Below are positions 1-64,000 of a DNA stretch of 64,000 bases, in pieces. Under the pieces are notes generated by a model that was not told where the DNA came from, searched no databases, and saw only the letters and a list, made by a program, of their open reading frames with translations. The DNA is from Mucilaginibacter auburnensis (GTDB taxonomy: Bacteria > Bacteroidota > Bacteroidia > Sphingobacteriales > Sphingobacteriaceae). The DNA lies in the NCBI RefSeq assembly GCF_002797815.1, contig NZ_PGFJ01000001.1, forward strand, positions 2,294,001-2,358,000. Direction: 5' to 3'. A program made the translations under genes and the position numbers. Every line of letters begins with the position of its first letter. Position 1 is the stretch's first letter.

Positions 1-774
1 TTTGACGGGGGACAAGCAGAGTATGTACGCGTGCCTTATGCTGATGTAGGCCCAACTGTTATTCCCCCGGACATGGACCCGGATGATGCCGTGTTATTAA
101 CAGACGTGGTACCAACCGGTTATCAGGCTGCCGAAATGGGCGGAATAAAAGAAGGGGATACGGTAGTTGTGTTTGGTGCCGGTCCTATTGGCATAATGGC
201 GGCACGATGTGCGTGGTTCTTCGGTCCGTCTCGTGTTATTATTATTGACCATGTTGATTATCGTTTGGAGTTTGCCAAAAACTATGCTAAGTGCGAGGCC
301 TACAACTTTAAAGATATGGAAGATCCGGTAGTATTCCTGAAAAAGGCTACCGATTGGTATGGGGCCGATGTTTGTATTGATTGTGTAGGCTGCGAAGCTG
401 AAGGCAACACGCTGCAAACTTTTAGCGGTAGGGTAATGCTGATGCAGGCCGGAGCAGCAACTGCTTTTCAATGGGCGGTTAACTCGGTTAAAAAAGGTGG
501 TATTGTGTCTGTTGTGGGTGTTTATGGCCCGCCATTCAACTTAGCGCCAATTGGTAACATCGTTAACAAAGGTATCACTATAAGAGCTAACCAGGCATCG
601 GTAAAACGCCTGCTGCCAAAATTAATAGATCATGTACAATCAGGCAGGCTTAACCCAAAGGGGCTTATTACGCACCGTATTCCCCTGGAAGAAATATCAG
701 ATGCTTACCGGCTATTTTCATCCAAACTGGATAATTGCATTAAAACAGTACTCATCCCATCAACAAAACATTAA
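1..774 (+). CDS. Zinc-dependent alcohol dehydrogenase, C-terminal part (cut by window edge)
   Basis: The reading frame is open from base 1, so the gene begins outside the window and only about 257 C-terminal residues are seen. The fragment carries the Rossmann NAD(P)-binding motif VFGAGPIG, followed about 20 residues later by an acidic end of strand (IIID) that would contact the cofactor ribose. This is the layout of the medium-chain dehydrogenase family, particularly the glutathione-dependent formaldehyde dehydrogenase-like branch. The catalytic zinc domain lies upstream and cannot be checked, so the substrate is unknown. A small gene follows after a 3-base gap and is probably co-transcribed. 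Confidence 0.85.
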   Translation, partial: FDGGQAEYVRVPYADVGPTVIPPDMDPDDAVLLTDVVPTGYQAAEMGGIKEGDTVVVFGAGPIGIMAARCAWFFGPSRVIIIDHVDYRLEFAKNYAKCEAYNFKDMEDPVVFLKKATDWYGADVCIDCVGCEAEGNTLQTFSGRVMLMQAGAATAFQWAVNSVKKGGIVSVVGVYGPPFNLAPIGNIVNKGITIRANQASVKRLLPKLIDHVQSGRLNPKGLITHRIPLEEISDAYRLFSSKLDNCIKTVLIPSTKH

Positions 775-777
775 GTT

Positions 778-1266
778 ATGAAAGCAGAAAACGAAGATTA
801 TAAAAATATACCAGGCTGGGGTATGGATGCCGACCCGGAGAATGAACCTACCTATCCAATGAAAAATTACACGGGTGATGATCATAACAGAATTAACTAT
901 GATCGTTCGCAACAACAACCGCTAACTGTTGAGCTGCTTCAATCTAATGAGCGCCCGGGGCCGTCTGCAGTTTTTGGTACCACTGTTCCACCGTCGGGAT
1001 TAAGTGGTATGATCAGGCGTTACGCTTTTAGAAATAGCGAAGACAGGTACCGGCATTGGATACCGCTTATTCTGGCAGACAGAATAAACGTGTGCGAAGG
1101 TTGGATTGAAGATATAACGCATGGCCATTTGCCCAACCCCATTAAAGAACGGGGTTTAGCTGTAGAGTGGAAATATAACAAGCCGGTTATGCTGAAAAAA
1201 ATAGCTGCTGTAGCATTAATTGGGGGTATAGTATTTACAATCTCTAAAATACTTTCAGACGATTAA
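778..1266 (+). CDS. Hypothetical protein with C-terminal membrane anchor
   Basis: This 162-aa protein belongs to no family I recognise. It starts with an ATG three bases after the dehydrogenase stop codon, so the two are probably translated from one message. The N-terminal 70 residues are polar and rich in Asn, Asp, Pro and Gln and look disordered. Residues about 80-130 are more ordered (MIRRYAFR and HWIPLILADRIN). Residues about 139-157 form one hydrophobic helix followed by a short charged tail, as in a tail-anchored inner-membrane protein. Function is unknown; the gene order suggests a link with the dehydrogenase. Confidence 0.75.
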   Translation: MKAENEDYKNIPGWGMDADPENEPTYPMKNYTGDDHNRINYDRSQQQPLTVELLQSNERPGPSAVFGTTVPPSGLSGMIRRYAFRNSEDRYRHWIPLILADRINVCEGWIEDITHGHLPNPIKERGLAVEWKYNKPVMLKKIAAVALIGGIVFTISKILSDD

Positions 1267-1268
1267 TG

Positions 1269-1618
1269 TTAATGGCTTCCTGGACTAAAGAGTACCAATT
1301 TGTTAAGAGCAGCCACGCCCCATGCGTATGCTGCTCTTAACAAACATGGTATATGCCTTTGTTATTCCGTTAATTGATCTTTTTTTGGTGAAAAGTCTGT
1401 CTGCTATTTCGATGTTAGTAAACCTTTCTGCCAAAAGTGTTAATATTTCCATCTCTCTGCGAGACAAGTCAACGGAAAATTTTTGATGTTGCTTAAATTC
1501 GGGCTCCTTCATTAAACGTACACTTAAACGAGATAATACACCGCTGCAAATAAATTGCTTGTTTTGACAATTTTTTTTGATGCCATATATCAATTCGTCA
1601 TAGTCGGTGATACACTGG
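1269..1618 (-). pseudogene. Remnant of a LuxR-type response regulator
   Basis: The minus strand encodes a recognisable LuxR/NarL helix-turn-helix (LSRREMEILTLLAER, then NIEIADRLF). It is preceded by what looks like the last helix of a receiver domain (DELIYGIKK). Stop codons end similarity just upstream, so nearly the whole receiver is missing. After KKRSINGI the frame runs into unrelated sequence, while another frame carries a LuxR-like end (LLRAAYAWGVAAL), which indicates a frameshift. Missing N-terminus plus frameshift make this a decayed gene. Confidence 0.6.
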
Positions 1619-1847
1619 ACGCTTTACTATTGCAAAGTTGCAAGTCGATAGCCTATTAAATAAATATCCTCAGGTTGTTGCAAATATTACCAATCAAAGC
1701 GTAACGTTAAAGGGTTGTATTTCCGCTGCGAAACGTGCTTCGCTTCAGCAAGATGTGCGATGGCAGATACCTGGCACCGCAAAGGATAGCACTTCCGTTA
1801 TACTTAATAGGTATAAACCGCAAAGCGTAAAAATACTCGTTTGTTAA
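1611..1847 (+). pseudogene. Possible BON-domain fragment
   Basis: A short open frame without a convincing start reads like part of a BON domain: a helix (LLNKYPQVVANI) followed by a strand-turn-strand with SVTLKGCIS. BON domains occur in periplasmic or membrane-associated proteins. There is no initiating ATG, no signal peptide and no second half of the domain. It abuts the decayed response regulator, so I read the whole 1.27-1.85 kb stretch as a scar. The assignment is tentative. Confidence 0.3.
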
Positions 1848-1861
1848 ATTGTGAAAGCCAA

Positions 1862-4120
1862 ATGCCGCGCTCTTATGTTAACCGTTTCGTACCAAATGTA
1901 CTTCCTATGTCTACAATCACCTCCTTATGGGCCTTAGCTGCCATAAAAAAGTTGACGGATGCTTCAGATAGTTTGCATCAGCAGACCCAGGGCGGCTATA
2001 ATTTTGAAATCAAATTAATTGATGATTCCCTATGGGTATTGACTGGTTTTTACGAGCGAAACAAAATAGCCTTTCGCACGGCATATTTACCACACGGCTT
2101 TGATGATGTTAAGATAACTGCTAAGGATGAAACTGGTGTTTCTGTAAAATTAATAGCTGCGATAGGCGAATTTGTTGTCGATATAAAGTGGCCGCAACCC
2201 GATGAGGCCATATTACGATATACTGTATCGCTAAAAGCAAAAGCCGACTTTTTTGTTCCTTATTCACCAAGGGATATCTTAATATTTGGGAACGCAGAGC
2301 CGGAAGGTGAGATACATATCTCCCAAACCGGTACACGCTCCGGACTGCTTTATGGCTCATTAAAGAAGCCAGGTTCAGGCACTTTTTTATACTTCCAGAA
2401 TTTAACAGCGCTTGCTGATTACAATACCGACACAGAAAGCTCTGTTGGAGGAATTGTTGGCGGCCTATGGCCGGAATTGGGATTAAGCCTTCCGCCTACC
2501 TCAGATAAGCCATTGCAAAAAGGTAAAACATATATACTTAGCGATGCATTTGTTGTTTTAGATGACAAAAGCCCTGCAGACCAATTCGACATTGCTAAGG
2601 GTTTTTTAGAAACACTGGCTAAAGTGTACCTGCTATTGCCACGACCCGAAACGCCTTACCAGGATTATTTGGATGTATTGCCCAAAGCGCTGCATGATAT
2701 AGAGACCAACAAAGGTTGCTGGTCATACCACAGCGGTAGGGCTTATTTAAATGCTTACCTCTGCGACTATTACACCCCACCCGAAATTATGGTGCAGTTA
2801 GCCGTTTTACTACCTGTGCAGGATTACATGCGATGGAGTGGCGAGACCTGCGCTTTAGAAAAGGAGATACTTGATGGTTTATCTGCTTTTTATGACGAAA
2901 AAATAGGTACAGTAATGCGCTGGCTCCCATCTGCAGAGGACATGCTTGACAAATCTGAAGAGCAGAAAATACCTAAAGTTATGGATGCATGGTATCTGCA
3001 TCACCCTTTGCTTAATCTGGCGCGTTTGGCAGAAGGCGGTAATAAGTTAGCCAAAGAGTTGTTGCTAAACTCAGTTGATTACGCAATTAAGGTAGCTCAT
3101 CATTTTAACTATTGCTGGCCGGTTTTTTACAACATGGAAACGCTGGAGGTAATAAAAGCGGAAACCAAAGAAGGGGCGGGCGGTGAAAAGGATGTAGCGG
3201 GCCTTTATGCGCACGTAATGTTGCAGGTATGGGAGTTAACCAAAGACAAGAAATTTTTTCGAGAGGCAGAAAAAGCGGCGCAATCTATGCAGCAGCATGG
3301 TTTTAATGTGTTTTACCAGGCTAACAATACCATGTTCTCTGCTAAAGCCATGATACTGCTTTACAAGGAAACAAAAAAAGAGCTTTACCGCAATTTGTCC
3401 TACCTGTTTTTGGCCAACATATTTAAAAATGTAGCGTTGTGGGAGTGTGAGTATGGATTTGGTAAAAACTTTCCGACTTTTTTTCAATTGTTTCCATTGG
3501 ACGACGCGCCTTACACTGCAGTATACGAAGAGCAGGAATCTTTCTCGGGAGTACATGAGTTTTTAAATTATGCTAATGGCGTAGAGCTACTGCCATCCGT
3601 ACGCTTGTTGCTGGCAGAGTTTGTAAAACACTCTATTAACCGCATGATGTATTACTATCCGCCTATGTTACCGGAAGACATGATGGTTAAGGACGTAAAA
3701 ACAGGAGAATTGGACCCTAAACTATGGGTGGCACTGGAAGATATTCACGACGGATGGGAACAATCTGGCAGCGTAGGACAGGAAGTTTATGGCGCAGGTT
3801 TATGCTTTGGTATAGTGCCCAGACAATACATGCGGGTTCCTGTAAAAAATTTTATAATTTTTGTGGATTACCCCGTTATTAACCAAACCACCAAAGGCAA
3901 CTCATTTAGTTTTGATGTAGAAGGCGACAGCAGGCTAACCTGCCGTATGAAGATATTAAAGCAGGGTAACAAGCGTTTGCCGGCTCTGAAAATAAATATA
4001 GAGAATGACATAGATCAGCTTGAAATTAACAAACTGAAAGCTGTTAAAGACGGCGCAGAATATATTATTCATGGCGGCCAGAAGATTTCGGTGAGCTGGA
4101 ATGGACCAGCCAATAATTGA
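1862..4120 (+). CDS. Large conserved-looking protein of unknown function, possibly (alpha/alpha)-toroid
   Basis: This 752-aa protein has no signal peptide and no membrane segment. I chose ATG 1862 because the frame opens only 21 bases earlier at a poor TTG and because an ATG at 1907 would cut into the ordered-looking VNRFVPNVL segment. The first 240 residues are strand-rich. Residues about 250-600 are mainly amphipathic helices with repeated aromatic and acidic patches, as in six-hairpin glycosidase folds. The last 110 residues are again strand-rich. I cannot point to a catalytic motif, so a carbohydrate-active role is only inference. It stands alone, with a terminator about 200 bases downstream. 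Confidence 0.75.
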   Translation: MPRSYVNRFVPNVLPMSTITSLWALAAIKKLTDASDSLHQQTQGGYNFEIKLIDDSLWVLTGFYERNKIAFRTAYLPHGFDDVKITAKDETGVSVKLIAAIGEFVVDIKWPQPDEAILRYTVSLKAKADFFVPYSPRDILIFGNAEPEGEIHISQTGTRSGLLYGSLKKPGSGTFLYFQNLTALADYNTDTESSVGGIVGGLWPELGLSLPPTSDKPLQKGKTYILSDAFVVLDDKSPADQFDIAKGFLETLAKVYLLLPRPETPYQDYLDVLPKALHDIETNKGCWSYHSGRAYLNAYLCDYYTPPEIMVQLAVLLPVQDYMRWSGETCALEKEILDGLSAFYDEKIGTVMRWLPSAEDMLDKSEEQKIPKVMDAWYLHHPLLNLARLAEGGNKLAKELLLNSVDYAIKVAHHFNYCWPVFYNMETLEVIKAETKEGAGGEKDVAGLYAHVMLQVWELTKDKKFFREAEKAAQSMQQHGFNVFYQANNTMFSAKAMILLYKETKKELYRNLSYLFLANIFKNVALWECEYGFGKNFPTFFQLFPLDDAPYTAVYEEQESFSGVHEFLNYANGVELLPSVRLLLAEFVKHSINRMMYYYPPMLPEDMMVKDVKTGELDPKLWVALEDIHDGWEQSGSVGQEVYGAGLCFGIVPRQYMRVPVKNFIIFVDYPVINQTTKGNSFSFDVEGDSRLTCRMKILKQGNKRLPALKINIENDIDQLEINKLKAVKDGAEYIIHGGQKISVSWNGPANN

Positions 4121-4491
4121 GCAGTACTTCATGAGATATCATAAGCATGGCTATAACAGGTGAAGGTTTGATCTAAATTTGATTACTACATGAACAGGCC
4201 CGGGAGCTTTTGTAATAAAATAAGCAAAACTATTCTTTAAGATTTTTCGAAAACCCGCCTATTTCAATCAATTCGTCCACAAAACGGTTTGATTATACTA
4301 CGTTGTTGACCCGAAAGCTTCTCATTTTTATGAGAGGCTTTTTGTTGTATTGAAGTTTAGGTTCTTCAATCATGTCATCATTCTTAACATTAAAACGTTC
4401 CCGCACTTCCTGTTAATAAGTATCTATGTGTTATACATGTGCTTACTCCGACTTTTTAAAACTTTCCCATCTTTTAGCGGTTAACAACCGT
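4121..4491. other. Intergenic region
   Basis: This 371-base AT-rich gap separates the 752-aa protein gene from the AI-2E family permease gene. Apart from the terminator hairpin at 4315-4344 I see no gene. The frame of the permease is open from 4426 but its N-terminal 22 codons do not look like part of the family. Confidence 0.5.
4315..4344 (+). terminator. Rho-independent terminator
   Basis: An 11-bp stem (AAGCTTCTCAT pairing with ATGAGAGGCTT, one G-U pair) closes a TTTT loop and runs into a short T tract. It probably ends the transcript of the upstream 752-aa protein gene. Confidence 0.7.
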
Positions 4492-5568
4492 ATGGAAAAA
4501 CAACGCGGCGCAGTAAATCAAACCTACACACAAAAAGTATGGCTCACCGTTGGTATTGTTGCCTTGTTGGTTTCTGCCATCCTTATAGCACGTGTTGCTT
4601 TTAATGTGCTGTTAATGATCCTTTCTGGTACGCTTATCTCCACCTATTTTCACGGCCTGGCTGATTTTATTGAACGCCATACAAAATGGAAACGAAGGCT
4701 GGCAATGATAACAGGTCTGATATTAACTATCGTAATTGTTGGGCTTATATTTTGGTTTATGGGTACACGCATAGAACAGCAAATTACCCAATTGAGTCAG
4801 TCGCTTCCGGAAACAGTCACTCATTTGAAAGAAAAATTAGCCCAAAACGAAATAGGAAGACAAATACTTGAAGCAACGAATACCAAACCTGCGGGCAACT
4901 TGCTTGACACAGCCCGTTCATTTTTTACTACCAGCTTTGGCGTACTTGGCGACGTTTATATCATTTTGTTTCTCGGCATTTTTTTCACCGCCAACCCTTC
5001 TATTTATAAGGATGGCTTGCTGTTACTCATACCCCCGGCAAAAAAACCGATGGGACGGCAAATTATGGACAGGGTTAGTCTTTCCTTAAAGGGATGGTTA
5101 AAGGGGATGATGATCTCTATGGTTCTGGTAGCAATCATGATAGGTATTGGTTTAACTATTGTTGGAATACCCGGCGCATTAGTATTGGCTCTACTTACCG
5201 GGTTTTTAGAAATTGTGCCAACTTTAGGGTCAGTGATAGCTATGATTCCCGGTACTTTGCTCGGACTTACCGTAAGCACCAATACCGGAATTGTTGTAGC
5301 CATCATTTACATTATTTCGCAAACTATTACTGCAAATATTGTAAACCCCCTTATTCAGAAAAAAATGATCAATCTTCCACCTGCTTTAACCCTTATCAGT
5401 CAATTGGTTATGGGGTCTGTTTCGGGGGCATTGGGTATCATTATGGCTGTGCCACTGTTAGCAATTACTGTAATTTTGGTTGATGAGCTTTATGTGAAGA
5501 AAATCAACAATGTTCCGGAAGAAAAAGGAAAATTAGTTACTACTAAAGGGATTACGTCAATTGATTAA
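4492..5568 (+). CDS. AI-2E family (PerM-type) membrane transporter
   Basis: This 358-aa protein has the family layout: paired hydrophobic helices near the N-terminus, a soluble helical segment (about residues 100-140, ending NEIGRQIL), and a C-terminal block of five or so membrane helices. That block includes the conserved pattern GFLEIVPTLGSVIAMIP, close to the family signature around a conserved Pro-x-x-Gly. Proteins of this family export small molecules or act in Na+/H+ exchange, and the substrate cannot be told from sequence. ATG 4492 is preferred over 4426 because family members start directly with a short polar tail before the first helix. Its stop overlaps the convergent DUF3253 gene by four bases. 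Confidence 0.85.
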   Translation: MEKQRGAVNQTYTQKVWLTVGIVALLVSAILIARVAFNVLLMILSGTLISTYFHGLADFIERHTKWKRRLAMITGLILTIVIVGLIFWFMGTRIEQQITQLSQSLPETVTHLKEKLAQNEIGRQILEATNTKPAGNLLDTARSFFTTSFGVLGDVYIILFLGIFFTANPSIYKDGLLLLIPPAKKPMGRQIMDRVSLSLKGWLKGMMISMVLVAIMIGIGLTIVGIPGALVLALLTGFLEIVPTLGSVIAMIPGTLLGLTVSTNTGIVVAIIYIISQTITANIVNPLIQKKMINLPPALTLISQLVMGSVSGALGIIMAVPLLAITVILVDELYVKKINNVPEEKGKLVTTKGITSID

Positions 5569-5840
5569 AAATCAGTCTCTGGTTTGTACTGTCGTTTAAC
5601 TTTGATGCGAACAGGTCCTTTAAAATTTGTAACATCAACGTCTTTGCCTTTTTGCGTGATTATTATGCTTCCTTCTTTGCAGAGATCTATCGCAACATTG
5701 CGGATTTCCTGCATATGTTCACGCCAGTTGTCCGGAAAAATTGCGCGGGCAACTTCAGATGGGCATGTACTTTTTTCAGGCCCACGTTCTGTCGCTTTGG
5801 TAACAATGGCATCAGCAATGGTTGAGCGATCTATCATCAC
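5565..5840 (-). CDS. DUF3253 family protein
   Basis: A 91-aa soluble protein matching the DUF3253 pattern: GPEKSTCPSEVAR near residue 20-32, a Trp-Arg (NWRE) helix, and a C-terminal ITQKGKDVD then FKGPVRIK. The family looks like a small winged-helix protein of unknown role. It lies 42 bases downstream of dinB on the same strand, so the two probably share a transcript and the protein may be induced with DNA damage. That link is inference from position only. Confidence 0.85.
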   Translation of the reverse strand: MMIDRSTIADAIVTKATERGPEKSTCPSEVARAIFPDNWREHMQEIRNVAIDLCKEGSIIITQKGKDVDVTNFKGPVRIKVKRQYKPETDF

Positions 5841-5882
5841 CTATACCAACAGGATAATAGTTTTATTGTTGATTTAAAAGAC

Positions 5883-6956
5883 TTAAAATAGCCGTAATTG
5901 TTCGGTTTCACGCGCGAAATTGGATAGCGAAATACCCAGTAGCCTTACGCGCTGGCCTTCTTCAAAGTTTAGTGCCAGTAATTCTTTAGCAACACGCGTA
6001 ATTGTTTCAAGGTCGTCAATCGGTGCGAGGAATGAACGGTTCCGGGTAATCTGTTTAAAGTCATGGTATTTAACCTTAAGTGTAACCGTGCAACTTTGTA
6101 ACTTGCTTTTATTCAGCCGCCCATACACAATAAGCGCCAGTGTATCTAATTGCGCCTCCATTTCCTCAAGCGTTCTCAAATCATAAGCGAATGTATCTTC
6201 CGCAGCGAGTGACTTAGCGGGTCTGGATGGCGTAACAGGTCGCTCATCAATACCACGTACAATCTGATAGTAAAAGCTACCTGTTTTGCCAAAGTTACGA
6301 AGCAATTCTGCTTCACTTAGTTGTTTGAGATCGGCGCCCGTGAACAAGCCCATCGCTTTCATTTTAGCTGCCGTTACTTTTCCAACACCATAGAACTTCT
6401 CTACCGGAAGCTGTTCCATGAAGGTTTCAATGGCTGAAGGGCCAATAAATTTCATTCCATCCGGCTTATTAATATCAGAGGCAATCTTGGCTACAAACTT
6501 ATTTACCGAAACACCTGCTGATGCGGTTAGCCTGAGCTCTGAACGGATGGCTTCTTTTATAGCGTGTGCTATTGTCAAGGCTGAGCCGATACCTTGCTTG
6601 TCTTGTGTTACATCCAGATAGGCCTCATCCAATGACAGCGGTTCGATCAAATCTGTATAACGTTTAAAAATCTCACGTATCTGGCGGGAAACTTCTTTAT
6701 AAGCGTCAAAACGAGGCTTTACAAATATAGCATCCGGACAAAGCTGCAAAGCCTGCTTGGAGGGCATGGCTGACCTTACCCCAAACCGCCGGGCTTCATA
6801 ACTTGCGGTGGCCACTACACCACCCCGACCTTCTGGCAACCCACCAACAATCAATGCTTTACCCACAAATTCAGGATTATCGCGCTGTTCAACAGATGCA
6901 TAGAATGCATCCATATCAATATGGATAATCTTTCTGTAATCACTAAGATCGCTCAT
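5883..6956 (-). CDS. dinB: DNA polymerase IV (Y-family translesion polymerase)
   Basis: A 357-aa protein of normal length for DinB. It opens with the palm motif IHIDMDAFYASVEQ, containing catalytic Asp14 and Asp16, and has the second catalytic motif SLDEAYLDV near residue 105. A helix-hairpin-helix thumb (FYGVGKVTAAKM) and a little-finger domain follow, ending in a QLRLF tail that resembles the clamp-binding peptide of Y-family polymerases. It copies past damaged bases. The start ATG is supported by alignment of the first motif. No LexA box is obvious in the 160-base upstream gap. Confidence 0.96.
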   Translation of the reverse strand: MSDLSDYRKIIHIDMDAFYASVEQRDNPEFVGKALIVGGLPEGRGGVVATASYEARRFGVRSAMPSKQALQLCPDAIFVKPRFDAYKEVSRQIREIFKRYTDLIEPLSLDEAYLDVTQDKQGIGSALTIAHAIKEAIRSELRLTASAGVSVNKFVAKIASDINKPDGMKFIGPSAIETFMEQLPVEKFYGVGKVTAAKMKAMGLFTGADLKQLSEAELLRNFGKTGSFYYQIVRGIDERPVTPSRPAKSLAAEDTFAYDLRTLEEMEAQLDTLALIVYGRLNKSKLQSCTVTLKVKYHDFKQITRNRSFLAPIDDLETITRVAKELLALNFEEGQRVRLLGISLSNFARETEQLRLF

Positions 6957-7154
6957 AACGCTTTGCTAACAAAAATAGCAATTTGGTTTGGTTAGTTTAA
7001 TTTATATGCGCAATTTATTGGAGTACACAATTATTTTCATTTGCCAATCCTGTAAACGAGATATAAAAATATATTTATTAAATACATTTTTATTGAAAGA
7101 GATGTAAACATTGGATTGATTAACCCGTTATATTTACAATATAATTGTGTCACA

Positions 7155-7364
7155 ATGATCAGCAAAGAAGAACTATTGGAAGGCGTTGAGTTGCTTTACA
7201 CCGGAAAGGCATTTAAGGGATTCCGTGAGGACAATCCTTTTGTCACATTTTTAGGTTATGACCGTAACGATTGGTCAAACATATGGGTGAAGTATGGCGG
7301 TCGCAGAATTTTCACGTCTCTGCGAGATGTGATGTTAAAGCGCGACACTACAATTTCTGTTTAA
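7155..7364 (+). CDS. Small hypothetical protein
   Basis: This 69-aa soluble protein is of no family I recognise. The frame is open from 7116 (TTG), but the ATG at 7155 begins a more typical N-terminus (MISKEELLEGVELLY). It has a mixed composition with conserved-looking aromatic residues (NPFVTFLGYDRNDW). It stands alone between dinB and a stretch of broken genes, with 150-200 bases of AT-rich DNA in front. Confidence 0.5.
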   Translation: MISKEELLEGVELLYTGKAFKGFREDNPFVTFLGYDRNDWSNIWVKYGGRRIFTSLRDVMLKRDTTISV

Positions 7365-7447
7365 ATTGCCTTATAAAGATGTTGTTGGGTATCTTTAGGA
7401 AGGTATAATGTAATTGTATTAAATAAAATTATTCGCAAACAAAGAAA

Positions 7448-7468
7448 AAGCCCGGAAGGGCCTTTAAT
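7448..7468 (-). terminator. Possible orphan terminator
   Basis: On the minus strand a short hairpin (AAAGGCCC pairing with GGGCTTT, with one bulged G) is followed by a T-rich tract. No intact minus-strand gene ends here, so it may be left from a deleted gene or be chance. Confidence 0.3.
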
Positions 7469-7780
7469 AAAGTAATTATGACCTGGGAAGGACTCGCTCT
7501 CCACCAAATATTAAAAGTCATCAGATAGATTTTATATCTTATTAAATCAAATATTCGTAAACTATTACTGTTTCGTTTTAAAATATTTGTAAAACATTTC
7601 TTCAAAACAAGCCCAGCACTTTCATAGACCTGATGTATGATGGCATGACCGTTATCGCTGCAGGAGCGGCTGGCACCATCACAGTTGGCAGCTGTAATAC
7701 CACAGCTACAATCCCACAAAGAAGATCGCATTATTATAGCCTGAGGGGTGGTATACCCTGCTTGATCAGCTAATAAAGAA

Positions 7781-8162
7781 GACCCTGCGCTTCGGATCGA
7801 ACAATTATTAGCGAGCCTGAAAAAAAACTACAAAACAACTCTACTGGTCAACCACCGCGAAAAGATCATACCGGTTCAGGTTAAAGATATTGCCTATATC
7901 TGCCTTGATAGTACAGTTATTCGTTTAGGAACTCTCCAAAATCAGCAATATTTCCTGACCAGCAGCGTGGAAGAGCTGGAAAAGATGCTGGACCCGGAAC
8001 TATTTTTCAGGGCAAACCGGCAATTTTCTGATCAACAGGCAGGATATCGATACCGCTGAAAAGTTCTTCACCAGAAAACTGGCAGTGAAACTAAGCGTAG
8101 AAACACCTGAGCGTATTCTGATCAGTAAAAATAAAGCTATATTGTTTTTGCACTGGCTGTAG
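7781..8162 (+). pseudogene. LytTR-type response regulator, C-terminal remnant with frameshift
   Basis: The plus strand encodes a LytTR DNA-binding domain in two frames. The first half reads LLVNHREKIIPVQVKDIAYI then SVEELEKMLDPELFFRANRQF. After a frameshift near 8035 the second half continues LINRQDIDTAEKFF, RKLAVKLSV and ERILISKNKA and ends in a Trp-Leu stop, as family members do. The receiver domain is absent and the DNA in front (7370-7780) holds no recognisable start. This was a cytoplasmic transcription regulator and is now dead. Confidence 0.75.
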
Positions 8163-8232
8163 GGGGCCTAAGAATAAAAGAGATTTTCATTTTAAACGCT
8201 ATACGATCAGTCTGCGGTTCATCTTCTGTACC

Positions 8233-8367
8233 CGGAGAAGATCAAGGCGACCAGGACACGATGTTCATTCTTGGCAGGAAATGGAAGCTGCCTATCATAT
8301 TAGCCATTCATATGATAGCAAGCGATTTAACGAGATCGCCAGCGCTATCTCTGTTATGAACGCGTGA
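8233..8367 (+). pseudogene. HxlR-family regulator fragment
   Basis: About 45 codons resemble the start of an HxlR winged helix: DTMFILGRKWKLPIILAIH in one frame, then after a shift SKRFNEIASAISV in the next, matching the usual ILGGKW...ILW..RFNEL pattern. The rest of the domain is missing. It lies about 570 bases upstream of an intact HxlR gene, but the two proteins are not close copies, so this is not simply a partial duplication. Confidence 0.6.
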
Positions 8368-8437
8368 CGTAGCTACGCCTGTGGAAATTGAAAAAAACAT
8401 TTAAAAAAAAATCGGGGAAAATAAAGTGCCCATATTA

Positions 8438-8809
8438 TCAGGACACTTCGTTCGGATAGTTCAATTTCCTGAAATAATAATAAGATATACACAATACAGC
8501 GAAAGGTACCAGCGGTGCTATTCCCTTTGCAGGGCCATCAGCGACCCAGTGCCCGAGGCTTGCTGAAAGCAGTAATATTCCGAAAGCGACATAGGCCCAT
8601 TCTTTAAACATTGTAGCTATAGCAGGGATGAGTATAATTACCGCGCCAACAATTTTAAGGACATCCAGTTCCAAAGCAAAATAAGCGGGGAAGCCCATCT
8701 TCTTTATGGCTTCGATTAAGTATGCCTTTGGGGCAAAATAGGACGGCAGCACGATCAAAGCCATAGCGATAATGGTGATGATCCAATAAATTCTTTTTTC
8801 TTTTTGCAT
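8438..8809 (-). CDS. DoxX-like membrane protein
   Basis: A 123-aa protein with four predicted membrane helices (about residues 7-25, 46-64, 70-86, 97-113) and the spacing of the DoxX-like family, including the FPAYFALELDVLKIVGA segment between helices 1 and 2. These small inner-membrane proteins are often found beside redox or stress genes, and their biochemical role is poorly defined. It is divergent from an HxlR regulator gene with a two-palindrome operator between them, so it is very likely that regulator's target. Confidence 0.8.
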   Translation of the reverse strand: MQKEKRIYWIITIIAMALIVLPSYFAPKAYLIEAIKKMGFPAYFALELDVLKIVGAVIILIPAIATMFKEWAYVAFGILLLSASLGHWVADGPAKGIAPLVPFAVLCISYYYFRKLNYPNEVS

Positions 8810-8863
8810 GATCTGAAATATTTAGGGACAAATTTATTGTGGATACTTTTACATTTGTTATCT

Positions 8864-8897
8864 GTTTCCTTTTAGAAACTGGTTTCCTTCAGGAAAC
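8864..8897. promoter_or_regulatory. Two tandem palindromes, probable HxlR operator
   Basis: In the gap between the divergent doxX-like and hxlR-like genes lie GTTTC-N6-GAAAC (8864-8879) and GTTTCC-TTCA-GGAAAC (8882-8897). The copies start exactly 18 bp apart, so a regulator dimer on each would sit on nearly the same DNA face. HxlR proteins usually bind such sites in the shared promoter region and respond to electrophiles or redox stress. Binding is inferred. Confidence 0.55.
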
Positions 8898-8939
8898 TAA
8901 GTCGCCATTGACTAACCGATCTTCATAATTTTGAATGAT

Positions 8940-9314
8940 ATGAATGCAAAAAAGCAATCCGCAGAACCGCTTGAATGTAAAGAGCAGTTGATCGCGATAA
9001 GGGACACGATGATCCTATTATCAGGGAAGTGGAAAATTCAGATCGTTGGATGGCTCCTGTTGTATGGTAAGGTGCGTTTTATGGATATGTTGCGCGGAAT
9101 AGATGGTATTGCGGCAAAGATGCTCTCAAAAGAGTTACAGGAACTGGAGCAAAATGAAATAATGGTGAGAACAGTGATGCCAACGAAACCGGTAACCGTA
9201 GAATATGAGTTAATAGAACACGGTAAGACTTTAAGCGGGGTAATTACCGCTATCTCGACCTGGGGCGTAACGCATCGGCAATTCCTGTTTAAAAAACACT
9301 TTATTTCACAATGA
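8940..9314 (+). CDS. HxlR family transcriptional regulator
   Basis: A 124-aa winged-helix protein with the HxlR pattern: a Cys near the N-terminus (LECKEQL), SGKWKIQIVGWLLLYGKVRF, LRGIDGIAAKMLSKELQELE, and a C-terminal VEYELIEHGKTL. Many HxlR proteins sense electrophiles through a conserved Cys in the position seen here. I use ATG 8940; the frame is open from a TTG at 8931. It is divergent from the DoxX-like gene and shares the palindromic intergenic region, so autoregulation plus control of doxX is likely. Confidence 0.85.
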   Translation: MNAKKQSAEPLECKEQLIAIRDTMILLSGKWKIQIVGWLLLYGKVRFMDMLRGIDGIAAKMLSKELQELEQNEIMVRTVMPTKPVTVEYELIEHGKTLSGVITAISTWGVTHRQFLFKKHFISQ

Positions 9315-9354
9315 CTTCTGAGATGCGCCAGGCCTTAATCCATACCAATTGACC

Positions 9355-9689
9355 ATGAAAATGAATGCCTGGCTTGAAAACCAGTTAGATAGCGGCATAC
9401 ATTAACAGGTGGATTGCCTTCTCCTCAGGATGTTGCTGCGTACCTTCAGGTCTCACAACGCTATCTTTCAGATATGCTGCGCGCTATCACCGGCAAAACA
9501 ACGCAGCAGCATATACATCTTGTGCTGATTGAAAAGGCAAAGGCTTTATTGAACCAGACTGACCTCACTATTGCGGAGATAGCCTACCAATTGGGTTTCG
9601 AGCATCCGCAGTCGTTTAATAAATTGTTTAAGCAACGCACCAATACCACGCCTGTTCAATACCGCCATGATCGGCTGAACACAAGTTGA
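9355..9689 (+). pseudogene. AraC-family regulator, C-terminal fragment with frameshift
   Basis: The fragment contains both AraC helix-turn-helix motifs: VAAYLQVSQRYLSDML and IAEIAYQLGFEHPQSFNKLFK, followed by TPVQYR. A short preceding piece (MNAWLENQLDSGI) fits the linker helix just before the DNA-binding domain but is one base out of frame, with a TAA in between near 9402. The N-terminal sensing domain is absent because the HxlR gene ends only 40 bases upstream. The intact part (from TTG 9414, 91 aa) could still be made but lacks a proper start. I treat it as dead. Confidence 0.65.
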
Positions 9690-9806
9690 AAATAGGGAGG
9701 AGGCAAAAGATAAATTTCGGACAAAACAGCCCAGGTATTTTCTTTCGTTTTTTTACAATCACGATTTTTTTGTTTTTTTAAACTTTAATCCGCGTATAAA
9801 AGTTGA

Positions 9807-11597
9807 ATGATTGCTCGCAAGGTGATTATTCAATTAAGAATTTGTCCTGATATGTACCGATATGTGCTTGTCTTTTTTATGGTTGCCTTCCGTGCCGCAG
9901 GATGGACAAACGTGTATGGGCAAAATCTGGTGGGCGCAGCGCAGCTCAAAGCAGCGAAAATGCATTACAACCAGGGTAATTACCTCAAGTCACTTACGAT
10001 GGCTCTCCCGGTATACCAGGAAGCCGTACGCAACCAGCAACCGGATATGGCAGCGGATGCCGGGAACCTGATAGGACTGGTGGAACTGGCGCAGGGGCGG
10101 CCGCAGGAGGCACTGGCTTATTTTAAACGGGCAAAAGCTGCCAATGAAGCGCTGCATAAGGAGGGTCGTTTGGCAGCCAATCTGCTCAATATCAGCCTGG
10201 CTAAATCCGATCTGCATCAACTGGACAGTGCCGTTACCTTCATTAAACAATCCCTCTCCATCAGCAAACGCCGCCATTTACATAACCTGACAGCTATGGG
10301 CAATAACCATCTTGCAGATTTTTACGCAAGACAAGGTAAACTGGCACAGGCAGAGCAGCTTTATCATACCGTCATCGGCAATAAAGTTTATCAGGATGGA
10401 TGGGAAAACAGTTTCGCCTACGCAGGGCTGGCGGGTATTGCTTTTGAGCGTAGGCAATACCCCCTTGCGGCCAAACTGGCGGATAGGTCTTATCAATTAT
10501 CACTTACTATCGATGCGAAGTGGGACGCGGCACGCGCACTGGAGCTCGCGCATAGGTCTTATAAAGCTATGGGCTCAATTGACTCAGCCTACAAGCGGTT
10601 GTTGATCTATAAGGATGTAAGTGACAGCATTTTTAACGCAACCAAGGAACAGCAAATCAACAAACTGAAACTCGAAGCGCAAGCCACCGAGAATCAGAAC
10701 CTCCGTAATGCAATCAGCATGGCCGAGCAAAAACAAAAAATTAATCATCTCTATGTAATAACGGTCACAGCCATAATCATTGCCGTATTGCTATCCGCGC
10801 TATTAATTTATCGGCGAATATCACACCGCAACCAACTGTTGGAGAGGGAGCAGGCAGCCAGCAAAAAACACAGCAGAATTATTGAAGAACAAAATAAAAA
10901 ACTAAACCGGCTCAATCAGGATAAAGATCGTTTGCTTTCAATCATCAGCCATGACCTGAGAAGTCCGTTCGCTTCACTTCAAAGCACCTTAACTGTTTTT
11001 CGCGCCGAGGGCCTCAGCGTCGACGAACTCTCTGGTTTGCTCGGAGAACTTTCAACGCAGGTCAATGCGGCCTCGCTGATGCTGGACAGCCTACTGATCT
11101 GGGCGGCTAACCAGTTGGAAGGGGTGTCCACCCGTATGGTTCCAATTGACCTGGTGGCCAAAGTTGATAAAGTGATCAGTTTTATGAGTGTAGCGGCCCG
11201 TGATAAAGGAATTGAGATCATTCATGAAAAAGACACTTTGCCACATGTCTGTGCTGATGCAGACCAGATCAGGATCATCATACAGAATTTATTATCCAAT
11301 GCCTTAAAATTTACGCCCAAAGGCGGTTATATCCGTATCAGCTACACAATTAATGATGATGAGGTAGTGTTAGCGGTACGGGATTCCGGCGTTGGTATGT
11401 CACCTTCCGTTCTGGCCGGCCTGCTTTCCGGCAATGACAGCTACAGCTCCACCTATGGAACAGCAAATGAGAAGGGCATTGGACTGGGACTTCAACTGGT
11501 TAGAGACTTTGCTGCAAAAAACGCGTTGATACTATCCGGAGACTCCGTCCCTGGTGAAGGCACAGCATTCTTTCTGCATTTCAGGCAACTCAGTTAA
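9807..11597 (+). CDS. TPR-containing sensor histidine kinase
   Basis: A 596-aa hybrid of periplasmic TPR repeats and a histidine kinase. Residues 16-38 look like a signal peptide if translation starts at Met16 (base 9852); ATG 9807 is the other option. TPR-like helical repeats fill about 45-270, then a coiled coil, one membrane helix at about 314-336, and a second coiled coil. The kinase core follows: H-box SIISHDLRSP (phospho-acceptor His382), N-box NLLSNALKFT (around 494-503), and glycine boxes DSGVGM and GIGLGLQL. It would phosphorylate a response regulator, but no intact one is adjacent; the nearest, the LytTR gene, is broken. Base composition is richer in GC than the flanking genes. Confidence 0.88.
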   Translation: MIARKVIIQLRICPDMYRYVLVFFMVAFRAAGWTNVYGQNLVGAAQLKAAKMHYNQGNYLKSLTMALPVYQEAVRNQQPDMAADAGNLIGLVELAQGRPQEALAYFKRAKAANEALHKEGRLAANLLNISLAKSDLHQLDSAVTFIKQSLSISKRRHLHNLTAMGNNHLADFYARQGKLAQAEQLYHTVIGNKVYQDGWENSFAYAGLAGIAFERRQYPLAAKLADRSYQLSLTIDAKWDAARALELAHRSYKAMGSIDSAYKRLLIYKDVSDSIFNATKEQQINKLKLEAQATENQNLRNAISMAEQKQKINHLYVITVTAIIIAVLLSALLIYRRISHRNQLLEREQAASKKHSRIIEEQNKKLNRLNQDKDRLLSIISHDLRSPFASLQSTLTVFRAEGLSVDELSGLLGELSTQVNAASLMLDSLLIWAANQLEGVSTRMVPIDLVAKVDKVISFMSVAARDKGIEIIHEKDTLPHVCADADQIRIIIQNLLSNALKFTPKGGYIRISYTINDDEVVLAVRDSGVGMSPSVLAGLLSGNDSYSSTYGTANEKGIGLGLQLVRDFAAKNALILSGDSVPGEGTAFFLHFRQLS

Positions 11598-11672
11598 TTC
11601 TCTAAAAGTTGATAAAAAGCAGGTGTCCGAACTCAAAACAGATCCTCAGAAAAGTTATTTGATCAAGATGAA

Positions 11673-12668
11673 TTATAATGAACCTCCCGGGACAAGCACA
11701 GCATCAGCAATTAACGTGCGTGCAAACAAACTACCTGACAGGCAGGACATCATTCGGTTAAAAGCCAGCTTGCCCAACTTATAACCTGAGGTTTCTACAT
11801 AAGTTATTTCCGGATAGTATAAGCCGGGTAAGTAACCATCGCTAATGGCAATTAAACCAATATCATCAGGAAATCTTAAGCCAGAACGTTGTATGCTACG
11901 CATAACGCCGGTAAGTATATCATCACTCATAGAAAAAATAGCATCGGGGCGTCTCCTGGCTTTCATTGCCTTTTGTACTGCTGTAGCGGCTTCCTGCGGG
12001 TTAGCAGCGTGAATAATAGTGTATTTTGCTGAGGCGTTATGTTCACTCATATAAGCTGTAAAAGCCAACATACGTATCTGCGTTATAGATAAATGCGCAT
12101 CACCGAAAATAGCCAGGATATTTTTTTTATTCTTTTTAAGTAGTTCGGCAGCGGCCAGATGGGTAGCTTGTTCATCAGCCACACAAACCTTATTGCAGGC
12201 CTCAAAGGCAGGCACCTTGTCGCAAAAGATAACAGGGATATTTTGCTCATCCATTTTCAGCATTTCTTTTATGTCCTCTGTTTCGGCAGTAACAGATATA
12301 AATACACCGGCCACCCGCGCGAAGCGGCAGCGCTTAACATTATCTCGCTCAATGGCCTGGTCGTTACCAGATTGCAGGATGATGAGCGAATAGCCGTATC
12401 GCCTCGCTTCTTCTTCTAAAGAGGCGATGAATGACAGGTAGAAGTGATTGGATATATCCGGCAGTATCACCCCAAACTCCTTGCTGTTGTTGGTACGCAA
12501 ACTAATAGCATAAGCGTTTGGCTCATATTCCAGCATTTGCGCAAGTTCCTGTACTTTACGGCGAGTGGTCTCAGAAATATCAGGATGATCTTTAAGCGCC
12601 CTTGATACAGTAGAGATGCTGATATTTAGCATCTCAGAGATGCGCTTTAAGGTTACTTGGGGTTTCAT
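11673..12668 (-). CDS. LacI family transcriptional regulator of the adjacent sugar locus
   Basis: A 331-aa LacI/GalR protein. The N-terminal helix-turn-helix reads VTLKRISEMLNISISTVSRAL and the hinge ends near residue 60. The rest is the periplasmic-binding-protein-like sugar sensor, with the usual FGVILPDISNHFY opening and DIGLIAISDG near residue 275. It is divergent from the TonB receptor gene, with three tandem 12-bp operator repeats between them. It most likely represses the receptor-fusion-transporter operon and itself until a sugar is bound. It converges with the histidine kinase gene, 75 bases apart. Confidence 0.92.
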   Translation of the reverse strand: MKPQVTLKRISEMLNISISTVSRALKDHPDISETTRRKVQELAQMLEYEPNAYAISLRTNNSKEFGVILPDISNHFYLSFIASLEEEARRYGYSLIILQSGNDQAIERDNVKRCRFARVAGVFISVTAETEDIKEMLKMDEQNIPVIFCDKVPAFEACNKVCVADEQATHLAAAELLKKNKKNILAIFGDAHLSITQIRMLAFTAYMSEHNASAKYTIIHAANPQEAATAVQKAMKARRRPDAIFSMSDDILTGVMRSIQRSGLRFPDDIGLIAISDGYLPGLYYPEITYVETSGYKLGKLAFNRMMSCLSGSLFARTLIADAVLVPGGSL

Positions 12669-12711
12669 CTTGGTTTAAAAATTGAATGAAGATAACTATT
12701 TTTTCAACAAC

Positions 12712-12747
12712 AAACGTTTTCGCAAACATTTGCGGAAACGTTTGCGC
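12712..12747. promoter_or_regulatory. Three tandem 12-bp LacI-type operator repeats
   Basis: Three consecutive 12-mers lie in the divergent lacI/TonB promoter region: AAACGTTTTCGC, AAACATTTGCGG and AAACGTTTGCGC. Each contains an AAAC-G/A-TTT palindrome core, and the three centres are exactly 12 bp apart. The core resembles the central part of many LacI/GalR family sites. They lie about 44 bases upstream of the TAACTTTG -7 element of the receptor gene. Confidence 0.65.
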
Positions 12748-12790
12748 CGCGTCACCTCGTAAAATAGCGACTATTGATATATGAGCCCGA

Positions 12791-12798
12791 TAACTTTG
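12791..12798 (+). promoter_or_regulatory. Bacteroidota-type -7 element (TAACTTTG) for the TonB receptor operon
   Basis: TAACTTTG fits the Bacteroidota -7 consensus TAnnTTTG and lies 31 bases before the receptor ATG. A -33 TTG at the ideal distance is not obvious; the nearest is 14 bases upstream, closer than usual. Confidence 0.5.
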
Positions 12799-12829
12799 AC
12801 TTAACAATTATAACAACCTAATTTTAATT

Positions 12830-15460
12830 ATGAGAAAGCTACTATTGGCAGCCTTCCTGCTGTTTGCCGGAACTGCCGTTTTTGCCCAGCAGTCTGTTTC
12901 TGTTAAAGGCACAGTTACCGATAAAAGTAACCAACCACTACCGGGCGCAACCGTACAATGTTTAACCGTACCAGGCGGCACGGCTACTGATGTAAACGGC
13001 AAATTTACCCTCAACAACTTACCGGCTTCTAATCAGTTGAAACTACGTGTAACTTATACCGGTTATACATCAGTTGAGCGGATAGTAGATGCTTCGGCAG
13101 GCGGTATAGATACCTTAAAAATAGTACTGAGTAATACTGATGCTTTGTCATTAACAGAAGTGATTGTAACAGCTTCAACAGGCTCCGGCAACAGGTTAAC
13201 CAGCAGCCTTTCAACCAGCAGCCTTAAAAGCGCCGATCTGGAAAAAGCCGCTCCACGTACCACTGCCGAGATCTTTCGTTCAATTCCGGGTGTGCGTTCT
13301 GAGGCAACAGGCGGCGAGGGTAATGCCAATATAACCGTACGTGGTGTGCCATTATCATCGGGCGGTTCAAAATACCTGCAATTACAGGAAGATGGTTTAC
13401 CTGTGTTACAATTTGGCGATATAGCCTTTGCTACCGCAGATATATTTTTACGGGCCGACCAAACGCTAAGCCGAATTGAGGCTGTAAGAGGCGGTTCGGC
13501 TTCAACTATGGCGACTAACTCACCTGCGGGTATCATTAACTTCATCAGCAAAACCGGCGCTACCGAGGGCGGTACAGTAGCCACAACTGTTGGCTTAGAT
13601 TATCAAAACTTCCGCACTGATTTTAACTATGGCGCGCCTATTGGCAACGGATTGAGCTTTAACATTGGTGGTTTTTATCGTCAGGGACAAGGCCCGCGTA
13701 CAGCAGGTTTTTTAGCCAACAACGGCGGACAGATCAAGGCTAACCTTACCAAGCAATTTAACGGAGGTTATGTAAGAGTTTACTTTAAATTATTAGATGA
13801 CCGCGCTGCGGCCTACATGCCAATGCCTGTACAGGTAACAGGTTCTAATGATAACCCCACTTACACGTCTCTGCCAACCTTCAATATTAATCATGGTGCG
13901 TTGCAAACCCCTTACATTTTGCAAACCCAGGGTCTTGGCCCCAATGGCGGCCCTTACACAAGTCAGGTTAGCGATGGTATGCATCCATTATCAAAAACAA
14001 TAGGCAGCGAAATTCAGTTTGATCTGGGCGACCGCTGGACTTTGGATAACCGCAACCGCGCCGCTTTTAACTCCGGAGAATTTATCGCGCCATTTCCTGC
14101 CTCGGTAGGTTCTACAAGCGCAATGCTCAACCAGATAGGTACTGCAACAGGCCGCGTGCTTACCGGCGCAACCGTAACCAACGCTGTAACCGGTCAGGCA
14201 TATACCGGTAGCCAGGCTATGATCATCCATATGTTTGATGCCAAGCTGAATAACTTTAACAATTTTATTAATGATTTTAAATTGAGGAAAGACTTTGACA
14301 AAGCTAAGTTGACCTTCGGTTATTATAAATCAAGCCAAAACATTAATATGGATTGGTTATTCAATTCCTACCTCACCAGTCTTGACGGTGAAAGTGCTGT
14401 TCCGCTTAACATAACTACAGCAGGTGGTACTTCATTGAGTAACAATGGTCAATATGCATACGGTGCGCCTGTTTGGGGTAATCTGCACCGTAATTATAAT
14501 GTTAACTATGATATTTCCGCACCTTATGCAGGCATCAACCTTGACCTTTCATCAAAATTAAAATTTGATGGTAGCTTAAGATATGACATGGGCAGGGTAA
14601 GAGGCAATTATTCAGGCAATGTGCAACGCAGCTATGATGTAAATAATGACGGTACGATAAGCGCCAATGAGCAAAGCGTATCTGCCATTAATTTTAGCGA
14701 TGCCAAGCCTGTTAATTACAATTATAAGTATTTATCGTTCTCTGCCGGTTTAAATTATTTGATAGATCCGTCAAATGCGGTATTTGCACGCTATAGCTCT
14801 GGTGGTACAGCACAAGCCGACCGCATACTATTCACTTCAAGTATATTTGCTAATGGCGGTGCGGCAACGGCTTACAATCGTATTGATCAGGGCGAGTTAG
14901 GCTGGAAATTAAAATATGATAAAGGAGGATTATTCCTTACCGGCTTTTACGCGCACACCAAAGAAGCCGGCGAATTTGAAGTTACTACACAACGCATCAT
15001 TCAAAACAGCTACCGCGCTTTTGGTGTGGAGTTAGAAGGTGTTACTAATGTAAGCAGCAATTTTGATGTTCGTTACAGCGCAACCTTTACTCACGCCCGT
15101 ATAGTTGATGGCCAGTACAAAGGCAACAAGCCGCGTCGTCAGGCTGATCTGATCTATAACATTGTACCTACTTACAAAGCCGGAGCTTTGTCATTTGGTG
15201 CAAGTGTTTTAGGTACTACCGCATCTTTCACACAAGATGTTAATCAGTTAAAACTGCCTGCTTATGTATATGTAAATCCATTCTTTAACTATCGCTTTGG
15301 TAAAAAATGGTCAGCATCATTAAATGCCAATAACGTTTTCAATGCCATGGGCTTTACAGAGGCGGAAGAAGCAGCTATAACAGGCGGACAAAGTAATATT
15401 GTACGCGCCCGTTCAATTACCGGCCGTACCATTTCAACAACCGTGATGTTCAACTTCTAA
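12830..15460 (+). CDS. TonB-dependent receptor (sugar uptake, outer membrane)
   Basis: An 876-aa outer-membrane receptor. Residues 1-20 are a signal peptide ending AVFAQ. A carboxypeptidase-regulatory-like beta-sandwich spans about 24-105 (SVKGTVTDKSNQPLPGATV), a plug domain about 125-245 (TAEIFRSIPGVRSEA, then IEAVRGGSAS), and the rest is a 22-strand barrel ending in the typical terminal Phe (TTVMFNF). It lacks the SusC-specific features and has no SusD partner, so it acts as a stand-alone TonB-driven porin for a small sugar. Gene order with a LacI regulator, a glycosidase-kinase fusion and a disaccharide-type permease supports an oligosaccharide such as sucrose as ligand, which is inference. 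Confidence 0.93.
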   Translation: MRKLLLAAFLLFAGTAVFAQQSVSVKGTVTDKSNQPLPGATVQCLTVPGGTATDVNGKFTLNNLPASNQLKLRVTYTGYTSVERIVDASAGGIDTLKIVLSNTDALSLTEVIVTASTGSGNRLTSSLSTSSLKSADLEKAAPRTTAEIFRSIPGVRSEATGGEGNANITVRGVPLSSGGSKYLQLQEDGLPVLQFGDIAFATADIFLRADQTLSRIEAVRGGSASTMATNSPAGIINFISKTGATEGGTVATTVGLDYQNFRTDFNYGAPIGNGLSFNIGGFYRQGQGPRTAGFLANNGGQIKANLTKQFNGGYVRVYFKLLDDRAAAYMPMPVQVTGSNDNPTYTSLPTFNINHGALQTPYILQTQGLGPNGGPYTSQVSDGMHPLSKTIGSEIQFDLGDRWTLDNRNRAAFNSGEFIAPFPASVGSTSAMLNQIGTATGRVLTGATVTNAVTGQAYTGSQAMIIHMFDAKLNNFNNFINDFKLRKDFDKAKLTFGYYKSSQNINMDWLFNSYLTSLDGESAVPLNITTAGGTSLSNNGQYAYGAPVWGNLHRNYNVNYDISAPYAGINLDLSSKLKFDGSLRYDMGRVRGNYSGNVQRSYDVNNDGTISANEQSVSAINFSDAKPVNYNYKYLSFSAGLNYLIDPSNAVFARYSSGGTAQADRILFTSSIFANGGAATAYNRIDQGELGWKLKYDKGGLFLTGFYAHTKEAGEFEVTTQRIIQNSYRAFGVELEGVTNVSSNFDVRYSATFTHARIVDGQYKGNKPRRQADLIYNIVPTYKAGALSFGASVLGTTASFTQDVNQLKLPAYVYVNPFFNYRFGKKWSASLNANNVFNAMGFTEAEEAAITGGQSNIVRARSITGRTISTTVMFNF

Positions 15461-15471
15461 AATTAATAACC

Positions 15472-15495
15472 GTTAGGGCGGCACGCCGCCCTAAC
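15472..15495 (+). promoter_or_regulatory. Perfect 10-bp stem-loop between receptor and fusion gene
   Basis: GTTAGGGCGG pairs perfectly with CCGCCCTAAC around a CACG loop, 12 bases after the receptor stop. No T tract follows, so it is not a classical terminator. It may protect the receptor message from 3' decay or lower read-through into the downstream genes. Confidence 0.6.
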
Positions 15496-15512
15496 CTATT
15501 GCCTTTTGAATT

Positions 15513-17375
15513 ATGAAAGCGACAGAAAGCAAACTTACAGCTGGTGCAGTTGAGGTGATAGAGAAAGCTGCGTCTATGGGATACTTACTGGCATCCGGGC
15601 AGCAAATAGATAACTATCGTCAGGTTTGGGCACGAGATAGTGCGGTAACAATCCTGGCTATATTGGCAAGCGATCTTAAAAACTTGTTTACTACTGCTGC
15701 CAACACCCTAAAATTATTACAGCAACAAGCCGATAGCAAGGGGCAGATACCTTCAAACGTACAGGTTAACGAGGCTGGTGAAATTGAAAAAGTGAGTTTT
15801 GGCGGACTGGTAGGTCGCACCGATTCCAGTTTCTGGTGGTTGATAGCCAGCCTCACTTACCTTAAAAAAGTTGAAGATGTTGAGTTTGCATCGAAAGTTG
15901 AGGCACATGCGTTCAAGATATTTGATCTGGCGGAGGCGTGGGAGTTTAACGGCAAACAACTGATGTACCTACCCATGAGTGGTAACTGGGCTGACGAATA
16001 TGTTACACATGGCTACGTGCTGTATGATCAACTACTACGTTATTGGGCATTGCAATTGGCGGCCGAAAGATTGAAGAATAATGAGCTATCAAAGAAAGCA
16101 ACTGTGGTAAAGGCGGCTATAAAACAGCACTTTTTGTTTGAACAGCCGCTTGATAGTAGCTTGTATCCGATAGCGCAACGTCAAAAAATTGGTAAGTATA
16201 ACTTGTCTGATAATTTTATCGCTTCCTTTTCGCCGGGCGATAGGGTAGAACGTTACGATGCCTGGAGTATAGCTTTATTGCTATTACTGCAAATACCCTC
16301 AGAAGATAACCGCGACCGCCTGGCCGGTGTTATTAAAGATACTTTTGATCAATTTAATAGCAAAGGTATACCTGCATTCTGGCCAGAAATAATGCCAAAG
16401 GATAGTGCCTATGAGGCTTTGAGCAATAATTATAGTTATCGCTTTAAAAATAAACCGGGACACTTTCATAACGGTGGTATATGGCCGGTGGCCAATGGTT
16501 TTTTGGTTACGGCACTTAATTTTTGCGGTAAAACAGATATTGCCACGCAATTATTCAACGCCATGCAAAGCGCTTTAGAAATAGCAGACGAAAGCAGGCC
16601 TTTTACAGAGTATTTTGAGTTGTACAGCGGTGAGCCGTGTGGCACTCCCGAACTTTGCTTTAGTGCGTCGGGTTATTTGATGGCTGCAACCTCTCAGACA
16701 AACATGGCAGCGGTGAACAGGTTATTGCCCGGATATCTGCAGAAAACTTACAAACTTCAACAAAAGTACAGCGAGTTATGCGCAGCAATATTGGCTGTGC
16801 TTCCCGTTGTGGGTAAAAATGTTATGGTGATATCAATAGCCGGGCAATCGGGCAGTGGTAAAACCACATTGGCCTATGCGCTAAAGCGTGAACTGCAGCA
16901 ACTTGGCGTAAAAACTATTTTATTGCATCAGGACGACTATTTTAAGCTTCCGCCTAAACAAAACCACATGGCCCGCGAGAAAGATTTTGGCCATATCGGC
17001 TACGATGAGGTGCGGTTAGAAGTTTTAGATGAGCACATCAGACAGATCAAGTTGCAACAGCACTCAACAATCACTATTCCACGTATGAACTGGGTAAAGG
17101 ATGTGGAGGAACAAATGGTAATTGATATTAAAGACGCGCAGGTGGTTTTAGTTGAAGGTACCTATACATCATTGTTAAGCCAACCCCGGTTTAAAATATT
17201 CTTTAATGCTGATTATCGCGAAACACGCGAAAGCAGGGCAGGCAGAGGCAGAGATAAAGACAATGATTTTATTGAGCAGGTACTACAAAAAGAAAGCGGA
17301 CTGATAAGTATGCACGAAGATTTGGCCAACCTGGTATTAAACAACCAACTCGAAGTGGTAACTTACCGCGAGTGA
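15513..17375 (+). CDS. Glycosidase (neutral invertase-like) fused to a uridine-kinase-like P-loop kinase
   Basis: A 620-aa cytosolic protein (no signal peptide) with two enzymes in one uninterrupted frame. Residues about 1-395 form an (alpha/alpha)6 glycosidase: VWARDS at 38-43, GRTDSSFWWLI at 101-111, FSPGDRVERYDAW at 239-251, and HNGGIWPVANGF at 319-330. These segments resemble GH100 neutral invertases and amylo-1,6-glucosidase-like proteins. After a roughly 40-residue helical linker, residues 437-620 are a phosphoribulokinase/uridine kinase fold: Walker A GQSGSGKT at 444-451, HQDDYFKLPP at 472-481, Walker B-like VVLVEGTY at 544-551, and the Arg-rich RESRAGRGRDK lid. Its place between a TonB receptor and a disaccharide permease suggests it splits an imported sugar and phosphorylates a product. 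The true substrate of each half is unknown. Confidence 0.82.
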   Translation: MKATESKLTAGAVEVIEKAASMGYLLASGQQIDNYRQVWARDSAVTILAILASDLKNLFTTAANTLKLLQQQADSKGQIPSNVQVNEAGEIEKVSFGGLVGRTDSSFWWLIASLTYLKKVEDVEFASKVEAHAFKIFDLAEAWEFNGKQLMYLPMSGNWADEYVTHGYVLYDQLLRYWALQLAAERLKNNELSKKATVVKAAIKQHFLFEQPLDSSLYPIAQRQKIGKYNLSDNFIASFSPGDRVERYDAWSIALLLLLQIPSEDNRDRLAGVIKDTFDQFNSKGIPAFWPEIMPKDSAYEALSNNYSYRFKNKPGHFHNGGIWPVANGFLVTALNFCGKTDIATQLFNAMQSALEIADESRPFTEYFELYSGEPCGTPELCFSASGYLMAATSQTNMAAVNRLLPGYLQKTYKLQQKYSELCAAILAVLPVVGKNVMVISIAGQSGSGKTTLAYALKRELQQLGVKTILLHQDDYFKLPPKQNHMAREKDFGHIGYDEVRLEVLDEHIRQIKLQQHSTITIPRMNWVKDVEEQMVIDIKDAQVVLVEGTYTSLLSQPRFKIFFNADYRETRESRAGRGRDKDNDFIEQVLQKESGLISMHEDLANLVLNNQLEVVTYRE

Positions 17376-17397
17376 ACCTTTAACCTGATATAACATC

Positions 17398-18681
17398 ATG
17401 AAAATATTTAAAACCAGGATGTCTTTCTGGCAGATCATCAACATGAATTTTGGTTTTCTGGGTTTACAATACAGCTTTGGCTTACAGCAGGCCAACATGA
17501 GCCCGATATATTCCTATCTTGGTGCTGAGGAGAAGAACTTGCCTTACCTATGGTTGGCGGGGCCCGTAACGGGGCTTGTTTTACAGCCAATCGTAGGGGC
17601 CTTGAGCGACAACACCGTTACCAAATGGGGTAGGAGAACGCCTTATTTTTTGATCGGTGCCATTTTATGCAGCACTTGTTTGCTAATTATGCCGCACAGC
17701 ACATCGGTATGGATGGCAGCCAGTACCTTATGGATATTAGATGCCGCTAACAATATTACGCAGGAACCGTACCGTGCGTTCGTTAGTGATAAATTAGATG
17801 AAAGTCAGCATGCTACAGGGTTTTTAACCCAAAGCGCTTTTACAGGTTTGGGGCAAACACTCTCTTACCTTACACCCAGTATTTTAATAGGCTTGGGCGT
17901 AAGTAAATTCGCGGTGAATGATCGTAATATTCCTGTAACTACCATTATTTCATTCAGTATTGGTGCATTCATTTCCATAACAGCTATTTTGTGGACGCTG
18001 AAAACAACTAAGGAAGCGCCGGTAGAACGCACCGAAAATAATAGCGGGCCGTTCTCTGTGAAAATGATATTTGGAGAGATAGCATCGGCAGTAAAAAACA
18101 TGCCGCGCACCATGAAACTCATGATACCCATGATGTTTTTAAGCTGGTATGCCATGTTTATTTACTGGATCTACATTACCAAATGCCTTTCAAATACTGT
18201 GTTTTCCAACGCCGGTATTACTTCCTTTCGCATGGCTGATATATTAACGGGACAAATAGGCGCTTACTATAATTTCGTTGCATTCGCGTCGGCGTTTTTA
18301 TTGGTTAAACTGGCTCAAAAATGGGGAGCAAAGGCAGTACATGCCACCTGTTTATTGTTGGCGGGTATAGGTTTATTTACTCTGCCGTGGTTTCATACTC
18401 AGGCATTGGTATTTATCCCAATAACCGGCCTCGGCTTATGTTGGGCCAGCATGATGGGCTGTCCGTATATAATATTAGCTGGTAGCATACCCGCTGAGCG
18501 CACCGGTATTTATATGGGAGTATTTAACATGTTTATTGTTATACCTATGCTGTTGCAAAATGTTACTATGCCGCTTTATTACGAAAGCTGGCTGGGCGGT
18601 GATCCGGTAAACGCTATAATGCTGGCGGGTACTTTAATGCTGCTTGCCGCAGGCGCTACGCTGTTTATCAAAACTCAATAA
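17398..18681 (+). CDS. SLC45-type MFS sugar transporter
   Basis: A 427-aa inner-membrane protein with about 12 hydrophobic helices. The N-terminal half has YSFGLQQANMSPIY in helix 1 and the loop GALSDNTVTKWGRRTPYF between helices 2 and 3, the Arg-Arg-Thr-Pro-Tyr signature of sucrose/maltose:H+ symporters (SLC45/GPH-like, including SuxC of Xanthomonas). It follows the fusion gene by 22 bases and is surely in the same operon. Expected role: carries the intact disaccharide from periplasm to cytosol, where the fused glycosidase awaits it. Confidence 0.88.
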   Translation: MKIFKTRMSFWQIINMNFGFLGLQYSFGLQQANMSPIYSYLGAEEKNLPYLWLAGPVTGLVLQPIVGALSDNTVTKWGRRTPYFLIGAILCSTCLLIMPHSTSVWMAASTLWILDAANNITQEPYRAFVSDKLDESQHATGFLTQSAFTGLGQTLSYLTPSILIGLGVSKFAVNDRNIPVTTIISFSIGAFISITAILWTLKTTKEAPVERTENNSGPFSVKMIFGEIASAVKNMPRTMKLMIPMMFLSWYAMFIYWIYITKCLSNTVFSNAGITSFRMADILTGQIGAYYNFVAFASAFLLVKLAQKWGAKAVHATCLLLAGIGLFTLPWFHTQALVFIPITGLGLCWASMMGCPYIILAGSIPAERTGIYMGVFNMFIVIPMLLQNVTMPLYYESWLGGDPVNAIMLAGTLMLLAAGATLFIKTQ

Positions 18682-18973
18682 GGCAAGGCTTTATCTTTAT
18701 CGTGTAACCAGTTACAATAATATTGCTTTCCTTCAGACGACACAGGCGGCATCGAACGAACGCGTGAATCATTTTAGAAAAATGGAAGCTGTTTGGAACG
18801 ACCATGAACCTATTTGGATAACGTCCGGCATTATCAATACGCTGAACACGTAGAACACTCAGCTAAGCGTGTCATAAAAAATTAACAGGCTGCATATGAA
18901 ACAAAGATAAGACCTGATTTATCCACAACCGTTGTACCGGCCTTAAAGGTTCGTTACTTTCGCCACCGCCACT
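18682..18973. other. Intergenic region before topB remnant
   Basis: These 292 bases hold no recognisable gene. No clear terminator follows the transporter gene. A candidate promoter for the topB remnant lies at 18932-18962. Composition changes to the GC-richer topB segment at about 18,970. Confidence 0.4.
18932..18962 (+). promoter_or_regulatory. Candidate promoter of the topB remnant
   Basis: TTG at 18932-18934 and TACTTTCG at 18955-18962 are separated by 20 bases, close to the Bacteroidota -33/-7 layout. The transcript would start only a few bases before ATG 18974. Confidence 0.45.
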
Positions 18974-20760
18974 ATGAAAGTTATTATAGCCGAAAAACCC
19001 TCTGTAGGGCGCGAGATCGCCAAAGTATTCGGTGCTACCACTAAACATGACGGTTATATGGAAGGCGAAGGTTACACCTTTACCTGGGCTTTCGGGCACC
19101 TGTTGCAACTTGCCGCGCCACAGGAATATGGCTATCATGGCTGGAGTGTGCAGAACCTGCCCATGCTGCCACCTAAGTTCAAACTGTGCCTGCGAAAAAA
19201 AGATGGCAAGGATGATCCGGGTGCCAGAAAACAGCTGGACATCATCCGTAAGTTATTTGACGAGGCGACCGAGATCATTGTCGCTACGGATGCCGGAAGG
19301 GAAGGCGAGCTTATTTTTCGCTATATTTATTATTTTCTGAAATGCAAAAAGCCTTTTAAGTGACTGTGGATTTCTTCCCAGACAGACGAAGCTATCAAAG
19401 AAGGTTTCCGGAACTTAAAACCTGGGAGCGATTACGATACCCTCTTTAATTCTGCTCATTGCCGTTCGCAGTCCGATTGGCTGGTAGGTATGAACGCCAC
19501 ACAGGCCCTGAGCCTGGCATCGGGCAACAGAGGGGTTTTGTCGCTCGGCCGGGTACAGACCCCGACACTGGCGATGATCTGCGCGCGCTACCTGGACAAC
19601 AAAAATTTCGTACCCGAGCTGTACTACCAGGTAGCCATCCAGCCGGATAAAGATGGGCAGCCTTTTCGGGCGATCTCTGAAAAAAACTATTCAAGCAAAG
19701 AAGAGGCGCAGGCAGTGCTGGATCAGGTAGAGGCAACCGGGAACATCCTGTGTGTAGCTGCCAAACCGCGTAAAGAGCCGCCGCCCTTGTTACATGACCT
19801 GAGTAGTTTACAGCAAGAGGCTAACAAACGCAAAGGGTTTACGGCAGACCAGACCCTCGGCCTGCTGCAAAACTTATACGAGGGCAAACTAATCACTTAC
19901 CCCCGTACCGGCAGCCGCTACATCGGTGACGATGTATTTGCCGAAGTACCCGGCCTGATCAATAAACTCAGCGATCATGCCACATTCGGGAAACAAGCCC
20001 TGTTACTCGCTGAATCCCAATTGAACAAACGAAGTGTTAATGCTAAAAAAGTAACGGATCACCACGCCCTGCTGACAACCGGAATAGCGCCGTATCACCC
20101 GACCCCAGACCAGCAGGCGGTATATGATATGGTCGCGGGGCGTATGCTGGAAGCATTTAACCAGGATTGCATTAAAGAAATTACCAGGATCACTGTATTT
20201 TCCGGATCTAAATTTATCGCGAGCGGCACCGTTATTCAAACACCAGGTTGGCGCGCGGTATTCAATGACAAAGATGAGGAAAAGCAGGATGGGGAAAACG
20301 CTACCTTGCCTAAAGTGCTACAAGGGGAGGACCTGCCCATCCTGAATAAAGCTGTGCTGGAGAAACAAACCAAACCAAAGCCGCTTTACAACGAGGCAAG
20401 TTTATTAAAAGCCCTGGAGACCGCCGGTAAAGAAATTGAAGACGGCGAACTACGCGAAGCCATGAAGGAAAGCGGATTGGGTACCCCAGCTACCCGCGCC
20501 GCCATCATCGAAACGCTGATCACCCGTAAATACATCCTGCGCGAAAAGAAAAACCTGGTGCCCACAGCAACCGGCCTGTCCGTTTACAATGTTGTAAAAC
20601 ACCAGCGCATCGCCCAAGCCGAACTGACCGGCAATTGGGAAAAAAGGCTCGAAGAGATTCGCGGCGGTGCCTCCGTCAACGCCTTTCAAGAAGAGATCAA
20701 AGCCTATACCGCCTGATCACCCAGGAACTGCTGCAATCCGGAAAAACTATGAAAACTTAA
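18974..20760 (+). pseudogene. topB: DNA topoisomerase III, broken by an in-frame stop and a 3' frameshift
   Basis: The gene encodes a type IA topoisomerase of the kind carried by Bacteroidota conjugative elements. The toprim domain is complete (IIAEKPSVGREIA at the start, VATDAGREGELIFR near residue 108-121), and the active-site segment LITYPRTGSRYI carries catalytic Tyr at about residue 309 (bases 19898-19900). A TGA at 19361-19363 (codon 130, where an Arg codon CGA would fit) interrupts an otherwise continuous frame. The frame then runs to 20716, while a further family-like tail (LITQELLQSGKT) is one base out of frame up to 20760. The C-terminal zinc-finger part is missing. Composition is richer in GC than its neighbours. 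The 259-codon piece after the TGA could not restart as a working enzyme. Confidence 0.8.
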
Positions 20761-20906
20761 AACCGGCTTTTAAAACCATATTTGCATCATTCATGCCTTC
20801 CAGATATGATGCCCGTAAGGCGATATGGGAATGTAGATAGCCAAAAAACGGCCTTGGAGTTAAAAAAAAGCACTTTTTCTTCAAAAAGGGCGTTCAAAAA
20901 TATGTG

Positions 20907-20979
20907 TGACCCCGGAGAGATTCGAACTCTCGACCCAATGATTAAGAGTCATTTGCTCTACCAGCTGAGCTACGGAGTC
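20907..20979 (-). tRNA. tRNA-Lys (anticodon CTT)
   Basis: On the minus strand a 73-nt cloverleaf is complete: acceptor GACTCCG pairs with CGGGGTC (one G-U pair), D arm GCTCAGCTGGTAGAGC, anticodon stem AATGA/TCATT around loop CTCTTAA (anticodon CTT), and T arm GAGAGTTCGAATCTCTC. The CCA end is not encoded. Its 3' end faces the topB remnant, the usual side for integration of mobile elements. Confidence 0.96.
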
Positions 20980-20991
20980 AATAGCGGAAGG

Positions 20992-20999
20992 CAAATATA
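20992..20999 (-). promoter_or_regulatory. -7 element (TATATTTG) of tRNA-Lys
   Basis: On the minus strand TATATTTG matches TAnnTTTG and lies 12 bases before the mature 5' end of the tRNA. A -33 TTTG is not clear. Confidence 0.5.
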
Positions 21000-21030
21000 C
21001 ACATTAAAGATATTTTTGCCTCACTATAAT

Positions 21031-21858
21031 TTACTCTGCAACAAACGCATTAACCGAGTAAACAAGTAAAAAATCCGCTTGAGTATAATCAGGATAAAGC
21101 TCCTGCATTTTTTGCATTGCTTCTTCGCGGGATTTGGCTTCGGCTACTACAGCTTCAAAATCATTGATATATTTTAGTTGCGTGTTAAATACAGAGATAT
21201 CGCCTGGTTTCCCATGCCCTCCATATATGGTTAAATCCTGTTCCAATACATGAGCAAATTCCTCCAGCTGTTGTTTCCAGTTTTGAATATTCTGCGTATC
21301 AATGGCTAACCATGGATGTACGCCATTGTATACAAAGTCATTGGCAAAAAAGGCTTTTAAGTCTTTGCTGTACAAGGTAGTTAAATGCTCACACTCCGCA
21401 GCCTCATAATTACTAAAGGCCTCAATTTCTGCACCTTCGGCTAAAACAAGTTTGCCACGTTTTAAAATGTCGATGTTGGCTTGATAATCAAAACCGTTAG
21501 GGTTGGCATCGGTTTTAGGTTTTAAGGCAGGCTCTTTTTCGAGCCATCCAACACTTTCCATCCATGTCGAAAAGTTGATAATGTCTTCTTTTATTTCGGG
21601 CGTATTTACAACTATCTGCACATCCGGAAATTCCTGTTTCATTACATGCATGCCGGTATAGTGATCAGGATGGCCGTGTGTAATAAATAAATGGGTAAGG
21701 GGTTTATTTAATGACTTGATTTGGGCAGCCAGTTTTGATGCTTCGTCGCTATTGCGTAGGCAGTCTACCAAAATAACGCTTTCATTATCCGAAAAAATGT
21801 AAGCGTTAACTGTAGCTTCAACGCCATGATATACCTGTAGGTTGATATTATTTGCCAT
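21031..21858 (-). CDS. Metallo-beta-lactamase fold hydrolase
   Basis: A 275-aa soluble protein with the metal-binding motif THGHPDHYTG (His61, His63, Asp65, His66) preceded by the two-strand MBL opening (VILVDCLRNSDEA). No signal peptide is present, so it is cytosolic. The family includes hydrolases, glyoxalase II-like and quorum-quenching enzymes; the substrate cannot be chosen from sequence. The last part (EEAMQKMQELYPDY) is a helical extension seen in many members. It stands upstream of tRNA-Lys, on the same strand, but the two have separate promoters. Confidence 0.88.
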   Translation of the reverse strand: MANNINLQVYHGVEATVNAYIFSDNESVILVDCLRNSDEASKLAAQIKSLNKPLTHLFITHGHPDHYTGMHVMKQEFPDVQIVVNTPEIKEDIINFSTWMESVGWLEKEPALKPKTDANPNGFDYQANIDILKRGKLVLAEGAEIEAFSNYEAAECEHLTTLYSKDLKAFFANDFVYNGVHPWLAIDTQNIQNWKQQLEEFAHVLEQDLTIYGGHGKPGDISVFNTQLKYINDFEAVVAEAKSREEAMQKMQELYPDYTQADFLLVYSVNAFVAE

Positions 21859-21929
21859 TTAAATTGATTTTAGCGCAAAAGTAAAATAATAGGGTTATAA
21901 GTGAGCTTTAAACCTGATTTTGTTATACC

Positions 21930-21956
21930 AAAAACGCCTCCGGTTGTGGGAGGCGT
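21930..21956 (-). terminator. Rho-independent terminator of the GH67 gene
   Basis: On the minus strand ACGCCTCC pairs with GGAGGCGT and is followed by TTTT, 11 bases past the GH67 stop codon. Confidence 0.8.
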
Positions 21957-21966
21957 TCTTGTTGTA

Positions 21967-24048
21967 TTATCTTCTTTGCTGCACCGGCTTCATGCTAAGT
22001 GGGTCGGTGGTGATGTAGTAATTAAGATTATTTATTGGTCTCTCTACGTTATCAGGGAAAGGGCGTTTGCTAAACTGCTGGAAGTAGAGCAGGTTGGCAT
22101 CTTTCCAGAATTGAGCGTCGCGGGTTTGGCGGCGCAACTTCTCCTGTACGCGGGTAAAGCGTTCTGCGTCAACATAAGGTTGAACTTTGTCCCAGGTTAC
22201 CTGGAACTGTCTAACCTGATTAACGCCTGTATTCCAGTGATTGCAAAGAGCATCCCATAAGGTCTGTCCGTTTTTTAATTTATAATCCCATGATAGGTGG
22301 TGGAAATACAACAAATAAATTTCGGGTGTAGTAGCAACGTTATTAAACTCCGAAGAAAGTGGTTCATGATATTGGTCTACCGCATCTGTGCCTGTTTTTG
22401 TTCTATCAAACCCAATACCATTCTCGTCTGCCTGATGGTAATAAGGAGGAGTCCAATCTTTACGCGTACCTCTTGGAGCATACCAGGCACCTGGCCCGTA
22501 GTGATGATTACCGGCAAAAATGTGATGCAAACCTAAAGGCATAGAATAGTTTACAACTACCTCCCGACTATCCAGCATCATTTTCTTTACAGGTTCATAA
22601 AAGCCTTTGTTCCAGTCTTTATTTTCGATGGTAGGGGCAAACGTCAGTTTTATCCACTCGTTGGCAATATCTTCGCTTTTTAACTGGTTGTTCCATGCCA
22701 AACGACCAAAGGCATACCAGTTAGCTTGTGCAAAATCATGACCGGTCCAGTTGGTATCTAAACCTACGTTTGATACACCTGCAACAGCTGTATACTTTTG
22801 AGGAAAAATGCTTCCATCGGTAACGCGTGCCACGGTACTATTCTTCCCTTCCTGATAGGTATCGCTTTTGTACAATTCTTCCCACATGGTGGCTAAAAAA
22901 GCCAGTTGTTCTGCATGACCCAGGTATTCTTGTGTGATCTGAAGTTCGGGCATCACGGGCGTTTTTTTCATAGCGCCAAACAGCGGGCTGAATGGCTCGC
23001 GGGGTTGAAAATCAATCGGGCCGTTTTTTACCTGGATGATCACATTATCTCTGAATTTGCCGTCAAAAGGCATAAACTCTAAATAAGCCTGCTTGGCGCG
23101 GTCTTTTTCTTCGGCATTGTAAACAAAGGCACGCCACATTACTATACCTTTGTATGGTTTCAAGGCATCCGCCAGCATATTTGCGCCGTCGGCATGAGTA
23201 CGTTTAAAATCCTGCGGACCTGGCTGCCCCTCGCTGTTTGCTTTTACCAGAAAACCGCCAAAATCAGGTACCAGTTTATAAACTTCAGCTACTTTAGCTT
23301 TCCACCATTTTATAACCTCAGGATCAAGTGGGTCGGCAGTTTTTAATCCACCTAACCGCATTGGTGAAGCAAAGTTGATAGCTAAATAAGTTTTAATGCC
23401 ATAAGGGCGCAATACTGCAGCAATTGCCTTCATTCTGGCAAGCTCTTTTTCGCCCAGCATATTAGGTGAGGCATTTACGTTATTTAACACTGATGCATTG
23501 ATGCCTATTGATGCATTAGCACGTGCATATTCTTCCCAACGTTTTTTATCGGCATCGGTCACGGTGAAAGCGTTGTCGCCTGCGCGCCAAAAAATAGAAT
23601 TACCGGCGTAGCCGCGTTCAATTGAACCATTCAGGTTATCCCAATGGTTTAAAATCCTTATTTGATATGAAGGGTTAGAAACAACATTACTAATGTTACC
23701 AGTTTGCTGGCGACGCAACATTTCATAAACGCCGTAAAGTATGCCACTTTCGGTAGTTGCGCTCACGGTGTTTCCGGCAATTTTAAATCCATCGGCTTTA
23801 AGTGTCGGATCTTTTACCAATTTAAGTTTAACAGTTGCACCAGCCGTACCCAGCCAGGCTTGTTCAATTTCCTTTTTTGCGATGGCAAGCGTTGCAGATT
23901 TAGGGTTGGCACCTGTAACCTTAACTGCTTTAGCGTTAACAGGTCTTAACCACAGGTTGTGCCCGTCATCAGCTTTAGCACAAAGTGCCAACGAAACAAA
24001 CGCACATGCCCAAATCAACTTTTTGGATGCTTTAGTTATCATCTTCAT
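21967..24048 (-). CDS. Alpha-glucuronidase, GH67
   Basis: A 693-aa secreted or periplasmic enzyme, the usual length for GH67. It has a signal peptide (residues 1-26, ending CAKA), an N-terminal GH67N-like domain, and a TIM barrel with ILNHWDNLNGSIERGYAG at about 132-149. The segment FLVKANSEGQPGP (Glu273) corresponds to the one that holds the general acid in characterised GH67 enzymes. GLDTNWTGHDFAQANWY and GRLAWN come later. It removes 4-O-methyl-glucuronic acid from the ends of xylo-oligosaccharides. No xylanase or SusCD pair is adjacent, so it is an orphan. A terminator follows directly. Confidence 0.95.
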   Translation of the reverse strand: MKMITKASKKLIWACAFVSLALCAKADDGHNLWLRPVNAKAVKVTGANPKSATLAIAKKEIEQAWLGTAGATVKLKLVKDPTLKADGFKIAGNTVSATTESGILYGVYEMLRRQQTGNISNVVSNPSYQIRILNHWDNLNGSIERGYAGNSIFWRAGDNAFTVTDADKKRWEEYARANASIGINASVLNNVNASPNMLGEKELARMKAIAAVLRPYGIKTYLAINFASPMRLGGLKTADPLDPEVIKWWKAKVAEVYKLVPDFGGFLVKANSEGQPGPQDFKRTHADGANMLADALKPYKGIVMWRAFVYNAEEKDRAKQAYLEFMPFDGKFRDNVIIQVKNGPIDFQPREPFSPLFGAMKKTPVMPELQITQEYLGHAEQLAFLATMWEELYKSDTYQEGKNSTVARVTDGSIFPQKYTAVAGVSNVGLDTNWTGHDFAQANWYAFGRLAWNNQLKSEDIANEWIKLTFAPTIENKDWNKGFYEPVKKMMLDSREVVVNYSMPLGLHHIFAGNHHYGPGAWYAPRGTRKDWTPPYYHQADENGIGFDRTKTGTDAVDQYHEPLSSEFNNVATTPEIYLLYFHHLSWDYKLKNGQTLWDALCNHWNTGVNQVRQFQVTWDKVQPYVDAERFTRVQEKLRRQTRDAQFWKDANLLYFQQFSKRPFPDNVERPINNLNYYITTDPLSMKPVQQRR

Positions 24049-24210
24049 TATTAAATTTATTTAATTGGGTTACAATTTGATTAACAGCGTTAGTAGATGC
24101 TACGCTATAAAAGTTGCCAAATTACGGCTTTTAATACTATTTGAGTCATTTGTAATAGGCGCAATTGTTTCATAAGGCGCAAAATCGTCTAAAACGATTG
24201 CGGCAGTTGC

Positions 24211-24247
24211 CAAAAAAGAACGCCCCTTCCTTACGGTAGGGGCGTTT
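24211..24247 (-). terminator. Rho-independent terminator of rnpB
   Basis: On the minus strand AACGCCCC pairs with GGGGCGTT (24219-24226 with 24239-24246 on plus), followed by a CTTTTTT tract. It lies just past the 3' end of the RNase P RNA. Confidence 0.75.
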
Positions 24248-24249
24248 TA

Positions 24250-24620
24250 ATCAGCTGCAAAGCTGTAAGCCGGGTTCTGTTTTCCGCACAAGGCAGAACT
24301 TCTATCATTGATCTGGTGTTGTTGTTGCCAACAACCTCTAACAACCTACCCATCCTGAAATCTCCGAAGAGTGGGAGCGAGCAACTCCGCGTTCAGGACC
24401 TATTTGGTTTTTCAACTCCTGAGGTTTACCGCAATTCCGGTCGCCCGGAAAAGCCGTGAGCTCTTACCTCACGTTTTCACCCTTACCCTTGCGGGCGGTA
24501 TATTCTCTGTGGCACTTGCTGTCGCCGGCTGTCGGCGCCTTCCCGTTAGGAAGCAGGATGCTCTGTGTTGCCCGGACTTTCCTCTACCTCAAATAAATGA
24601 GACAGCGATAGAACGTTTTG
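24250..24620 (-). ncRNA. rnpB: RNase P RNA
   Basis: The minus strand carries the universally conserved RNase P RNA blocks in order: GAGGAAAGTCCGGGC near the 5' side, GGGTGAAAACGTGAGG-like and ACCGGAATTGCGG blocks in the middle, and AACCCGGCTTACAGC near the 3' end. Paired elements such as CTCA/TGAG and GCTGT/ACAGC fit P3 and P2. Ends are approximate. It cleaves 5' leaders from tRNA precursors. The spurious open frame on the plus strand here is not coding. Confidence 0.93.
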
Positions 24621-24625
24621 CGTTG

Positions 24626-24633
24626 CAAAGGTA
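24626..24633 (-). promoter_or_regulatory. -7 element (TACCTTTG) of rnpB
   Basis: On the minus strand TACCTTTG fits TAnnTTTG, about 6 bases before the estimated RNA start. A TTTG lies 22 bases further upstream. Confidence 0.6.
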
Positions 24634-24728
24634 CAGTTTATGACCGTAAGTAATACAAATTTAACCAAACAGTAAGCTGTTAAATGGTGTTGAACTATTG
24701 TACTAAATAAAAGTTACCCACTTTATCC

Positions 24729-25712
24729 ATGAAAAACTACTTTACTAAACAAACTTTTAAAGATGCAATTACCATATTGAAGGCTGCGTTCAGTGGTTTT
24801 TCAAATGATATGGCCATGAAGTTTAGCGCGTCGCTTGCCTATTATACTGTATTCTCTTTAGCGCCGCTTTTGTTGTTGGTTATATCATTAGCGGGAGTTT
24901 TTTTGGGCCGGGAAGCAATACAAGGTGAGTTGTTTAAAGAAATTAACGGCTTTGTAGGTAATGATGCGGCCAAACAAATTCAGGATATGATAGCCCGTTT
25001 GGAGTTAACCGGGAAATCTACGCTCTCTATAATTATTGGTTCTATAACCTTAGTAATAGGCGCAACCACAGTGTTTGGTGAGATACAGGAATCTATTAAC
25101 ATTATATGGCAGGTTAAAGCCAAGCCAAAAAAAGCATGGTTGAAGTTACTGAAAGACAGGTTGCTATCCGGTTCGCTTATATTATCGTTGGGCTTCCTGC
25201 TACTGGTTTCGCTTGTAGTTAACGGAGCATTGGATGCATTAAGTGGTAAATTGAAAACCTATCTACCAGATATTACGGTGGTTGTGTTCTATATCATTAA
25301 TATCGCAATTAGCTTTATAGTGATAACAATACTGTTTGCTGTGATATTTAAGGTATTGCCTGATGCAAAAATTGCCTGGAAAGATGTGAGATCAGGTGCC
25401 ATTTTTACCGCTTTGCTGTTTATGTTGGGACGATTGGTTATAGGGATCTATGTAGCGTCATCTGCAAACAGTTCCACCTATGGTGCGGCAGGCTCCCTTA
25501 TAGCTATTTTGTTATGGGTTTACTACACAGCTGCCATACTCTACTTCGGAGCTGAATTCACCAAGGCTTATGTTGATTTTAAAGGGAGGAAAATAGAACC
25601 TGCGGAATATGCTGTTTATGTGGAAAGGGTAGAAGAGGAAAAAAAAGTGAAGAAGCTGCCAAAAAAAATGGACAATGAAACAGGTAAACCTATCGAAAAA
25701 ACAATAGAATAA
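24729..25712 (+). CDS. YihY/BrkB family inner-membrane protein
   Basis: A 327-aa protein with six hydrophobic helices and the family features: MKFSASLAYYTVFSLAPLLLLV near the N-terminus and a conserved GAAGSLIAILLWVYYTAAILYFGAEFT block near 255-282. The last 45 residues are highly charged and lie in the cytosol. The family was once called ribonuclease BN by mistake; its role is still unclear. It stands alone, with rnpB divergent upstream. Confidence 0.9.
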   Translation: MKNYFTKQTFKDAITILKAAFSGFSNDMAMKFSASLAYYTVFSLAPLLLLVISLAGVFLGREAIQGELFKEINGFVGNDAAKQIQDMIARLELTGKSTLSIIIGSITLVIGATTVFGEIQESINIIWQVKAKPKKAWLKLLKDRLLSGSLILSLGFLLLVSLVVNGALDALSGKLKTYLPDITVVVFYIINIAISFIVITILFAVIFKVLPDAKIAWKDVRSGAIFTALLFMLGRLVIGIYVASSANSSTYGAAGSLIAILLWVYYTAAILYFGAEFTKAYVDFKGRKIEPAEYAVYVERVEEEKKVKKLPKKMDNETGKPIEKTIE

Positions 25713-25766
25713 TTTTGTATATATTCCCCTAAGTAGTATTTTGGGTTGATATTTACACATAAACCT

Positions 25767-26078
25767 ATGTTTTATTTATTACTTATTACAGCCGCGTGCC
25801 TGTTTTTGGCACATGTTATTTTACTATTTACCGCTTTCCCAAAATCGCAATTAGCAAGTAAGCGCTATTTTTATTCTCACTTAACCTTATGGCTTACGGG
25901 ATGTATCGTGTTTTTGCTCGCTTTATTTTATAGCGGCTCCGGCCAATGTGGGTTTCTTGACTATTTTGATTCGCCGTTAAAGAGAGCAATGATCATTGTA
26001 TTTACTTTTGCACTTTCGTTAACAGCACATACCATTGTTCGTTACCTGGTGTTACCTTTAACGAGTAGGACCAGATAA
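25767..26078 (+). CDS. Small membrane protein of unknown function
   Basis: A 103-aa protein with three or four hydrophobic helices (residues about 1-20, 37-54, 69-88). I recognise no family. I take ATG 25767; the frame is open from a TTG at 25746. The gene starts 54 bases after the BrkB-like gene on the same strand and ends 16 bases before the convergent cytochrome gene, so it may be part of the BrkB transcript. Confidence 0.6.
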   Translation: MFYLLLITAACLFLAHVILLFTAFPKSQLASKRYFYSHLTLWLTGCIVFLLALFYSGSGQCGFLDYFDSPLKRAMIIVFTFALSLTAHTIVRYLVLPLTSRTR

Positions 26079-26094
26079 GAAATACAAAGCCTAA

Positions 26095-26508
26095 TTACCT
26101 ACATTTTTTGAGGTACTCCTCCGCCTGTTGCGTAGTTGTTGTACCTTGCTTGTTTCCGTAAGAATTGGTTACATAGGTTGTTACCTTGGCAATATCAACC
26201 GTTGGGAGGTCGGTCGCAGGCATTTTATCGCCAAAAGTATTAGCTGCTGTGTTTAAGCTCTTGCTTGAACCGTATTTAATCAGGCATGCCATTGCAACTT
26301 TGTCTGTTTTGTATTTACTCAGATCAGTGAGTGGAGGTATAAGCGCGCCTAATCCCTTCCCGTCGCTGCCATGGCAGTTTTGACACTTGCTTTGATAAAC
26401 CACCTTTCCACCGGCGTAATAGCGGGCAAACTCCAGGTCGCTTTCACTTTGGCAGGCCGCTAAGCCTACAACGGCTAACGCAAATAAACCTATGGCTTTC
26501 CACTTCAT
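26095..26508 (-). CDS. Cytochrome c lipoprotein
   Basis: A 137-aa class I c-type cytochrome. Residues 1-19 are a lipoprotein signal ending LAAC (lipidated Cys19), so the protein is tethered in the periplasm. The haem site is CQNCH (Cys42, Cys45, His46) and Met96 in GDKMPATDL is the likely distal ligand. It overlaps the SCO gene by four bases (ATGA), so the two are translationally coupled. This suggests electron transfer to, or assembly of, a copper-dependent oxidase. Confidence 0.92.
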   Translation of the reverse strand: MKWKAIGLFALAVVGLAACQSESDLEFARYYAGGKVVYQSKCQNCHGSDGKGLGALIPPLTDLSKYKTDKVAMACLIKYGSSKSLNTAANTFGDKMPATDLPTVDIAKVTTYVTNSYGNKQGTTTTQQAEEYLKKCR

Positions 26509-27149
26509 TTCTGCTCGGGCTCGGCTTTTAATATTTTGATATCATCAATCAGTTTCTTAACCTGATCCGGGTTTGTGCCGTCATACTGGCTGCGTATGCG
26601 TTTCTGTTTATCTACCAGAATAAAGTATCCATCATGAATAAATTTTTCTTTGGCGTCTTCAACAGGAAACGTCACCAGGTAGCTGGTTGACAGCTGGTAG
26701 ATATCTTCCTTTTTACCCTGTAAAAACCACCAGCGATTACCTGTTACACCCAGTTTTTTAGCGTAATCCTTTAGCACTGTAACGCTGTCGTGCTTCGGAT
26801 CTATGGTGTATGATATGATCTTCAGATCGGGCATATCCTTATATGCTTCATAAACCTTCAGCATATTGCGATGCATTACCGGGCAAATAGAGGGGCAGGT
26901 GGTGAAAAAGAAATCAGCAACATAAATATTGTCGTCCAAATTAACGCTCTTTATAGAGTCACCGTATTGGTTAACAGTTTTAAAATCGGGTATGGTATGA
27001 TAAACGGTATCTGTAACGGTTTTGCCATCTACCGTTTTAGTTTCAACATCGCGATTACCCGCTATTGGCAAACGTTGTACATCGTCATTGAACTTACATG
27101 CGTTTAGCAGCATCAACACGCAAGCCGCCACATAAATTAATTTCTTCAT
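26505..27149 (-). CDS. SCO1/SenC family copper chaperone, lipoprotein
   Basis: A 214-aa thioredoxin-fold protein with a lipoprotein signal (LLNAC, Cys18). It has the SCO copper-binding motif CPSICP (Cys85, Cys89) and the third ligand His172 in KFIHDGYFILVD. SCO proteins deliver copper to the CuA site of cytochrome oxidase or serve as periplasmic thiol reductases. It lies one base after a small lipoprotein gene upstream and overlaps the cytochrome gene downstream, forming a three-gene operon. Confidence 0.93.
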   Translation of the reverse strand: MKKLIYVAACVLMLLNACKFNDDVQRLPIAGNRDVETKTVDGKTVTDTVYHTIPDFKTVNQYGDSIKSVNLDDNIYVADFFFTTCPSICPVMHRNMLKVYEAYKDMPDLKIISYTIDPKHDSVTVLKDYAKKLGVTGNRWWFLQGKKEDIYQLSTSYLVTFPVEDAKEKFIHDGYFILVDKQKRIRSQYDGTNPDQVKKLIDDIKILKAEPEQK

Positions 27150-27150
27150 T

Positions 27151-27576
27151 TTATTTCTTTATCTCTTTCAAGTATTTGTCTGATGCCTCAACCGCAACTG
27201 TTATTTGCGAATCTAACCGTGTTACTGCTTTTTTCTGCTCTGCGTAATATTTGAGTTTTTGTTCATGGGTTTTGCCCTTCAGTTCAGGATCAAAACGCTG
27301 CATCCAGATAGACATGGCCTCGTCTGCAGCAACCAGTTTAAATCGCATAGCGCTAATGGTCACTTTTTGCTCCATGGAGTATTTATCGTTAACGGGGCCG
27401 GGAGTAAGTATGCTATCCATCTGCATTTTATTACGCATCAGGTATTCTTCTTTTCCCATCACTTCATCATGAATTTTAATCACTTCATCTAAAGCCGCTT
27501 TTTCTTTAGACTTATCATCCGTACAAGCAAACAGTGCGCAGGCGATAACAACAAACAGGGAGGTTTTTTTTAGCAT
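27151..27576 (-). CDS. Small lipoprotein of the SCO operon
   Basis: A 141-aa protein starting at ATG 27576; the frame opens a further eight codons upstream but those residues precede a clear lipoprotein signal (residues 1-18, ending LFAC). The mature part is almost entirely charged helix (Lys, Glu, Asp and Met rich) and probably forms a helical bundle or coiled coil. It is the first gene of the SCO/cytochrome c operon. I know no function for it; a role in copper or haem protein assembly is inference from position. Confidence 0.7.
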   Translation of the reverse strand: MLKKTSLFVVIACALFACTDDKSKEKAALDEVIKIHDEVMGKEEYLMRNKMQMDSILTPGPVNDKYSMEQKVTISAMRFKLVAADEAMSIWMQRFDPELKGKTHEQKLKYYAEQKKAVTRLDSQITVAVEASDKYLKEIKK

Positions 27577-27900
27577 AGTTAGACCTAATTGAAACGCCAA
27601 AATTAAGCTTTATTGCTCGTTAATGCTAAATAAAGCGGCTTTATTATTGACTGCAAGTGTGTTGCCACAATTCAATTTTGCAGCGTATCGTTTCACTGTG
27701 TATATGAAACGACTTGAAACGATATTTTTTGTAAATATTTGATTTGTAGATTTTTAAATAAAAACAGTGAACGAAAATGAAACGGGTGAACCGATTTTTT
27801 TAATGACGCGTTAACAATTGATCTTTTAAACAAAGTAAAATGAGCTTTTTAACAAAGCGCCCCATTTGTTATCGGGATAACTTTGTTAAAAAATTATATT
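27577..27900. other. Divergent intergenic region with GAAACG repeats
   Basis: This 324-base AT-rich gap separates the SCO operon from the SDR gene. It contains a 7-bp inverted repeat CGTTTCA/TGAAACG (27689-27695 and 27705-27711), then another TTGAAACG at 27715, and ATGAAACGG near 27779. A -7 element TAACTTTG lies at 27878-27885. No gene is visible. Confidence 0.45.
27878..27885 (+). promoter_or_regulatory. -7 element (TAACTTTG) of the SDR gene
   Basis: TAACTTTG matches TAnnTTTG 15 bases before ATG 27901. It overlaps the alternative upstream start at 27883, which argues that 27901 is the true start. Confidence 0.55.
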
Positions 27901-28782
27901 ATGAAAAAAGTTTGGTTTATAACAGGTGCTTCCCGCGGATTGGGACGCAGCCTTACCGAGTTGATTTTGGAAACAGGCCATTTTGTTGCCGCTACCGCTC
28001 GCGATACAAGTTCCTTAACACAACTGCAAACAAGCTATCCCGAACAATTGCTTGCGATAAAACTTGATGTAACGCAACAAAGCGAGGTATACCATGCTGT
28101 TGATAAAGCATTGGCTCGTTTTGGTAAAATTGACGTACTGGTTAACAATGCCGGCTTTGGTATTACCGGAGCAGTAGAAGCTTACACTGAAGAACAGGTT
28201 CGTAGTCAGTTAGAAACAAACCTATACGCGCCAATAGAGATCACCAGGGCTGTACTTCCGCATATGCGTAGTCAACGATCGGGTCACATTCTACAGGTAA
28301 GTTCTGTAGGAGGCAGAGTAGGAAGCGGAGGGGTATCTATTTATCAGGCAGCTAAGTTTGGTTTAAGTGGCTTTAGTGAAGGCCTGGCAATTGAAGTTGC
28401 GGAACTGGGCATAAAAGTTACTTGTGTTGAGCCCGGCGGATTTAAAACCGATTGGGCAGGCGATTCAATGACTTATGCCGCCAGCATACCGGATTATAAA
28501 ATTGTTAATCAAAGACAAGAAATATTTCAAAATGGCACATTTGTGCCAATGGGCGATCCTAAAAAAGCTGCGCAGGTAATGCTGGATATTGTTAATGAAC
28601 CCAATCCGCCATTACATCTTTTACTGGGTAGTGACGCTGTTGCAATTGTAAAAAGTTCTGAAGCGGCAAAGTTGAGGGAACTGGAACATTGGGAGAAAGT
28701 TAGTTCAAGTACTGATCATGATGATTCGCCTGCATTTCTGGATACAGACTACGGTAAACGATACCTCGATCTTAAAAAGTAG
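27901..28782 (+). CDS. Short-chain dehydrogenase/reductase
   Basis: A 293-aa SDR protein. It begins with the NAD(P)-binding motif TGASRGLG (about residues 7-14), followed by VNNAGFG, the catalytic Ser in QVSSVGG, and YQAAK (Tyr-x-x-x-Lys). The Arg in GASRG suggests NADP preference. Start 27901 is chosen because the -7 element overlaps the earlier ATG. An AraC regulator gene follows after 35 bases on the same strand and may control it. Substrate unknown. Confidence 0.9.
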   Translation: MKKVWFITGASRGLGRSLTELILETGHFVAATARDTSSLTQLQTSYPEQLLAIKLDVTQQSEVYHAVDKALARFGKIDVLVNNAGFGITGAVEAYTEEQVRSQLETNLYAPIEITRAVLPHMRSQRSGHILQVSSVGGRVGSGGVSIYQAAKFGLSGFSEGLAIEVAELGIKVTCVEPGGFKTDWAGDSMTYAASIPDYKIVNQRQEIFQNGTFVPMGDPKKAAQVMLDIVNEPNPPLHLLLGSDAVAIVKSSEAAKLRELEHWEKVSSSTDHDDSPAFLDTDYGKRYLDLKK

Positions 28783-28817
28783 TTTTTGCGGCTGTTAGTT
28801 GTAACTTTACAGTAACC

Positions 28818-29615
28818 ATGGCAATTGTTTCAAATAATAACGCCCGCATCAGCTATTCTTGTTATTACAAAGAAAACAGACAGGGCGAGCAATTTGTGGA
28901 AGAACATATCCTGAGCTTTCAGTTGTCGGGTTCGCTTTTACTTAATACAGGTAGTAAAGTTTATGAGTTTAATGCCGGCGATTTCAGGTTCATAAAACGA
29001 AATCAACTTATTAAATTTGTAAAGCAACCTCAACCCGAAGGAGAGTTTAGATCCATATCCGTTCATTTTGATCAGGATCTGCTCAGAGATATTAGCCTTG
29101 AGTATGGTTATACCGCTACGTTGCCTTCAAGCGAATCTATAATCAGTTTAAAGCCCGGTCCGTTACTCACAGGTTATGTAGATTCCATTTTGTCGCTGCA
29201 TAGAGACGGGGTTGTTTTAACAAGAGAATTGCAGGCACTCAAACTCAGAGAAGGTGTATTGATGCTTATAGAGGTTGAGCCGAAGCTAAAGGATATACTT
29301 TTTAACTTTAGCCAACCTCATAAAATAGACCTGCAAGCTTTTATGGAAAAAAACTTCCGCTTTAATGTGCAAATGCAACGTTTTGCATACTTAACCGGCC
29401 GAAGTCTTGCCACATTTAAACGCGACTTTAAGAAAATATTTGATACCACACCAGGAAACTGGCTTTTAAATAGACGGTTGAAGGAGGCGCACTACCTTAT
29501 AAAAGAAAAAAACAGGTCGGCCTCCCATGTTTATCTTGAAGTGGGCTTTGAAGACCTTTCGCACTTTTCATACGCGTTTAAGGGTAAATATGGGATATCG
29601 CCTTCAAGACTTTAA
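28818..29615 (+). CDS. AraC family transcriptional regulator
   Basis: A 265-aa regulator. The N-terminal part is a cupin-like sensing domain (about 30-110, with EEHILSFQLSGSLLL and FNAGDFRFIKR). The C-terminal 100 residues hold two helix-turn-helix motifs: FAYLTGRSLATFKRDFKKIF and VYLEVGFEDLSHFSYAFKGKYGISPSRL, the second ending in the family signature. It lies directly behind the SDR gene and most likely controls that gene. The ligand is unknown. Confidence 0.9.
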   Translation: MAIVSNNNARISYSCYYKENRQGEQFVEEHILSFQLSGSLLLNTGSKVYEFNAGDFRFIKRNQLIKFVKQPQPEGEFRSISVHFDQDLLRDISLEYGYTATLPSSESIISLKPGPLLTGYVDSILSLHRDGVVLTRELQALKLREGVLMLIEVEPKLKDILFNFSQPHKIDLQAFMEKNFRFNVQMQRFAYLTGRSLATFKRDFKKIFDTTPGNWLLNRRLKEAHYLIKEKNRSASHVYLEVGFEDLSHFSYAFKGKYGISPSRL

Positions 29616-29681
29616 AAGTTGACAGAGTTCAATGTGTCCGTATCATGGTTGGACAAGCTCCGTCACTGCATCTTTTTTTAG

Positions 29682-29712
29682 TTGTCATACTGAGCTTGTG
29701 GAAGTGCGGCAA
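29682..29712. repeat. Dispersed-repeat-like segment
   Basis: The core GTCATACTGAGCTTGTGGAA resembles the short intergenic repeat (GTCATGCTGAGCTTGTCGAA type) that is common in genomes of this phylum. Only one copy lies in this window, so identity rests on memory of the motif. Confidence 0.35.
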
Positions 29713-29832
29713 CACTTAGTGTATTGGAACCTGTCCCAGATGGTGGACCCAAAAAAAGTATAGGCAATTTAAATTTAATTATTTTGATTTCAGGTGTTTA
29801 TGTAATTTTTACAGCTAAATATACCTACCTAA

Positions 29833-29941
29833 AAGTTGTCCCACGGTACAGTGGTGAAAGTGTTAGTAATTGAAGATCAGTTCATATAAAGATCATCATT
29901 GCCAAAATTAGCTTATCCCGCATATCTGCGTGGGACAACTT
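29833..29941. repeat. Perfect 13-bp inverted repeats enclosing 83 bp
   Basis: AAGTTGTCCCACG at 29833-29845 is the exact reverse complement of CGTGGGACAACTT at 29929-29941. The inner 83 bases do not code. The arrangement suits a small non-autonomous element or a hairpin RNA. No target-site duplication is obvious. Confidence 0.5.
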
Positions 29942-29981
29942 GGTGTATTAAGTAGGATTAGAGCGGCTGATTAACCGGCCC

Positions 29982-30263
29982 TTACTCGTGCAATAACTCA
30001 CCCTTTAGCAACGCTTCCCTATCCGTCTTCGGCGCTTTTTGGTGGTGCGCTAAATATTCAGGTGTATCAGTTGTTTCTTCAGCAGGTTGCTGTTTGGTAA
30101 ATAATTTTAAACGGAGCCTGTCAATTTTGTCGGCCAGCATATTGCGTACTTCTGGTTTGTTTTTGCTATAAAATAAATAACCGGCTATACCTGCCACTAC
30201 TGTGCCTATTACCAAACCGGCGCCCAACGTGGTATGCTTTCTTTTTCTGAATGGACTTGTCAT
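29982..30263 (-). CDS. YtxH-like small membrane protein
   Basis: A 93-aa protein with one hydrophobic helix (about residues 13-32, LGAGLVIGTVVAGIAGYLFY) and a charged helical cytosolic or periplasmic tail, as in the YtxH general-stress family. Start at ATG 30263 is preferred because the longer frame (to 30350) would overlap the upstream small gene. The tail ends with an acidic GELLHE. Probably co-transcribed with the 59-aa gene upstream. Confidence 0.65.
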   Translation of the reverse strand: MTSPFRKRKHTTLGAGLVIGTVVAGIAGYLFYSKNKPEVRNMLADKIDRLRLKLFTKQQPAEETTDTPEYLAHHQKAPKTDREALLKGELLHE

Positions 30264-30318
30264 AACTTTAATTTTTAAAAAAATAATACGTTTATGTTGC
30301 TTAAAACCTACAGCCACA

Positions 30319-30498
30319 CTATTCTGCACGCTCAATAATTTCGTTATCACCTTCCTGCGGTAATTCCTCTTCCTGCCTTACTGTATCCACTTCTGCGCTG
30401 CTTAGCTGTTTGGAAATGGCTTGCAGTTCGGGATTGTTACTTAACAGTTTCAGCAATTGCTTGATCTGGTTGGGTGTGGCTTCAATTTCTACTTTCAT
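30319..30498 (-). CDS. Small acidic hypothetical protein (59 aa)
   Basis: A complete 59-codon frame starts at ATG 30496-30498 and ends at TAG 30319-30321, below the usual size cut-off. The protein starts MKVEIEATPNQIKQLLKLL and ends in a strongly acidic tail (EEELPQEGDNEIIERAE). It is helical and soluble. It precedes the YtxH-like gene by 55 bases on the same strand. Codon use and the good reading frame support it as real, but I know no family. Confidence 0.55.
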   Translation of the reverse strand: MKVEIEATPNQIKQLLKLLSNNPELQAISKQLSSAEVDTVRQEEELPQEGDNEIIERAE

Positions 30499-30718
30499 AC
30501 CTGGTTTAAAGCAAACTATGGGCCATACCGTTGCTTTTGGTTATCTTTTAGCTCAATTTAAAATTTGTTGTCTGTTGGCATAGCGGTTATCTATCGCGAT
30601 CCGATCAAAAACCTAATAGTTTTAAATATGCGGGGCCGGGCGCTTATTATTAATTAATTGGTTACAATTATTTAATTTTAACAGCTTTTACTAAAAAAGC
30701 GTTGTTTTTGGTCGTTAT

Positions 30719-31339
30719 ATGGGTGATCAGTATTTGTGGGCGTCATTTTTAAAAGGCGATCCGCAGGCTTATGAGAATATGTATTCTCAATATTATCAAA
30801 ACTTATATAGTTATGGTGTGCGCAAAACGAATCACCCTGATCTGGTGCGCGACTGTATACAAGATCTGTTTGTTCACCTGTGGACAAATCGTGCCAACCT
30901 TAGGCAAACAGATAACGTTAAATACTACCTGCTGGCCTCCCTGCGTAATTTTTTAGTAAAGGCAAGCATGCAAAATGATAAGCGGCAGGGGGTAAGCCTG
31001 GATGCTGATATGCCTTTCACAATGGATTTTGATCCGGAGATGATATTGTTGCTGAAAGAAAAAGAGGGTCAACGCTCCAAAATGATAGTTGAAGCCCTTG
31101 AACAATTAACAGACCGCCAAAAAGAAGCCATTTATTTGCGCTATTTTGAAGAATTAAGCTATGATGAGGTAGCAGAACTGATGAATATATCGGTTAAGGG
31201 TGCTTATAAATTAGTTTATCGGGCTTTAGAAGTGTTAAAGCTGGCATTGAACATGCCAAAAAATGATATCCTACTCCTTTTAATGGCTTGTCGCCTTGAT
31301 TTTTTCACCTCATTGAAACATTTTTTAAATCAACATTAA
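30719..31339 (+). CDS. ECF-type RNA polymerase sigma factor (system 1)
   Basis: A 206-aa ECF sigma-70 protein. Region 2 (about 12-80) contains CIQDLFVHLWTNR, which contacts the -10/-7 element. Region 4 (about 125-180) holds LTDRQKEAIYLRYFEELSYDEVAELMNIS, a helix-turn-helix for the -33 element. It is followed by FecR, SusC and SusD genes in order, so it is released when the STN domain of the adjacent SusC signals through FecR. The last 25 residues are a hydrophobic-basic extension. Confidence 0.92.
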   Translation: MGDQYLWASFLKGDPQAYENMYSQYYQNLYSYGVRKTNHPDLVRDCIQDLFVHLWTNRANLRQTDNVKYYLLASLRNFLVKASMQNDKRQGVSLDADMPFTMDFDPEMILLLKEKEGQRSKMIVEALEQLTDRQKEAIYLRYFEELSYDEVAELMNISVKGAYKLVYRALEVLKLALNMPKNDILLLLMACRLDFFTSLKHFLNQH

Positions 31340-31432
31340 TTTTTTTAAAAAAAATTATCAATTCGGTGGGGTAAAAACCGCGCGAAAGTGATTTGTAATT
31401 TAAAAAGACGGCGATACTACGCTGAATGTTGA

Positions 31433-32461
31433 ATGAAAAACTACGACGAATACTCTTTTCAGGACTTTCTTGACGATGACTCCTTCATCGCGTTAGCAAA
31501 ACATGGCCCCGCACCCGAGCGTGCACATTGGGAGCAATGGCTGGCTACACAACCTGAAAATGCTACACTATACCGTGATGCCCTTAATTTTTTACAAATA
31601 GTTAATTCCGCGAAACCTGTAATAGATTCGGATAGTAATACAAAACTGGTTTGGAGGCAGATCAACCACCAACTAAGTGTTGTTCAGAAACGTGCTACCC
31701 GTGTAAAACGCTTACGTGTGTGGAGCGCCATGGCGGCCTCGGTTATTTTATTGTTAGGGGGAGCGTGGTGGTATTTAAATTCGATTGTTGTAATAACTAC
31801 TGGCAATGGTGAGCAGCAGCTGGTAAAACTACCGGATGATAGCGAGATACAATTAAACGCTAATTCGTCTTTAAGCTATCACCGTGCCTGGGCCATTCAG
31901 TCTATGCGCGAAGTTTGGCTGAACGGCGAAGCGTTGTTTAAGGTGAATCATCTTAATAAAGATGCCAATAGCATTAAAGCGTCCGAGCGCTTTGTAGCCC
32001 ATGCTGCCAATGTGCAAATAAGCGTATTGGGAACCGAGTTCAATGTGAAAAACAGGAGGGACAGGGTAGTTATATCCTTAGTAAAAGGTAAGATCAGTGT
32101 AAGCAACACTAAAAAGAGTAAATCCATTATTATGCTGCCGGGCGATGCACTTCAGATCAAGAATGATCAATTTGTGAGGCTTCCAATTAATCAACTCGCC
32201 AATAAGCCATTAGCCTGGACCCAACACAAAATAATGGCCAGTGGCTTAACCGTGGCCGACATTATTGAGAACTATGAGGACACCTACGGCGGACAAATCA
32301 TAGTTGATAATCCATCAGTAAAAGCTAAACGGATTGATGGCATCATTTCGTTGCAAAATAAAGAAAACACCCTCTATATGCTGGCTAACCTGCTAAATGC
32401 AACCATTGAGCAGCGTAATGACAGTACTTTTTATTTCAGATCAAATAATACAAAGCATTAA
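31433..32461 (+). CDS. FecR family anti-sigma factor (system 1)
   Basis: A 342-aa inner-membrane protein. The N-terminal 90 residues are the cytosolic sigma-binding part. One membrane helix lies at about 95-112 (VWSAMAASVILLLGGAWWYL). The periplasmic FecR domain follows (GNGEQQLVKLPDDSEIQLNANSS and EVWLNGEALFKVN), and a C-terminal DUF4974-like domain (GLTVADIIENYEDTYGG). It transmits the receptor signal to the sigma factor encoded 93 bases upstream. Confidence 0.92.
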   Translation: MKNYDEYSFQDFLDDDSFIALAKHGPAPERAHWEQWLATQPENATLYRDALNFLQIVNSAKPVIDSDSNTKLVWRQINHQLSVVQKRATRVKRLRVWSAMAASVILLLGGAWWYLNSIVVITTGNGEQQLVKLPDDSEIQLNANSSLSYHRAWAIQSMREVWLNGEALFKVNHLNKDANSIKASERFVAHAANVQISVLGTEFNVKNRRDRVVISLVKGKISVSNTKKSKSIIMLPGDALQIKNDQFVRLPINQLANKPLAWTQHKIMASGLTVADIIENYEDTYGGQIIVDNPSVKAKRIDGIISLQNKENTLYMLANLLNATIEQRNDSTFYFRSNNTKH

Positions 32462-32483
32462 CCCCTTAAACCCCTATTGATTT

Positions 32484-35400
32484 ATGCGTAACACCTTTAC
32501 AAAACTAACGCGATGCCTGTTACTCTTCCTGTGTTTAGGATGCTGTTACAACGCTTATGCCCAAAACGGCAACTCAAGGATCTCCCTTACTGACGCGATC
32601 AAGAGTGTTCAAACCCGGTTCAAAACCCAGTTAGCCTATGAGCACGGTTTACTCGACAACAAATTTACCACAGCTAATGACCTCAAAGGCAGCCAGGCCG
32701 AGGAGGCGTTAAAAAACATATTATACCCCAATAACCTTATTTTCCTTTATGTAAGCGAAAATAATTATACCATAGTTGCCAGGAACGCGAGCTTTTTTAA
32801 TAGTGGCACTCCCGCCGTTTCGGTAACTGTCAACAAAACCGGTGGTGTTGCTACACATACTGTTCGTGGCAACATTACCGGTGATAATGGCGAGCCTTTG
32901 CCTTTTGTAAACGTTTGGGTAAAGGGCACTAATCAGGCAACGCGCAGCGATGATGACGGTGGTTTTTTGCTGCCTGCAGTTAATAGTACAGATGTTATTA
33001 GCTTCAGCATGATGGGTTACGAAACCCGCGAACTTGTTGCCGGTAATGATATTAAATTGAATGTCTCGCTCAGGGCTAATCAAACCATGCTTAACGAAGT
33101 TAGTATTGTAAGTAACGGTTATCAAACCATCAGCAAAGAGCGTGCAACAGGCGCGGCATTCAGCTTAAGCGCCAAAGAGATCGAAGAACATCCGCAAAAT
33201 AATATCATTCAGCGCCTGGAAGGCTTAACGCCTGGCATGCAGATCAATCTGTCTTCTGGTGATCGTGGCTTTTTTTATCAGAGTGGCGGCTCAATTGCTA
33301 CCGTGCAAGGTGCTAATTCAACTACCAGAACGGTTGGTACTAATGATTACGGCGTTACCATAAGGGGGAAGAATACCCTGCAAGGAGAACAGTCTCCGTT
33401 GGTTGTGTTAGACGGAGCCATCACCGAGCTTGATATGTCAACTCTTAATCCGAGCGATATTGAGAATATCACTGTATTAAAAGATGCGGCAGCAGCTTCT
33501 ATATGGGGTGTTCGCGCGGGAAATGGTGTTATTGTAATAACCACAAAAAAAGGTAAAAGAAACAGCAAGCCAACCGTAAACTTTAACACCTTGCTAACCT
33601 TTGGCGAAAAGCCTGATCTGGGTTATTTCCGTACCATGACATCGGCTCAGCAATTGGCTTATGAGAAAGAGCTCGCAGATCGTAGCTTGTTGCCCGCGCC
33701 AAACCCGTCTAACTATTTTAATGCCCTGTCGTATTATTCACCCGGAACTAACCTGGCATTTGCGCTTAAAGCGGGCACCATTACACAGGCCCAATACGCG
33801 GCCCAGGCAAGTGCATTAAGTGCTATTGATAACCGCGATCAAATAAGTAAATATCTGCTGCAAGGCGCTAAAAGCCAGCAATATAATTTATCAATAAATG
33901 GCGGCAGCGAAAATAATACTTACTTCTATTCTTTGTCATACAGCAAAGAAAGTCCTTACGAGGTACGTAATTACGGCAGCAGACTTACCGCTACTATGAA
34001 CAACAGCTGGAAACTTTTTAACTGGGCTACATTGTCTACCAGTTTTAAAGGATCGTTTTTCAATTTAGTTAATAATGGTATAAGCCTTAATACGCTTTAC
34101 AATCCAACTCAGTCAACGTTAATGCCTTACCAGCAGTTAGCTGATGCCAATGGCAATGGTATTTATTTTGACCGGCTAAATCCGGCTTTTACCAGTACGC
34201 TTTCAAGTGTGTATAAAGACTGGCGTTATAATTACCTGGATGAGCTGGCTTTAGGCGATAATACGCAAAAAACTTCCAATTACGCCTTCAATGTTAACCT
34301 GAAAGTGCCATTGTTTGAAGGCTTATCAGCAAGTGCATTATACACTACCGAACGTAGTTTTAACTTCAACAGGCAGTTTTATGACCCGGCAACCTTTTAC
34401 ATGCGCGACGCACTTAATTACTATACCTATCCAACAGCAACAGGTAATAGTCTTAACATAACTAACGGCGGCGCTCTGCAGCAATCAAACACTAATCAAA
34501 ACAATTATAGTTTGCGTGGTCAGTTAGACTTTGATCGCACTTTCAATAAACGCCACCAGTTAACTGCAATTGCCGGTACCGAAATTAGAGAAACAAACAT
34601 CGGGCAAAATACATCAACGCTATGGGGTTATAACATGGCTACAGGTATTACTAATACCAATATAAATTTCAATACAAGCTCACCTACGTACGCCTACATA
34701 GCGGGTTTAAGCCCAACTGCTTATACCACGTTCAATAAAGGGGGCTATCCAACGCAGGTAGATAAACAACGCCGCTTTTTATCATACTACAGCAACGCTG
34801 CCTACACATTAGATAACAAGTATATTTTATCTGCAAGTGTGCGGTATGATGATTACAACAACTTTGGTCTTGACCGTAAGTACCGTGCAACTCCATTATG
34901 GTCGGCGGGTGCCAAATGGCACATCAGCAGGGAAAATTTCCTGAAAGACGTTAAGTGGATAGATCAGCTTGCTATTCGTGCAACATATGGTGTAAACGGT
35001 AACTTGTCATTAAACACCTACCCGTTCACTTATATTTCGCTTGGATCAAATGATGGTGTTACAGGCCAAAGCTCAGCCAATATTATAGCCTTAGCCAATC
35101 CGCAATTAAGATGGGAGAAAACCATAGTTAAAAACCTTGGTATTGATTTCAGTTTGTTTAAAAGCAGGTTAAATGGCTCATTTGAGGTATTTGACAAGAA
35201 TGGTAAAGACTTAGTTTACAGCTTTCCAATAAGCAGCGTTTATCAAGGCAATATTAGTCCGCAACTTACGCGCAACGCAGCTACGTTAACGGGTTGGGGC
35301 GTAGAAGCATCACTAAACGGAGTGATAGTACGGAAAACAGATTTCAGCTGGAGCGCTGGTCTTAGCTTTGCCTACAATACCAACAAAATTACTGATGGCC

Positions 35401-36128
35401 GCTTTAACGAAGCTGCTTATGCTTCTAACCTCGGTACTTCGCCATCAAGTATAAGCTATATTAGTGGTTATCCGTCTGATAAGTTGTTTGTATATCGTAA
35501 CGCCGGGTTAGATGCTTCGGGCATGACCCAGATATATGATAGAAACGGTGATATTGTAAAATCATCTACCGTAACCTTAACCAGCCTGAGTGATCTTAAA
35601 TATGCCGGACGCACAACGGCTCCTTACTTTGGTGGTTTTAACACCAATGTTCGCTACAAACAATTTTCATTGTTCGCTCAGTTCTCATACCAGTTTGGGA
35701 ATGTGTTCCTTAAGCCAAGTATTCAAAACTATATTAGCTCATCAACAACGCTTAGATATGACCTAAGTGCTGATATTGCTAAACGCTGGATGCAACCCGG
35801 CGATGAGGCCAATACAGTAGTGCCTGGTTTAGCGGGAGGAAGTGCCACACAGATAAGTTTGATCCGCTACCAGAATTCAGATATTAATGTTCTGAAAGGC
35901 GACTACATCCGTATGCGTCAGCTAACATTTGCTTATCAAATACCTAATGCTGTGCTTAATCGCTTTAAAATAAGAGGAGCACAGGTTGGAATTACAGCTA
36001 ATAACCTTGGGTTAATATGGAGAGCGAACAAGGAGGGTTATGATCCGGACTTTGCCAATTATGTGGGCAGCTTGCGTGGATTACCGGCAGCCAGATCTTA
36101 CACACTTAACCTGAATTTAAACTTTTAA
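32484..36128 (+). CDS. SusC/RagA-type TonB-dependent receptor with STN signalling domain (system 1)
   Basis: A 1214-aa outer-membrane transporter. A signal peptide (residues 1-27, ending AYAQ) is followed by an STN-like domain (about 35-95), a carboxypeptidase-like domain (about 127-205), and a plug (about 225-355) with the SusC-specific SPLVVLDGAI and DAAAASIWGVRAGNGVIVITTKKGK motifs. The barrel fills the rest, ending NLNLNF. STN receptors signal through FecR to the sigma factor. It partners the SusD lipoprotein encoded 11 bases downstream. The ligand is unknown; no glycosidase is nearby. Confidence 0.95.
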   Translation: MRNTFTKLTRCLLLFLCLGCCYNAYAQNGNSRISLTDAIKSVQTRFKTQLAYEHGLLDNKFTTANDLKGSQAEEALKNILYPNNLIFLYVSENNYTIVARNASFFNSGTPAVSVTVNKTGGVATHTVRGNITGDNGEPLPFVNVWVKGTNQATRSDDDGGFLLPAVNSTDVISFSMMGYETRELVAGNDIKLNVSLRANQTMLNEVSIVSNGYQTISKERATGAAFSLSAKEIEEHPQNNIIQRLEGLTPGMQINLSSGDRGFFYQSGGSIATVQGANSTTRTVGTNDYGVTIRGKNTLQGEQSPLVVLDGAITELDMSTLNPSDIENITVLKDAAAASIWGVRAGNGVIVITTKKGKRNSKPTVNFNTLLTFGEKPDLGYFRTMTSAQQLAYEKELADRSLLPAPNPSNYFNALSYYSPGTNLAFALKAGTITQAQYAAQASALSAIDNRDQISKYLLQGAKSQQYNLSINGGSENNTYFYSLSYSKESPYEVRNYGSRLTATMNNSWKLFNWATLSTSFKGSFFNLVNNGISLNTLYNPTQSTLMPYQQLADANGNGIYFDRLNPAFTSTLSSVYKDWRYNYLDELALGDNTQKTSNYAFNVNLKVPLFEGLSASALYTTERSFNFNRQFYDPATFYMRDALNYYTYPTATGNSLNITNGGALQQSNTNQNNYSLRGQLDFDRTFNKRHQLTAIAGTEIRETNIGQNTSTLWGYNMATGITNTNINFNTSSPTYAYIAGLSPTAYTTFNKGGYPTQVDKQRRFLSYYSNAAYTLDNKYILSASVRYDDYNNFGLDRKYRATPLWSAGAKWHISRENFLKDVKWIDQLAIRATYGVNGNLSLNTYPFTYISLGSNDGVTGQSSANIIALANPQLRWEKTIVKNLGIDFSLFKSRLNGSFEVFDKNGKDLVYSFPISSVYQGNISPQLTRNAATLTGWGVEASLNGVIVRKTDFSWSAGLSFAYNTNKITDGRFNEAAYASNLGTSPSSISYISGYPSDKLFVYRNAGLDASGMTQIYDRNGDIVKSSTVTLTSLSDLKYAGRTTAPYFGGFNTNVRYKQFSLFAQFSYQFGNVFLKPSIQNYISSSTTLRYDLSADIAKRWMQPGDEANTVVPGLAGGSATQISLIRYQNSDINVLKGDYIRMRQLTFAYQIPNAVLNRFKIRGAQVGITANNLGLIWRANKEGYDPDFANYVGSLRGLPAARSYTLNLNLNF

Positions 36129-36139
36129 CAAACAGCATC

Positions 36140-37543
36140 ATGAAATTTAGATATATCGCAGCAGCTATTCTTTTTTCAGTTTCTTTAGCTTCATGCCGCA
36201 AGTATGTAGAGATAAAAACGCAGGGACAATTAGTGCCCGGAGATATAAATAACTATCGTTTAATACTCAATAATTCCAACGCCTTTGAGGTGGGGCCGCA
36301 AATAGGCGACCTTTCATCAGACGATGTTGAAATTGTAAACGGTAGCACACAACAAAGCAACCAGTCATCTGACTTTTACCGTTACTGGCGCGCGGCCTAT
36401 ACATGGCAAACTGATATTTATCCATTAGGCACCTATCAAACAGATAATAACTGGAATGCTATGTACAATAGCATTGCCTACGCTAACACCGTTATAGGCG
36501 AGGTACCAACCAGTACAGGTGGTTCTGAAAAAGATAAAGCGGCGTTAATAGGTGAAGCATTAGTACACCGGGCAGATGCTTACCTTATGCTGATGAACAC
36601 CTATGCCAAGCCTTATAATGCAAGCACTGCGGGCAGTGACCTGGGTGTTCCAATGGTACTTGTGCAAACTACACAACAGTCGTTAGTTAGGCCGTCGTCA
36701 CAAACTGTGTACGACCAGATCATTAAAGATCTGAAACAAGCCATTCCCAGCCTTGCGCCGAGGCAGACATTTAACACACAGCCATCAAAAGTATCTGCTT
36801 ATGGCGAACTGGCACGCTGTTATCTGTACATGAATAATTATGCGGCTGCAAATACCTATGCTGATAGCGCTTTGGCAATTGCCAATACACTAAATGATCT
36901 GGGAGCTATTACGGTTGTTAATACCACAACTTATCCTATCAGACGTAGTGACCCGGAAATATTACTTTCAAAAGTTGCTTATAATGGCATTAGCGCCTTT
37001 ACAACAACAGCCATGAGGTTAAGTAGCGATCTGTTGGCATTATTAGGCACTAAAGACCAACGTTATACCTTGTTCACATCAGACCCTTCGGTTATTTCTA
37101 CTCAATATGTAGCGGCGGGAGGCAGATTTTTTACGCGTGACCGTTCTATTGGCGAAGCGCGTAACATTGGCCCTAATGTGCCTGAAATGATGCTGATAAA
37201 AGCGGAGTATTACGCCCGCACTAATGATGTTGCAAACGCTATGCTTTGGGTGAACAGACTGCGCCAAAAACGCTTCAAACCGGCTGATTATACCCCTTTA
37301 ACGGCCACCACACAAGCAGAAGCCTTAAGTCAGGTTATTGATGAGCGCCACAGGGAGTTTTTCTGCCGCATGTTGCGGTGGTGGGATCAGCGCCGCTTAA
37401 AACAGGACCCCGCTTTTCAAAAAACTTACACCCGTACGTATGCTAACGTAACGTATACGCTGGAGCCAACCAGTGATCGTTATGTGTTTCGTATACCCCC
37501 GTATCAGATACAACTTAATCCTGAAATACAACAAAATCCTTGA
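36140..37543 (+). CDS. SusD/RagB-type surface lipoprotein (system 1)
   Basis: A 467-aa SusD-like protein. The lipoprotein signal ends SLASC (Cys19). The TPR-rich SusD fold is recognisable from IAYANTVIGEV, LVHRADAYLMLMNTYAKPY, and the C-terminal VIDERHREFFCRMLRWWDQRRLK, which matches the family ending around E-R-R-E-F. It caps the SusC barrel and binds the substrate at the cell surface. It is a little shorter than typical SusD proteins (about 500-550 aa). Confidence 0.93.
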   Translation: MKFRYIAAAILFSVSLASCRKYVEIKTQGQLVPGDINNYRLILNNSNAFEVGPQIGDLSSDDVEIVNGSTQQSNQSSDFYRYWRAAYTWQTDIYPLGTYQTDNNWNAMYNSIAYANTVIGEVPTSTGGSEKDKAALIGEALVHRADAYLMLMNTYAKPYNASTAGSDLGVPMVLVQTTQQSLVRPSSQTVYDQIIKDLKQAIPSLAPRQTFNTQPSKVSAYGELARCYLYMNNYAAANTYADSALAIANTLNDLGAITVVNTTTYPIRRSDPEILLSKVAYNGISAFTTTAMRLSSDLLALLGTKDQRYTLFTSDPSVISTQYVAAGGRFFTRDRSIGEARNIGPNVPEMMLIKAEYYARTNDVANAMLWVNRLRQKRFKPADYTPLTATTQAEALSQVIDERHREFFCRMLRWWDQRRLKQDPAFQKTYTRTYANVTYTLEPTSDRYVFRIPPYQIQLNPEIQQNP

Positions 37544-37557
37544 TTCAAATAACTGCA

Positions 37558-39543
37558 ATGATGTTAAAAATAAGATACGGGCTGTTGGGAGCAATGCTTG
37601 CGCTATGCAGTACAATAAAAGCTCAGGAAAAGAACTTTGTGTTTGAACCTCAACGCCCTAAACCCGGAGAAACGGTTCAGATCACTTATGATCCTGAAGG
37701 GACACCGCTTGAGGGCCAAAAGCTGGTAAAAGCTGTTGTTTATAGTTATAGTAATTATGCCTGGAAGGCAAGCGATGTGCATTTGCATCAGGTTGGTAAC
37801 CAATATAAAGCAAGTGTTACTTTAGATAAGCAGTGTGGTTTAGTTGCTTTCAAGTTTAAAGGAGGGGATAGTACAGATACAAATAATGAAAAAGGTTATG
37901 CCTTTATGACCATTGATCCTGAGCATCCCAGTGTAAATGCACCGGGAGCTTATGCCGGATGGGGTTTTTTACGGTCGCAAAACCGTGGATATGGTATTCC
38001 TGGTTATTATAAAAACCTGGCCATTAGTGATACCGCTTTTTATTACTGGATGAATAATGAAATAAGCTGGCATTCAAAAGAAGCAGGCACTAAAATAGCC
38101 GTTCCTTTTTCAAAAGCCACTTATGCTTATCAGGGCGATGTGGCGCTACCTCGTTTACAACGCGTGATTGCTTACCTCACCAAAGAAAGTGGAGAAGACA
38201 ATATGTTGCGTGTACGCCAAATTTATTTGCAAGTGTTAAAACGCAAAGCATCGGCAGACTCGTTAGATGCGGTGTTACTCGAGCGTTATCCTAAAGGCAG
38301 TATAGCAAGGCTAAATGCTTACAAAGTTTTCACTGCTACACGCGACCAAGACATGATGCAAAAGTTAAGCTCAAAGTTTCTGGAAGAATTTCCCACTACT
38401 ACAAATGCTGAATTTGACGAGCAGAATGGTGTAAAATATGGCAACGTTTATCAAGCGGCTATTCTTTTATCAGTAGCAAAAGGCGACTACACTGTACTTG
38501 ATCGTTATGTTAATCAGTTACCATTAGCCACGCTTATTAATCTTTACTACAAGGTAATTGAGATACCGCATAAGCGCAAGGACATCCCGGATGAGAAACT
38601 ATTACCTTATGCCGTAAAACTGGCAAAACGAATTGAGGAAATTAAAAATACGCCACAACCGGAAGGCTGGTATTTATCTCCCGAGGAATGGAGTGATCAG
38701 TGCGAGAAATATATTCAGAACAGTGTTTTGCCTATACATATAGATATATTAACAAGCACAGGCAACTATCAGGAAGCATTGAAGTTAGCAGAGCGTGCCG
38801 AAGATTATACCCATTACAAAAAGGCCTTTATCAATAATAACTATGCATTACTGTTGAATAAAAGCGGGCAATTTGAAAAGCTGAACGATGTGCTTATAAA
38901 AAGCATACACGAAAATCAAAGCTCACCGGAAATGATAGGAATACTCAAGGCCGAGTACCTCAAGCATAATAAGGATGAAGCAGGTTTTGACGATTACCTT
39001 AATAAACTAAAAAATCCGGTGCTGAGCGCTCAAAGCAGCGAAGAGATAAGAAAGATAATGCGCAATGATGCTGTACCCGATTGGCAAATGATGGATTTGA
39101 ACGGCAACTTAGTTAAGTTCAGTGACCTGCGTGGCAAAACCGTTGTGCTTGATTTTTGGGCCACATGGTGCGTGCCTTGTAAAGAATCTTTCCCGGGTAT
39201 GAAGCTTGCTGTTGAGCGTTATAAAAATGACCCCAACGTGGTGTTTTACTTTGTAGATACGGAAGAGCGGGGTAATGCTTATAAAGCTGCAGTAACTAAA
39301 TATATGAAAGAGAACAATTATCCTTTTAATGTTCTGTTTGATAACACGCCGAAAGGCAGCAAACAAAATGACGAAGTGTATTTAAAAATGTGTAAGGCCT
39401 ATACCATTTCAGGTATTCCTATGAAACTGATAATAGATGCTAAAGGAAAATTACGGTTTCTGACAGACGGATACAAAGGCAGTGCTACCGCTTTAGCCGA
39501 CGAAATAGGAGAGATGATTGAACTGGCAAAAAAAACTGAATAA
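37558..39543 (+). CDS. Secreted protein with helical repeats and C-terminal TlpA-like thioredoxin domain
   Basis: A 661-aa exported protein (signal peptide about residues 1-22, ending TIKAQ). The N-terminal 120 residues are beta-rich, the middle 350 are helical and TPR-like, and the last 150 residues form a TlpA/ResA thioredoxin fold with active site WCVPC (Cys about 538 and 541) and cis-Pro region SGIPMK. ATG 37558 is preferred over the TTG 37540. It follows SusD by 14 bases. In this phylum such SusCD-linked thioredoxins are common and may reduce or fold imported proteins. The exact job is unknown. Confidence 0.88.
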   Translation: MMLKIRYGLLGAMLALCSTIKAQEKNFVFEPQRPKPGETVQITYDPEGTPLEGQKLVKAVVYSYSNYAWKASDVHLHQVGNQYKASVTLDKQCGLVAFKFKGGDSTDTNNEKGYAFMTIDPEHPSVNAPGAYAGWGFLRSQNRGYGIPGYYKNLAISDTAFYYWMNNEISWHSKEAGTKIAVPFSKATYAYQGDVALPRLQRVIAYLTKESGEDNMLRVRQIYLQVLKRKASADSLDAVLLERYPKGSIARLNAYKVFTATRDQDMMQKLSSKFLEEFPTTTNAEFDEQNGVKYGNVYQAAILLSVAKGDYTVLDRYVNQLPLATLINLYYKVIEIPHKRKDIPDEKLLPYAVKLAKRIEEIKNTPQPEGWYLSPEEWSDQCEKYIQNSVLPIHIDILTSTGNYQEALKLAERAEDYTHYKKAFINNNYALLLNKSGQFEKLNDVLIKSIHENQSSPEMIGILKAEYLKHNKDEAGFDDYLNKLKNPVLSAQSSEEIRKIMRNDAVPDWQMMDLNGNLVKFSDLRGKTVVLDFWATWCVPCKESFPGMKLAVERYKNDPNVVFYFVDTEERGNAYKAAVTKYMKENNYPFNVLFDNTPKGSKQNDEVYLKMCKAYTISGIPMKLIIDAKGKLRFLTDGYKGSATALADEIGEMIELAKKTE

Positions 39544-39545
39544 TA

Positions 39546-40655
39546 ATGTTTAGTAAATGGTTAATTACAAGGATAGCAGGCTGCACGGCAGCCTGCTTGT
39601 TTTTTTTTACTGCAAATGCTCAAAATAAAACTCCCGGAAGTTTAGCTTACAGTGCAGATAGCGTTGAATTTACGGGTAAGCAAACGGGCTTACTTTATGG
39701 GGCAACCATAACGGTTCCTAAACAACCGGGACGCCACACGGCTGTAATATTAGTATCAGGAACGGGGGCGCAGGATCGTGATGGTACAATGGCCGGACAT
39801 AAAATGTTCAAGGAGATAGCCGACGAATTATCAGGTAAAGGTATAGTTGTGTTGAGGATTGATGACAGGGGAGTAGGGCGTTCAACAGGTGATTATGCGC
39901 AATCAACCACCGGAGACTTTGCTAATGATGTGCTGGAAGCATTCGCCTATTTACAAACCCGCAAAGAGGTCAACAAAAATAAAATTGGCCTGCTCGGTCA
40001 CAGCGAAGGTGGAGCGAGTATTTCCATCGCCGCGTCGCGCGAGCCCAGAGTCGCATTTTTAATATCGCTTGCGGGGCTTTGCGTAAACGGGTACGATGCC
40101 TTGATTTTACAGAACGAGGCCCTCGTATCAGCAGCAGCACTCACAGATCTTGACAAAAAACGATATAATGATATTAATACGTTGATGTTCAAAACGGTTA
40201 GGGAATATGCAGACTCTGCTGATCTTGAAAAAGTTTTAAACCAACGCTATGAGGATTGGAAAAAGCAGGATGACGAATTGGTTAAAGCAAAAGGCATTCA
40301 GTACGATCACTTCAGGTTCCCGATATATAGCTATTCAAAACAAGCCGCCGGCCAGTGGTACCGGTACTTTGTTAAGTATGATCCGGCGGTTGTGTTGGCA
40401 AAAGTTACAGTTCCGATATTGGCGCTTAATGGCGATAAAGACATAATCATGTCATATAAAGAAAATTTGGAAAACTGGAAAAAACTGCCGGCAAAGGGTT
40501 TAAATAAAGATGTAACTACGGTGTTGATACCTGGTGTAGATCACCTGTTTTTGCCTTGCAATACCTGCACAACGCAGGAGGCGAAAACTAATACGCAACC
40601 AATGTCTGCAATTGCCCTGCAAACAATTTCAGAGTGGGTTAAAAAACGGTTTTAG
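39546..40655 (+). CDS. Secreted alpha/beta hydrolase (acyl-/dienelactone-type)
   Basis: A 369-aa exported hydrolase. The signal peptide covers residues about 1-26 (AANAQ). The nucleophile elbow is GHSEGG (Ser153), the oxyanion region is LVSGTGAQDRDG near 70-82, and the later motifs PILALNGDKD and GVDHLFLP supply the acid and His of the triad. It starts 2 bases after the TlpA-like gene, so it is surely in the same operon. Probably an esterase or peptidase; substrate unknown. Confidence 0.88.
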   Translation: MFSKWLITRIAGCTAACLFFFTANAQNKTPGSLAYSADSVEFTGKQTGLLYGATITVPKQPGRHTAVILVSGTGAQDRDGTMAGHKMFKEIADELSGKGIVVLRIDDRGVGRSTGDYAQSTTGDFANDVLEAFAYLQTRKEVNKNKIGLLGHSEGGASISIAASREPRVAFLISLAGLCVNGYDALILQNEALVSAAALTDLDKKRYNDINTLMFKTVREYADSADLEKVLNQRYEDWKKQDDELVKAKGIQYDHFRFPIYSYSKQAAGQWYRYFVKYDPAVVLAKVTVPILALNGDKDIIMSYKENLENWKKLPAKGLNKDVTTVLIPGVDHLFLPCNTCTTQEAKTNTQPMSAIALQTISEWVKKRF

Positions 40656-40711
40656 TTGTTGTTATGTTTTAACTCATCTTTTACATAACTTGCTTAAAAA
40701 ATACAAGCATC

Positions 40712-41266
40712 ATGAAAAAGATCCTGTTTTTGTCACTCACTTTACTATTGGCTTTTACCGCGGTCACTTTTGCGCAAACGGCTGTTCCGTCAAGCGATGA
40801 AATAATGACAAAAGCCTATGCGCGGGCCAAAAAAGAAAATAAAAAGGTGATGGTTATTTTCCACGCTTCATGGTGCGGCTGGTGCAAAAAAATGGAGGCC
40901 TCCATTAATGAACCTAACCTTAAAAAGTTTTTTGACGATAACTACGTTGTTGTTTATCTCACCGTACAAGAAAGCAAGGGAAAGGAAAACCTGGAAAACC
41001 CGGGCGCGCTAGATTTAATGACAAAATATAAGGGTGATAAAGCCGGTTTGCCATTTTGGTTTATTACAGATGTTAACGGAAAAGCCTTGGCTGATAGCCA
41101 GGAACGCCCTGCAGGTGCAGGTTTAGATACTTATGGTGATAATGTCGGCTGTCCGGCATCTGAAAAAGAGGTGGCGTATTTTGCCAAAATATTAAAATCA
41201 ACCTCAAAACTCAACGACAAAGAAATAGCCATGATCAGCGAGCGCTTTGCTAAAAATAAAGAGTAA
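40712..41266 (+). CDS. Secreted thioredoxin-family protein
   Basis: A 184-aa protein with a signal peptide (residues 1-21, ending TFAQ) and a thioredoxin-like fold: HASWCGWCKKME with active-site Cys55 and Cys58, then LPFWFITDVNGK with the conserved cis-Pro. The architecture is that of DUF255/thioredoxin_7-like proteins. It follows the hydrolase by 56 bases and ends the operon at a strong terminator. With the TlpA-like gene it gives the locus two thiol-active proteins. Confidence 0.85.
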   Translation: MKKILFLSLTLLLAFTAVTFAQTAVPSSDEIMTKAYARAKKENKKVMVIFHASWCGWCKKMEASINEPNLKKFFDDNYVVVYLTVQESKGKENLENPGALDLMTKYKGDKAGLPFWFITDVNGKALADSQERPAGAGLDTYGDNVGCPASEKEVAYFAKILKSTSKLNDKEIAMISERFAKNKE

Positions 41267-41287
41267 AAGTTCTAAATAAATATAATC

Positions 41288-41319
41288 AGCTGCATCTTAC
41301 AAAAGGTGCAGCTTTTTTT
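41288..41319 (+). terminator. Rho-independent terminator
   Basis: AGCTGCA pairs with TGCAGCT across a 12-base loop, followed by seven T residues, about 20 bases after the thioredoxin stop codon. Confidence 0.8.
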
Positions 41320-41367
41320 ATGTCTGCTCAAACACAAGTGGCTTATTTTTGTCTTGTGTTCTGAAAC

Positions 41368-42414
41368 ATGAACACTATCATCGTCGTACTCACCTGCATG
41401 TTGCTTTGCTTCAGTATACTTCCGCTGATACGTAACGACTATTGGGTGTTCCGTGTATTTGATTATCCGCGACTGCAAAAGCTGTTTTTAAGCACTTTAG
41501 TGTTTTTGTTGCTATTTGTTTACTACGATGGAAGTTCAATTTGGCTATATACATTAGCTGGCCTGCTGCTTGTTAATATTTGCTATCTGTTATGGTTAAT
41601 ATGGCCGTTTACCATTTTAAGCGCTAAGCAGGTTTTAAAGGCTACGGATAGAAATCCGGCTAACCGGCTAAGCATAATGATAGCTAACATTTTTCAGGAC
41701 AATAAAAATTCGCGAGGTTGCCTCACACAAATAGCACGCGTAAATCCGGATATATTGGTACTGTTAGAAACCAACTCTCGTTGGGATCTGGAAACCCGCG
41801 AATTGGAATATAATTACCCTTACCATTGTCGGGTACCTTTGGAAAATACCTACGGACTGCTTCTTTATTCAAAACTGGAACTTACTGACACACATGTAGA
41901 ATATTTGGTGGAGGAAGAAATTCCATCCATCCATACTAAGGTTACATTGCGCAATGGCAAACAGGTGCAGTTATTTGCAGTGCACCCAACACCGCCCACA
42001 CCCAATGAGAATGTACGCTCAACAGAGCGCGACAAAGAACTGTTGTTAATTGCAGATCTGGCTCATGAAAGTGAGCTACCGGTTATTGTGGCCGGCGATC
42101 TGAATGATGTGGCCTGGAGCCATACCACCGAACTGTTTTTAAAAATGAGCGGTTTGCTTGACCCGCGCCGGGGGCGTGGTTTTTTTAACTCTTTTCATGC
42201 CAATTATTTCTTTGTGCGTTTTCCGCTTGATCATGCCTTTATTTCGCCGCACTTTAAATTGAATGCTATAAAAAGACTGCGCAATTGTGGGTCAGATCAT
42301 TTTCCTATCTACCTGAGTGTTCAGTTAGATGAAACTGCAGTTTATGAACAACAGCCTTTAGCGGTAGATGCTGATGATATTGAAGAGGCTGAAGAAAAGA
42401 AAGAAAAAATATAA
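41368..42414 (+). CDS. Membrane-anchored endonuclease/exonuclease/phosphatase (EEP) family protein
   Basis: A 348-aa protein with three hydrophobic helices in the first 90 residues, then an EEP domain. Catalytic markers appear in order: NPDILVLLETNSRWD, VAGDLNDVAWSH (Asp and Asn), and a C-terminal CGSDHFPIYL (Asp-His). The domain probably faces the periplasm. Members cut nucleic acid, phospholipid or inositol phosphates; which applies is not visible. The gene stands alone in front of the radical SAM pair with a 67-base gap. Confidence 0.85.
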   Translation: MNTIIVVLTCMLLCFSILPLIRNDYWVFRVFDYPRLQKLFLSTLVFLLLFVYYDGSSIWLYTLAGLLLVNICYLLWLIWPFTILSAKQVLKATDRNPANRLSIMIANIFQDNKNSRGCLTQIARVNPDILVLLETNSRWDLETRELEYNYPYHCRVPLENTYGLLLYSKLELTDTHVEYLVEEEIPSIHTKVTLRNGKQVQLFAVHPTPPTPNENVRSTERDKELLLIADLAHESELPVIVAGDLNDVAWSHTTELFLKMSGLLDPRRGRGFFNSFHANYFFVRFPLDHAFISPHFKLNAIKRLRNCGSDHFPIYLSVQLDETAVYEQQPLAVDADDIEEAEEKKEKI

Positions 42415-42481
42415 GCTTCCACTCTTAAAATCTCTAAACAAAAGTGCTTAATTGCTAAAAATATTAGTAATTTAGCTTTTG

Positions 42482-43741
42482 ATGAAAGTGAGCGAAAGAG
42501 CATTTGAGAAGTTAGAGATATTGGCTGATGCCGCTAAGTATGATGTTTCTTGCGCATCAAGCGGTAGCAAGCGGCAAAACAAGGATAAGGGTTTGGGTAA
42601 TGCCAGCAACGGCATTTGCCATGCTTATACCGAGGATGGGCGATGCGTTTCATTACTAAAAATCCTTTTAACTAACCACTGCATTTTTGATTGTGCCTAT
42701 TGCGTAAGCCGCAAGAGTAATGATATTAAGCGAGCTGCTTTTACGGTAGAAGAAGTGGTTGATCTCACCATTAGTTTTTATCGTCGTAATTATATTGAGG
42801 GCTTATTTTTAAGCTCGGGCATTTTTTACAATGCTGATTACACTATGGAGCGCCTGGTGCGTATTGCGAAAAAGCTGCGCCTTGAAGAAAATTTTAATGG
42901 TTATATCCATTTAAAAGCAATTCCCGGCGCCAGTGAGGAACTGTTGAAAGAAGCCGGTTTATATGCCGACCGCCTCAGCGTAAACGTAGAAATGCCTACA
43001 GAGACAGGGCTGAAATTGGTTGCTCCCGACAAAAGTCATAAAGATGTAATTGAGCCAATGAAGTATTTGAAGAAAGAAATAATTGGTTTTAAAGAGGAGA
43101 AAAAGATCATAAAAAGCACACCAACTTTTGCCCCTGCCGGGCAGAGTACGCAAATGGTTATAGGTGCTACCGGCGAAAGTGATATGGAAATATTGGGTAT
43201 GGCCAATTATTTTTATAAGAAAATGAGCTTAAGGCGAGTTTACTATTCGGGATATGTACCTATCAGTACAGATAACCGATTACCGGCTATTGGCACCCCG
43301 GTACCTATGATAAGGGAGAACAGGCTTTACCAGGCTGATTGGTTAGTGCGGCTATATGGTTTTAATGTGAACGAGTTGGTGGGCTTTGACCTGCCTAATC
43401 TGGATCTGGAAATTGACCCAAAACTGGGTTGGGCACTTCGCAATCTGCATCAGTTTCCGGTTGATGTAAATACGGCTGATCTGGCTTTGATAAAACGCAT
43501 ACCGGGAATAGGGTTATTGAGCGCGCAGAAAATAATTTCGGCCCGTAAATTCAAAAATCTGCAACCCGAAGATCTGCAAAAAATGGGCGTGGCTTACAAC
43601 CGGGCTAAATTCTTTTTGGCTAAAAGCAGTCCGTTTGCTTTGCATAAAGATTATACTTCAGAACAGATAAGACAGCAAATACTTACGTTGCAAAATAGCA
43701 AGTATGTAGCTAATTTCTCACCGCAAATGGCGCTGTTTTAA
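42482..43741 (+). CDS. Radical SAM protein, putative DNA modification/repair type, with HhH domain
   Basis: A 419-aa cytosolic protein. The iron-sulphur motif CIFDCAYC gives Cys67, Cys71 and Cys74 (Cys-x3-Cys-x2-Cys) and a SAM-barrel follows. The C-terminal part (about residues 335-380) has the helix-hairpin-helix IKRIPGIGLLSAQKIIS that binds DNA non-specifically. This architecture defines the family usually annotated as putative DNA modification/repair radical SAM protein. The ATG at 42482 is preferred to the TTG just before it. The next gene starts 2 bases after the stop, so the two are coupled. Confidence 0.92.
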   Translation: MKVSERAFEKLEILADAAKYDVSCASSGSKRQNKDKGLGNASNGICHAYTEDGRCVSLLKILLTNHCIFDCAYCVSRKSNDIKRAAFTVEEVVDLTISFYRRNYIEGLFLSSGIFYNADYTMERLVRIAKKLRLEENFNGYIHLKAIPGASEELLKEAGLYADRLSVNVEMPTETGLKLVAPDKSHKDVIEPMKYLKKEIIGFKEEKKIIKSTPTFAPAGQSTQMVIGATGESDMEILGMANYFYKKMSLRRVYYSGYVPISTDNRLPAIGTPVPMIRENRLYQADWLVRLYGFNVNELVGFDLPNLDLEIDPKLGWALRNLHQFPVDVNTADLALIKRIPGIGLLSAQKIISARKFKNLQPEDLQKMGVAYNRAKFFLAKSSPFALHKDYTSEQIRQQILTLQNSKYVANFSPQMALF

Positions 43742-43743
43742 CT

Positions 43744-44517
43744 ATGGCTACCTTAATTTACGACGGCACTTACCAAGGCTGGTTAACAGCGGTGTTTGAT
43801 ATTTATGAATATAAATTTGGCGATGTTTTTTTTAGCAAAGATGATGCACCTGCCGCGGTTCTTTTTGGTTCAACACATTTGGTAAAAACAGATGAAGTTA
43901 AAGCGAAAAGAGTATTGAACGGATTAATGCAGCGCTTATCTACAGACGCTGTTAAAAGTATTTATAAAACTTTTCTGTCTGAAATTGAAAGGGTAGAAGA
44001 AGTGATGTGGCGTTTTGTAAAATATGTTTTTGCTGTGCAGCATAATGTTGAAGAGGACTTGAGCAATAATGCTGTTCGGGACGTGCGGGAAGCCGCCAAG
44101 TTTGTACATCGCGAAACGCATCGTATGAAGGCCTTTGTTCGGTTTAAATTAACTAACGATGGTTTGTTTTATGCGATGGTAGAACCTGACTGCAATGTGT
44201 TACCATTGATTGTAAATCATTTCAAAAATCGCTATGCCGACCAACGCTGGCTGATCTACGATACCAAACGCCGTTATGGTATTTATTATGATTTGGAAGC
44301 TGTAAACAACGTTCAGTTGCAATTTTCGGAAGCAACGGGAAACTCAGACGCGTTAGCATCCATTCTTGATGAACGGGAGCTATTTTTTCAGGATATGTGG
44401 CGCAAGTATTTTGGCGCGGTAAATATAAAAGCCCGCAAAAATATGCGCCTCCATATTCAGCATATGCCTAAACGCTACTGGAAAAATTTGATAGAAAAAA
44501 CTACCGGCGGCATATAA
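43744..44517 (+). CDS. DUF4130/TIGR03915 family putative DNA metabolism protein
   Basis: A 257-aa protein matching the DUF4130 family: YDGTYQGWLTAVFDIYEYKF at the N-terminus, an arginine-rich centre (FVHRETHRMKAFVRF) and a C-terminal LHIQHMPKRYWKNL. Members are always paired with the radical SAM/HhH protein, as here, and are thought to have a DNA glycosylase-like role, but none to my knowledge is firmly characterised. It overlaps in operon terms with its partner (2-base gap). Confidence 0.88.
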   Translation: MATLIYDGTYQGWLTAVFDIYEYKFGDVFFSKDDAPAAVLFGSTHLVKTDEVKAKRVLNGLMQRLSTDAVKSIYKTFLSEIERVEEVMWRFVKYVFAVQHNVEEDLSNNAVRDVREAAKFVHRETHRMKAFVRFKLTNDGLFYAMVEPDCNVLPLIVNHFKNRYADQRWLIYDTKRRYGIYYDLEAVNNVQLQFSEATGNSDALASILDERELFFQDMWRKYFGAVNIKARKNMRLHIQHMPKRYWKNLIEKTTGGI

Positions 44518-44534
44518 ACGCCGCCGGTAATTTC

Positions 44535-45422
44535 TTAAAAATAATTTGCTTCTACATCTGCTAATAATCCCAATCCTTTAGGCTCCCAACCCAATGTTTG
44601 CTTTGTAAGCTCGCTGGATGCCAGGCAACTTATACCCGCAAAATGTGCCAGCCAACCAAAATGCGCGGTAACCCCATCTCCGGTTTTGCTAACCAGCGGC
44701 AGATTTAAGCCTTTAGCAACTGCTTTTGCAATCTCAATAAATGGTATTCCTTTATCACCAACAGGATGAAGCGTTTTTAAATCAGGCTTTTGCTCGATTA
44801 TGAGGCGGTAAACCGCTGCTGCATCTGTACGATGAACGGCTGGCCAAACATTGCTGCCATCGCCAACATAAGCAGATGCTCCGTGTTCTCGGGCCATATT
44901 AATTACCATTGGCACAAAACCATGATCGCCGGCATCATGTACGCTTGCGGGCAATCTTACTACATACACATCAGTACCTTTTGCCGCAGCTTCATTTGCA
45001 GCTTCTTCGGAAGCGGCGCGGGGTATAACGTCAGCGCCGGCTGTCAAAGCATCCATTTCGGTTACTTCCCTGTTGTAATGCAAAATGCCAACACCTGATG
45101 TTACAACTAATGGTTTACTTGTCCCGGCCAAAGCATCAGCAAAAATGCCTATCACTTTTCTATCGGCTTCGCAGCTGGCCTTGTATTGCGTAAAATCATG
45201 GTTAAAGGCAGTATGGATCACGGCATCGCAGGTTTGAGCGCCTTTAGTGATGATATCCGAATCATTAACATCTCCCAATAAAGTCTCAGCACCTAAAGAG
45301 GCTACCATTTCCGCACCCTTTTCATTGCGCACCAGGCCTAATACCTGATGACCGTTATTAAGCAGTTCTTCAACTATTGCCGAGCCTACAAATCCGGAGG
45401 CTCCTGTTACAAATACTTTCAT
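44535..45422 (-). CDS. NAD-dependent epimerase/dehydratase family (extended SDR)
   Basis: A 295-aa SDR-like protein. The NAD(P) motif is VTGASGFVG near residues 4-12, and the active-site region has Ser in VVTSGVGIL and, atypically, no clear YxxxK; the usual Tyr lies in the HYNREV segment or is lost. It has the FVPMVINMAREHG and HRTDAAAVYRL blocks of the family. I start at ATG 45422 as the frame opens with TTG. It is followed (on the same strand, upstream) by a Crp/Fnr gene 68 bases away, which may control it. Substrate unknown. Confidence 0.85.
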   Translation of the reverse strand: MKVFVTGASGFVGSAIVEELLNNGHQVLGLVRNEKGAEMVASLGAETLLGDVNDSDIITKGAQTCDAVIHTAFNHDFTQYKASCEADRKVIGIFADALAGTSKPLVVTSGVGILHYNREVTEMDALTAGADVIPRAASEEAANEAAAKGTDVYVVRLPASVHDAGDHGFVPMVINMAREHGASAYVGDGSNVWPAVHRTDAAAVYRLIIEQKPDLKTLHPVGDKGIPFIEIAKAVAKGLNLPLVSKTGDGVTAHFGWLAHFAGISCLASSELTKQTLGWEPKGLGLLADVEANYF

Positions 45423-45489
45423 AAGTTTCAATTTATATTACAAAAGTGAATACTAACAAAAGCAAAAAAGAAGTCATTTGACGCTATTT

Positions 45490-46071
45490 TCAAATACGCT
45501 GCAACTGGGCCTGCCTAACGCGGTTAAGCGTTTTAAGTGATATGCCAAGGTAAGCTGCTATCATTTTTAAAGGTAGCCGTTGCAGCAGGTGAGGGGTGTT
45601 TTTCAGAAAGTCCTCGTACCGTTCTTCCGGACCCGCACTTAATATAGTGTGCAACCTGTTTCGCGTAGCTTGCACGTTTTCTGAAATAATATGGTCTGAG
45701 AATAACTTCAATGCAGGAACCGCTAACAGTAAATGATCAAAATCAGGCTTGGCCCACATCAATACCCGGCTATTTTCAACGGCGCTAATGTTGTATTTTG
45801 ATGGCACCGTTTTGTTATAACTTTCTGCATCCAGCGTCCATGTATTTTCAGGAGCGAACTGAAGTATGTGTTCATGACCATCGGCGGTAAGGCTATACGT
45901 GCGAAGTAAACCTTTTGCAATAAAAGTTTTATGCCGGCAAATTGCTCCCTGCTCTAACAAAAACTCGCCTTTACGAAGTTGGCGAGGAACCGCGAGATCA
46001 CAGATCAGTTTAACATCGCTATCACAGATCTGGCTATTATTTTGCAGGTAATCTTTTAAAACATCGGTCAT
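45490..46071 (-). CDS. Crp/Fnr family transcriptional regulator
   Basis: A 193-aa protein with an N-terminal cyclic-nucleotide-binding-like barrel (about 15-120: LRKGEFLLEQGAICRHKTFIAKGLLRTY) and a short C-terminal helix-turn-helix (LPLKMIAAYLGISLKTLNRVRQAQ). The length and this ending are typical of the Bacteroidota Crp-like family that does not necessarily bind cAMP. It is encoded just upstream of the epimerase-like gene on the same strand and is the likely local regulator. Confidence 0.9.
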   Translation of the reverse strand: MTDVLKDYLQNNSQICDSDVKLICDLAVPRQLRKGEFLLEQGAICRHKTFIAKGLLRTYSLTADGHEHILQFAPENTWTLDAESYNKTVPSKYNISAVENSRVLMWAKPDFDHLLLAVPALKLFSDHIISENVQATRNRLHTILSAGPEERYEDFLKNTPHLLQRLPLKMIAAYLGISLKTLNRVRQAQLQRI

Positions 46072-46329
46072 TGATCAAAGTTAGTCATCCGTTTTCAAAA
46101 AGTTGCTGTATGATTACGAAAGTGCATTAACCATATTTATTATCATATTAATTAAAATATAAGGGTTTATTGCGGCCGGACTTAAAAACAATCAATGTAC
46201 CATTATTGCTTAGCATTGCTGTATTGAAGCTATTCATCACACACCTTTTGTAAACTTTTTGTTGAAGTATTTGTTATAAATCCGTGTCATAAATAATAGT
46301 ATGACTGAGTATTAACTAACAACAAGCTT

Positions 46330-47193
46330 ATGAAAAATAAGATATTATTTGCCGCATTATTTGCAGCGGCAGCTTTAACACAAAGCTGTGTAAGTAAAAA
46401 ACAATATGCTGCGCTTCAAACCAACTATGATAACCTGCAACAAAAGCAAAAGGATCTGGAAAAAAGCTACGATCTGACGCAACGGGAACTGGAAGGTTCA
46501 CGAACCCGGGTTAAAAGTTTAGAAGAACAAATATCATCAGAACGTTCAAACCTTGCCTCTTTGCAAGACGCGCTAAATAAATGTTTAGCCGGCAACACAC
46601 AAGGCGGTGCCAACATTGCCAAACTTGTTGATGAGATCAACTCGTCAAACAAATACATTAAACAGTTAATTTCTGCTAAAGGCAAAAGCGATTCGCTTAA
46701 CATGGTTTTGACCAACAACTTAACCCGCTCGTTGAGCCGCGAAGAAATGCAGGGTGTTGATGTGCAGGTGCTTAAAGGCGTGGTTTATATATCATTATCC
46801 GATAACATGTTATATAAATCAGGTAGCTATGAAATATCAGATCAAGCGGGCAGTACGTTGAGCAAAATATCAAAAATCATTAAAGATTACTCAGACTATG
46901 ATGTTTTGATAGAGGGTAATACAGACAACGTTCCTATCAAACAAACCAATATTCGTAACAATTGGGATTTGAGTGCTTTGCGCGCATCTTCAGTAGTGCA
47001 GACATTACAGAATACCTATGGCGTAGATCCCAAACGTTTAACGGCAGGTGGTCGTGGTGAGTATAATCCGATTGCTGATAATAGTACAGAAGCCGGTAAA
47101 ATTAAAAACCGTCGTACGCAAATCATTATTACACCTAAGTTAGATCAGTTTATGGATCTGATTGGCAAAGCACCCGAAACTGCTAACAAGTAA
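46330..47193 (+). CDS. OmpA family peptidoglycan-binding lipoprotein
   Basis: A 287-aa outer-membrane lipoprotein. The signal ends LTQSC (Cys20). A coiled coil fills about 30-100 (Gln, Lys, Leu heptads). The C-terminal OmpA domain has IEGNTDNVPIKQ and NWDLSALRASSVVQTL, with the conserved Asp/Arg that bind diaminopimelate (Asp in TDN, Arg in LRAS) and AGGRGEYNPIADN. It tethers the outer membrane to the cell wall. Confidence 0.93.
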   Translation: MKNKILFAALFAAAALTQSCVSKKQYAALQTNYDNLQQKQKDLEKSYDLTQRELEGSRTRVKSLEEQISSERSNLASLQDALNKCLAGNTQGGANIAKLVDEINSSNKYIKQLISAKGKSDSLNMVLTNNLTRSLSREEMQGVDVQVLKGVVYISLSDNMLYKSGSYEISDQAGSTLSKISKIIKDYSDYDVLIEGNTDNVPIKQTNIRNNWDLSALRASSVVQTLQNTYGVDPKRLTAGGRGEYNPIADNSTEAGKIKNRRTQIIITPKLDQFMDLIGKAPETANK

Positions 47194-47243
47194 TTAATTT
47201 CGGTACAGCTGTTGAATAGCTTAACACGTAAATTTAAATATCT

Positions 47244-47423
47244 ATGAAAGCACAGGATTTTAAAAACAACGGGAACAAGCAAGGCAACCCAACTGCCGAC
47301 AGAGGTTTTAATAATCACCGTGAAGATCAAAAACAACGCGGTATAAGTAATTCAGGAGGGCAGCCGTCTTTTACAACATCAAGTAAAGACAGCGCTCACC
47401 AGCCTCCCAAAAAGAAAGATTGA
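47244..47423 (+). CDS. Small polar hypothetical protein (59 aa)
   Basis: A 59-codon frame runs from ATG 47244 to TGA 47423, just under the usual size cut-off. The protein is polar, rich in Asn, Gln, Lys, Ser and Gly, and probably disordered, ending PPKKKD. The gap to the OmpA gene is 50 bases and a strong terminator follows, so it is likely the last gene of the OmpA transcript. I know no family. Confidence 0.55.
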   Translation: MKAQDFKNNGNKQGNPTADRGFNNHREDQKQRGISNSGGQPSFTTSSKDSAHQPPKKKD

Positions 47424-47444
47424 TCAACTACCATGTTGATATAA

Positions 47445-47478
47445 AAATGCCTTTCCAATAAATTGGAGAGGCATTTTT
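47445..47478 (+). terminator. Rho-independent terminator
   Basis: A 14-bp stem (AAATGCCTTTCCAA with TTGGAGAGGCATTT, one G-U pair) closes a TAAA loop and continues into a T tract, 21 bases after the small gene. Confidence 0.85.
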
Positions 47479-47584
47479 GTTTTTTTAACATGCATTAAAA
47501 CTACTTCGTTTTCGTAAAAATACCACATCATGTTGCATGTTTTATTACGTCTTACATTACTTTTAAGTTTTTAACCAATTAGCC

Positions 47585-48829
47585 ATGTTCAATAATACTA
47601 ATGCTTTTAAGCGATCTTTTTTGCGCTACTTCCTGCTGGTCTTCACAGTAATTTATACCAACGTAACATTTGCTCAAACCGCTCAAAAAGGCTGGGTAGG
47701 CACGTGGGGTACTGCACGCCAGTTAGTTGAGCCCAATAATATGGCGCCAGCTCCCGGTTTGGCTAATAATACCATAAGGCAATTGGTAGCTGTTTCCATA
47801 GGCGGTAAAAAAATCCGACTTAAATTTTCAAACGAGTTTAGTAAAGCTGCCACTACCTTAAAGAAAGTACAAATAGCTGTTTCTAAAGGAGGTAGCGCTA
47901 TTGATGAAAGTACTACTAAAACGCTAATGTTTAATGGTAAGGAGGAAGTTACCATGGAACCGGGTGTTGAAATAACTTCGGATGAGATTTCGTTCAAATT
48001 AACCCCACGAATGCAAGTGGCCATAACCATTGCATACGGTCAGGTTTCGGAAACTGTTACAGGACACCCGGGTTCGCGTACTACATCATATATATTACCT
48101 GGAAATCAAACAGGTGCCAATACTGATTACAGCGCTGCTGTAAAAACTGATCATTGGTACACTGTTATAGGCATTGATGTTCAAAATAAATCAAAAAAGG
48201 CCGGTGCTGTTGCCACATTTGGCGATTCGATAACCGATGGCAGGGGATCGGGCACCAATAAGCAAAACCGCTGGCCCGATATATTTTCAATGGAATTGTT
48301 AAAAGACAATGCTACTAAAGATGTTGGTGTGCTTAACATGGGCATTGGTGGTAATGCAGTGTTGAGGGGCGGCTTAGGTCCGTACGCGCTCAGTCGCTTT
48401 GAGCACGATGTATTGAACCAGGCAGGCATTAAATGGGTTATTATTTATGAAGGCGTAAATGACCTGGGTGGCAAGCGCGATAGCACAATGGCTTACAGAA
48501 CCGCTTCTGATTTGATAGCCGCTTATGAAAAAATGATAGGCCAGGCACATGCTAAAGGTATTAAGGTGTATGGTGCTACCATTATGGCTTTTAAAGGTAA
48601 CAGCTATTATAATAAACACAGTGAAGGTGCCCGCCAAAAAGTAAATGAGTGGATACGCAACAGTGGTAAGTTTGATGCTGTTATTGATTTTGATAAAACC
48701 CTGCGAGACCCTGCCGATCCTGAAATGTTGTTGGATTCTGCTCAATCTGGTGCTAATGATCATCTGCACCCTAATGAACAGGGGTATGTAATGATGGGTA
48801 AATCAATTGATCTGAATCTCTTTAAGTAG
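47585..48829 (+). CDS. Secreted SGNH/GDSL-family esterase or carbohydrate hydrolase
   Basis: A 414-aa exported protein (signal peptide about residues 1-31, ending TFAQ). The first 190 residues are strand-rich. The SGNH hydrolase follows: block I FGDSITDG (Ser215), block II Gly in GIGGNAVL, block III GVNDLGG (Asn), and block V NDHLHPNEQG with the Asp-x-x-His pair. It is likely a carbohydrate esterase or lipase-like enzyme; the exact bond is not known. It stands alone with its own terminator. Confidence 0.9.
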   Translation: MFNNTNAFKRSFLRYFLLVFTVIYTNVTFAQTAQKGWVGTWGTARQLVEPNNMAPAPGLANNTIRQLVAVSIGGKKIRLKFSNEFSKAATTLKKVQIAVSKGGSAIDESTTKTLMFNGKEEVTMEPGVEITSDEISFKLTPRMQVAITIAYGQVSETVTGHPGSRTTSYILPGNQTGANTDYSAAVKTDHWYTVIGIDVQNKSKKAGAVATFGDSITDGRGSGTNKQNRWPDIFSMELLKDNATKDVGVLNMGIGGNAVLRGGLGPYALSRFEHDVLNQAGIKWVIIYEGVNDLGGKRDSTMAYRTASDLIAAYEKMIGQAHAKGIKVYGATIMAFKGNSYYNKHSEGARQKVNEWIRNSGKFDAVIDFDKTLRDPADPEMLLDSAQSGANDHLHPNEQGYVMMGKSIDLNLFK

Positions 48830-48851
48830 AAAAATTATACAATGATAACTC

Positions 48852-48877
48852 AGGCTCGCTTTTACCGGGCCTTTTTT
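48852..48877 (+). terminator. Rho-independent terminator
   Basis: AGGCTCG pairs with CGGGCCT (one G-U pair), followed by six T residues, 22 bases after the SGNH hydrolase stop. Confidence 0.65.
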
Positions 48878-48927
48878 ATTTGTAGCTGCTTTTCTTAACA
48901 AATTTTAATCAATTGCTTATAAAGTTG

Positions 48928-48935
48928 TACTTTTC
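48928..48935 (+). promoter_or_regulatory. Candidate -7 element of the malic enzyme gene
   Basis: TACTTTTC fits the TAnnTTTG family with the last base changed, 29 bases before ATG 48965. No clear -33 element is present. Confidence 0.35.
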
Positions 48936-48964
48936 GCCCCACTAAATCAATACCGTTAAACTTT

Positions 48965-51226
48965 ATGAGCGACCACAGAAAAACTACCGATGCCCTTGAC
49001 TATCATGCCATGGGCAGGCCCGGCAAAATAGAAGTTATACCCACCAAGCCCACCCGTTCACAGCGCGATCTTACACTTGCTTATTCACCGGGTGTAGCCG
49101 AACCATGCTTGCGAATAGCGGAGAATGAGGAAGACGCTTATAAATACACCGCTAAAGGTAATTTAGTAGCTGTAATAAGTAACGGAACCGCTGTTTTAGG
49201 CTTGGGCGATATTGGCGCTCAGGCGGGTAAGCCTGTAATGGAAGGCAAGGGTTTATTGTTCAAAATATTTGCCGATATAGATGTTTTTGACCTCGAGCTG
49301 AACACAAAAAATATTGACGAATTTGTAAACACCGTAAAAATACTTGAACCTACTTTTGGCGGTATCAACCTGGAAGATATTAAGGCGCCTGAATGTTTTG
49401 AAATAGAAAGACGCTTAAAAGCCGAAATGAATATTCCTGTGATGCATGATGATCAACATGGCACCGCTATTATTTCATCTGCAGCATTGATCAATGCCTG
49501 CGAGTTGCAGGAGAAAGACATCAGCAAAGTAAAGATCATTATTAACGGTGCCGGAGCTGCCGCTATATCATGCGCGCGCCTTTATTTGAGCGTTGGCGCG
49601 CAGAAAGAGAATATTATTATGCTGGACAGAAAAGGAGTTATCCGTGCAGACAGGGAAGCGCTTGAGCCAATAAAAGCCGAATTTGCAACCGGTGCAGATC
49701 TGTATACTTTAGACCAAGCTGTTAAAGGAGCCGATGTATTTATTGGTTTATCAAGTGCCAACACATTTAGCCCTGAAATGCTGCTTTCAATGGCTGAACG
49801 TCCTATCGTTTTCGCCATGGCTAATCCTGATCCTGAAATAGCTTATGACCTTGCTGTGAGTACCCGCAAGGATGTGATCATGGCCACCGGACGTTCTGAT
49901 TTCCCTAATCAGGTAAATAATGTATTGGGCTTTCCATTTATTTTTAGGGGAGCATTAGATGTAAGAGCGACTGCCATTAATGAGGAAATGAAGATCGCTG
50001 CTGTTTATGCCATTGCTGAACTGGTTAAGAAGCCCGTACCCGAATCGGTTACACAGGCTTATAATGTTAAGCACCTGGCATTCAGTAATGAATATATTAT
50101 TCCAAAACCAATGGACCCAAGGCTGATCAGCACGGTTTCGCCTGCTGTGGCTAAAGCGGCTATTGCATCGGGTGTAGCACGTAAGGTTATAACTGATTGG
50201 AGTGCGTATGAAGAAGAACTCAACCAACGTTTGGGTGTGGAGAACGTTATGCTGCGCGCGCTCACTAACAAGGCTAAAGCAGCTCCTAAGCGTGTTGTGT
50301 TTGCAGAGGCTGATAATTATAAAATTTTAAAGGCGGCACAAATTGTAAAAGATGAAGGTACCGCCATTCCCATTCTTTTAGGTAACAAAGAGCAAATACA
50401 AAAGCTAATTACAGAAAACAACCTCGACCTGGAAGGCGTACAAATATTTGAACCTGCCTTAGAGACCGATAAGCTGAAACAGTACGCTGAGTTTTTATAC
50501 AAGAAAAGACAGCGAAAGGGTATGAGTCGTAAACAGGCTAATAAGTTGATGTTAGACCGTAATTACTTTGGCGCATCTATGGTACAATTTGGGGATGCCG
50601 ATGCGCTGATCTCGGGCATTACTATGGATTATGCTTTGACCATTAAACCCGCACTGCACATCATCGGCACAAAACCGGCGGTGAAAAGGGTGGCAGGTAT
50701 TTACATGATGTTAACCAAACGCGGCCCTATATTTTTGGGCGATACCAGCGTAAATAAAGAGCCATCTGTTGACGAACTGGTTGATATTACTGTATTGGTA
50801 AATGATGCTGTAAAGAAGTTTAACGTTGAGCCTCGTATAGCCATGATATCCTACTCCAATTTTGGTTCAACTGATGGAACTATTCCTGAGAAAACAGCCG
50901 AAGTGGTGCGCATTATCAAAGAGCATCATCCGGAAATTTTAATTGACGGAGAAATGCAGGTGAATTTTGCGCTCAATCCAAAGCTACTTGCCGAAAATTT
51001 TGAATTTAGCGCTCTTACAGACGCTCCGGCTAATACGTTGGTATTCCCCAACCTTGAATCGGGTAACGTAGCATATAAGATATTGCAGGAGTTAGGAGAG
51101 GCAGAGGCGGTTGGACCAATATTATTAGGCTTGAATAAACCAGTGCACGTTTTGCAAATGGGTAGCACTGTACGCGAGATAGTTAATATGGTTAATATTG
51201 CAGTTATTGACGCGCAAGGCTGCTAA
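48965..51226 (+). CDS. maeB: NADP-dependent malic enzyme with C-terminal phosphotransacetylase-like domain
   Basis: A 753-aa fusion typical of MaeB. The malic enzyme domain (about 1-420) includes LTLAYSPGVAEPCL, the metal-binding VMHDDQHGTAII, and the nucleotide motif IINGAGAAAIS. The C-terminal half (about 430-753) resembles phosphotransacetylase (GDADALISGITMDYA and GLNKPVHVLQMGSTVREIVNMV) and is usually regulatory, binding acetyl-CoA. It decarboxylates malate to pyruvate, giving NADPH. It is monocistronic with a perfect terminator. Confidence 0.96.
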   Translation: MSDHRKTTDALDYHAMGRPGKIEVIPTKPTRSQRDLTLAYSPGVAEPCLRIAENEEDAYKYTAKGNLVAVISNGTAVLGLGDIGAQAGKPVMEGKGLLFKIFADIDVFDLELNTKNIDEFVNTVKILEPTFGGINLEDIKAPECFEIERRLKAEMNIPVMHDDQHGTAIISSAALINACELQEKDISKVKIIINGAGAAAISCARLYLSVGAQKENIIMLDRKGVIRADREALEPIKAEFATGADLYTLDQAVKGADVFIGLSSANTFSPEMLLSMAERPIVFAMANPDPEIAYDLAVSTRKDVIMATGRSDFPNQVNNVLGFPFIFRGALDVRATAINEEMKIAAVYAIAELVKKPVPESVTQAYNVKHLAFSNEYIIPKPMDPRLISTVSPAVAKAAIASGVARKVITDWSAYEEELNQRLGVENVMLRALTNKAKAAPKRVVFAEADNYKILKAAQIVKDEGTAIPILLGNKEQIQKLITENNLDLEGVQIFEPALETDKLKQYAEFLYKKRQRKGMSRKQANKLMLDRNYFGASMVQFGDADALISGITMDYALTIKPALHIIGTKPAVKRVAGIYMMLTKRGPIFLGDTSVNKEPSVDELVDITVLVNDAVKKFNVEPRIAMISYSNFGSTDGTIPEKTAEVVRIIKEHHPEILIDGEMQVNFALNPKLLAENFEFSALTDAPANTLVFPNLESGNVAYKILQELGEAEAVGPILLGLNKPVHVLQMGSTVREIVNMVNIAVIDAQGC

Positions 51227-51250
51227 TAAAGTCTTAGTAATTAGATATGA

Positions 51251-51282
51251 GGGATGACTATTTGCATAGTCATCCCTTTTTT
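51251..51282 (+). terminator. Rho-independent terminator of maeB
   Basis: GGGATGACTAT pairs perfectly with ATAGTCATCCC around a TTGC loop, followed by six T residues, 24 bases after the malic enzyme stop. Confidence 0.9.
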
Positions 51283-51649
51283 GTAAAATTTCGAGTTTTT
51301 GTTGGTATTAAAGTTTAATTATGGAAGTTAATGTAGTTTTAATGTTGTTGGTGGTTGCAAAATTGATAAAATGAAACTTTTAAATACTTAATAATTTAGG
51401 ATTTTTTATCATTTAATTGCGAATACTTAAATATAATGACATTTAAGTACTTTTTTACGTGTCTATTTTTGAAACATTTTAAAATTTTACATCTATTTAA
51501 TTAAAATTTAATAAAAGTTACTATTTAAGTTGAAACATATATTTGTTTGTATATAAAATTTGTAATTTTAAGGCAGTAGCGAGTAAATATTTGCAAGTTA
51601 TTTAATCAAGTTTTGAAAAATATTTAAATAATGTAAGGGAGAGCGATAA
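51283..51649. other. AT-rich intergenic region
   Basis: This 367-base region is very AT-rich (long runs of AATTTTA and ATTTAA) and contains no gene. It is the upstream region of the second sigma/FecR/SusCD system. I cannot fix a single promoter with confidence. Confidence 0.5.
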
Positions 51650-52189
51650 ATGAGGGTTTCTGACGAGGAGCTTGTGAGATTAATGGCAGCCGATAACGAA
51701 AAGGCTTTTCAAATACTTTACAACAGGTATTGGGATAAGTTGCTTATAAGGGCTTACAGCATTTTAAAAGCGCATGAACTTGCCGAAGAAGTTGTTCAGG
51801 ATTCATTCATTAATTTATGGAAAAAACGTCATACCATTACTATTAAACACACTTTCAATACTTACATTTCTGCTGTAGTTAAGTACGAGGTACTTAGAAA
51901 ACTGGCCAAGCAACCAACAACCTTATATATGGAAGATATAGCTGTTGTAGCTATACATGATCATTCCACTCAAAACCGTCTTGATTTTGACGACCTCCAT
52001 GCCCAAATAGAACAAACAGTTAAAGTGTTGCCAGATAAATGTCAACTGGTATTCCGTTTAAGCAGGGAAGAAGGTCTTACCGCCAAACAAATTTCAGATG
52101 CCTTACAGATCTCTCCAAAAACCGTTGAGGCGCATATTACAAAAGCTCTAAAAACACTTCGTGTGAGTTTAGGTAGCTTTTTTATGTAA
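51650..52189 (+). CDS. ECF-type RNA polymerase sigma factor (system 2)
   Basis: A 179-aa ECF sigma-70 protein. Region 2 (about 10-75) has AEEVVQDSFINLWKKR and region 4 (about 115-170) LPDKCQLVFRLSREEGLTAKQISDALQISPKTVEAHITKAL. It is followed by FecR, SusC and SusD genes and is the output of the STN-receptor signal for this locus. An AT-rich upstream region of more than 350 bases may hold its own promoter. Confidence 0.93.
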   Translation: MRVSDEELVRLMAADNEKAFQILYNRYWDKLLIRAYSILKAHELAEEVVQDSFINLWKKRHTITIKHTFNTYISAVVKYEVLRKLAKQPTTLYMEDIAVVAIHDHSTQNRLDFDDLHAQIEQTVKVLPDKCQLVFRLSREEGLTAKQISDALQISPKTVEAHITKALKTLRVSLGSFFM

Positions 52190-52333
52190 TTAGTCATATA
52201 TTTTAGCTTATTTTCAAGAATTATAGATAATCGTTATAGATTATTTAATGATATGTATCTTTTTTTAATTTTTTTTAAAACAGGCTAAGGGTATTCGATA
52301 CATTTCATACGCTATATAAGAAACACGAGCGTA

Positions 52334-53482
52334 ATGCAGTATCTGTCTAAAGAGAAAATTCAGGAGTTGTCAGATAAATGGTTAAAAGGAACCATAACTG
52401 CTGATGAACTTGCTGTTTTAGAAGATTGGTACAACAGTCACCCTAATAAAGACATTAATTGGACGGCGGGTGATTGGGATGAAAAGCAACTTAAGGAAAG
52501 ATTGTATTATAACATACAATCGCAACTTGCTGATGAGCTTACGCCGGCGAAATTCAATTACAAAAAAATCCTGTATTCAGCAGCTGCCATGGTTACCCTA
52601 GCTATTGGCGCTCTTTACTTATACTCGCGTAATGCAGTTGTTAAAGAACAGGAGTTAGCAGCCAATCCGGTTATCGTTAGTACCGGTAACTTAAATAAAG
52701 CTACGCTAACGCTTTCGGATGGGAGAATTGTTGAGTTAAATGGCGCTACAAATGGCATAATTGCATCCGATGCAGGTACCGACATACGCAAAACGGCCAA
52801 TGGAGAAATATTATATAGCGCGGGGCATGATGAAGCAAAGTCAAACGCTGTTGCCTTTAATACTATCAGTACGCCAAAAGGGGGGCAGTTTCAAATATCA
52901 TTACCTGACGGCAGCAAGGTATGGCTCAACGCGCTTAGTGCTGTAAAATTCCCCGCGGTATTTAAAGGCAAGGAAAGATTGGTTGAGCTTACCGGTGAAG
53001 CCTACTTTGAGGTAGCTAAGAACAGGGAAATGCCATTTAAAGTAAAAATGCCCGATGGTACTTTGGTAGAAGTATTGGGTACGCATTTCAATATAGCGGC
53101 CTATCCTGGAGACAAAAGCGTTGATGCCACCTTATTGGAAGGATCAATAGACATACAAAAGGGTAACATCAAAAAATTAATGGTTCCCGGTGAAATGGCT
53201 GAAGTGACTGATAAGATCCAGCTGCGTCATGTAAATGTTGAAGACGCGGTATCATGGAAAAACGGCTTGTTCAGATTTGATAACGCAAGCGTAAGCGCGG
53301 TAATGCGTGAAATGGAGCGATGGTACGGCGTAGAAGTTGTGTATAGTGACGGAATGCCTGATAACGAGATAACAGGTTATATTTCCCGCAATGCCAAACT
53401 TGAAGAGGTGTTGAAAATGCTTGAACTAAGCGATGTTAGAACTAAACAACAAGGAAACAAAATTATAGTATTGAAAAACTAA
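52334..53482 (+). CDS. FecR family anti-sigma factor (system 2)
   Basis: A 382-aa inner-membrane protein with a cytosolic N-terminus, one membrane helix at about 77-96 (LYSAAAMVTLAIGALYLY), the FecR domain (STPKGGQFQISLPDGSKVWLNA and GEAYFEVAKNREMPFKVK), and the C-terminal DUF4974 domain (FRFDNASVSAVMREMERWYGVEV). It starts 144 bases after the sigma gene. It passes the receptor signal to that sigma factor. Confidence 0.93.
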   Translation: MQYLSKEKIQELSDKWLKGTITADELAVLEDWYNSHPNKDINWTAGDWDEKQLKERLYYNIQSQLADELTPAKFNYKKILYSAAAMVTLAIGALYLYSRNAVVKEQELAANPVIVSTGNLNKATLTLSDGRIVELNGATNGIIASDAGTDIRKTANGEILYSAGHDEAKSNAVAFNTISTPKGGQFQISLPDGSKVWLNALSAVKFPAVFKGKERLVELTGEAYFEVAKNREMPFKVKMPDGTLVEVLGTHFNIAAYPGDKSVDATLLEGSIDIQKGNIKKLMVPGEMAEVTDKIQLRHVNVEDAVSWKNGLFRFDNASVSAVMREMERWYGVEVVYSDGMPDNEITGYISRNAKLEEVLKMLELSDVRTKQQGNKIIVLKN

Positions 53483-53537
53483 AGAAATCGAATACGATAT
53501 GGGACCATAAATAATATGCACATATCTCAAATAAAAA

Positions 53538-53561
53538 CCGGAGGTGTACCACCACCCCCGG
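53538..53561 (+). promoter_or_regulatory. Stem-loop between FecR and SusC genes
   Basis: CCGG-A-GGTG pairs with CACC-C-CCGG around a short loop (one mismatch), 56 bases after the FecR stop. No T tract follows. Such hairpins are often seen before SusC genes and may set relative mRNA levels. Confidence 0.45.
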
Positions 53562-53631
53562 CTATAAGATTGAGGGCAAAAACAAAAAACTTTCTAACGA
53601 TCTAATATTTAACCCTAAACAATGCAAAACT

Positions 53632-56600
53632 ATGCAATTAAATGCTACTTGCGAAAATGACCGTGTAAAATATTACATAAGCGTCAGCGACGTTTTAATA
53701 CCCCGGATTTCCAGAGCGCGTCGCAATATCGCTCGAACAGAATTTACCCGAAAATTACTGTTACAAATGAAAATAATAACCTTACTGATGTTTTTAGGAT
53801 TTTTAGAGGTACATGCCAGCACTTCTGCCCAAAATCTGACCATAAATCAGCATAACACTTCGCTTGAGAAAGTTTTTACTGAGATCAAAAAACAAACAGG
53901 CTATCTGTTTCTGTATAACCAGCAGTGGATCAAGCTATCGAAAAACGTTGATATCAATGTTAAAAACGCCCCGTTAACCGAGGTGCTTGATATTTGCTTT
54001 ACCAACCAGCCGCTTACCTACAGCATAGTTGATAAAACTATAGTGCTTCAGATAAAGAAAAAAGCTTTCGCTGATTCACAACCCGTTGCCGCCCCCATTG
54101 CAATCAACGTTACAGGTGTTGTAAAAGACGGCAAAGGCGACCCTTTACCTGGTGTATCGGTAATGGTGAAAGGCACATCATTAGGCATTCAAACTGATAT
54201 TGATGGTAAATACAAACTCACGGTTGCTGACGGTGATGCCATTTTGGTTTTCAAATTTATAGGCTTCAAAACCAAAGAGGTTAAAGTTGGTAGCCAACAG
54301 GTTCTGAACGTTACTTTAGAGGAAGCTACCAGTGAATTAAGTGAAGTGGTTGTTTCGGGCTATAGCGTTAAAAGCAGAGCCGAATTTACGGGTTCATCAT
54401 CGCACATAGGTGCCAAGGCTTTAACTGAGCGCCCCGTTACCAGTTTTGACCAGGCGTTGGCCGGCCAGGCTGCAGGTGTAAAGATCACATCATCAAGCGG
54501 TTCATTGAACTCGCCTCCGGTTTTCAGGATCCGTGGTTCAAACTCAATCAGTTCAAGCTCTTATCCTTTAGTTATTATAGATGGGGTAACCGCGTTTACA
54601 GGCAACGTGGGTAACTCGGCCGAGAACAACCCGCTGTCAACCATCAACCCGGATGACATTGAGTCGGCAGAGGTATTGAAAGATGCCGCAGCAACAGCGC
54701 TTTATGGTTCTCGTGGTACAAATGGCGTTTTGGTGATCACTACTAAAAAGGGAAAGCAAGGAACCGCCAAAGTTAGCTATACCGGATTTGTTGGCATGAA
54801 CAAAACACCTCGCTTGCCGAAGTTGCTTAGCGCAGAAGATTACGTTATGATAAAAAATGAATCTTTAGCCAATAACGGACTCGCACCGCAATTTTTTTTA
54901 GGAACAAATCCTGATGGCTCAACATTAAGAACGAAGTGGTATGACTATGTTTATCAAACAGGTATCTCGCATAACCACAACCTGAGTATTTCCGGAGGCA
55001 GCCCAACTACCCATTATTTCTTTTCAGGTAACTATTCAAATCAAACAGGTTTTTTGAAGAAAAATACTTTTGAGCGCGGTGGTACAAGGTTCAATATTGA
55101 TCATAAACTGATGAAGAACGTAACCATCGGCGCAAACGTATCATATACTAATACTTTAAATAACAACCTTACCAGTGGTTTTGATAATGCATTCGGTTTA
55201 AATAACCTGGTGCGTATGTCAATGGTATTACCGCCAAACGTATCGCCGTTTAATCCTGACGGATCTTATAATACTAACGGAGCAGGTTTAGGTGCCGGCC
55301 CTAATGGTATTTTAACCGGCTACTACAACCCACTGCCGCAGTTGGAGCATGACAAGTTTACTTCTGAAAGCAAGTCCTTTATAGGAAATGTATTTTTGGA
55401 GTGGCAAATAGTAAAGGGTTTAACCGGAAAGATCAATTACGCCTTGAATGATCTGAACACCGTTAACATGGGCTTTAATAACCCATATCAGGCTGGTGGA
55501 TTTGCGCCAAATGGTTCAGCCACCAACAGCAATGGGGTTAACAGGCGTTCAGACGTATTAGGTCAGCTTACTTACGACAAAACCTTTGGTAAGCATCACG
55601 TTAACGCGTTTGGTGTTTATCAGGAGATCTACACAAAAACCACATCATGGGGTGTTACCCGCCAAAACCTGAACGATAGATTTTATGAATCATTCTTTGG
55701 TAGCTACGCTACTGTTAGCGGTTCAACATCAAACTACACTGAAGTTGGTTTAAAATCATTTTTAGGTAGCTTCAGTTACGATTACGATAAAAAATATCTG
55801 TTTAGCGCAAGTATAAGAAGGGACGGATTTTCATCTTTAGCTCAAAAATGGGGTAATTTCCCGGCAGTGTCTGTAGGCTGGAATATTGCCGAGGAAGATT
55901 TCTTCAAAAACTCCGGCTTAGGCAAAACCATTTCAACGTTAAAATTAAAAGGCGGATACGGCTTAACCGGTAACAGCTCAGGTGTTGCCACATATGCTTA
56001 CGCATCCTTATACAGCTCGGGCGTTTATGGCGGGTTATCGGCATTAAGTCCGTCGCAAATAGGCAACTCTGAATTAAGCTGGGAAACAAGCAAGAAAACA
56101 GACGTGGGTTTAACCGTAGGATTATGGAATAACCGCGTAACTATTGACGCAGATTATTATGATAACAATAATGATAATCTAATACTTAACGTTCCGCAGG
56201 CTGCGTCAAAAGGTATCCCCGGAAACTCACTTACACGCAACATTGGCTCGCTTTATAACCGTGGTTTAGAGTTCAATATTGAAGCTCACATTATTGATAA
56301 AGGTAAATTCAGATGGACAAGCAGTTTCAACATCAGTACATTAAGTAACAAAGTTACTTCACTTGCTCCGGGTGTTAACGATTTGTGGACAAGCGGTTTA
56401 GAAACATCTAATATCACTCGTGTCGGCTATCCGCTGGGCGCAATGTATGTGGTTAAAACCACAGGCGTAAACCCTGCCAATGGTTTACGTATGTATGAGA
56501 ACCGTAATGGACAAACTGTTCAATACAACCCAAGAACAAGCGGATGGACGTATCTTGACGGAACTGTAGCACCTACACTTGACGCTTATGGTGACGGCGT

Positions 56601-57123
56601 AATTATGGGTACTACGCTGCCAAAATATTACGGTGGCTTTAACAACAACTTTACTTATGGAAATTTTGACCTTACTTTAAACTTCACTTATTCAGGCGGC
56701 AACCTTATCTATAATGGTACCAAGGGAACCTTGTTAGATAACCGTTTCTTTAACAATCAGACAGATATATTAAGGCGTTGGACAACTCCTGGTCAAATTA
56801 CTGATATACCAAAACTGCATTATAATGATCAGATAGCGAGTGGGTCTGTATTAATGAACTCTTATAACGTTGAGGACGGAACATTTATTAAAATGAATTA
56901 TGCCGCAATTGGTTACCGTTTGCCAGCAAAATTATTGAGTAAAGCAGGGATATCGTCTATGCGCATATACGCAACGGGCGGAAACTTTCTACTCTATACC
57001 AAATATACTGGATCAGACCCTGAAGTATCAGCTAACGGCGATTCGAGTACTGGTGCAGGCAGAGACAAGAACTCGTTACCAGCCGGCAAAACATTCACTT
57101 TCGGACTTAGTGTTGGATTTTAA
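53632..57123 (+). CDS. SusC/RagA-type TonB-dependent receptor with STN signalling domain (system 2)
   Basis: A 1163-aa outer-membrane transporter. The N-terminus is a long basic leader before the hydrophobic core (about residues 45-65), as usual for this class. It continues with an STN domain (about 75-125, QHNTSLEKVFTEIKKQTGY), a carboxypeptidase-like domain (about 150-235, GVVKDGKGDPLPGVSVMVKG), and a plug with SYPLVVIDGV and DAAATALYGSRGTNGVLVITTKKGK, then the barrel ending SVGF. With the SusD lipoprotein downstream it forms the uptake complex. Neighbouring proteases suggest a peptide ligand. Confidence 0.95.
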   Translation: MQLNATCENDRVKYYISVSDVLIPRISRARRNIARTEFTRKLLLQMKIITLLMFLGFLEVHASTSAQNLTINQHNTSLEKVFTEIKKQTGYLFLYNQQWIKLSKNVDINVKNAPLTEVLDICFTNQPLTYSIVDKTIVLQIKKKAFADSQPVAAPIAINVTGVVKDGKGDPLPGVSVMVKGTSLGIQTDIDGKYKLTVADGDAILVFKFIGFKTKEVKVGSQQVLNVTLEEATSELSEVVVSGYSVKSRAEFTGSSSHIGAKALTERPVTSFDQALAGQAAGVKITSSSGSLNSPPVFRIRGSNSISSSSYPLVIIDGVTAFTGNVGNSAENNPLSTINPDDIESAEVLKDAAATALYGSRGTNGVLVITTKKGKQGTAKVSYTGFVGMNKTPRLPKLLSAEDYVMIKNESLANNGLAPQFFLGTNPDGSTLRTKWYDYVYQTGISHNHNLSISGGSPTTHYFFSGNYSNQTGFLKKNTFERGGTRFNIDHKLMKNVTIGANVSYTNTLNNNLTSGFDNAFGLNNLVRMSMVLPPNVSPFNPDGSYNTNGAGLGAGPNGILTGYYNPLPQLEHDKFTSESKSFIGNVFLEWQIVKGLTGKINYALNDLNTVNMGFNNPYQAGGFAPNGSATNSNGVNRRSDVLGQLTYDKTFGKHHVNAFGVYQEIYTKTTSWGVTRQNLNDRFYESFFGSYATVSGSTSNYTEVGLKSFLGSFSYDYDKKYLFSASIRRDGFSSLAQKWGNFPAVSVGWNIAEEDFFKNSGLGKTISTLKLKGGYGLTGNSSGVATYAYASLYSSGVYGGLSALSPSQIGNSELSWETSKKTDVGLTVGLWNNRVTIDADYYDNNNDNLILNVPQAASKGIPGNSLTRNIGSLYNRGLEFNIEAHIIDKGKFRWTSSFNISTLSNKVTSLAPGVNDLWTSGLETSNITRVGYPLGAMYVVKTTGVNPANGLRMYENRNGQTVQYNPRTSGWTYLDGTVAPTLDAYGDGVIMGTTLPKYYGGFNNNFTYGNFDLTLNFTYSGGNLIYNGTKGTLLDNRFFNNQTDILRRWTTPGQITDIPKLHYNDQIASGSVLMNSYNVEDGTFIKMNYAAIGYRLPAKLLSKAGISSMRIYATGGNFLLYTKYTGSDPEVSANGDSSTGAGRDKNSLPAGKTFTFGLSVGF

Positions 57124-57135
57124 TAATTGAAACAA

Positions 57136-58644
57136 ATGAAAAACTTAAGGAAATATAAACATTTAATAGTCAGAGGAAGCCTTCTGAGCTTGATCCTTAT
57201 AAATGCTACGTCGTGCAAAAAGAATTTGCTTAATCCTGATATCATCAGCCTTATACCTGACGTAGCCGTATTTGATACGCCAGAACGTATTTTGGCACAG
57301 GTAAACGGTTTATATGTAGCGGCAAAGAGTGGCAGCTTTTACGGAGGCAGATATATTATTTATAATGAGATCCGCGGTGAAGATTTCATTATGAACAAAC
57401 CGAACGTAGTTACCGGTCAGCAAACCTGGTCACAGTCTGTTAACCCGGGCACCAGCGAAGTGAGCAGTTTATGGACGGCCGGCTATTTAACCATAAACAG
57501 GGTAAACACCTTTTTAGCAGGCTTAGATGCTAATAAAAGCAAAGTTTCGGCTACATTATATGCTAACTACTCTGCAGAAGCCAAATTTTTAAGGGCGCTA
57601 ACTTACTTTGCTTTAGTGCAAACCTACGCTCAGCCGTATGCAAAAAATAATGGAACAAGTCCGGGTTTGCCTTTAAGGCTAATGCCTGAGCTAAATTCAG
57701 AGAATAGCCTGTTAGCCCGCAGCACCGTTGCAAAGGTTTATGAGCAAATTTTGGCTGACCTAAATGCTGCTGAAACCGGTTTGCCTTTAAACTATGGCAC
57801 AGGATCAACAACAGCAGTTGCTAGCTTAAACACCACCCGTGCCAGCAGAAATACTGCCATAGCATTAAAAACAAGGGTCTATATGGTGATGAACAATTAC
57901 AACGCTGTTATAACAGAAGCGGAAAAAATTGTTTCAGCCAGTGCCCCTTATTCTGCAACTACAGGCGTAGCCAACAAGATGGAAACAAACGTTGCTACGG
58001 TTTTTACAGGCAATTATGTAGGACCTGAAGCTGTATTCTCACTGCCTTTCACGCCACTTGAAACGCCGGGTGGGCAAAACCAGCTAGCTTACTATTTCGG
58101 GGGTAATCCGGGTAATCAGGAGTTTTATTTGAATCCTGTCGGAATAATAGCTGATCCAGCCTTCGCGACTGCTTCAAAAGATGCCAGGAAAGGATTTGTA
58201 CAAACAGTGGCAGGCCAGAAATGGATGTCAAAATTTAAAGTTGCATCAACGTTTTCTGATAACGTACCTGTGATCAGATATCCTGAAGTGTTACTCAATT
58301 ATGCTGAAGCGCTGGTTCGTACTGGCGGTGTAGCCAATATGCCAAAGGCCATTTCATTATTGCAGGCCGTGCGTTTACGTTCTGATGCCGACTATATTTT
58401 TCCTGCTGCAAGCATAGCCACGCCTGATGCGCTGATAGAAACTATCCTCAAAGAAAAACGCATAGAGTTCTTCGGCGAAGGTTTCCGCGTGCCAGATCTT
58501 CAACGCTTGCTTCAGCCACTTCCGGCCAAGGCATCTACATCTAACAACGCACCAACTGTAGCGCCAACCGAGGGCAGGTACATATGGCCGCTGCCGTCAT
58601 CAGAAACATCAATTAACACAGCTGCTGAACAAAACCCACAATAA
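57136..58644 (+). CDS. SusD/RagB-type surface lipoprotein (system 2)
   Basis: A 502-aa SusD-like protein. The lipoprotein signal ends NATSC (Cys27) if translation starts at ATG 57136. It has the TPR-like helices of the family (YSAEAKFLRALTYFALVQTYAQPY) and the terminal EKRIEFFGEGFRVPDLQRL block, equivalent to the E-R-R-x-E-F motif of SusD. It forms the lid on the SusC barrel. The gene begins 12 bases after the SusC stop. Confidence 0.93.
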   Translation: MKNLRKYKHLIVRGSLLSLILINATSCKKNLLNPDIISLIPDVAVFDTPERILAQVNGLYVAAKSGSFYGGRYIIYNEIRGEDFIMNKPNVVTGQQTWSQSVNPGTSEVSSLWTAGYLTINRVNTFLAGLDANKSKVSATLYANYSAEAKFLRALTYFALVQTYAQPYAKNNGTSPGLPLRLMPELNSENSLLARSTVAKVYEQILADLNAAETGLPLNYGTGSTTAVASLNTTRASRNTAIALKTRVYMVMNNYNAVITEAEKIVSASAPYSATTGVANKMETNVATVFTGNYVGPEAVFSLPFTPLETPGGQNQLAYYFGGNPGNQEFYLNPVGIIADPAFATASKDARKGFVQTVAGQKWMSKFKVASTFSDNVPVIRYPEVLLNYAEALVRTGGVANMPKAISLLQAVRLRSDADYIFPAASIATPDALIETILKEKRIEFFGEGFRVPDLQRLLQPLPAKASTSNNAPTVAPTEGRYIWPLPSSETSINTAAEQNPQ

Positions 58645-58668
58645 CAACCACATAAACCATTTCGTGTT

Positions 58669-61251
58669 ATGAAAGTAAACTTATTAATAACAACCGGTAT
58701 GCTGGCGCTGTGCGCCAATACCATGGCGCAGGCACCGCAAGGTGGCGCCGGTAACAGAGCTCAGGCTGGCGCGGGAGCAACAAGGGGCGTAATGGCCAGT
58801 ATTGAATCTGCTACACAGGGCATGAAAAAAATGGAAGGTTATTTTACCTTTTATTACGATGAAAAGACCGGGAAGATCTTATTAGAGGTAGATAAATTTG
58901 ATAACGAATTTCTTTACTTCAACTCGTTAACAGATGGAGCAGGCCGTTCTGCCGAAAGGGGACAGGCTGCCGCTAACATTGCCAAGTTTGTAAAGCTCGG
59001 TCCAAAAGTATTATTGGTTGAACCTGTATTTGCCTACAGGGCTGTTACAACCAATCCGGATGAAATAAAAGCCGTTGAAAACGCTTTTGCAAAATCAGTT
59101 ATATGGGGATTTACGCCGGTAGCTATGGATGGCGAAAAAGCGCTCATAGACATTACCCCTTTCATCGTTCGCGACAGTCAGGGTATAGGTGGCAGATTGG
59201 GCAGCGGCGCTACAGCATTTGGCGGTGGCGGCGGTCGGGGCGCACGTGGAGGCGCTACCGCTTCAACCGGTGGAGGTAGCTACCGTGTTGACGAAACCAG
59301 ATCAGGCGTTTATTTGCCAAATACAAAAAATTTCCCTAAAAACACTGAGTTTGAAGCCATGATCACCTTTGTTGGTGGTTCTGGTGGTGGCGGTGCCCGG
59401 GGCGGCGGCGGTGGCATAGCGCCTGATCCGGGTGCTGTTACCGTTAAAATGCATCAGGCATTTGTTGAATTGCCGGATAATAAGTACAAGCCACGCAAAT
59501 TTGATCCGCGTACTTCGTTTAATGTGTTCAACTACATGGATTTTTCAGCAGGTATGGATGAGTCGTTAGTGAAACGCTTTACCCGTCGCCATCGTTTATT
59601 TAAGAAAGATCCTAATGCTAAAGTAAGCGAAGCTGTTGAACCAATAGTATATTATGTTGATCGTGGCGCACCCGATGATGTGAAGAAAGCGCTAATAGAA
59701 GGTGGCGCATGGTGGAATCAGGCTTTTGAAGCAGCCGGATTTAAAAATGCTTTCATTGTAAAAGAATTGCCTGAAGGTGCGGACCCAATGGATATCAGAT
59801 ACAATGTGGTCAACTGGATCAACCGTGCCGGTTCTCCGAGGGCCTTCTCATCAGGTGCATCTTACATTGATCCACGCACAGGCGAGATCATTAAAGGTGT
59901 GGTTACTTTGGGTTCAGATCGCCATCGTCAGGATTATTTAATTGCTGAAGGTCTTTTACAGCCGTACGAAAACGGTAAACCGGTTGATAAACGCATGAAG
60001 GAGATGGCTTTAGCTCGTATCAGGCAATTATCAGCCCATGAGATAGGCCACACGCTTGGTTTTACGCATAACTTCGCTGCCAGCCCTAAAGACCGCGCTT
60101 CGGTAATGGATTATCCATTCCCTAAAATAACGCTGAAAGCTGATGGTACTATTGACTTGTCTGACGCTTATGCAAAAGGCATTGGCGAATGGGATAAACG
60201 TGCTGTAACCTGGGGATATTCAGAATTTGCCAAAGGCGTTGATGAGAACGCTGCCTTAGACAAAATAATGGATGAGACCATAAAACTGGGTTTTCAGTAT
60301 ATTCCTGATATTGGCGGTTACACACACCCGGCCTCTCACCAGTGGGATGATGGCGAAGAGCCAATTGCACAGTTAGATAAGTTAATGAAGGTGCGTCGCA
60401 TCACATTGGATAAATTCTCTGAAAAAGCTATTGTGAAAGATGCGCCAATGTCAACCATTGAGGAAGTATTGGTTCCAATTTACATGTTGCACCGTTACCA
60501 GATAGAAGCGGTCGCTAAATCTGTGGGTGGTTTATACTTTACCCATGCTGTTAAAGGCGATGGACAAGTACCAACCAAAATGGTTGATCCGGCTCAGCAA
60601 TGGAAAGCTTTTGATGCATTGATGGCCACAGTAACGCCTGAGGCGCTTGCTTTACCTGATGGCTTGATCTCAAAAATACCGCCGCGCCCTACAGGCTATC
60701 CGGCAAGTATTGAAACATTCAGTGGTTACACAGGTCCAACTTTTGACCCAATAGCGGCCGCAAAAGCAGCAGCCGACTTAACTATTGCTTCACTACTTGA
60801 CGCGGAACGTGCTGCAAGGTTAATTGAATACAAAGCACGCGACAGCAAGCAACCAGGTTTTATTGCTGTGACCGACAAATTGCTGGATCAAACCTGGAAA
60901 GCGCCGCTATCAGAAGGTTATAAAGGTGAATTACAGGTAATGGTGAACAACCTTACCCTGCAATATTTGCTGGCCTTGGCAGCTAATACAAGTACATCAG
61001 ACAATGTACGCGGACAGGCTATGTTAGAAGTTGAGAAGCTTAAGGACTACATGACCGGTAAATTAGCATCGGCAACAGATGTACAAAAAGCCAACCTGCT
61101 GTTTGGGCTATCGCAGATAGAATCATTCAAAGGCGAGCCATCTAAGTTTGAGCGTGTACCTGAGCTTACTGTTCCACCGGGCGCACCTATAGGTATGCCG
61201 GGTATGGATTTTCTGGGCAACGCTACAGATTGCGATTACAATCAGCAATAA
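58669..61251 (+). CDS. Secreted zinc metalloprotease (DUF5117/DUF5118 type) with Gly/Arg-rich insertions
   Basis: An 860-aa exported zinc protease. The signal peptide covers residues 1-21. The catalytic motif HEIGHTLGFTH (His457, Glu458, His461, His467) matches the extended HExxHxxGxxH of metzincin-like enzymes. The N-terminal 380 residues resemble the DUF5118/DUF5117 pair. Two glycine-rich stretches interrupt it: residues about 183-204 (FGGGGGRGARGG) and about 240-255 (GGSGGGGARGGGGG), unlike the compact homologues I remember. It starts 24 bases after SusD in the operon and probably cuts the peptides carried by the SusCD pair. Confidence 0.88.
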   Translation: MKVNLLITTGMLALCANTMAQAPQGGAGNRAQAGAGATRGVMASIESATQGMKKMEGYFTFYYDEKTGKILLEVDKFDNEFLYFNSLTDGAGRSAERGQAAANIAKFVKLGPKVLLVEPVFAYRAVTTNPDEIKAVENAFAKSVIWGFTPVAMDGEKALIDITPFIVRDSQGIGGRLGSGATAFGGGGGRGARGGATASTGGGSYRVDETRSGVYLPNTKNFPKNTEFEAMITFVGGSGGGGARGGGGGIAPDPGAVTVKMHQAFVELPDNKYKPRKFDPRTSFNVFNYMDFSAGMDESLVKRFTRRHRLFKKDPNAKVSEAVEPIVYYVDRGAPDDVKKALIEGGAWWNQAFEAAGFKNAFIVKELPEGADPMDIRYNVVNWINRAGSPRAFSSGASYIDPRTGEIIKGVVTLGSDRHRQDYLIAEGLLQPYENGKPVDKRMKEMALARIRQLSAHEIGHTLGFTHNFAASPKDRASVMDYPFPKITLKADGTIDLSDAYAKGIGEWDKRAVTWGYSEFAKGVDENAALDKIMDETIKLGFQYIPDIGGYTHPASHQWDDGEEPIAQLDKLMKVRRITLDKFSEKAIVKDAPMSTIEEVLVPIYMLHRYQIEAVAKSVGGLYFTHAVKGDGQVPTKMVDPAQQWKAFDALMATVTPEALALPDGLISKIPPRPTGYPASIETFSGYTGPTFDPIAAAKAAADLTIASLLDAERAARLIEYKARDSKQPGFIAVTDKLLDQTWKAPLSEGYKGELQVMVNNLTLQYLLALAANTSTSDNVRGQAMLEVEKLKDYMTGKLASATDVQKANLLFGLSQIESFKGEPSKFERVPELTVPPGAPIGMPGMDFLGNATDCDYNQQ

Positions 61252-61263
61252 AGTAAAACAGCT

Positions 61264-63312
61264 ATGAAAAGAGCCCTGCTTTGTAACGTGCTTATCGCCT
61301 TTTTGGCGGTAGGTACGTTCAATGCGCTTGCGCAGTCGTTTAGCATGAAGAGCGTTATTGCTTATCCATTTCCGCGGGATATTACAAGCTCGGCAACAGG
61401 TGCTAAGATTGCCGTATCTGTTCAGCAGGAAGGTAAACGCAATATTTATGTGGCAGAAGGACCGGTTTTTGAGTTACGCAAGCTTACTAATTATCAGCAA
61501 GATGACGGTCAGGAAATAACAAGTCTTTCGGTGTCGGCAGACGGACAGTGGGTAACCTACGTACGCGGCGGAGAACATAGTGGTAACCGCGACCGCAGCA
61601 TGGTGGTAAACCCTGCCAACAATCCCGTGCAACCAAAAATTGAGGTTTGGAGCGTGAAATTTGCCGGAGGGATACCAAAGAAGCTGGGCGAAGGTGACTA
61701 TGCTGTTCCATCGCCAAAGAGCAATAAGGTTGCATGGATAAATGACAACAAAATATGGATAGCTGCTATTGATGGAGCTGCTGCTGCAAAATGCATTGTT
61801 GACATAGCAGGAGAATGCGGGTCATTACAATGGTCGCCCGATGGTTCAAAGCTGGCCTTTGTATGTAACCGTACAGATCATACCTACATCGGCGTGTATA
61901 CTAATGCAGCTGCGCCAGTAAAATGGTTAGCTCCGTCGTTCAGCAAAGATGCGTCTCCGCGCTGGTCGCCCGATGGAGGAAAGATCACCTTCATACGCAC
62001 ACTCGGACAGGTTGCTAATGCAGCAACCCAACCTGCTGCTGCGGGTAGTGCGGCACAGCCATCTGCCAACAGAGGCGCTGTACAGGCCTGGTCAATATGG
62101 ACTGCAGATGTTGCCACAGGAGAAGGTAAACTGCTTTGGAAATCAGGAGATAATCCTCGTGATGGTTTACCAGGCACAGATGGTGGCGCCAATTTATACT
62201 GGGCCGCTAACCGTATTGTGTTTTGCTCTTATCAGGATGGCTGGCCACATATGTATTCAATTGACCCCAAAGGCGGACAACCTTTGTTGCTTACACCCGG
62301 AGATTTTCAGGCTGAACAAATAAAATTAAGCGGAGATGGTAAATGGTTGATATTTAGCGCAAACACCGGACCAGACGCAAAGTTGGATATTGACAGACGG
62401 CATGTGTTAAGAGTATCTGTTGATAAAGCTGACATGGAGGTGTTAACCCCCGGCACCGAAATGGAAACCTATCCTGTTTTAACCGGCGATGGTTTAACCG
62501 TGGCTATGTTTACAGCTAACGGACAAAGACCATTAACAGTTGCTGTTATGCCTTTAAGTACGCGTAAAATCAAACAGATAGGAGAGCAGCTCATCCCGGT
62601 TGATTTTCCGGTTAAGCAAATGGTTATTCCTAAGCAGGTAATTTATACATCGCCCGATGGGCAGCAGGTGCATGCGCAGTTATTTGAACCCGTTGGCGGT
62701 CCGTCAAAAAAGCCAGCTATTGTTTACATCCACGGTGGTCCCCAAAGGCAAATGTTGTTAGGATGGCACCATATGGACTATTACGCTATTGATTACGCTC
62801 TTAACCAATACCTGGCCGGCATGGGTTTCATTGTACTGTCTGTAAACTATCGTAATGGCATCGGCTACGGCTATGATTTTAACCGCCCAACTAAACAGGG
62901 CGCAAATTATATAGACGTAAAAGCTGGTGGTGAATGGTTGGCTAGTCAACCTAATGTTGATACCACACGCTTAGGCGTTTACGGTGGTTCTGCAGGCGGC
63001 GCATTAACGGCCTCTGCACTCGCGCGGGATTCAAAGCTGTTTAAGGCAGGGGTGATCATTCATGGAAACTCACAAGAACCACTTGATGCATGGACATCGC
63101 CCACCATGATAATTCATGGTGATGATGACCGCAATGTCGCCTATTCGGCAGGTGTATCGTTAGTCAGGCGGTTTGAGCAGAATGGTAAGCCATATTTTGA
63201 GTACCTGGCAATACCCGGCGATTCGCACCATTGGATGGCACACAGCAATATTTTAAAAGTTAATACCGCAGCAGCCGATTTTTTAAAGCGGATGCTGTTG
63301 GATAAAAAATAA
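61264..63312 (+). CDS. Secreted S9-family prolyl oligopeptidase-like hydrolase
   Basis: A 682-aa exported protein (signal peptide about 1-23, ending ALAQ). The N-terminal two thirds are a beta-propeller (WSPDGSKLAFV, WSPDGGKITFI repeats). The C-terminal hydrolase has IHGGPQ (oxyanion), YGGSAGG (Ser576), HGDDDRNV (Asp) and GDSHHWM (His). From Ser576 to the Asp motif is about 44 residues, shorter than the 75-85 usual in S9 enzymes. It starts 12 bases after the metalloprotease gene and ends the operon at a terminator. Expected role: cleavage of imported peptides. Confidence 0.9.
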   Translation: MKRALLCNVLIAFLAVGTFNALAQSFSMKSVIAYPFPRDITSSATGAKIAVSVQQEGKRNIYVAEGPVFELRKLTNYQQDDGQEITSLSVSADGQWVTYVRGGEHSGNRDRSMVVNPANNPVQPKIEVWSVKFAGGIPKKLGEGDYAVPSPKSNKVAWINDNKIWIAAIDGAAAAKCIVDIAGECGSLQWSPDGSKLAFVCNRTDHTYIGVYTNAAAPVKWLAPSFSKDASPRWSPDGGKITFIRTLGQVANAATQPAAAGSAAQPSANRGAVQAWSIWTADVATGEGKLLWKSGDNPRDGLPGTDGGANLYWAANRIVFCSYQDGWPHMYSIDPKGGQPLLLTPGDFQAEQIKLSGDGKWLIFSANTGPDAKLDIDRRHVLRVSVDKADMEVLTPGTEMETYPVLTGDGLTVAMFTANGQRPLTVAVMPLSTRKIKQIGEQLIPVDFPVKQMVIPKQVIYTSPDGQQVHAQLFEPVGGPSKKPAIVYIHGGPQRQMLLGWHHMDYYAIDYALNQYLAGMGFIVLSVNYRNGIGYGYDFNRPTKQGANYIDVKAGGEWLASQPNVDTTRLGVYGGSAGGALTASALARDSKLFKAGVIIHGNSQEPLDAWTSPTMIIHGDDDRNVAYSAGVSLVRRFEQNGKPYFEYLAIPGDSHHWMAHSNILKVNTAAADFLKRMLLDKK

Positions 63313-63348
63313 TTTAATTGTTTCATTTTTGATAGGTTGATTAGGTAG

Positions 63349-63384
63349 CGGGACTAAGGAATTAATTCCTTGTCCCGTTTTTTT
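63349..63384 (+). terminator. Rho-independent terminator
   Basis: CGGGACTAAGGAA pairs with TTCCTTGTCCCG (one bulged T) around a TTAA loop, followed by seven T residues, 36 bases after the peptidase stop. Confidence 0.85.
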
Positions 63385-63410
63385 AAGCACCTGTTTCCAA
63401 ATTTTTTTAC

Positions 63411-63791
63411 ATGGATTTTCCTTCGGAATTAAAATATACTAAAGATCATGAATGGATAAAGGCTTCAGGTGATGAGGCTTATATTGGAATTACAGCATTC
63501 GCCCAACAGGAATTGGGTGATATAGTGTATGTTGAGATTGATAAAATAGGGGCAGAGGTGGCTGCCGAAGAAGTTTTTGGCACAATTGAGGCCGTTAAAA
63601 CAGTTTCTGATCTGTTTATGCCGGTTGCAGCAATCGTAATTGAGATGAATAAAAAGTTAGATGCTAATCCGGAACTGATCAACACAGATCCTTATGGTGA
63701 CGGGTGGATAATTAAGGTAAAGCTGACGGACCTTACTCAACTGGACAGTTTACTGTGGGATACCGAATACAAAACTTTGATAGGCCTATAA
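63411..63791 (+). CDS. gcvH: Glycine cleavage system H protein
   Basis: A 126-aa protein of standard length. The lipoylated lysine is Lys63 in [19 protein letters not shown] near the start and [12 protein letters not shown] near the end are family signatures. It carries the methylamine intermediate between the P, T and L proteins. Its stop codon overlaps the gcvT start by one base (TAATG), so the genes are translationally coupled. Confidence 0.97.
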
Positions 63792-64000
63792 TGAAGAACA
63801 CCGCATTAACTGATACCCATATAAAACTGGGCGCCAAAATGGTACCCTTTGCAGGTTACAACATGCCTGTACAATACAACGGCATTAATGCCGAACACGA
63901 AACCGTACGCAAAGCCGTTGGCGTTTTTGATGTAAGCCACATGGGCGAATTTATTCTGAAAGGCGAAGGATCCCTTGACCTGATACAACGCGTGAGCAGT
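63791..64000 (+). CDS. gcvT: Glycine cleavage system T protein, N-terminal part (cut by window edge)
   Basis: The first 70 codons are present, starting [20 protein letters not shown] with [10 protein letters not shown] and FDVSHMGEF, the conserved folate-binding opening of aminomethyltransferase. The gene continues past the window. It transfers the methylene group of glycine to tetrahydrofolate. It is coupled to gcvH by the shared base at 63791. Confidence 0.95.

Follow-up and report, generated by a model that had tools for sequence, protein, structure and literature searches.

We propose, with moderate confidence, that a single gene of Mucilaginibacter auburnensis encodes a protein in which a cytoplasmic sucrose hydrolase is joined to a hexose kinase of the P-loop type, most likely a fructokinase occupying the position of the PfkB kinase found in most related clusters. 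The gene is located in a stretch of 64,000 nucleotides (hereafter, the window), within a conserved cluster of the sucrose type that comprises a LacI-family regulator, a TonB-dependent receptor, the fusion and a SUC1-like MFS transporter (Table 1).

Table 1. Features of the fusion gene and its cluster in the window.
Feature	Positions	Strand	Evidence
LacI-family regulator, divergent from the cluster	11673-12668	-	Pfam LacI, Peripla_BP; kept at relatives' clusters
TonB-dependent outer-membrane receptor	12830-15460	+	Pfam CarbopepD_reg_2, Plug, TonB_dep_Rec_b-barrel; kept at relatives' clusters
Fusion gene, GH100-type glycosidase and P-loop kinase, 620 aa	15513-17375	+	Open frame, Pfam, AlphaFold2, Foldseek
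GH100-type domain, residues 1-395 (approx.)	15513-16697	+	PF12899; best structural matches GH100
D161, aligned with InvA D188	15993-15995	+	Alignment; invariant in every GH row
E366, aligned with InvA E414	16608-16610	+	Alignment; invariant in every GH row
P-loop kinase domain, residues 403-620, N-terminal helix included	16719-17372	+	PF00485, alignment, model, Foldseek
Walker A, GQSGSGKT, residues 444-451	16842-16865	+	Sequence, alignment
D474, invariant in GH-linked kinases, their nearest relatives and Udk	16932-16934	+	Alignment
Arg-rich lid, R575, R578, R580	17235-17252	+	Alignment; unchanged across 30 GH-linked kinases
MFS transporter related to sucrose transporters	17398-18681	+	PDB SUC1 8bb6, TIGR01301

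One uninterrupted frame encodes two domains

The fusion gene runs from its ATG start to its stop over 620 codons without interruption. Profile searches place the Pfam families Glyco_hydro_100 and PRK (phosphoribulokinase/uridine kinase family) in the one chain, both past their cut-offs: PF12899 is matched with 52.7 bits (cut-off 23.6; E 3.8e-14, and 1.1e-14 for the N-terminal part) and PF00485 with 39.4 bits (cut-off 22; E 7.3e-10). A whole-chain AlphaFold2 model, built from 59 aligned sequences, has a mean pLDDT of 91.7 and a pTM of 0.87, and the kinase modelled alone has a pLDDT of 91.2. Open frame, profiles and model agree with a preliminary description of this DNA as coding for one 620-residue protein of two domains. 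The same description had placed a short linker before a complete kinase at residues 437-620, which held in part: the kinase is intact, but it starts before residue 437. Since its N-terminal helix (residues ~403-429 in the fusion) is also found in the alignment of separate kinase homologues, almost no linker is left between the domains. The protein is taken to be cytoplasmic because its N-terminus, as judged by eye, does not have the look of a signal peptide.

The glycosidase domain belongs with GH100 invertases

A sequence search of the PDB with the first half of the protein retrieved Anabaena Alr0819 (InvB), InvA and Arabidopsis CINV1. When the model of the fusion was compared with the PDB using Foldseek, the best 28 matches were all GH100 invertases, headed by sucrose-bound InvB; Pfam and structure are thus in line with the (alpha/alpha)6 glycosidase resembling GH100 neutral invertases that had been recognized before. 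D161 and E366 align with the catalytic acid (D188) and catalytic base (E414) of InvA. We regard hydrolysis of sucrose by this domain as highly probable. At another locus (positions 7621-9702 of L064, genome G274), a sucrose-phosphate phosphatase domain is fused to a distant GH100 domain, which offers a weak extra link to sucrose.

The kinase has the uridine kinase fold but is not a uridine kinase

With the second half of the protein, the PDB sequence search returned 1rz3 (possible uridine kinase) and uridine kinases. Foldseek matches of the kinase-alone model were 1rz3, human UCK2, a bacterial uridine kinase, pantothenate kinase and phosphoribulokinase, together with 3c8u, a putative structure of the FrcK type. 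1rz3 and UCK2 were also matched by the kinase part of the whole-chain model. Pfam found no PfkB match in the fusion protein, and ribokinase-like proteins have a different fold. The catalytic motifs of the kinase are intact in the alignment: Walker A was read at the residues previously assigned to it, the Arg-rich lid that had also been described is invariant across the family, and D474 is likely to be the catalytic base, by analogy with uridine kinases.

An ordinary uridine kinase that became fused by accident would account for the annotation-level likeness to udk and for the fold shared with UCK2. However, the domain reaches 51.6 bits with the curated udk model, whose cut-off is 220.3; the Udk motif NFDHP is missing from the alignment, where invariant LPPxxNHxxR and VGxxEV take its place; and the genome has a separate Udk-like gene (C1:1986264) that scores 142 bits, short of the udk cut-off like its counterpart in the related genome G194. 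Score, motif and separate gene rule a uridine kinase out and, as the kinase accompanies the GH domain in two phyla, we give such an accidental fusion next to no probability. The suggestion of the preliminary description that the substrate may be a hexose rather than uridine is probable, its main support being the gene context in the PfkB slot.

The GH-linked kinases branch apart from canonical Udk in a tree with several long branches; nearest to them are kinases from small genomes of family f38. These kinases (L065-L069, L227-L250) often occur as a pair in one genome, in the vicinity of NrfD and sirohaem-type genes but with no GH gene, and as a guide to the substrate they were uninformative. 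Strong matches to the kinase in a 395-genome sample of the phylum all lie beside a GH homologue.

The glycosidase is paired with either of two kinases and was fused repeatedly

Relatives were taken as even draws from one phylum (395 genomes) and as the best 80 of 552 in a named collection, and the neighbouring genes were labelled with HMMs built from the GH clusters. In the 395 genomes the GH part is mostly a separate gene. Among 97 distinct GH genes, whose partner frequencies are not unbiased because sampling favours near relatives, 63 have a PfkB partner (62 adjacent, one fused), 30 have a P-loop kinase partner (27 adjacent, three fused, namely, the window, L050 and L070), and four have neither, including L146, which ends at a contig edge; none of the 97 has both kinase types in its cluster. 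The P-loop type is found in named Chryseobacterium, Epilithonimonas, Halpernia and Kaistella, and the PfkB type in Flavobacterium, Pedobacter, Nonlabens, Leeuwenhoekiella and Belliella. The best solved relative of the PfkB partners is the fructokinase 3hj6 (E 1.2e-43), and they fall short of the NCBIfam fructokinase cut-off. In another phylum, relatives of the transporter, the GH and the P-loop kinase occur together, in the same arrangement, on a plasmid of Gemmatirosa kalamazoonensis. A single change on the GH tree divides the partner types (SH-aLRT 98 in a 31-row set; a quick search, with the deep order uncertain).

The same fusion adjoins the same transporter in a genome of the same class (G037; L002/L050), and it is present in a Chitinophagaceae MAG (L070) with ~50% identity to the protein of the window; it was found in none of 36 genomes of the window's own genus. 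L050 is fused, unlike L153, its sister with an identical genus code. In a 719-aa protein at positions 6528-8687 of L061 (genome G286), this GH is fused instead to a kinase of the PfkB family. Fusion arose at least three times (in the window together with L070, in L050, and in L061 with PfkB), and at least twice for the GH and P-loop kinase pair alone. That the GH domain was repeatedly fused with either kinase supports a functional link between the two activities.

The preliminary description had called for a survey of the fusion in Bacteroidota and had considered it an assembly artefact should homologues always be separate genes. The fusion is present in three genomes, that of the window included, and its presence in other genomes rules out both an artefact and a chance read-through; yet 27 of the 30 loci of the P-loop type consist of separate, adjacent genes. 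We found no paper on a GH100 and P-loop kinase pairing in the open-licence literature; the fusion is not unique to the genome of the window. Most of the homologues are encoded as two proteins, so the domains need not be physically joined, and sugar may be channelled between them but does not have to be. The fusion itself may bring a benefit.

The surrounding cluster points to sucrose

The best solved relative of the MFS transporter is the plant sucrose transporter SUC1 (8bb6, E 2e-23), and its score with TIGR01301 (GPH_sucrose), 98 bits, is short of the cut-off of 511. The LacI-family gene matches NCBIfam regulators below cut-off. Median identity of the transporters is 53% across the two cluster types, and 55% and 53% within them; 107 of their positions are jointly conserved and none is differently conserved between the types. 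For the TonB receptor, these figures are 187 and three. In the GH domain, 47 positions are at least 93% identical in both types and ten differ, the catalytic pair not among them. Transporters from different cluster types are thus no less alike than those of one type, which makes it probable that both types import the same sugar, and the relationship to SUC1 together with GH100 membership argues for sucrose. Other glucosides may be taken up alongside, because genes for trehalase or kojibiose hydrolase lie near some clusters of both types.

Several further observations concern the window itself. A perfect 10-bp GC-rich hairpin between the TonB receptor and the fusion (15472-15495) could affect the relative expression of these genes. 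The nearest relative of the LacI protein is from Pedobacter (58%, L121), and the GH, kinase and MFS sequences are closest to those of the Chitinophagaceae MAG L070 (MFS 70%), so a mosaic origin of 11673-18681 is possible; the GC content of the region is unremarkable. Downstream, a DNA topoisomerase-like frame (18974-20716, + strand) has one in-frame stop at 19361-19363, both halves being otherwise open in the same frame, and it may be a pseudogene or reflect a sequencing error. A 759-aa frame at 1841-4117 (+ strand) has no Pfam match at E 1e-6.

Proposed pathway and the substrate of the kinase

In the pathway that we propose, sucrose would enter via the TonB receptor and the SUC1-like transporter and would be split in the cytoplasm into glucose and fructose by the GH100-type domain, with D161 as acid and E366 as base. 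The P-loop kinase, filling the slot of the PfkB fructokinase, would then phosphorylate one of the two products at the expense of ATP, fructose being the likeliest, while glucose would pass to a separate kinase, the polyphosphate-glucokinase-like ROK protein encoded elsewhere; the LacI protein would probably repress the cluster. That the kinase acts on a product of the GH domain is likely. As to which product, we lean towards fructose from gene context, because the kinase holds the slot of a fructokinase-like PfkB gene.

The kinase complement of the genome does not decide the sugar. It includes another fructokinase-like PfkB protein (L155, best PDB match 2qhp), three further PfkB proteins (a heptose kinase, a KDG-type kinase and one weakly matching ribokinase) and a single ROK protein; no PF02685 glucokinase was found in it. 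Both cluster types include genomes with L155-like genes, two genomes of the P-loop type having ROK fructokinase-like genes instead, and it is this spread that deprives the complement of a verdict. Since this genome and others of the P-loop type have such genes, the kinase is not the sole fructokinase candidate, and the idea that it must be the only fructokinase of its genome is unsupported.

The same sucrose enzyme could carry a glucokinase or a broad hexokinase, fructose being left to L155. Both products of sucrose need phosphorylation, a fructokinase-like PfkB is available elsewhere, and a genome lacking PF02685 has only its one ROK protein, of the polyphosphate-glucokinase type, for glucose. 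However, the other occupants of the slot are PfkB proteins nearest to fructokinases, and L155-like genes also occur in genomes with PfkB-type clusters, so that a second fructokinase need not be redundant where L155 is present; we consider this reading unlikely. An accessory or regulatory kinase, tied to sugar uptake rather than to hexose metabolism, has its precedent in Sinorhizobium FrcK, a P-loop kinase of unknown substrate whose gene accompanies that of a fructose transporter and whose mutation lowers fructose uptake (PMC10433430), and the match to 3c8u is in its favour. But in Sinorhizobium a true fructokinase gene lies less than 2 kb from that of FrcK (PMC10433430), whereas the kinase types studied here never share a cluster. 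On the evidence of the same paper, we also reject FrcK as a proven P-loop fructokinase. Moreover, the FrcK-like PRK09270 models match weakly (25.3 bits, cut-off 227; 24.2 bits, cut-off 250), and an accessory role leaves both the fusion to a hydrolase and the exchange with PfkB unexplained, which makes it improbable.

Glycerate kinases exist within the PRK/uridine kinase superfamily, and clusters of the P-loop type might act on another glucoside, for example glucosylglycerate, with the kinase phosphorylating a non-sugar product. The GH domain is indeed distantly similar to glucosylglycerate and mannosylglycerate hydrolases, and the ten positions that differ between types, as well as the neighbouring trehalase and kojibiose hydrolase genes, would fit. 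Nonetheless, its structure is far nearer to GH100 (Foldseek E 2.5e-16, against 8e-9 for mannosylglycerate hydrolase) and the transporter is SUC1-like with no type-specific positions; on these two comparisons, we rank glucosylglycerate with a glycerate kinase low, at an even smaller probability than an accessory role.

Beyond this gene, we find it fairly probable that these kinases form a new fructokinase or hexokinase family of the PRK/uridine kinase fold, in which phosphorylation of free hexose evolved independently, which stands in for PfkB in the sucrose clusters of both Bacteroidota and Gemmatimonadota, and whose members were joined to the invertase at least twice. In a 2005 classification of kinases, fructokinases are confined to two groups, ribokinase-like and RNase H-like, and the P-loop kinases include neither hexokinase nor glucokinase nor fructokinase (PMC1079889); we found no description of a hexose kinase of the PRK/uridine kinase fold in the open-licence literature. 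If true, a P-loop fructokinase would represent an independent origin of this activity, annotations of the 'uridine kinase' type in many Bacteroidota, including culturable Chryseobacterium, would need correcting, and sucrose use by Bacteroidota with P-loop kinase clusters would be easier to explain.

Comparison with known systems

With the GH100 alkaline/neutral invertases (Anabaena InvA, 5gop, and InvB, 5z74; Arabidopsis CINV, 6ttj), the GH domain has in common its fold, its Pfam family, the two catalytic residues and, likely, the cytoplasmic hydrolysis of sucrose. In contrast, it is only ~20% identical to the solved members, sits in a Bacteroidota uptake cluster and is fused to a kinase. The kinase, in turn, shares fold, Walker A, the D474 aspartate and the Arg lid with Udk, UCK2 and phosphoribulokinase (PF00485), but differs from Udk in having its own two motifs in place of NFDHP and in being linked to a glycosidase. 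FrcK of Sinorhizobium meliloti (PRK09270) likewise belongs to this superfamily of P-loop kinases and is encoded in an operon for sugar uptake; unlike the kinase of the window, however, it does not replace a fructokinase, is not paired with an invertase and is distant in sequence. Finally, sucrose clusters with a PfkB fructokinase of the ScrK type have the same set of functions, namely, a LacI regulator, a sucrose permease, a cytoplasmic hydrolase and a kinase for its product, whereas in the window a P-loop kinase stands in place of PfkB and is fused to the hydrolase.
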